DNA of 22,710 nucleotides from a virus. Position 1 is the first letter of the stretch, and every line of letters starts with the position of its first letter. The stretch spans positions 1 through 22,710 of the IMG/VR virus record IMGVR_UViG_3300020408_000042. The stretch is one strand, 5' to 3'. Below are positions 1 to 22,710 of the stretch, one piece after another. A program made the translations under genes and the position numbers. The notes beneath the pieces were generated by a model, which saw nothing but the letters and a program-made list of their open reading frames with translations, had not been told where the DNA came from and searched no databases.

Positions 1-51
1 ATGTGTAAGGTAGTTACAAACGTAGATACAAAGAAAGTGAGGGTGTACTGA
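1..51 (+). CDS. Short ORF at the window edge, probably the tail of an upstream gene
   Basis: An open frame starts at the first base (ATG) and runs 16 codons to a TGA that overlaps the holin start (TGATG). The peptide is MCKVVTNVDTKKVRVY. The stop-start overlap is the same coupling style used across the window, which supports translation of this frame into the holin gene. Because the sequence begins here, I cannot tell whether the ATG is a real start of a mini-gene or an internal Met of a longer protein. No family is recognised. Confidence 0.35.
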   Translation: MCKVVTNVDTKKVRVY

Positions 52-413
52 TGTTACCAATATTAAATGCCGTAGCTGGTCTAGCTGGTACATGGCTAGA
101 GGGTAGGCAAGAAAAATCTAAAATGAAACAAAAGCTGGAGGTTGCCAAAGTAGAGGCACAAGTAAAGCGTGTCGAGCAAGAGGGATCATGGGACGAAAAA
201 GCAGTCGATAACATGGACGGAAGTTGGAAAGATGAAGCCTGGACAATTTTTTTCATTTTAATAATAGGTGCAAGTTTCATAAAACCATTACAGCCAATTA
301 TGAAAGATGGCTTTGCCTTTCTAAATGAAGCACCTGATTTCATTAAATACGGAATATTAGCAAGTATAGCAGCAAGCTTTGGCCTTAAATCTATAGCAAA
401 GTTTAAAAAATGA
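51..413 (+). CDS. Holin, three-helix (GTA-type) family
   Basis: This 120-residue protein is a probable holin, which permeabilises the inner membrane to release the endolysin. The N-terminus has a weakly hydrophobic amphipathic stretch (residues 1-16), followed by a charged helix (about 18-45). The signature WDEKAVDNMDGSWKDEAW leads into a strong membrane segment (about 64-80) and a second one (about 98-113). The tail is basic. A WDE...SWKDE block directly before the hydrophobic span is, from memory, typical of the 3-TM holins of gene transfer agents and many marine phages. The start overlaps the preceding stop, and a purine-rich GAGG lies 8 bases upstream. The endolysin encoded two genes downstream has no export signal, so it would depend on this protein. 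No spanin genes were seen nearby. Confidence 0.8.
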   Translation: MLPILNAVAGLAGTWLEGRQEKSKMKQKLEVAKVEAQVKRVEQEGSWDEKAVDNMDGSWKDEAWTIFFILIIGASFIKPLQPIMKDGFAFLNEAPDFIKYGILASIAASFGLKSIAKFKK

Positions 414-514
414 TTTGGTTTTATTTATACATATCAAAAAAGTTTATCAGAATTGGTAACTATTTTTGGCATCTTCATGTTGAAGAATTAAGAAAAAAAA
501 GGAGTGTAAAATGA
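410..514 (+). CDS. 34-residue aromatic/basic small protein in the lysis block
   Basis: An ORF of 34 codons exactly fills the gap between the holin and the next gene. Its ATG overlaps the holin stop (ATGA, 410-413), and its own TGA overlaps the next ATG (ATGA, 511-514). Such four-base overlaps at both ends are hard to explain unless the frame is translated. The peptide has an aromatic, hydrophobic N-terminus (MIWFYLYISKKF), a middle with Trp and two His (IGNYFWHLHVEEL) and a very basic end (RKKRSVK), so it may sit at the membrane surface. Position suggests a lysis accessory, but this is inference. It lacks a lipoprotein signal and is too short for a classical spanin. Confidence 0.6.
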   Translation: MIWFYLYISKKFIRIGNYFWHLHVEELRKKRSVK

Positions 515-696
515 AATACAGCCGAACTGCAAAAACAATGATGGGCAAAGGTCTAACAGATCGTCAAAAAGAAACTATGAAAAGGCATTCTAAGCACCAT
601 TCTAAAAAGCATATGGATATGATGACTGAAAAAATGCTTAACGGAATGTCATTTGGAAACGCACACAAGTTAGCACAAAAGAAAGTGGGAACATAA
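511..696 (+). CDS. Small basic His/Met-rich protein with an N-terminal SRTAK motif
   Basis: This 61-residue protein is strongly basic, with a KRHSKHHSKKHMDMM stretch at residues 24-38. Its N-terminus, MKYSRTAKTMMGKG, carries the motif S4-R-T-A-K-T-M10. Nearly the same motif ends three small basic proteins at the far right of the window. The start has a good ribosome binding site (AAAAGGAG, about 6 bases upstream). It sits between the 34-residue ORF (ATGA overlap) and the endolysin (TAATG overlap). No enzymatic domain is visible. A nucleic-acid-binding or virion-associated role is possible but is not shown by the sequence. Confidence 0.75.
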   Translation: MKYSRTAKTMMGKGLTDRQKETMKRHSKHHSKKHMDMMTEKMLNGMSFGNAHKLAQKKVGT

Positions 697-1214
697 TGGA
701 CAGTAATTTTGATAAATCATTAATTAAAGTATTAGAGCATGAGGGAGGCTACGTTTTCCACCCTGAAGATCCAGGGGGCGAAACAAATTTAGGTGTAACA
801 AAAAAAGTTTACGATAAATGGACAGCTGAAAACGATTTAGTTGTAAAAGATATGCAAGATATAACTGTAAATGACGTAATGCCAATCTATAAAAAGAATT
901 ACTGGCTAAAGGCTAAATGCGATCAATTACCTATTGGCATTGACTACATAATATTTGATATGAGCGTCAATCACGGCGTAAGTAGAGCAGCTAAATTTTT
1001 ACAAGGCGTGGTAGGAGCAGAGCAAGATGGCGTAATTGGCTCAAAAACACTAGCTATGGTCGATAAAATGGAGCAATCAGACATTGTTGAGGCGTTATGC
1101 CTAGAAAGAGAAGATTTTTACAGAAACTTAAAGACATTTAATACGTTTGGTAACGGCTGGCTAAACAGAAACTCAGGCGTAAAGGCTACATCATTGGAGA
1201 TGATTGCTACATGA
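696..1214 (+). CDS. Endolysin, GH108-type N-acetylmuramidase
   Basis: This 172-residue protein should cleave the peptidoglycan glycan backbone at the end of infection. The N-terminal half carries the family's hallmark: H15-E16-G17-G18-Y19 followed by DPGGETNLGVT (25-35). E16 is the expected catalytic acid. The FDMSVNHG block (87-94) and the DGVIGSKTL block (111-119) match the C-terminal peptidoglycan-binding part usually found with GH108 (PG_binding_3). Length is typical of the family. There is no signal peptide or signal-anchor segment, so export should rely on the holin. The gene is coupled on both sides, by TAATG at its start and ATGA at its stop, which ties lysis and packaging genes into one transcript. 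Confidence 0.9.
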   Translation: MDSNFDKSLIKVLEHEGGYVFHPEDPGGETNLGVTKKVYDKWTAENDLVVKDMQDITVNDVMPIYKKNYWLKAKCDQLPIGIDYIIFDMSVNHGVSRAAKFLQGVVGAEQDGVIGSKTLAMVDKMEQSDIVEALCLEREDFYRNLKTFNTFGNGWLNRNSGVKATSLEMIAT

Positions 1215-2791
1215 GCAACAAAAAACAATTAAATGAGTTAGAAACTAGAATATCTGCTGCAAAAAGGCAGAAAATAGCTATTGAATCACGAACAGACTTT
1301 CTAAAGTTCACAAAATTTACCATGCCTGACCCTGATGACTTCAATTCTACCGATATATCTTTATTTAAAGACTCAAAACACCACAGAGCACTAGCAAAAG
1401 TGCTAGAAAAGGTAGAAAAAGGCCATATTCCTAGATTAATTGTTTGTATGCCTCCCAGACACGGCAAATCAGAGTTAATATCAAGACGTTTTATACCTTG
1501 GATTGTTGGAAAAGACACATATAGAAACGTTATTTTTGCAACATATAATGAAGATTTTGCAAAAGATTTTGGTGCTGATTGTAGGTCTATTATGACATCT
1601 GCTCAGTATAAAACAGTATTTCCGAATTTTGGATTAAGACTAGGTGGTGCATCAAAAAGCAGAATACAAACAGCGTCAGGTGGCATGGCAGTTTTTGTTG
1701 GCAGAGGTGGGTCAATTACTGGTCGAGGTGGGGATTTTGTTATTTTAGACGATCCAATAAAAGACAGCTTAGAGGCTGGTTCGCCAACATTGCGTGAACA
1801 ATTATGGACATGGTTTACACAAGTATTAATGACACGATTAATGACAGCATCTGCGTCAATAGTCATAGTGCAAACTAGATGGCACGAAGATGATTTGATA
1901 GGCAGACTAACAGACCCAACAAATCCACATTACACAGAAGAAGAAGCGTCAAAATGGAAGATAATAAACTTGCCAGCTATTGCAGAGGACGATGATCCGT
2001 TAGGACGTAAGGCTGGGGAATTGTTATGGCCTGAAAGATTTGACATGGAGTTTATGAATGCGCAAAGAAGATTAGACGCAAGAGGATTTACTTCATTGTA
2101 CCAACAAAGGCCAACACCTGAAGATGGAGATTTGTTTGAAAGAAAAAATATTAGTTTTTATGAAAAGAAAGATTTGCCAAAAGATTTAAGAATATATGCT
2201 GCAAGCGATCATGCTGTTGGCATAGATAAAACAAGAAATGACGCTACTTGTTTACTAATAGTGGGCGTAGATGGCAATGATGATATTTATTTAATAGATG
2301 CGTGGTGGGAAAAACAGCCAACAGATAAAGTTGTTACGGCAATGTTAAATTTAATAAAAAAACACAAACCCCTTATATGGTGGGCAGAAAAAGGGCATAT
2401 TAGTAAGAGTATAAAACCTTTTTTGAGAAAAAGAATGGCAGAAGAGCGAGTATATTGCAGAATTGACGAAGTTACACCAGTAGCTAACAAGGTACAAAGA
2501 GCACAATCTATTCTTGGTAGAATGGCAATGAAAAAAGTAAAAATGCCTAAGACATCTCCCTGGACACAAAAAGCAGTAGATGAATTATTAAAGTTTCCTA
2601 ATTCAAGACACGATGATTTTGTAGATACAATAGCGTGGATTGGCATGGGTTTAGATCGAATTACAACACCTACTGGTTTTGTAAATAACAAAATTAAAAT
2701 ACCTTTAGAGGGAACAATGGGTTGGGTTAAATGGGATTCAGAACAACAAAAAAAATATAACAGATTGCATAATGAAACTGGAGGCTGGTAA
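1211..2791 (+). CDS. Terminase large subunit (DNA-packaging ATPase and nuclease)
   Basis: This 526-residue protein is the packaging motor, which threads DNA through the portal and cuts it. The ATPase half has Walker A MPPRHGKSE (80-88), Walker B VILDDP (177-182) and a coupling motif around QTRWHEDD (221-228). The C-terminal RNase H-like nuclease shows the expected acidic residues: D333 in AASDHAVG, E393 in WWAEKG and D468/D469 in RHDDFVD. The layout fits the Terminase_6/6C group used by many headful-packaging and podovirus-like phages. The start overlaps the endolysin stop (ATGA), and the stop overlaps the portal start (TAATG). No small terminase subunit is recognisable in the window, so it may lie to the left. 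Confidence 0.95.
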   Translation: MSNKKQLNELETRISAAKRQKIAIESRTDFLKFTKFTMPDPDDFNSTDISLFKDSKHHRALAKVLEKVEKGHIPRLIVCMPPRHGKSELISRRFIPWIVGKDTYRNVIFATYNEDFAKDFGADCRSIMTSAQYKTVFPNFGLRLGGASKSRIQTASGGMAVFVGRGGSITGRGGDFVILDDPIKDSLEAGSPTLREQLWTWFTQVLMTRLMTASASIVIVQTRWHEDDLIGRLTDPTNPHYTEEEASKWKIINLPAIAEDDDPLGRKAGELLWPERFDMEFMNAQRRLDARGFTSLYQQRPTPEDGDLFERKNISFYEKKDLPKDLRIYAASDHAVGIDKTRNDATCLLIVGVDGNDDIYLIDAWWEKQPTDKVVTAMLNLIKKHKPLIWWAEKGHISKSIKPFLRKRMAEERVYCRIDEVTPVANKVQRAQSILGRMAMKKVKMPKTSPWTQKAVDELLKFPNSRHDDFVDTIAWIGMGLDRITTPTGFVNNKIKIPLEGTMGWVKWDSEQQKKYNRLHNETGGW

Positions 2792-4851
2792 TGGAAGAAA
2801 CTATGATGATCGCTGTTGAAAAGGAAGAAAAGCCAGAGCCGACAGAAAGACGTAAAGCTTTAGTGTCAGACTGGCAATCTAAAATTAAATCTGCAAAAGG
2901 ATTTCACGAAAAAGCATACAAGCAGATGAAAAAAGATATGGACGCTGCATTGCATGGTTTTGATGATACGCAATGGAACGATAAAAACTATGTAGCTAAT
3001 ATTTTACAACGTCATGTTCAGCAAAGAACAGCATCTTTATATGCAAAAAATCCAAAAGCCACGGCAAAAAGACGAGAAAGAATGGATTATGCTGTTTGGG
3101 ATAGCGATGAAAAGACATTGCAAGCTGCGTATGAGGCACAAATGACAGCCGAGCAAAATGGTTTAATGCCACCAGCTGAGGCGATGGCTATTATACAAGA
3201 TTATACAGCTGGTCAAACACACAGAAAAATGTTGGATAATGTAGCAAAAACACTAGAACAATTGTTTGATTATTACATGGCAGAACAACAGCCAGCATTC
3301 AAATCACAAATGAAAGCTTTAGTTAGAAGAGTTGTTACTACTGGCGTTGGTTACGTTAAAGTTGGGTTTCAGCGTGATATGGATAGAATGCCTGAAGTTA
3401 CAAATAAAATTTATGACTTACAAATGCAGATAGATCATTTGTATAGAATAGCTACTGAAGCAGCTGATGGCACAATAAATAGAGATGATGCGCAAATAGA
3501 AACTCTAAAGTTATCATTAGAAACATTATTAAATGAGCCTATGGTTACAGTAAGAGAGGGTTTAACATTTGATTTTCCAGAATCTGATTCAATTATTATA
3601 GATCCTAAATGCAGACAAATAAGAGGTTTTGTAGGTGCAAATTGGGTATGCCATGAAATGTATGTATCTCCTGAAGATATTAAGGAAATTTATGGCATTG
3701 ATATAAAGAACCAATACAGATCATATGATATGAAAGGTCGCTTAATGAGCGATAGAAGTAGTTATGAAAGAGCATCTTATGCAGAAGTAGATATAAACGA
3801 GAAAGAGGGATTAGTATTACTTTTTGAAATTTATGACATAAAAAGTGGATTACAAATGTGTATTGCTGATGGCTACAATGATTTTTTAAGAGAGCCGTCA
3901 TCTCCTGATGTAAAAGTTGAGCACTTTTGGCCAATATTTCCATTAGTATTTAATGAAGTTGAGCACAAAGATATACTTTATCCTCCGTCAGATATTAAAT
4001 TATTAATGCCAATGCAGAATGAGTATAATAGAGCAAGGCAAGGACTAAGGGAGCATAGAAGAGCAAATAGACCTAAGTATGCTGCACCAGCTGGTATGCT
4101 TGAAGATGCTGATAAAGAAAAGCTAGCAACACACCCAGCCAATGCAGTTTTAGAATTACAAGCTTTAGCTGCTGGACAAAAGGTTAATGATGTTATTCAG
4201 CCAGTAGCACAAATTGGCATTGATCCAAATTTATATGAAGTAAAAACATTATTTGATGATGTTCAATTAGTTGTAGGTGCTCAAGAAAGTACGTTTGGTG
4301 GCGTGTCAAAGGCAACAGCTACAGAAACTAGCATAGCTGAAAGTGCTAGAATGTCATCGTTAGGTGCTAACGTAGATGAATTAGATTCTTTTATGTCAGA
4401 GGTTGCAAGAGCAGCTGGTCAAGTGATGTTGCACCTTATGTCTATTGAAGAAGTTAGAAAAATTGTTGGTCAGGGTGCAGTATGGCCTGAAATGACTCGT
4501 GAAGATATTATGAACGAGGTATTTCTTGAGATAGAGGCTGGATCAACTGGTAAACCAAACAGAGCAGCTGAACTAGCTAACATAGAACGAATTATGCCAT
4601 TCTTGTTACAAATTCCTGGCATTGATCCATTATGGTTAGCAAAAGAATTACTGAAGAGATTAGATGATAAGCTTGATGTTACGCAAGCCGTTGTCGAGAG
4701 CATTCCGTCTATTGTGTCTATGAATCAGTCGCAAGGAGAGGGAACTGGCGATCCAGCGTTACAAGGTTCGCCAAGTGGAGGAGTAAACAATGCGTCTATT
4801 CCTAACACACTAAATGGTTCTTCTTTACCACCTATAGGAAATATTAATTAG
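2791..4851 (+). CDS. Portal protein
   Basis: This 686-residue protein is the likely dodecameric portal at the capsid vertex. The call rests on its place directly after the terminase and before scaffold and capsid genes, on its size (in the range of large podovirus portals), and on overall character. It has a charged N-terminus with a dense mixed-charge helix (about 14-60), a long helical region (about 115-260), and a conserved-looking stretch with HFWPIFPLVFNEVEHKD followed by MQNEYNRARQGLREHRRAN. It then has a helical stem and crown region, and a disordered Gly/Ser/Asn-rich tail from about residue 645. I recall similar proteins being annotated as portals in marine podoviruses, but I see no short diagnostic motif. 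Confidence 0.8.
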   Translation: MEETMMIAVEKEEKPEPTERRKALVSDWQSKIKSAKGFHEKAYKQMKKDMDAALHGFDDTQWNDKNYVANILQRHVQQRTASLYAKNPKATAKRRERMDYAVWDSDEKTLQAAYEAQMTAEQNGLMPPAEAMAIIQDYTAGQTHRKMLDNVAKTLEQLFDYYMAEQQPAFKSQMKALVRRVVTTGVGYVKVGFQRDMDRMPEVTNKIYDLQMQIDHLYRIATEAADGTINRDDAQIETLKLSLETLLNEPMVTVREGLTFDFPESDSIIIDPKCRQIRGFVGANWVCHEMYVSPEDIKEIYGIDIKNQYRSYDMKGRLMSDRSSYERASYAEVDINEKEGLVLLFEIYDIKSGLQMCIADGYNDFLREPSSPDVKVEHFWPIFPLVFNEVEHKDILYPPSDIKLLMPMQNEYNRARQGLREHRRANRPKYAAPAGMLEDADKEKLATHPANAVLELQALAAGQKVNDVIQPVAQIGIDPNLYEVKTLFDDVQLVVGAQESTFGGVSKATATETSIAESARMSSLGANVDELDSFMSEVARAAGQVMLHLMSIEEVRKIVGQGAVWPEMTREDIMNEVFLEIEAGSTGKPNRAAELANIERIMPFLLQIPGIDPLWLAKELLKRLDDKLDVTQAVVESIPSIVSMNQSQGEGTGDPALQGSPSGGVNNASIPNTLNGSSLPPIGNIN

Positions 4852-4859
4852 CTATGGTG

Positions 4860-4888
4860 TTGAAAGATAGGATCAACATGGATATACT
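4860..4888 (+). promoter_or_regulatory. Sigma70-like promoter ahead of scaffold and capsid genes
   Basis: The only gap in the left operon holds TTGAAA (4860-4865), a 17-base spacer and TATACT (4883-4888). Each box differs from consensus at one base and the spacing is ideal. Transcription would start near 4895, giving a leader of about 20 bases that contains the AGAAAGGA ribosome binding site of the scaffold gene. This fits a host-polymerase promoter that boosts capsid genes. AT-rich DNA does yield chance matches, so the placement matters as much as the boxes. Confidence 0.6.
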
Positions 4889-4915
4889 TAATTTAATAAT
4901 AAGAAAGGACGTATT

Positions 4916-5887
4916 ATGGTCGAAGACCTAAAAGAGTCAACATCGTCCAATGACTCGAATAACCAGGACGAACTTGAACTAGAGCAAAATCAAGATCAAG
5001 AGGTGCTGTCGTCTAGCACAGAAAGCGAAACTGAAGATGATTTATTGTCAGTAGTACAATCAGCTATTGATGATGAAAAACCTGAAGAAACGGAATCGCA
5101 ATCCGTAGAGCAAGAAACAGAAGAAGTTGAAACGCAAGAACTTTCTGAGGAAGAAACAGACGAGCAATCTTTAGAAAAAGTACCTTTGCATTTACAACCT
5201 AGATTCAAAGAAGTTATTGCTGAAAAGAATGAGTATAAAAAAGGGCACGAGCAATACGAGAAAATTCAGGCATCTTTAAGAGAGATGAAACTAACTCCTG
5301 AAGAAACTGCTCAAGGCTTATCAATTATGGGGTTAATGAAAAGCAATCCTCAAGCTGCCTTAGAAGCATTACAGCCAATTATTAGTAATTTACAACAAGT
5401 AACTGGACAAATACTTCCTGATGACATTCAGCAAAAAATTGACGATGGATATATGGACGAAGATGTAGGTAAAGAATTAGCTAGAACAAGAGCAGATGTT
5501 CAATTGCAAAAGAACGCTAATCAACAAATGTTGAATGAGCAACAGCAAATGAACGCTCAAGATCAAATTAATTTTATTGCACAAACTGTTACTAATTGGG
5601 AAGAGAATGCACGGAAAACTGATCCTGATTTTGAACTCAAACAAGATGAAGTTGACGACAGAGTATCGGCTTTGGTTCGTGAAAGAGGGCGACCTGAAAC
5701 ACCTGAAGATGCAGTAGCTATGGCACAAGAAGCTTATGACACAGTTACAAAGCGTCATCAAAGTAGAATGGGAGTCAAAAGGCCAATACGAAGTTTGTCT
5801 GGTGGTAAATTAGGTGGTTCGCCAGTTCCAGAGCCTAAGAGTCTTTTAGAGGCTGTTCAAAATGCTATGGCAAATGGTGGATCATAA
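4916..5887 (+). CDS. Capsid scaffolding (assembly) protein
   Basis: This 323-residue, highly acidic and Gln/Glu-rich protein lies between the portal and the major capsid gene, the standard place for a scaffold. Residues 1-90 are almost all Glu, Asp, Ser, Thr and Gln. Residues 90-275 are predicted helical, with long Gln-rich runs (around NANQQMLNEQQQMNAQDQ) typical of elongated scaffolds. The C-terminus turns basic (HQSRMGVKRPIRSL) and ends in a short helix, as in P22-like scaffolds where a basic helix-turn-helix binds coat protein. It has its own ribosome binding site (AGAAAGGAC) and a likely promoter just upstream. No protease domain is seen. Confidence 0.8.
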   Translation: MVEDLKESTSSNDSNNQDELELEQNQDQEVLSSSTESETEDDLLSVVQSAIDDEKPEETESQSVEQETEEVETQELSEEETDEQSLEKVPLHLQPRFKEVIAEKNEYKKGHEQYEKIQASLREMKLTPEETAQGLSIMGLMKSNPQAALEALQPIISNLQQVTGQILPDDIQQKIDDGYMDEDVGKELARTRADVQLQKNANQQMLNEQQQMNAQDQINFIAQTVTNWEENARKTDPDFELKQDEVDDRVSALVRERGRPETPEDAVAMAQEAYDTVTKRHQSRMGVKRPIRSLSGGKLGGSPVPEPKSLLEAVQNAMANGGS

Positions 5888-5907
5888 TACTTTAAGGAGC
5901 AATAAAA

Positions 5908-6960
5908 ATGGCTTTTTCTTCAGCCGAACTCGCTAATATAGCGAATGCTGCCCTTGACTATTATATAGACAGAGGCACAGTTTACGCCAACTCACTACAA
6001 GACAAGCCTTTGCTTGCTGCTATGGATAAGTCTGCAAAGACATTTCCAGGTGGTAAGGAAAATGTGTCTATGGCCGTGAAAGGTGTATATACATCAACTG
6101 TAGCTGGTTATACGCATAATGATACTGTTTCATATGCAAATCCAGCTAATATACAAAGGGTTAATTATCCTTGGAAAGAGCATCATACTGGTATCTCATT
6201 AACACTTACCGAACTTAAAAAGGACGGCATAAGTGTTACAGATAGTTTAGCTGGTGCAAGCACTTCTAATCATAGTGGTAGAGATACTACAGTTTTAGTT
6301 AATCTTTTAGAAGATAAGCTAGACGACATGATGGAGGGTTATTCCCAAGGTATGAACACTTTGTTGTATGGCGATGGATCAGGAGATGCAAATGCGTTAG
6401 CTGGTATCAGATCGATTATTGCCGATAATCCAGCAGCAAGTGGTGCTACTGTTGGTGGTTTGTCCACAGAAACTAATACTTGGTGGAGAAACAGAGCAAA
6501 TGTAGCCATATCTACTAGTTCTTCAGGACAAGAGTTAATTGAACTCTTACATACTGAAATTCGTCAATTAAAAAGATTTGGAGGCAAGCCAACTTTAGCT
6601 TTAGCTGGTTCTGCATTCATGGATCGTTTAGCTGACGAGATTAGAAGAAATGGTAACTACAGTAACCAAGGTTTTTCAAAAAACATGGATATTTCTGTAG
6701 GCGACATTAGTTATGCTGGATTAAAATTTCAGTATGACCCAACACTAGATGATTTAACAATTTCAGGGCAAAACCCTGACAAGCGTTGTTACATCATTGA
6801 TCCGTCCAAGCTTTATTTGCATTACATGGACGGCGAAAAAATGAAACGTCATGCACCAGCAAGACCAGCAACTCAGTATGTTATGTTCCGTGCGATCACA
6901 ACAACTGCTGTTCTTTGTGCATCACAATTGAACTGTCATGGTGTTTACGAAATAGCGTAA
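5908..6960 (+). CDS. Major capsid protein
   Basis: This 350-residue protein is the likely HK97-fold coat protein. Support comes from position right after the scaffold, from size, and from a strong ribosome binding site (TTAAGGAGC, about 7 bases before ATG), as expected for the most abundant protein. The N-terminus is a helix (SSAELANIANAALDYYIDRG). It is followed by a Gly/Thr/Tyr-rich region (VYTSTVAGYTHNDTVSY), and the C-terminal part has beta-rich stretches such as YAGLKFQYDP and CYIIDPSKLYLHYMDGEKM. The gene is bracketed by a promoter two genes upstream and a strong hairpin just downstream. I assign it to no specific subfamily. Confidence 0.85.
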   Translation: MAFSSAELANIANAALDYYIDRGTVYANSLQDKPLLAAMDKSAKTFPGGKENVSMAVKGVYTSTVAGYTHNDTVSYANPANIQRVNYPWKEHHTGISLTLTELKKDGISVTDSLAGASTSNHSGRDTTVLVNLLEDKLDDMMEGYSQGMNTLLYGDGSGDANALAGIRSIIADNPAASGATVGGLSTETNTWWRNRANVAISTSSSGQELIELLHTEIRQLKRFGGKPTLALAGSAFMDRLADEIRRNGNYSNQGFSKNMDISVGDISYAGLKFQYDPTLDDLTISGQNPDKRCYIIDPSKLYLHYMDGEKMKRHAPARPATQYVMFRAITTTAVLCASQLNCHGVYEIA

Positions 6961-6971
6961 AGCCAACAACC

Positions 6972-7005
6972 CAATGGGCAAGTCCGTTCTCCAGCTTGCC
7001 CATTG
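6972..7005 (+). terminator. 11-bp hairpin after the major capsid gene
   Basis: CAATGGGCAAG (6972-6982) and CTTGCCCATTG (6995-7005) are perfect inverted repeats around a 12-base loop. The hairpin begins 11 bases after the capsid stop. Only a short ATTTA follows and there is no clear T tract, so it may be a partial terminator or an mRNA 3'-end stabiliser. A comparable device follows the capsid gene in T7. The next gene has a very strong ribosome binding site right after it (AAGGAGGA). Confidence 0.65.
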
Positions 7006-7022
7006 ATTTAAAGGAGGATTAA

Positions 7023-7475
7023 ATGGAACATCTAACTGGTAACGTTGCTATAGGTGGCAATCTTGGTAACGTTTTGTATAAAAATTTATTGACTATACCT
7101 GAAGTAGTTATGTTGAGAAATATACATGGCGAATCTTCTGTTTTTAACATAGCCGTTGTTGGAAATATGGATTCTGACGATATGGAAGAAAGAAATAGAT
7201 TAGGAATTTTGTATAGCGATCAAAAGGTAGAAGAGGTGTTTGGCACTTATGGTGCTTTGCCACAAACTTTTGAAGATGCAAGAATTGATGATGGATATTT
7301 AGATAAAGTGTTTTTACAAAACAAAGCACAAAAATCTGTAAAAAAAGCAAAGCCTAAAGCAAAACCAAAAAGGGCAAGAGATTCTAAGGGTCATTTTATA
7401 GCCGATGATCCTACTACAGAAGTAAATGAGGCTTATGAACCAACAGCAGAGGAGGCTTTAGATGCCAAAGGGTAA
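7023..7475 (+). CDS. Unknown head/connector-region protein with a basic linker
   Basis: This 150-residue protein begins after an excellent ribosome binding site (AAGGAGGA, 4 bases spacing). Residues 1-95 look folded. Residues 104-117 form a Lys/Ala/Pro/Arg run (VKKAKPKAKPKRAR). This is followed by DSKGHFIADDPTTEVNEAYE, which recalls the 'DDPST-VNEAW' tails I remember from other phage structural proteins. The end is acidic (TAEEALDAKG). It occupies the slot between coat protein and head-tail adaptor, where head-completion or decoration proteins are often found. The function is not known to me. Its last codons also encode the start of the Lys/Gly mini-ORF in another frame. Confidence 0.7.
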   Translation: MEHLTGNVAIGGNLGNVLYKNLLTIPEVVMLRNIHGESSVFNIAVVGNMDSDDMEERNRLGILYSDQKVEEVFGTYGALPQTFEDARIDDGYLDKVFLQNKAQKSVKKAKPKAKPKRARDSKGHFIADDPTTEVNEAYEPTAEEALDAKG

Positions 7476-7512
7476 AGGTAAAGGTAAGGGCAAAGGTGGA
7501 AAAGGTTACTAA
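7462..7512 (+). CDS. 16-residue Lys/Gly mini-protein
   Basis: The ORF MPKGKGKGKGKGGKGY starts inside the end of the preceding gene in a different frame and ends in a TAA overlapping the next ATG (TAATG, 7510-7514). It has a near-perfect ribosome binding site (GAGGAGG, about 7 bases before ATG) and exactly fills the gap to the adaptor gene. Short Lys/Gly-rich 'MPKGKG' proteins occur in other marine phages as far as I recall. It may bind nucleic acid, or may simply couple translation to the adaptor gene. Confidence 0.5.
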   Translation: MPKGKGKGKGKGGKGY

Positions 7513-8228
7513 TGGCTAGAGGTACAACTTTAGCAATTCTAATTAATGACTTGCGTTCAGAAATAGGCCATTCATTGCAACCGAGTTTGGGCAAATCCAC
7601 TAGAGATGTGCTTATAAATGTATTGCAGAGAACACAACGTAGATTGTGGGAAGATTATGGCTGGCCTTTTCTGCGTGTCATTAGAGATATAGATATTTCT
7701 ACTAATCAAAGATATTATGATTTGCCAAATGATCTTACGTTTGAGCGAATAGAAAAAGCTGAGTTTAAGCACGGCGATTATTGGACAAAATTAGATTATG
7801 GAATTGGTGCGAGGCAGTATAATCAATTTGACTCTGATAGAGGTATAACTTCATATCCAGTACAAAATTATGATGCGCATGAAAACAATCAAATAGAAAT
7901 ATGGCCAATACCATCTAACAATAGTAACTCTACTACAAAGCAAGGCATGATAAGATTTCATGGCATAAAAAATCTTGGTGGATTAATTAACGAAACGGAC
8001 ACAGCCGATTTAGACGATCAGCTTATTGTACTTTATGCAGCTGCTGAGATGTTAACACGGCAAAAGCAAGCAGATTCACAAAACAAATTAGCACAAGCAC
8101 AAGCACATTATGCAAGATTAAAAGCGAGATTAGCAAAAAGTGAAACTTTTGTTATTGGTGGTGGCGAACCAGAGGGTATGTATAGACCAAAGAGTCCACC
8201 ATTAATAGCTACAACTCCGAGCAGTTAA
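7512..8228 (+). CDS. Head-tail adaptor protein (P22 gp4 / T7 gp11-like role)
   Basis: This 238-residue protein likely forms the ring that joins the portal to the tail nozzle. Its N-terminal helical region (LAILINDLRSEIG, then VLINVLQRTQRRLWEDYGWPFL) leads into a beta segment with the pattern DISTNQRYYDLPNDLTFERI (57-76). This is the layout of podovirus adaptor proteins: helices, then a beta section that begins with a Tyr-Asp-Leu-Pro turn. A C-terminal long helix (about 167-213) with Ala/Gln/Lys repeats would dock on the portal. Position before the gp10-like protein agrees. The last 25 residues are Pro/Gly-rich and probably disordered. The family assignment is from memory of pattern, not alignment. 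Confidence 0.65.
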   Translation: MARGTTLAILINDLRSEIGHSLQPSLGKSTRDVLINVLQRTQRRLWEDYGWPFLRVIRDIDISTNQRYYDLPNDLTFERIEKAEFKHGDYWTKLDYGIGARQYNQFDSDRGITSYPVQNYDAHENNQIEIWPIPSNNSNSTTKQGMIRFHGIKNLGGLINETDTADLDDQLIVLYAAAEMLTRQKQADSQNKLAQAQAHYARLKARLAKSETFVIGGGEPEGMYRPKSPPLIATTPSS

Positions 8229-10298
8229 ATGGCTTATGTGTTAATTGAGGATTTTAGGGGTGGATTAGATTCAAGAAGATCTAATGTTACGGCTACTCCT
8301 GGAACTTTAATTACGCTAAAAAACGCACATATAACAAGAGGTGGCGAAATAGAAAAAAGACCAGCTTTTGTTGAGTTAGCAACTTTACCATCTAACACAA
8401 CTGGATTAGCAGCAGCTAATGGTCAGATATATGTTTTTGGTAGTGATGCAGCAAGTAGCGTAACTTTTGCAAGTGGCACGCCAGCTAACGTTAACTATGT
8501 AAGGTTACAACACCCATCAGGCACGGCATTAACAAAAGTTTTAGATACAGATTTTTTTGATGGAAGAGTTTATGCCTCTGCACAATTTGCAGATGGTAGA
8601 ATATTTCATTATTACGATGGAACGAGAATAACAGATTGGTTTGATGGTAGAGCAAGAAATCAATTTTCTGTTACTGGAGGATCGGCTGGAGGCACTTCTG
8701 CAACTGGATCATTTACTGTAGCTAGTGGTACGGCTAATCCTGGAGATAATATTCGTGTTGTAAGGGTAAACAATGTAGAGTTGTTTTCTAGTCCAGTAGC
8801 ACATACTGGCACAGATTCATCTACAGCAACAAACGTAGCTAATGCTATTAACGCTGCTACAACTACTCCTAATTATACAGCTACGGCAAGTGGAGCAATC
8901 GTAACAATAACCTCGGTAACAACTGGTGTTACAGTTAATGGATTTGCTGTAACAGTAGAAGTAGATGGTGCAGTTACTGTGTCAAGTATTAACAATATGT
9001 CAGGTGGTGTTGATAATGCTGTAACAAATATAACTGTAAATGGCGTATCAATTATTAACGCACAAGTACCTTGGGCATCATCTAACTCTAATACAGCGTC
9101 ATTAATTGCAGATGCTATTAATGAAGCAAATACAACTCCTGAATATGAAGCTACTGCAACTGGTACATTAGTTAATATTATATCCAAAGAAAGTGGTGCG
9201 TCATTTAATAATTTTGCCGTTGTTGTTACTGTTTCAGGAAATGTAACAACTGCATTTACAAATAACATTTCTATTATGGACGGAGGAGCGACAAGTAATG
9301 CTATAAATGGTTTTACTCCTGGTGCTTTTATAAAACCAGTTAAAACAAAAATGTACGCATTATCAGATTCATTGTTGCATTATAGTGGTGTTAACGATCC
9401 TACAGAATTTAACAATTCAAGCGTTGGTGCTGGTTTTATTAATTTATCTAATAATGCTAGTGGATCAGAGTCATTACAAGCTATGGCAAGTTATTATTCT
9501 AACCTTGCTGTATTTGCAAAAGAGGCAATACAAATATGGTTTGTATCAGCAGATGATGCACAAAATAGTCAAATACAAGTATTAAACAATACTGGTACAA
9601 TATCTCCACAAAGCGTTATTGAGTTTGGCGACAATGATGTTTTTTATTTAAGTGAATCAGGTATTAGAAGTTTGCGAGCAAGAGATAGTTCTAATGCTGC
9701 TTTTGTTGGAGATATTGGTAATCCTATTGATGACACTATATTAACTGCTATCGCCTCTGATAGAGATGCAGCTATAAATGCACAAGCTATACTTGATCCA
9801 AAGAACGGCAGATACTTAATTGCTATTGGATCAACTGTTTTTGTTTTTAGTTACTTTCCATCAAGTAAGGTTAGTGCGTGGTCAACGTATGAACCTGGAT
9901 TTGTTATAGATAATTGGGCGTATGATAGCGAACAAGTTTTATGTAGAAGTGGGAATAAATTATTTTCATTAGGTGGTGCAAGTGGTCAGACATACGATAG
10001 TAGCACAGTAGAGATACAGTTACCTTTTTTAGACGCATCACAACCAGCTACCAGCAAAGATTTTACTGGGATTGATATGGCTTGCACTAATCAATGGCAA
10101 GTTTTTGTAGCGACTGATCCAACTGATATAAATACAAACGAAGAAATAGCAACAATAGACAGAACTACATATGGATTAGGCCGAGCAACATTTACTGGTT
10201 ATTCAACACATTTAGCACCAAAGCTAATTTGCACTTCTGCTGGAGCAGCAAAGATAGGCAATCTAGCGTTACATTACGATATGAGTGAGCAAGGCTAA
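8229..10298 (+). CDS. Tail nozzle / DNA-stabilisation protein (P22 gp10-like) with a tandem domain insert
   Basis: This 689-residue protein starts directly after the adaptor stop. The opening (IEDFRGGLDSRRSNVTATPGTL...NAHITRGGEIEKRP) is a pattern I know from phage tail nozzle or 'stabilization' proteins, where it begins a beta-propeller-like fold. Later stretches fit the same fold, for example LIAIGSTVFVFSYFP and VSAWSTYEPGF. Residues about 160-354 are two tandem copies of a 90-residue Thr/Ala/Val-rich beta domain. Removing them leaves about 494 residues, close to P22 gp10 (about 470). The protein would close the tail channel below the adaptor. The inserted domains may face outward and bind something, but this is inference. 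Confidence 0.7.
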   Translation: MAYVLIEDFRGGLDSRRSNVTATPGTLITLKNAHITRGGEIEKRPAFVELATLPSNTTGLAAANGQIYVFGSDAASSVTFASGTPANVNYVRLQHPSGTALTKVLDTDFFDGRVYASAQFADGRIFHYYDGTRITDWFDGRARNQFSVTGGSAGGTSATGSFTVASGTANPGDNIRVVRVNNVELFSSPVAHTGTDSSTATNVANAINAATTTPNYTATASGAIVTITSVTTGVTVNGFAVTVEVDGAVTVSSINNMSGGVDNAVTNITVNGVSIINAQVPWASSNSNTASLIADAINEANTTPEYEATATGTLVNIISKESGASFNNFAVVVTVSGNVTTAFTNNISIMDGGATSNAINGFTPGAFIKPVKTKMYALSDSLLHYSGVNDPTEFNNSSVGAGFINLSNNASGSESLQAMASYYSNLAVFAKEAIQIWFVSADDAQNSQIQVLNNTGTISPQSVIEFGDNDVFYLSESGIRSLRARDSSNAAFVGDIGNPIDDTILTAIASDRDAAINAQAILDPKNGRYLIAIGSTVFVFSYFPSSKVSAWSTYEPGFVIDNWAYDSEQVLCRSGNKLFSLGGASGQTYDSSTVEIQLPFLDASQPATSKDFTGIDMACTNQWQVFVATDPTDINTNEEIATIDRTTYGLGRATFTGYSTHLAPKLICTSAGAAKIGNLALHYDMSEQG
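8706..9290 (+). repeat. Tandem duplication of a ~90-residue beta domain within the nozzle protein
   Basis: Copy 1 spans about residues 160-262 and copy 2 about 263-354. Matching blocks include ANAINAATTTPNYTATASG with ADAINEANTTPEYEATATG, and NGFAVTVEVDGAVT with NNFAVVVTVSGNVT. Each copy ends with an N-N-x-S-x-(x)-x-G-G pattern (INNMSGGVD, NNISIMDGG). The copies have diverged clearly, so the duplication is not recent. Confidence 0.8.
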
Positions 10299-10816
10299 TG
10301 ATTTGGGAAGAGGGAACAATAGGCAACATTTATAATGTAGCTATGAATATGAGGCAAAAAGACTATGAAGAGATAGTAGCGTTATCTTTTTGCGAAAATA
10401 GAAAAGAATTAGCAGATCAATTAGCTAGAACTTGGGCAAGCCATAAGACAACAATTGTTTGTGGAACAAAAGAACATGGGGCAATAGCTGCTTTTACTTA
10501 TGTGCCAATGCGTAAAGGTGTGTGGAATTTGGGGTTATTTGCGACCAACAATTTTCAAAAAATTCACTTATCCCTTACAAAGCTAGTTATAAATAGTATA
10601 ATACCAGTATTAGATAAAGCCAAAGCACATAGAGTAGAGGCACAATCTATTGATGGTTACGAAACAGTACATAATTGGTTGAGGTTTTTGGGATTGAGCG
10701 AAGAAAGCGTACTTAAAAAATACGGAAGAAACGGAGAAAATTTTATTAACTTTGCATGGGTACGAGGCGATGAACAGCATAACGTATCTTGGATAAGAAG
10801 AGGAGAAGTAGCGTAA
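10298..10816 (+). CDS. T7 gp13-like GNAT-fold virion assembly protein
   Basis: This 172-residue protein resembles the family of T7 gene 13 (GNAT-like fold), placed as in T7 next to gp14-type internal proteins. The N-terminal MRQKDYEEIVALSF is a typical GNAT start. The centre has FTYVPMRKGVWNLGLFATNNF, and the C-terminal HRVEAQSIDGYETVHNWLRFLG...YGRNGENFINFAW follows the usual closing GNAT motif. I do not see a clear Q/RxxGxG/A acetyl-CoA loop, so activity is uncertain and the role may be structural. It starts on the preceding stop (TAATG) and ends on the next start (TAATG). Confidence 0.65.
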   Translation: MIWEEGTIGNIYNVAMNMRQKDYEEIVALSFCENRKELADQLARTWASHKTTIVCGTKEHGAIAAFTYVPMRKGVWNLGLFATNNFQKIHLSLTKLVINSIIPVLDKAKAHRVEAQSIDGYETVHNWLRFLGLSEESVLKKYGRNGENFINFAWVRGDEQHNVSWIRRGEVA

Positions 10817-11415
10817 TGTGTATGGGTGGTGGTGGCGATGGTGGTGCAGCCGAAAGAGCCAGAAAACAAGAAGAAGAAAGACAAGCTAGAATTAGAAAAG
10901 GCAACGAAGAAATAAACACAGCCTTTGCTAGATTTGATGATGATTTTTACAATCAACAAACACAAAACTATCTTGATTATGCAACGCCACAATTAACAGA
11001 TCAATTTAATGAAGCTGCAAAAGAATTAACACTATCTTTAGCTAATGCTGGTTTACTTAATAGTTCTGTAGGAGCACAAAAAAGAGCAGCTTTAGACAAA
11101 AAGTTAGATTTACAAAAAAAGGCAATAGCTGATAAAGGCAACGAATATTCTTTGCAATCAAGAAAATCGATAGATTCGGCAAGAAGCGATCTACAAAATC
11201 AAAATATGAATTTAGCTAATCCAACATTGATAGCACAAAATGCAGCGTTAAGAGCACAATCTTTGAATGAATTACCAGCTTATCAGCCGTTACTTGAGTT
11301 GTTTGCTGATGCTACAGATGGAATAGCTACACAAGCAGCGTTAGAGCGTAGAGGTATGAATAGATACGATACTGGGTTGTTTGCTCCAAAAAGCAGTCAG
11401 AGGGTTATTAGTTAA
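10816..11415 (+). CDS. Small coiled-coil virion-type protein, paralogue A
   Basis: I place the start at the ATG at 10816 (TAATG overlap, AGGAG upstream), giving 199 residues from MCMGGGGDGG. A TTG at 10789 would lie inside the preceding gene and is less likely. Residues 11-30 are a Glu/Arg/Lys helix. The core AFARFDDDFYNQQTQNYLDY (36-55) with ATPQLTDQF is shared with the protein at 11863. Residues 90-130 are helical and Lys/Asp/Gln-rich, and the protein ends SSQRVIS. The position among gp13- and gp14-like genes suggests an internal or ejection protein. Function is unknown. Confidence 0.75.
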   Translation: MCMGGGGDGGAAERARKQEEERQARIRKGNEEINTAFARFDDDFYNQQTQNYLDYATPQLTDQFNEAAKELTLSLANAGLLNSSVGAQKRAALDKKLDLQKKAIADKGNEYSLQSRKSIDSARSDLQNQNMNLANPTLIAQNAALRAQSLNELPAYQPLLELFADATDGIATQAALERRGMNRYDTGLFAPKSSQRVIS

Positions 11416-11852
11416 TGTATGTAGGAGATATAAAATCATATGTTATGGCTGATGCAATTAATTTGATGACAATATCAAATTGGCACAAATCATATAAGCC
11501 AAATGACGTTAGCCGTTACATATGCACTCCAATAATGAATGACAGAGCAATGTGGTATTTCGATGATGAAGAGGGAACACTACAAGGTTTTTTAACTTGG
11601 GCGTTTTTAGATAAAGATGCTGAAGAAGCGTATTTGAATAAATCAAGGCCATTAGAATGGGAAGATTGGAATAGGTTAGAGGGCAATCTTTGGATTATTG
11701 ATATGATTGCTCCATATGGAAATGTTATGGAAATGGCAAGGCAAGCTAAAAAATGGTTTGAAGATACGTTTGGAGAAACACATAGCGTTGCTTATTTCAA
11801 ACGTAATAGCAAAAGAATTGGTCATATTAAACGTAAATTTGTTTATCATTGA
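11415..11852 (+). CDS. HlyC-like toxin-activating lysine acyltransferase homologue
   Basis: This 145-residue protein matches the RTX toxin acyltransferase family (HlyC/ApxC, PF02794), which transfers a fatty acyl group from acyl-ACP to internal lysines of a partner protein. H24 in SNWHKSY aligns with catalytic H23 of E. coli HlyC. D96 in LWIIDMIAPYGN aligns with D92 in its WFIDWIAPFG. The region between also agrees: GFLTWAFLDKDAEEAYL against YCSWANLSLENEIKYL. The C-terminus (VAYFKRNSKRIGHIKRKF) corresponds to the Arg/Lys-rich end of HlyC. Length is slightly below HlyC (170). No RTX toxin is nearby; it is flanked instead by two paralogous virion-type proteins. The alignment was made from memory; the family call is firm, the substrate unknown. 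Confidence 0.8.
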   Translation: MYVGDIKSYVMADAINLMTISNWHKSYKPNDVSRYICTPIMNDRAMWYFDDEEGTLQGFLTWAFLDKDAEEAYLNKSRPLEWEDWNRLEGNLWIIDMIAPYGNVMEMARQAKKWFEDTFGETHSVAYFKRNSKRIGHIKRKFVYH

Positions 11853-11862
11853 GGAGTAGAGC

Positions 11863-12636
11863 ATGAATAGTGATAGCGATTCAACTGGCAACGCAGAAGA
11901 TTATAACAGCTTAGAAGTTACTGATGTTGGATCTCCAACTAATACCGATGGTGGCGAAAATGATATGCAGCCTATGCGTGTCGATCCAAACATTGCTCTT
12001 AATGCTGCAAGAAAAGTAAGGGCAGAGGCGTTAGCACAAAAGCAAAAACAATTAACAGATGCTTTTAGTGCGTTTAGCGATGATTATTATAATGACCTAT
12101 CTTCTGCTTACACAGATTTTCAAACTCCGTTGTTATCTTCAGCTTATGATGATGCACAACGAGGCGTTTACGATGGATTCAAGGCTAAAGGTATATTAAC
12201 TCAAGCAGAAGTAGATGCTGGGTTAGGCGATTTACTAACACAAAAAACAATAGATTCATCAAATATTATGTCAGGTGCAGCTGATTATGTTCAGGCAAAA
12301 AAAGATGAAGTAGCAAAAAAACAAAAATCCTTGGGAGATGCTTTGTCATCTATGGCTGGTGGAGCAACTACGCTTGATGAAATAAATCAACAAACAGAAG
12401 ATATAAAAGCGTTTGATTTTAGTAAAGATGTAGAAAAATTAAAGCCAGCTGCTGCAAAAACAGCATTAACGTTTTTTGACGGATTTACAAAAATCCCGTT
12501 AAGCCAAGCACCAGTAGAAAATGTTGCACCAGTTTCAACGTCAGGAGCAGCACAAACTGGAAGTATAACTCCAGCATATTCATATACTGGTATTAACGAT
12601 CCATTTAGAGGGTCAAGATCAAGGGTGGTGTCATAA
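11863..12636 (+). CDS. Coiled-coil virion-type protein, paralogue B
   Basis: This 257-residue protein has a good ribosome binding site (GAGGAG, 7-8 bases upstream). An acidic, Asn/Asp/Ser-rich N-terminus (1-40) is followed by a helix (43-66). Then comes the core DAFSAFSDDYYNDLSSAYTD (66-85) with FQTPLL, homologous to residues 35-61 of the protein at 10816. A Lys-rich helix (142-158, VQAKKDEVAKKQKSLG) and a C-terminal Ala/Pro/Thr-rich stretch end in SRSRVVS, similar to SSQRVIS of the paralogue. The gene directly follows the HlyC-like acyltransferase, so it is one candidate substrate (inference). Confidence 0.75.
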   Translation: MNSDSDSTGNAEDYNSLEVTDVGSPTNTDGGENDMQPMRVDPNIALNAARKVRAEALAQKQKQLTDAFSAFSDDYYNDLSSAYTDFQTPLLSSAYDDAQRGVYDGFKAKGILTQAEVDAGLGDLLTQKTIDSSNIMSGAADYVQAKKDEVAKKQKSLGDALSSMAGGATTLDEINQQTEDIKAFDFSKDVEKLKPAAAKTALTFFDGFTKIPLSQAPVENVAPVSTSGAAQTGSITPAYSYTGINDPFRGSRSRVVS

Positions 12637-13226
12637 TGTGTAATCCAACTTTAGCTTTAGCCATAGGAGCACAAGTAGCTGGTACAGTAGTTCAAAACCA
12701 AGCATCTAAAAGAGCACAAAGAGCGAGGAATGAGGCAATTGCCAATAACAATGCAACTAGAATGGGTTTAGAAGATGAAGCTAGGCTTGCTATCGATACA
12801 AGCAAAAATATGTTTGGTCAGGATCAATTTGATGCTGGCAATCAAGCATCGCAAGATAAATTTGCTAAGTTATATAATGATACAATTAATATTCCTAATT
12901 ATTCCATACCAAATGTAGGATCTGCACCGAGAGTAGTGCAAGATACTATTAATAACGAAATGGCAAAGGCAGCTGCTTTTAACAAGCAACAAGGAGAGGC
13001 AAAGGCAAAACTTGCATCACTTGGAGATTATTTAGCTACACAAGTTAATCCACAATTTAGCAGATCAGCTGAAACTGGTCAGATGATTGGTAACTTTATA
13101 CAAGGCCAAGGCAACGTTCTTGATATGGAATTAAAAGCAGCAGAGAAGAAAGCCATTAGTCCTCTAGCACAAATTTTATCTGGTACTGGTAATGCTGCTA
13201 TGGGTGCTGGATTAACAAAGGTGTGA
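12636..13226 (+). CDS. T7 gp14-like internal virion (ejection) protein
   Basis: This 196-residue protein starts at a TAATG overlap. The N-terminus MCNPTLALAIGAQVAGTVVQ is hydrophobic and is followed by a basic, Asn/Ala/Arg-rich helix (22-50, NQASKRAQRARNEAIANNN). The pattern of MC start, hydrophobic helix and long Ala/Gln helix matches T7 gp14, the core protein that inserts in the outer membrane during DNA ejection. C-terminal residues 160-196 again include a small-residue stretch (ILSGTGNAAMGAGLTKV). Neighbours on both sides are ejection-type proteins. The call is by pattern and gene order. Confidence 0.65.
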   Translation: MCNPTLALAIGAQVAGTVVQNQASKRAQRARNEAIANNNATRMGLEDEARLAIDTSKNMFGQDQFDAGNQASQDKFAKLYNDTINIPNYSIPNVGSAPRVVQDTINNEMAKAAAFNKQQGEAKAKLASLGDYLATQVNPQFSRSAETGQMIGNFIQGQGNVLDMELKAAEKKAISPLAQILSGTGNAAMGAGLTKV

Positions 13227-13235
13227 GGGTAGAAT

Positions 13236-14549
13236 ATGTCAACAAAATACAATCAACTATATAACAATCCAGCATTAACTAGAGCATTTAGTAATATTGC
13301 AAATACGTTGATTGGTAGTGCTAGTGGTGATGCAGATATTGCAAGAGCAAATTATTTAAATAGTCAAACTAGAGGGCAAAACTTAAAAAATGAAAATATG
13401 CAAGATTTAAGAAAATCTATAGAGCCAACTACAAATGTTTTAGCTAGTAATATTTTGCGTAGTTTTACTGGACAGCCTAATGCACAATTTAATCAATCAG
13501 GTGTGCCAATTGTAGATGGTGGTAATATGAGTATGCCAGTATCAGGCAATATAAATGTTATGCCACCAGCTGATATGACTAAAGAAAACTACTCAAACGT
13601 TGCAAGGACAATGCTTGGAGATTTAACATTTAAGCCAAATCAATTTGCTAGTGCGTTAAATACACTTGGACAATCAGAAAGAGAGAAGCTAGCACAGAAT
13701 CTTATTACTTCAGGTAATGCAGATGATAAGCGTGCTGGATTTAGTTTACTTGGCAAAAGTCCAGGACAATTTTTTGACTCAGGATCAGCTAAGTATGCCA
13801 CAGACAAAAAAACAGAAGTAGGGTTAGATAAAAACCAAAAAGTTTTTGATATAGGGAAATACAAATTTGATAACAGAGATATAAGCATAGCTGTTGGCAA
13901 AGACAAACAAGTTTTTCTTGATGCAGCTACTGGTAAGAAACTTGGCATTCCACCACAAACAATTGATGGCAAAGAAGTTTATGTCTTAGACGGCAAGCAA
14001 TCCCCTAATAAAGTAGTCGTAAAAGTTGGCAAATCCGATGTTTATTTAAACAAAGAAACAGCTGATGCTTTAGGTGTGCCAAAGAAAAATGGCAAATATG
14101 TTATCAAGGGCAAAGGATTTGCTGATGGATCAGGTGGTGGATCAGGTGGATCAGGTAGCAAATCAGGAATGAAACCGACCGATGTTAAAAACACTTTAGC
14201 TAATCTTAAAACAACATACGAGCAGTTTACTAACTACACAGAAAACTTACCACAAGCAGTTATAGGTAACGTTGAAAAAGAAATTATAAATATGATGAAA
14301 AAAGACATGGACGATGGAATTTCCAGAGATCAAGCTTTTATCAACAATGCAAGAGGTGTTATATCGCAAGGAGCAACACTTATAGATTCTCCTATAGTTG
14401 GCAAAGATCTTTATGCACCAACGTTTTTTGTAAATTATTTTAAACGAAGTAATGCGACAATCGACCAAATAACAAAACAGTTTGTCAAGCTTGGCTATAA
14501 CAAAGATCAGGCACAAGCTATAGCCGAATTTATCAAACCGAGTGATTAA
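13236..14549 (+). CDS. Probable internal virion or ejection protein (437 residues) with internal repeats
   Basis: The protein opens with YNQLYNNPALTRAFSNIANTLIG and is helical and Asn/Gln-rich to about residue 80. Residues about 219-254 and 262-294 form two related units (AVGKDKQVFLDAATGKKLGIP and KVGKSDVYLNKETADALGVP), each followed by GK-[EY]-V. A flexible Gly/Ser linker (GSGGGSGGSGSKSG, 298-311) leads to a helical C-terminal domain (312-437). Its place between the gp14-like protein and the giant protein fits the slot of T7 gp15, but I see no sequence match to gp15. It has GAGGG before the start, and its stop is one base before the next ATG. Confidence 0.65.
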   Translation: MSTKYNQLYNNPALTRAFSNIANTLIGSASGDADIARANYLNSQTRGQNLKNENMQDLRKSIEPTTNVLASNILRSFTGQPNAQFNQSGVPIVDGGNMSMPVSGNINVMPPADMTKENYSNVARTMLGDLTFKPNQFASALNTLGQSEREKLAQNLITSGNADDKRAGFSLLGKSPGQFFDSGSAKYATDKKTEVGLDKNQKVFDIGKYKFDNRDISIAVGKDKQVFLDAATGKKLGIPPQTIDGKEVYVLDGKQSPNKVVVKVGKSDVYLNKETADALGVPKKNGKYVIKGKGFADGSGGGSGGSGSKSGMKPTDVKNTLANLKTTYEQFTNYTENLPQAVIGNVEKEIINMMKKDMDDGISRDQAFINNARGVISQGATLIDSPIVGKDLYAPTFFVNYFKRSNATIDQITKQFVKLGYNKDQAQAIAEFIKPSD

Positions 14550-14550
14550 C

Positions 14551-17500
14551 ATGGATTTTGATTTTCGTCCAAGCCAAAACAAAGAGTTTGAAACTGAAAT
14601 TGAAACAGATGATGGTTTTGATTTTAGGCCATCACAGTTTGATTTTAGCGAAGAGCCTAAAGCAGTAGCGCCTAACAACGTTGTTAATGAAACTATTGAG
14701 CCAAACCCAATGCAACAGAGTTTTGGCAACACTTTAAAAAACATGGAGCAAAGCGATCAGCGAGGTATGTTTGAGCCAAAGCCAGTATTAGACAATGCTG
14801 GATTTCCAATAGATATAAATAGACCAATAGTATTTGACGATCAGGGCAATGCACAAACAGAAATGGGAATGACTATTGATGCAGCTGAATTAGGCTATCC
14901 GTTTAAACCTGGGCAAAGGTTTGTAAACATACCTACAGTTATTGATGGCGTGCCAATGTCAAGCGATGCTGCATTACAATTAACTAAAGAAAAAATAAAC
15001 AACAATACTTTAGACGCATCACAATTTCCAATGTTTGACTCGGCTGAAAAAGCTACAGCTGGTTCAATAGATAGATCAAACAAAATTGCTGAAATACGAA
15101 AAGACGATATTGAAAAAGCAAAAACGGAAAATTTAAGTAAAATAAAAAAGGCTACAAAACAAAATTTAGTTGATAACGAAATAGAAAGACTAACTAAACT
15201 TTACGGATCTCCAAGAAAAAATCAGGAAAATTTAAACAGAAACTCACAATCATCTGGAGTTGGTGGCACATACAACAATTTTTATCTTACCTTACCTATG
15301 GGTAAACAACCAATTGATAATGAAACAGCTATAAAAATGATAGCTGAAAGTAATATTAGTGAGGGAGAATATTCAAATTTACCTAATGCTGGATTATTTG
15401 GAGATTTAACAAGAGGCTTTATAAGAAGTAATAAAGTAATGGCATTGCTTACATCAAATTTTGGTTTAATGGATTTGCCGTCTGCTATTAAAATGATTGG
15501 AGAGTTAGATAGAATTACGCCTCCACAATCTGAAGATGTTAAAGCTGGCCTAAAAGAAATTACTGAAAGTAATTGGAAAAATGTATTATCGGCAATAAAA
15601 GATAACCCAGGTGCTGTGTTGTCTGTAGTCGCTGAATCTTTGCCATTATCTTTGTCTAGCTTGGCTACATTTATAACTGGAACGGCAGTAACTGGTAACC
15701 CTTTAGTTGGTGCAGCTGGTGGTGGTGTAGTTACTTTTGGTACTATTTATACAGATACAATATTAGAAGAACTGCGAAAAACTGGAGTGGATTTATCAGA
15801 CGATAAAGCAGTCTATAATACACTTACTAATGTTGAGTTTTATGATAAGGCAAGAAAATCAGCCATTGCTTATGGATTGCCTATAGCTGTATTTGATGCT
15901 TTGTCTATGGGTTTAGCTGGTAAGCTTGTTGCCCCAGCAATAAAAAGTGGAGCGTCAACTCCAAAGATAGCTGCATTATCTGCTGCTGAATTAGCTAATC
16001 AAGGATTTTTAGGTGGTGCTGGAGAGTTCGCTGGCCAATTTACGCAAAGTATTTTTGGTTTGCGTGATAAAATAAACGCTGGAGAAATTGCGTTAGAATT
16101 TTTTGCTGAATTGCCGTTAGGATCAATTGAAGTTGGAACAAATGTAGCAACATCAATAAAAAACAATCAGGCAGATGCAGAGTTTGATAGCGAGTTTGAC
16201 AAGGCAAGCCAAGGCATAGCTTTAGATACAGCTATAAACAATCTTAGTCCTGATAACGCACAGTTAAATGTTATTCCTGATAATGTAGACGACATTGATT
16301 TTAGATCAGGATTGCAAGAATCTCAGACTGTAGACTCACAGTCCTCCGTGGTTGCTCAGTCTGAGAACCAAACAACAGAAACACCAGTTGTAGAAACGCC
16401 AGTTGATACACCAGTAGAAACGCCAAAGCCAAGGCCTGAAACTATTAAGATTGATCCTGAACCAAAGCCAGTAGAAACCACAGAAGTTGAAGAGTTACAA
16501 ACAAAAGATACTAGCAAGCAAGTAAATGTTATTGGCGATTTTAGTGGTAAGTTTGAAAAGATAAGAACACCAGGATCAGAAAAAGAATTAGATGTAGCTT
16601 ACCTTGTTGTAGATGCTAATAAGTTAAAGCAAGCTACTGGAGATTTTCAGCCAAGAGATAGAGATTTAAAAGAATCTGATACCCTTGTTATAGATAGAGC
16701 AAGTAATCTTGATCCAAAACAATTATTTGAATCGCCAACAACAAATACTGGTGCTCCAATAATTAGTAAAAACGGAACAATTATATCAGGCAATGGCAGA
16801 GTGTTAAGCCTTAAAAAAGCAAAGGCAGATTATCCAGAGCAATGGAATAAATACATAACATCACTAGACGAATACACTAATGAAAAATTTAGTGCTAGGT
16901 CAGACGAATTGCCTATTTTAGTCCGTGTATTGTATGGAGATTTAACTAATCAAGAAATTATAGAAATAGCTGATTTATCTAATCGTGATACTGGGGCATC
17001 TATGAATGCTACAGAAAAAGCACAAAGAGATTCTAAAGCTATGGGAACAGATTTAGTTGTTCAGTTTAAAGGTGGCGATATAACAAGCTTAGAAAACAAA
17101 GCATTTGTAAATCAGTTTATACAAAAAGTTGTTACGCCAAACGAACAAGGAAATATGAGCCGTGATGGACAGTTAACCAGAGAGGGCGTGCAAAGAATAC
17201 AAAATGCTATATTAGCGTCAGCTTATGAAGATACTAATGCTTTAGCTACAATGTTAGATAGCACAGACGATAATATTAAAGCAATTTCTAACGCTATGCT
17301 TTCAGCTGCACCAAAGTTTGCACAATTAAAATCTAATATTGCAAGTGGTCAGGTTGAGGCAAAGTATGACATTACACCACAAATAACTGATATGGCACAA
17401 CGTATCTCTACAGCTAGAAGAGATGGTACAGCTATATCAGATATATTAAATCAAGGAGATATGCTTGCAGAAATCGATCCGTTGGTTAAGATGCTTATTA

Positions 17501-20500
17501 AGGGAATTTACAACGAGAAGTTAACAAGAGCAAAATCACAGAAATTTATGACTGAATTTCTAAATGCTTACGTTGAAGAGTCCAGCAAAAAACAAACTGG
17601 TGGAATGTTCGAGGACGATACCACAGTTGGAGAAGTAATCGAATTAGCAAGGAGTAAAGCAGATGGCCAACAAGATCCAACCCTCTTCGAAAGAAGCGCA
17701 GACGGCAGCAGTCAACGCACTACTAAGAGTAGCCAACAAAAACAAAGAGCCAGTACTAAGAGAAGCAGCGCTAGAACTGAAGAAAGAGTTGGAAAGCAAG
17801 AAGAGTTAAAAGATGCAGCCGTTGAACCGAATAGGGAAATTGCCTCACGATCCGATATTACGGAGGCAATCATTGTCGAAAACAAAGACAGTTACAAAAA
17901 CCAAAGAGTCGAAAAGCCAGGAACGCTTGTCGACAAGCTCGCAGAAAGAAACAAAACAGCGTTAATCTTCTCTGCGTTTGAAGCAGCTGGCGTTGATCCT
18001 GATATTGCCGTTAACTTACCAATAGAAAGACAGTACCAAATACTACAAAAAATGTTTGTGGATCAGTTTGGTATGAAACAAGTTACTAAATCTTCAGACA
18101 AAAATACTAAAGATGCAGTAGACCAATTACTTACTGGCTTTCACAATTTATCAGCTTTAGCTAATTTCTTTGGCTTGCCATACAAAGCTATTGGCTTAGA
18201 GGGAACTCTTACTTTTGATATGGTAGAGAGATACAATGCTTATGGAAGTTACTCCCCAGGGTCAAAGACAATAACAATACCAAGAAGAGTAAACAGTTTT
18301 GCCCATGAGTGGTTTCATGCGTTAGATCATTATATTTTTCAAAAGTTTGGCGTGCTTACAGAAGAAGATATTTTTGGTGGTAGGTTAATGAGCCAAGCCG
18401 TTAGAAAAGATGGATCAAAAGCAGTATTACCTGATGCACCTAAAAATCTAAAAGAGGCTTACACTAATTTAGTAAGAGCAATGTTTCAAGATAAAGCAGT
18501 AGAAGCACAAAAGCTTATTGAGATAGACAACGAAATTTCACGCATATCTAAAAAGAAGCCTGAAGCTAAAAAGATACAAACATTATTAAAGAGAAAAGAA
18601 AACATACTTGGTGGTAAAGCGTCAGCCAAAACAGTAGATAAAACACAATTTAGAAAAGACGCAGAGTTTTTTGCACCTATATATGGACAAAGCAAAGATT
18701 ACTGGGCATCGCCACACGAAATGTTTGCAAGAGTTGGAGAGGCTTTTACTACATACAAAATGAACCTTGCTAAGATGGACGCAGATTTTCTATCTAAAAC
18801 TAACGAGGGTTATCTTACAACATTAGAGCAGCTTGGCGTAACCAAAGAGGGATTACAAAATTCTGCAAATGTAGCTAAAATTTTAGACTCAAGAATGGCA
18901 TTGACATTTCCAAAAGAGCAAGAGCGTATGGAAATATTTGGTGCAATGCAAAATCTTATTGATGCAATATCACATGACACAGCTTTAGGCCTTGGAGAAA
19001 AAGGCAAAACACTATCTGAAGAAACAAGAATAGACGTAAGAAAGTTATACGAAATACCAAAAGAAAGATCTGAAAGCCTTATGCAAGAGCAAATGCGTGT
19101 TATGAATGAGGCAAAGTTATTTAACAATAGGCAAAAAGATAGACAAAAAGAATTAAACAAAGAAATAACACAAAAGAAACTGAGGACAAGATTATACGAA
19201 ACTATTGAAGATGCTTTTTTTGGACAGTTTTTTTATCAGAAACAAGGCGTTCTTAAATCAATAATTAAAAGATACCCACGGAACAGACAAATGCAATATC
19301 TGTTTCAAAACTTAGGAACGCAAGCTGGTGGTAAGCTGCAATCAAAAGTGCCAGGAGATAACTTTGCAAACGCTACAGTAAGGCAAGCTAGATTATTTTC
19401 ATTTCAGTTAACGAGTATTATAGAGCGTAACAAAATAAATGAAATGAGTGCAGACGATAGAAAGCTGTTAAGAATGATCTTAACTAGCCAAGATACGTTT
19501 GACTCAGCATCTCCACAAGTAAAAAAAGCAGCTGGACAATTGCGTGGATTGTTAAATGGAATTTACGAATACATAAGAAACTCAGGTTTGAATATTGGCT
19601 ATGCCGAATCTGGTTATATGCAAAGAGTTTTAGATATGGAAATGGTAAATGCAAGGCCATTTAAGTTTCAAAAGCAAGCAGCCAAAGCATACGAAATTAT
19701 TTTTGTGAATGAAGTTGGTAATCTGAATCCAACGAATGAAAAACAAATGCTTGCTGTTGTTAAATTTATACAAGAATCAAAGCTGGGGATTACAAGCAAG
19801 GAAGAGTTTATAAATTTTGTTACTTCAAAAGAGTATCGTGCCATTGTAGATAATATGGCCACAATTAAAAGGCTAAAGAAAAAAGAAAGAGATACTAGCC
19901 TAGACGATAAAGAGCAACAAGAATTAGAAAAAGCAGAAGAAAACTTACAAAACGCTATTTCTGAAATATCTGAAATGTATGAAACTTTTTACGCTGATAT
20001 GAAATTTGCATATGGAGATGTGTCAGCTACTAATTGGAAAAATACTTTATATGAAAAACAAGTGGGAGTTGCGTTAGACGCACCACCTACAAGTAACTTT
20101 ACAAAAAAACGTACGTTGCCACCTGAAACTGATGCTTTGTTAGATGAATTTTATGTAAGTGATCCAGTAGAAAACATTATTAGCTATGTAATGGGAGCAA
20201 CAAGGCGTGCAGAATATAATAGACGCTTTGGTGCACAAAAGATCCCAGTAGAAGATTCAGAGGGCAAAGTACCAAAAGGCAGATACAACGATTACCTTGA
20301 TTACCTTATGCAAAGAGGATTTAATAATGAGGGCGTAGCCGTAAAAGACGCTACATTATTTGCAGAAACAGTTAATCTTATTACTGGTAAATCAAGAACG
20401 CCTGGACAAAATGATAGCAAGGCATCTTCTTTTGCCCATCATATTGCTGCAATAACTTCTATTACACTTTTAGTAAGAGCACCAATAGCATCACTTGCTG

Positions 20501-21885
20501 AACCATTTACAGCTGCAATTACTTCAGGAAGTGTTAAAAAAGGTTTTTCATCTTTTCTTACAACAATGCAAGAACTTCCAAAGATTAGAAAAATGGGAGG
20601 CAATGCAGAGGATATAAGACTCAGACAACAATTTGCCAGAATACTTGGTGTAATTGATGATCCTGAAGTTGGCGACATAATGACAAACAGAATTGGTGGT
20701 ACGTTTGCCAATAACCAAAAGCTTAATCGCATGATGCAGCAATTCTTTTACAAGACAAAGTTAACTGGCTTAACAAATGCACAACGTAGAACAGCATCTA
20801 AGATTGGGTTTCAGTATATAAGTGAAATGGCACACGAATATAAAAACCCAATTAATGAACGCAGAAAACTTGTAGCACAAAAAGTTTTGAATGATTTTGG
20901 CGTATCAAATTCTGTTATGGATCAATTTACTGATTATGTAACTAGCTTTAATGAGTTTAAAATTAGTCCAATTAGAAAAAAATCACAGATTAAAGGCAAA
21001 ACAAAACTGCCAGCTAACGAAGATATTATGTACGATAGTGGCGAATATTCTGATATGGGATTGCAATTAGCTGTATCTATAATGAGATTTGCAGACCAAA
21101 CTGTGCAAGATCCACGCATAGCTGATAGACCAAAATGGGCAGAAAACCCATTAGGAAGAATTGTTTATGGTATTACGTCATTCATTTATTCTTTTCAGGA
21201 TAAAGTATTAAAAGGCATGGCAAGAAAAGTAGGGCGTGAATATGGAGTGTCCAGAGAACTTGGTGCGTCAAAAACAAAAGCAACATTAGATGCAACTACA
21301 TATGTTGGAGCAACAATAGCACCTACATTAGCTACATTGTTTGCTGGTCATTTAGTTTTTTCGACTGTGAGAGAGTTAATTTTTAATCAGGATCGTTGGG
21401 ATCGTGAATGGGAAGAAAGTAAAAATGATCCAGTAGCTTTCATGACAGATTATTTATTGCCATTAGCTTTTGCTAGATCAGGTTTTACTGGTGCGTTTGA
21501 TCCTTTTTATCAAATGATTACTGGTTTAAAATATAGAAGAGATATTGCAAATACGCTTACTGGTACTGCTGGATATATATTACAAAATTTAGAAAGCATC
21601 ATTGAATACTTTATAAACAATAGCGAAAACACGCTATCAAACGAATATAATGCTCTTAAAGGATTATGGAACTTAACAATTAATCCAATTTTATCAGCTT
21701 TATATGCAATTGCTCCAATGTCGCCACCAACTGCGTTGGGTGGAGCACCAGCATTAATGTATCTAACGTCAGAAGATTTTAAGAATGCAAGAGTCAATGA
21801 CATTCTTGAATTTTTCTACGGCGAAAGATACAAGCCAGGTAAGCGTGGCAGACCTAAAAAATCACTTAAACTAGGGAGCGATTAA
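14551..21885 (+). CDS. Giant polyvalent ejection protein with ddrB/ParB-like and zincin-like domains
   Basis: I start this 2444-residue protein at the ATG one base after the preceding stop; a GTG nine bases earlier is possible. Two FDFRPSQ motifs (3-9, 23-29) open it. Residues 80-183 hold a short domain seen in other phage proteins (RFVNIPTVIDGVPMS). A hydrophobic, Gly-rich part (about 350-460) precedes a Pro-rich linker (608-653). A ddrB-type ParB-like domain (675-830) contains IISGNGR (744-750). A domain resembling LPD1 of polyvalent proteins has HEWFHALDH (1252-1260, HExxHxxxH) and SPHEMFAR (about 1387-1394). Long helical regions follow, then a C-terminal part (1960-2444) with hydrophobic stretches, resembling LPD38-type ends. 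Position after gp13/gp14-like genes suggests the role of T7 gp16: ejection into the host and aid to DNA entry. No lytic transglycosylase motif was seen. Confidence 0.85.
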   Translation: MDFDFRPSQNKEFETEIETDDGFDFRPSQFDFSEEPKAVAPNNVVNETIEPNPMQQSFGNTLKNMEQSDQRGMFEPKPVLDNAGFPIDINRPIVFDDQGNAQTEMGMTIDAAELGYPFKPGQRFVNIPTVIDGVPMSSDAALQLTKEKINNNTLDASQFPMFDSAEKATAGSIDRSNKIAEIRKDDIEKAKTENLSKIKKATKQNLVDNEIERLTKLYGSPRKNQENLNRNSQSSGVGGTYNNFYLTLPMGKQPIDNETAIKMIAESNISEGEYSNLPNAGLFGDLTRGFIRSNKVMALLTSNFGLMDLPSAIKMIGELDRITPPQSEDVKAGLKEITESNWKNVLSAIKDNPGAVLSVVAESLPLSLSSLATFITGTAVTGNPLVGAAGGGVVTFGTIYTDTILEELRKTGVDLSDDKAVYNTLTNVEFYDKARKSAIAYGLPIAVFDALSMGLAGKLVAPAIKSGASTPKIAALSAAELANQGFLGGAGEFAGQFTQSIFGLRDKINAGEIALEFFAELPLGSIEVGTNVATSIKNNQADAEFDSEFDKASQGIALDTAINNLSPDNAQLNVIPDNVDDIDFRSGLQESQTVDSQSSVVAQSENQTTETPVVETPVDTPVETPKPRPETIKIDPEPKPVETTEVEELQTKDTSKQVNVIGDFSGKFEKIRTPGSEKELDVAYLVVDANKLKQATGDFQPRDRDLKESDTLVIDRASNLDPKQLFESPTTNTGAPIISKNGTIISGNGRVLSLKKAKADYPEQWNKYITSLDEYTNEKFSARSDELPILVRVLYGDLTNQEIIEIADLSNRDTGASMNATEKAQRDSKAMGTDLVVQFKGGDITSLENKAFVNQFIQKVVTPNEQGNMSRDGQLTREGVQRIQNAILASAYEDTNALATMLDSTDDNIKAISNAMLSAAPKFAQLKSNIASGQVEAKYDITPQITDMAQRISTARRDGTAISDILNQGDMLAEIDPLVKMLIKGIYNEKLTRAKSQKFMTEFLNAYVEESSKKQTGGMFEDDTTVGEVIELARSKADGQQDPTLFERSADGSSQRTTKSSQQKQRASTKRSSARTEERVGKQEELKDAAVEPNREIASRSDITEAIIVENKDSYKNQRVEKPGTLVDKLAERNKTALIFSAFEAAGVDPDIAVNLPIERQYQILQKMFVDQFGMKQVTKSSDKNTKDAVDQLLTGFHNLSALANFFGLPYKAIGLEGTLTFDMVERYNAYGSYSPGSKTITIPRRVNSFAHEWFHALDHYIFQKFGVLTEEDIFGGRLMSQAVRKDGSKAVLPDAPKNLKEAYTNLVRAMFQDKAVEAQKLIEIDNEISRISKKKPEAKKIQTLLKRKENILGGKASAKTVDKTQFRKDAEFFAPIYGQSKDYWASPHEMFARVGEAFTTYKMNLAKMDADFLSKTNEGYLTTLEQLGVTKEGLQNSANVAKILDSRMALTFPKEQERMEIFGAMQNLIDAISHDTALGLGEKGKTLSEETRIDVRKLYEIPKERSESLMQEQMRVMNEAKLFNNRQKDRQKELNKEITQKKLRTRLYETIEDAFFGQFFYQKQGVLKSIIKRYPRNRQMQYLFQNLGTQAGGKLQSKVPGDNFANATVRQARLFSFQLTSIIERNKINEMSADDRKLLRMILTSQDTFDSASPQVKKAAGQLRGLLNGIYEYIRNSGLNIGYAESGYMQRVLDMEMVNARPFKFQKQAAKAYEIIFVNEVGNLNPTNEKQMLAVVKFIQESKLGITSKEEFINFVTSKEYRAIVDNMATIKRLKKKERDTSLDDKEQQELEKAEENLQNAISEISEMYETFYADMKFAYGDVSATNWKNTLYEKQVGVALDAPPTSNFTKKRTLPPETDALLDEFYVSDPVENIISYVMGATRRAEYNRRFGAQKIPVEDSEGKVPKGRYNDYLDYLMQRGFNNEGVAVKDATLFAETVNLITGKSRTPGQNDSKASSFAHHIAAITSITLLVRAPIASLAEPFTAAITSGSVKKGFSSFLTTMQELPKIRKMGGNAEDIRLRQQFARILGVIDDPEVGDIMTNRIGGTFANNQKLNRMMQQFFYKTKLTGLTNAQRRTASKIGFQYISEMAHEYKNPINERRKLVAQKVLNDFGVSNSVMDQFTDYVTSFNEFKISPIRKKSQIKGKTKLPANEDIMYDSGEYSDMGLQLAVSIMRFADQTVQDPRIADRPKWAENPLGRIVYGITSFIYSFQDKVLKGMARKVGREYGVSRELGASKTKATLDATTYVGATIAPTLATLFAGHLVFSTVRELIFNQDRWDREWEESKNDPVAFMTDYLLPLAFARSGFTGAFDPFYQMITGLKYRRDIANTLTGTAGYILQNLESIIEYFINNSENTLSNEYNALKGLWNLTINPILSALYAIAPMSPPTALGGAPALMYLTSEDFKNARVNDILEFFYGERYKPGKRGRPKKSLKLGSD
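16322..16365 (+). repeat. 9-bp inverted repeat inside the giant gene
   Basis: CTCAGACTG (16322-16330) and CAGTCTGAG (16357-16365) are perfect inverted repeats with a 26-base loop. The loop-side sequence also holds ACTGT...ACAGT. The repeat lies just before the Pro-rich linker, in a patch with unusual codons (TCC TCC GTG). It may form an mRNA hairpin; no function can be assigned. Confidence 0.5.
17663..17809 (+). CDS. 48-residue ORF overlapping the giant gene in another frame
   Basis: The ATG at 17663 is preceded by AAGGAG with 8 bases spacing, one of the better ribosome binding sites in the window. The frame is shifted by one base relative to the giant gene. The peptide (MANKIQPSSKEAQTAAVNAL..., ending LELKKELESKKS) reads like a compact two-helix protein. 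The giant protein's own frame here is low-complexity Gln/Ser/Arg/Lys (about residues 1038-1086). The segment is GC-richer than its surroundings. It could be an overprinted gene or an older small gene now read through. It has no recognised family. Confidence 0.45.
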   Translation: MANKIQPSSKEAQTAAVNALLRVANKNKEPVLREAALELKKELESKKS

Positions 21886-22050
21886 ATGAGCTTATACGAA
21901 AATATTAATAAGAGAAAGCGTGCTGGAACTTCTCGTTCAAAAAAGAACAGCACAATTACTAAGGAAGCTTATGCAAATATGCAAGCTGGCTTTCCTAATA
22001 GTAAAAAAAATAAAAAGAAATCACGAACTGCTAAAGCAATGGGGTACTAA
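21886..22050 (+). CDS. 54-residue basic protein ending KKSRTAKAMGY
   Basis: The ATG directly follows the stop of the giant gene. The protein MSLYENINKRKRAGTSRSKK... is very basic. Its N-terminus (M-[SA]-L-Y-x-N-I) is one I recall in small proteins near structural genes of many podoviruses. The middle AYANMQAGFPNSKK is short and the end carries the SRTAKAMG motif shared with the next two genes and with the protein at 511. There is no enzymatic domain. It may bind nucleic acid or be a minor virion component. Confidence 0.75.
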   Translation: MSLYENINKRKRAGTSRSKKNSTITKEAYANMQAGFPNSKKNKKKSRTAKAMGY

Positions 22051-22052
22051 TT

Positions 22053-22217
22053 ATGCCAGGATATATGAAGCCTAAAATGCCGTCTAAACTTAAAGGCAAA
22101 CAAAAAGAGTTAGACCTTAATAAAAATAACAGACTAGACACAGAAGATTTTGCGATGCTTAGAAATAAGAAAAGAGGCAAAAAGTCTAGGACTGCTAAAG
22201 CTATGGGTCTTGCTTAA
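22053..22217 (+). CDS. 54-residue basic protein with one EF-hand-like loop and an SRTAKAMG tail
   Basis: Two bases separate it from the preceding stop, and its own TAA overlaps the next ATG (TAATG). Residues 21-32 (DLNKNNRLDTED) match the 12-residue calcium-binding EF-hand loop: D at 1, N at 3 and 5, a side chain at 7, Leu at 8, D at 9 and D at 12. The following FAMLR resembles an exiting helix. Flanks are basic, and the tail GKKSRTAKAMGLA carries the shared motif. A single EF-hand would need to pair or bind weakly. Calcium binding is inference from the loop pattern. Confidence 0.75.
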   Translation: MPGYMKPKMPSKLKGKQKELDLNKNNRLDTEDFAMLRNKKRGKKSRTAKAMGLA

Positions 22218-22498
22218 TGGTAGCCAAAAAGTATCAGAGTGAATCAGGTGGACTCAATGATGCTGGTCGCAAAAAGTTTGGTGTAAAAGCACCTATCCCA
22301 TCAGGCACAAATCCCAGACGCATAAGTTATGCTGCAAGGTTTGGTGCAATGGACGCTCCCATGAAAGATGATAAAGGTAGGCCAACTCGTTATGCTTTAA
22401 CTTTAAAGAAATGGGGTTTTAGTAGTGCAGCAGAGGCAAGGGCATTTGCAAAAAAGCATAAAAAGAAAAGCAAAATTGCAAAAACTATGACTGCTTAG
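22217..22498 (+). CDS. Small basic phage protein, DUF6321-like
   Basis: This 93-residue protein starts on the preceding stop (TAATG). Blocks SGGLNDAGRKKFGVKAPIP, NPRRISYAARFGAMDAPM and DDKGRPTRYALTLKKWGFS match my memory of a small conserved phage family (DUF6321) found in T7-like and marine phages, of unknown function. The C-terminus (FAKKHKKKSKIAKTMTA) repeats a degenerate form of the SRTAKAMG motif. It is the last gene seen; a 212-base non-coding stretch follows. Confidence 0.75.
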   Translation: MVAKKYQSESGGLNDAGRKKFGVKAPIPSGTNPRRISYAARFGAMDAPMKDDKGRPTRYALTLKKWGFSSAAEARAFAKKHKKKSKIAKTMTA

Positions 22499-22500
22499 CT

Positions 22501-22520
22501 ACCCAAGTAACAACCCAAGT
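22501..22520 (+). repeat. Direct repeat (T/A)ACCCAAGT, two copies left of the core
   Basis: ACCCAAGT occurs at 22501-22508 and at 22513-22520, the second within AACCCAAGT (22512-22520). A third exact AACCCAAGT lies at 22689-22697, beyond the putative core. Repeats of about 10 bases flanking a core are typical of integrase arm sites. Confidence 0.55.
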
Positions 22521-22576
22521 CGCCTTGTTGATTTGCTCTACGGACATTGTTTTTACTGGATAAATTAGTAAGCTTA

Positions 22577-22600
22577 AATAGTGCCGCCCCGACCACTATT
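22577..22600. repeat. Inverted repeat around a tRNA-Pro-like 3' end (putative attP core)
   Basis: AATAGTG (22577-22583) and CACTATT (22594-22600) flank a GC-rich centre. Bases 22584-22595, CCGCCCCGACCA, look like the acceptor strand, discriminator A and CCA of a bacterial tRNA-Pro, which has the distinctive C1-G72 pair and A73. The upstream AAAT (22576-22579) fits the T-loop end in spacing. No full tRNA can be folded, because the 5' parts are absent. This is what a phage copy of a tRNA end would look like, but it remains inference. Confidence 0.4.
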
Positions 22601-22658
22601 GAGAGTGTTGAAACCTATATCAGACAACATTCTGCATATTTTCTAACAAATTTTTAGT

Positions 22659-22682
22659 GGACTGTAGAGGACTGTAGAGGAC
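22659..22682 (+). repeat. Tandem 10-bp direct repeat (GGACTGTAGA, 2.4 copies)
   Basis: The sequence shows a period of exactly ten bases over 24 bases, about one helical turn. A protein binding both copies would sit on the same face of the DNA. It lies 59 bases right of the putative attP core and is a candidate arm-type or regulatory site. Confidence 0.7.
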
Positions 22683-22688
22683 ATCAAC

Positions 22689-22703
22689 AACCCAAGTTGG
22701 GTT
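22689..22703. terminator. Palindrome at the window end, possible terminator
   Basis: AACCCAAGTTGGGTT can form a stem of five base pairs (AACCC/GGGTT) with a five-base loop. It is followed by ATTAACC, which is not a T tract. It may end the late transcript on one strand, or mark a protein site, since its left half is the third AACCCAAGT repeat. Confidence 0.35.
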
Positions 22704-22710
22704 ATTAACC

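Follow-up and report, generated by a model that had tools for sequence, protein, structure and literature searches.

The window analysed here, a virus contig of 22.7 kb (22,710 nucleotides), encodes terminase, portal-like and major head genes together with a giant gene that carries a DdrB-like ParB domain and, in a downstream module, an LPD1 domain. Between these two domains, a small open reading frame, ORF A, lies nested in the +1 frame of the giant and is followed after 3 bases by the start of a second one, ORF B. The coordinates of these features are listed in Table 1.

Table 1. Features of the giant gene and of its nested reading frames, in window coordinates.
Feature	Position	Strand	Remarks
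Host gene, giant polyvalent protein of 2,447 aa	14542..21885	+	PF18763 E 2e-25; PF18796 E 1e-8
DdrB-like ParB domain, giant residues 680-796	16579..16929	+	PF18763
Shine-Dalgarno (SD) AAGGAG of ORF A, 8-base spacing	17649..17654	+	SD-like motif before ORF A in nearly all relatives
Nested ORF A, 48 codons + TAA, +1 frame of giant	17663..17809	+	predicted basic helix-hairpin protein
Nested ORF B, 50 codons + stop, same +1 frame as ORF A	17813..17965	+	probable; second-lowest separate p3/p1 window, weaker than ORF A
LPD1 domain of giant, residues 1383-1476, downstream module	18688..18969	+	PF18796

The architecture of the giant (PF18763 and LPD1) matches that of the polyvalent proteins with DdrB-like ParB domains described in PMC5512222, the main text of which does not mention overlapping genes or frameshifts. 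Its DdrB region is ~30% identical to P1 DdrB and to eps15 gp16-like proteins. Homology and position together suggest that the giant is a virion or ejection protein. The first-pass annotation had called it an ejection protein outright; that label stands as an assignment by homology, through the DdrB-like domain and an eps15 gp16-like relative adjoining a pilot gene. The eps15 gp16-like protein of Alcaligenes phage Piluca resembles the giant in having a DdrB-like region and in lying among tail/ejection genes, but it ends soon past the domain and contains no nested ORF A. Judged by head protein and terminase, Microcystis phage Mae-Yong1326-1 and Rhizobium phage RHph_N65 are the closest cultured relatives of the window. 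The giant of the former showed no DdrB-like region, and no ORF of comparable size is annotated in the stretch of the latter that was inspected.

ORF A starts ~16 codons past the end of the wider DdrB-homologous region and encodes MANKIQPSSKEAQTAAVNALLRVANKNKEPVLREAALELKKELESKKS, followed by its stop codon. Its coordinates, frame, start and stop, and the AAGGAG at 8-base spacing, are all as first described. The main frame over the same bases is of low complexity, as had also been noted, and hydrophilic, with 14% hydrophobic residues. The + strand of the window has just four sites with the pattern AAGGAG-N5-10-ATG: three ordinary gene starts, at 511, 5908 (the major head protein) and 7023, and the site at 17663. 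A second AAGGAG inside the giant (window 17453-17467) has a TTG at 12 bases (17465), with no conserved ORF there as far as seen. Synonymous shuffling of the giant left the +1 frame open in 59% of cases; in 3.7% it was open and also had a start and SD. Taken as a single sequence, ORF A is within reach of chance and suggestive only; because of the comparative evidence, it stands far above chance.

The five nearest IMG/VR relatives, as well as L016 and L023, carry a +1 ORF of 48-49 codons with identical start and stop positions. The near relatives share the peptide core (L/M)(L/M)RVANKNK, and the main frame over ORF A is variable among them. In L016/L023 the start codon is GTG and the AAGGAG is retained. 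In both L015/L022 and L016/L023 the main frame has gained ~190 residues directly after ORF A. The comparison with homologous phages proposed in the first-pass annotation came out in favour of the nested frame, which is open in relatives, has the same start, SD and stop, and is less altered at the amino-acid level than the main frame. The opposite pattern, stops in the shifted frame and a conserved main frame, was seen in none of the six nearest relatives.

The conserved module downstream of ORF A served as the query for more distant relatives and yielded 76 loci. Profiles iterated from the window clade picked up 29 of the sequences, and a profile iterated from a distant high-GC clade, with versions of 81-87 residues, recovered 45 loci including the window. 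All 45 lie in phase +1 within a giant, most of them right after the DdrB-like domain, and the high-GC-clade search gave no match in any other frame, strand or place. A search with the nested peptide alone, in which the host frame was ignored, gave the same picture: each of the 30 loci inspected was a copy within a giant, in phase +1. The two ORF A subfamilies align over the hairpin in profile-profile comparison with modest support, and the residues R, ANK and R are invariant. The SD and the ATG or GTG are retained across most lineages despite ~35% main-frame identity. Nearly all distant loci have an SD-like motif at suitable spacing, several of them with a GTG start; in the most distant (L032/L034 and L036/L058) the SD is weak, a 3-base match. 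Most ORF A loci come from metagenomic contigs, and several are nearly identical.

Recognisable ORF A is absent from the DdrB-bearing giants L028, L037, L038, L044, L070, L075, L080 and L087, and it is therefore not indispensable to such giants. It is also missing from P1/eps15-like relatives. No stand-alone homologue was found in IMG/VR, species genomes or INPHARED phages, and no cultured phage carrying ORF A was found in INPHARED. Two contigs of one IMG record (2811995097; L089 and L090) have the same ORF A-bearing giant, possibly from a sequenced cell or isolate that could hint at a host. SD-preceded +1 ORFs also occur in Pseudoalteromonas phage Y3 (L095; 45 codons, ~29 codons past the DdrB region) and Aeromonas phage phiARM81mr (L101; 54 codons, ~20 codons past it). 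These two have no profile match to ORF A and are possibly due to chance, and they are not claimed as homologues.

Substitution patterns were used to assess selection on the two frames. Position 3 of the nested codons is position 1 of the host codons, so that selection on the nested frame should deplete host position 3 of substitutions in favour of host position 1, and such a shift was observed. Between the window and L021, synonymous and nonsynonymous changes in the main frame number 35 and 4 just upstream of ORF A, and 3 and 26 within it. The codon-position shift in ORF A was significant at P<0.05 in 19 of 21 pairs, with a pooled Mantel-Haenszel OR of 3.38 (p=3e-26; 13 non-overlapping pairs, no full phylogenetic model). 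A blind sliding scan of the giant in the window clade placed the p3/p1 minimum at 17656-17790 (0.36, vs a median of 1.85). Of seven other clades, five likewise have their minimum in ORF A; the minimum of the L043 clade runs from the end of ORF A into the start of ORF B, and in the L083 clade ORF A comes third. In 133 of the 136 pairs formed by 17 divergent loci, the nested peptides align better than the host peptides encoded by the same bases. Given the ORF A peptide, the main frame would be open with a probability of at most 0.03 in 24 of 25 loci; the host frame is therefore also maintained. By these comparisons the ORF A region is dual-coding, with both frames under selection. An RNA structure, it can be reasoned, would give no codon-phase-specific pattern.

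The peptide encoded by ORF A is hydrophilic (GRAVY -0.69), with a pI of about 10. AlphaFold2 predicted a two-helix hairpin for the window version (residues 9-27 and 30-45, mean pLDDT 81.6), which bears out the earlier description of the peptide as helix-rich. The 81-aa form is likewise predicted to be a two-helix hairpin (residues 18-35 and 38-53), so that both distant subfamilies appear to share the same fold. No significant profile match was obtained against Pfam, PHROGs or PDB; weak PHROG matches (E 0.01-0.6) each came from one member only and were rejected. Foldseek with the model returned generic helical hairpins only, none at E<=0.001. A lysis protein of the Rz/Rz1 or amurin type was considered and dismissed, as there is no membrane segment, hydrophobic stretch or lipobox cysteine. 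By sequence, ORF A appears to define a new family of small proteins that matches no known one.

ORF B, which the first-pass annotation had passed over, coincides with the next separate p3/p1 minimum of the giant scan (17797-17931). In many clades the stop of ORF A directly abuts the ATG of ORF B (TAAATG or TAGATG), an arrangement like that of termination-reinitiation. Where an insertion separates the two, ORF B has its own SD in L022 (AGGAGG), L051 (AGGAGGTG) and L077 (AAGGAG); L078 and L079, also with an insertion, have AAGGAG and a TTG start, and in L023 ORF B is preceded by a weak SD only. Inside the ~190-residue insertion of L015/L022 and L016/L023 the +1 frame is full of stops, and ORF B stays intact beyond it. 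The high-GC clade (MSEPVDLTG...) shows significant selection on ORF B, whereas the signal in the window clade is weak to moderate. Its peptides fall into four clade-specific families that profiles did not merge, and they are better conserved than the main frame in just 25 of 55 distant pairs. For these two reasons ORF B is graded as no more than a probable second nested gene.

Several other readings of ORF A were considered. A main frame rich in Q, R, S, T and K could lack +1 stops by chance, with a coincidental SD and ATG, and the synonymous shuffles, in which the +1 frame so often remains open and sometimes also has a start and SD, agree with this. The comparative data already refute it, however: with 45 loci in one phase, the reversed substitution pattern, the better-aligned nested peptide and a GTG start kept together with its SD, chance is hardly credible. 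A programmed +1 frameshift would make ORF A the tail of a fusion product with the DdrB domain, in keeping with the +1 phase at every locus and with the DdrB domain preceding it. The SD-to-start spacing is conserved, however, and L022 and L082 have a +1-frame stop immediately before the start codon, which leaves no room for a shift upstream of the conserved N-terminus and makes a frameshift product very unlikely. Finally, translation of ORF A might merely regulate ribosome traffic or the folding of the giant's domains, its product having no function as a protein. A pause in translation could help folding at the boundary of two modules, which is where ORF A lies, but the conservation is at the level of amino acids, the predicted fold is compact, and purifying selection on the peptide is replicated; we regard a purely regulatory role as improbable.

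Two origins are compatible with a nested gene. In line with the alternative given in the first-pass annotation, a once separate gene absorbed by fusion, genes A and B may have stood downstream of a DdrB-domain ejection gene and ahead of another large gene, until a lost stop joined the two large genes and made A and B part of a read-through linker. ORF A and ORF B lie exactly at the module junction, the main frame there is hydrophilic and of low complexity, and in the eps15-like phages Piluca and TPWB-05 the DdrB-domain gene ends ~85 codons past the domain and a separate large gene comes next. Against such a fusion, all ORF A-bearing giants are already fused, no stand-alone copy was found in the databases searched, and codon usage does not make ORF A the older frame, favouring the main frame in the window clade; a fusion is conceivable but not the origin we would expect. 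Alternatively, in a giant that was already fused, the +1 frame of the variable linker gave rise de novo to ORF A, and to ORF B with it. Codon usage over ORF A in the window clade (0.08 for the main frame vs -0.32 for ORF A), the lack of a stand-alone copy and the existence of giants without ORF A are consistent with this overprinting, which we lean towards. Pooled codon usage is equal in the two frames (-0.058 vs -0.075), however, and ORF A is so old that little signal is left.

Nested out-of-frame genes are a known kind of phage gene. Rz1 within Rz and gene B within gene A of phiX174 are same-strand examples; like ORF A, each is a small gene fully enclosed by a larger one, read in a different frame and having its own start and SD. 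ORF A differs from them in its host, a giant polyvalent ejection-type protein, and in its very deep conservation. Its predicted product is a soluble basic hairpin that has neither a lipoprotein signal nor a membrane segment, and ORF A is probably one of two tandem nested ORFs, unlike Rz1 and phiX174 B. In phage P1, ddrB, the prototype for the domain upstream of ORF A, also has a gene annotated within it, iddB (L009:3351-3749); this gene, however, is antisense and lies within the DdrB-homologous region. With no detectable similarity, the other strand and a different relative position, ORF A was not equated with IddB. The literature searched contained no report of the ORF A family, its giant host or its conservation. 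To our knowledge, nested genes in large tailed phages have rarely been proven, and annotation that forbids overlaps routinely removes them.

The stretch from 17663 to 17809 is thus, very probably, a genuine protein-coding gene that lies inside the giant in its +1 frame; both frames are under selection, and its product would be a self-initiated hairpin protein. Selection strongly supports the earlier proposal of a nested gene, which would be expressed on its own. Ribosomes would start at the SD and ATG of ORF A on the late mRNA of the giant and produce the 48-aa basic helical-hairpin protein. For ribosomes already translating the giant, these bases would encode a flexible hydrophilic linker that joins the DdrB-like domain to the downstream modules. 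ORF B would then be translated, probably by termination-reinitiation at the stop of ORF A. We infer that ORF A is initiated independently and co-expressed with the giant, and likewise infer its partner and role; its dosage would be tied to that of the giant via the common mRNA. As its likeliest role, proposed with reserve, ORF A might be an accessory of the giant, for example as an assembly or ejection chaperone or as a co-packaged small nucleic-acid-binding protein.

These results also show how, in a phage virion gene, measures such as a reduced synonymous rate can mask a second gene. Standard annotation overlooks ORF A, although dozens of environmental phages that are only distantly related have retained it. 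It is backed by many independent lineages, and it marks a junction in giants whose assembly and entry are poorly understood. Tentatively, ORF A and ORF B may represent a widespread, unannotated and translationally coupled pair at this module junction, two small basic proteins that aid the giant in assembly or genome delivery. If so, one stretch of DNA would encode both the linker of an ejection protein and that protein's partners.
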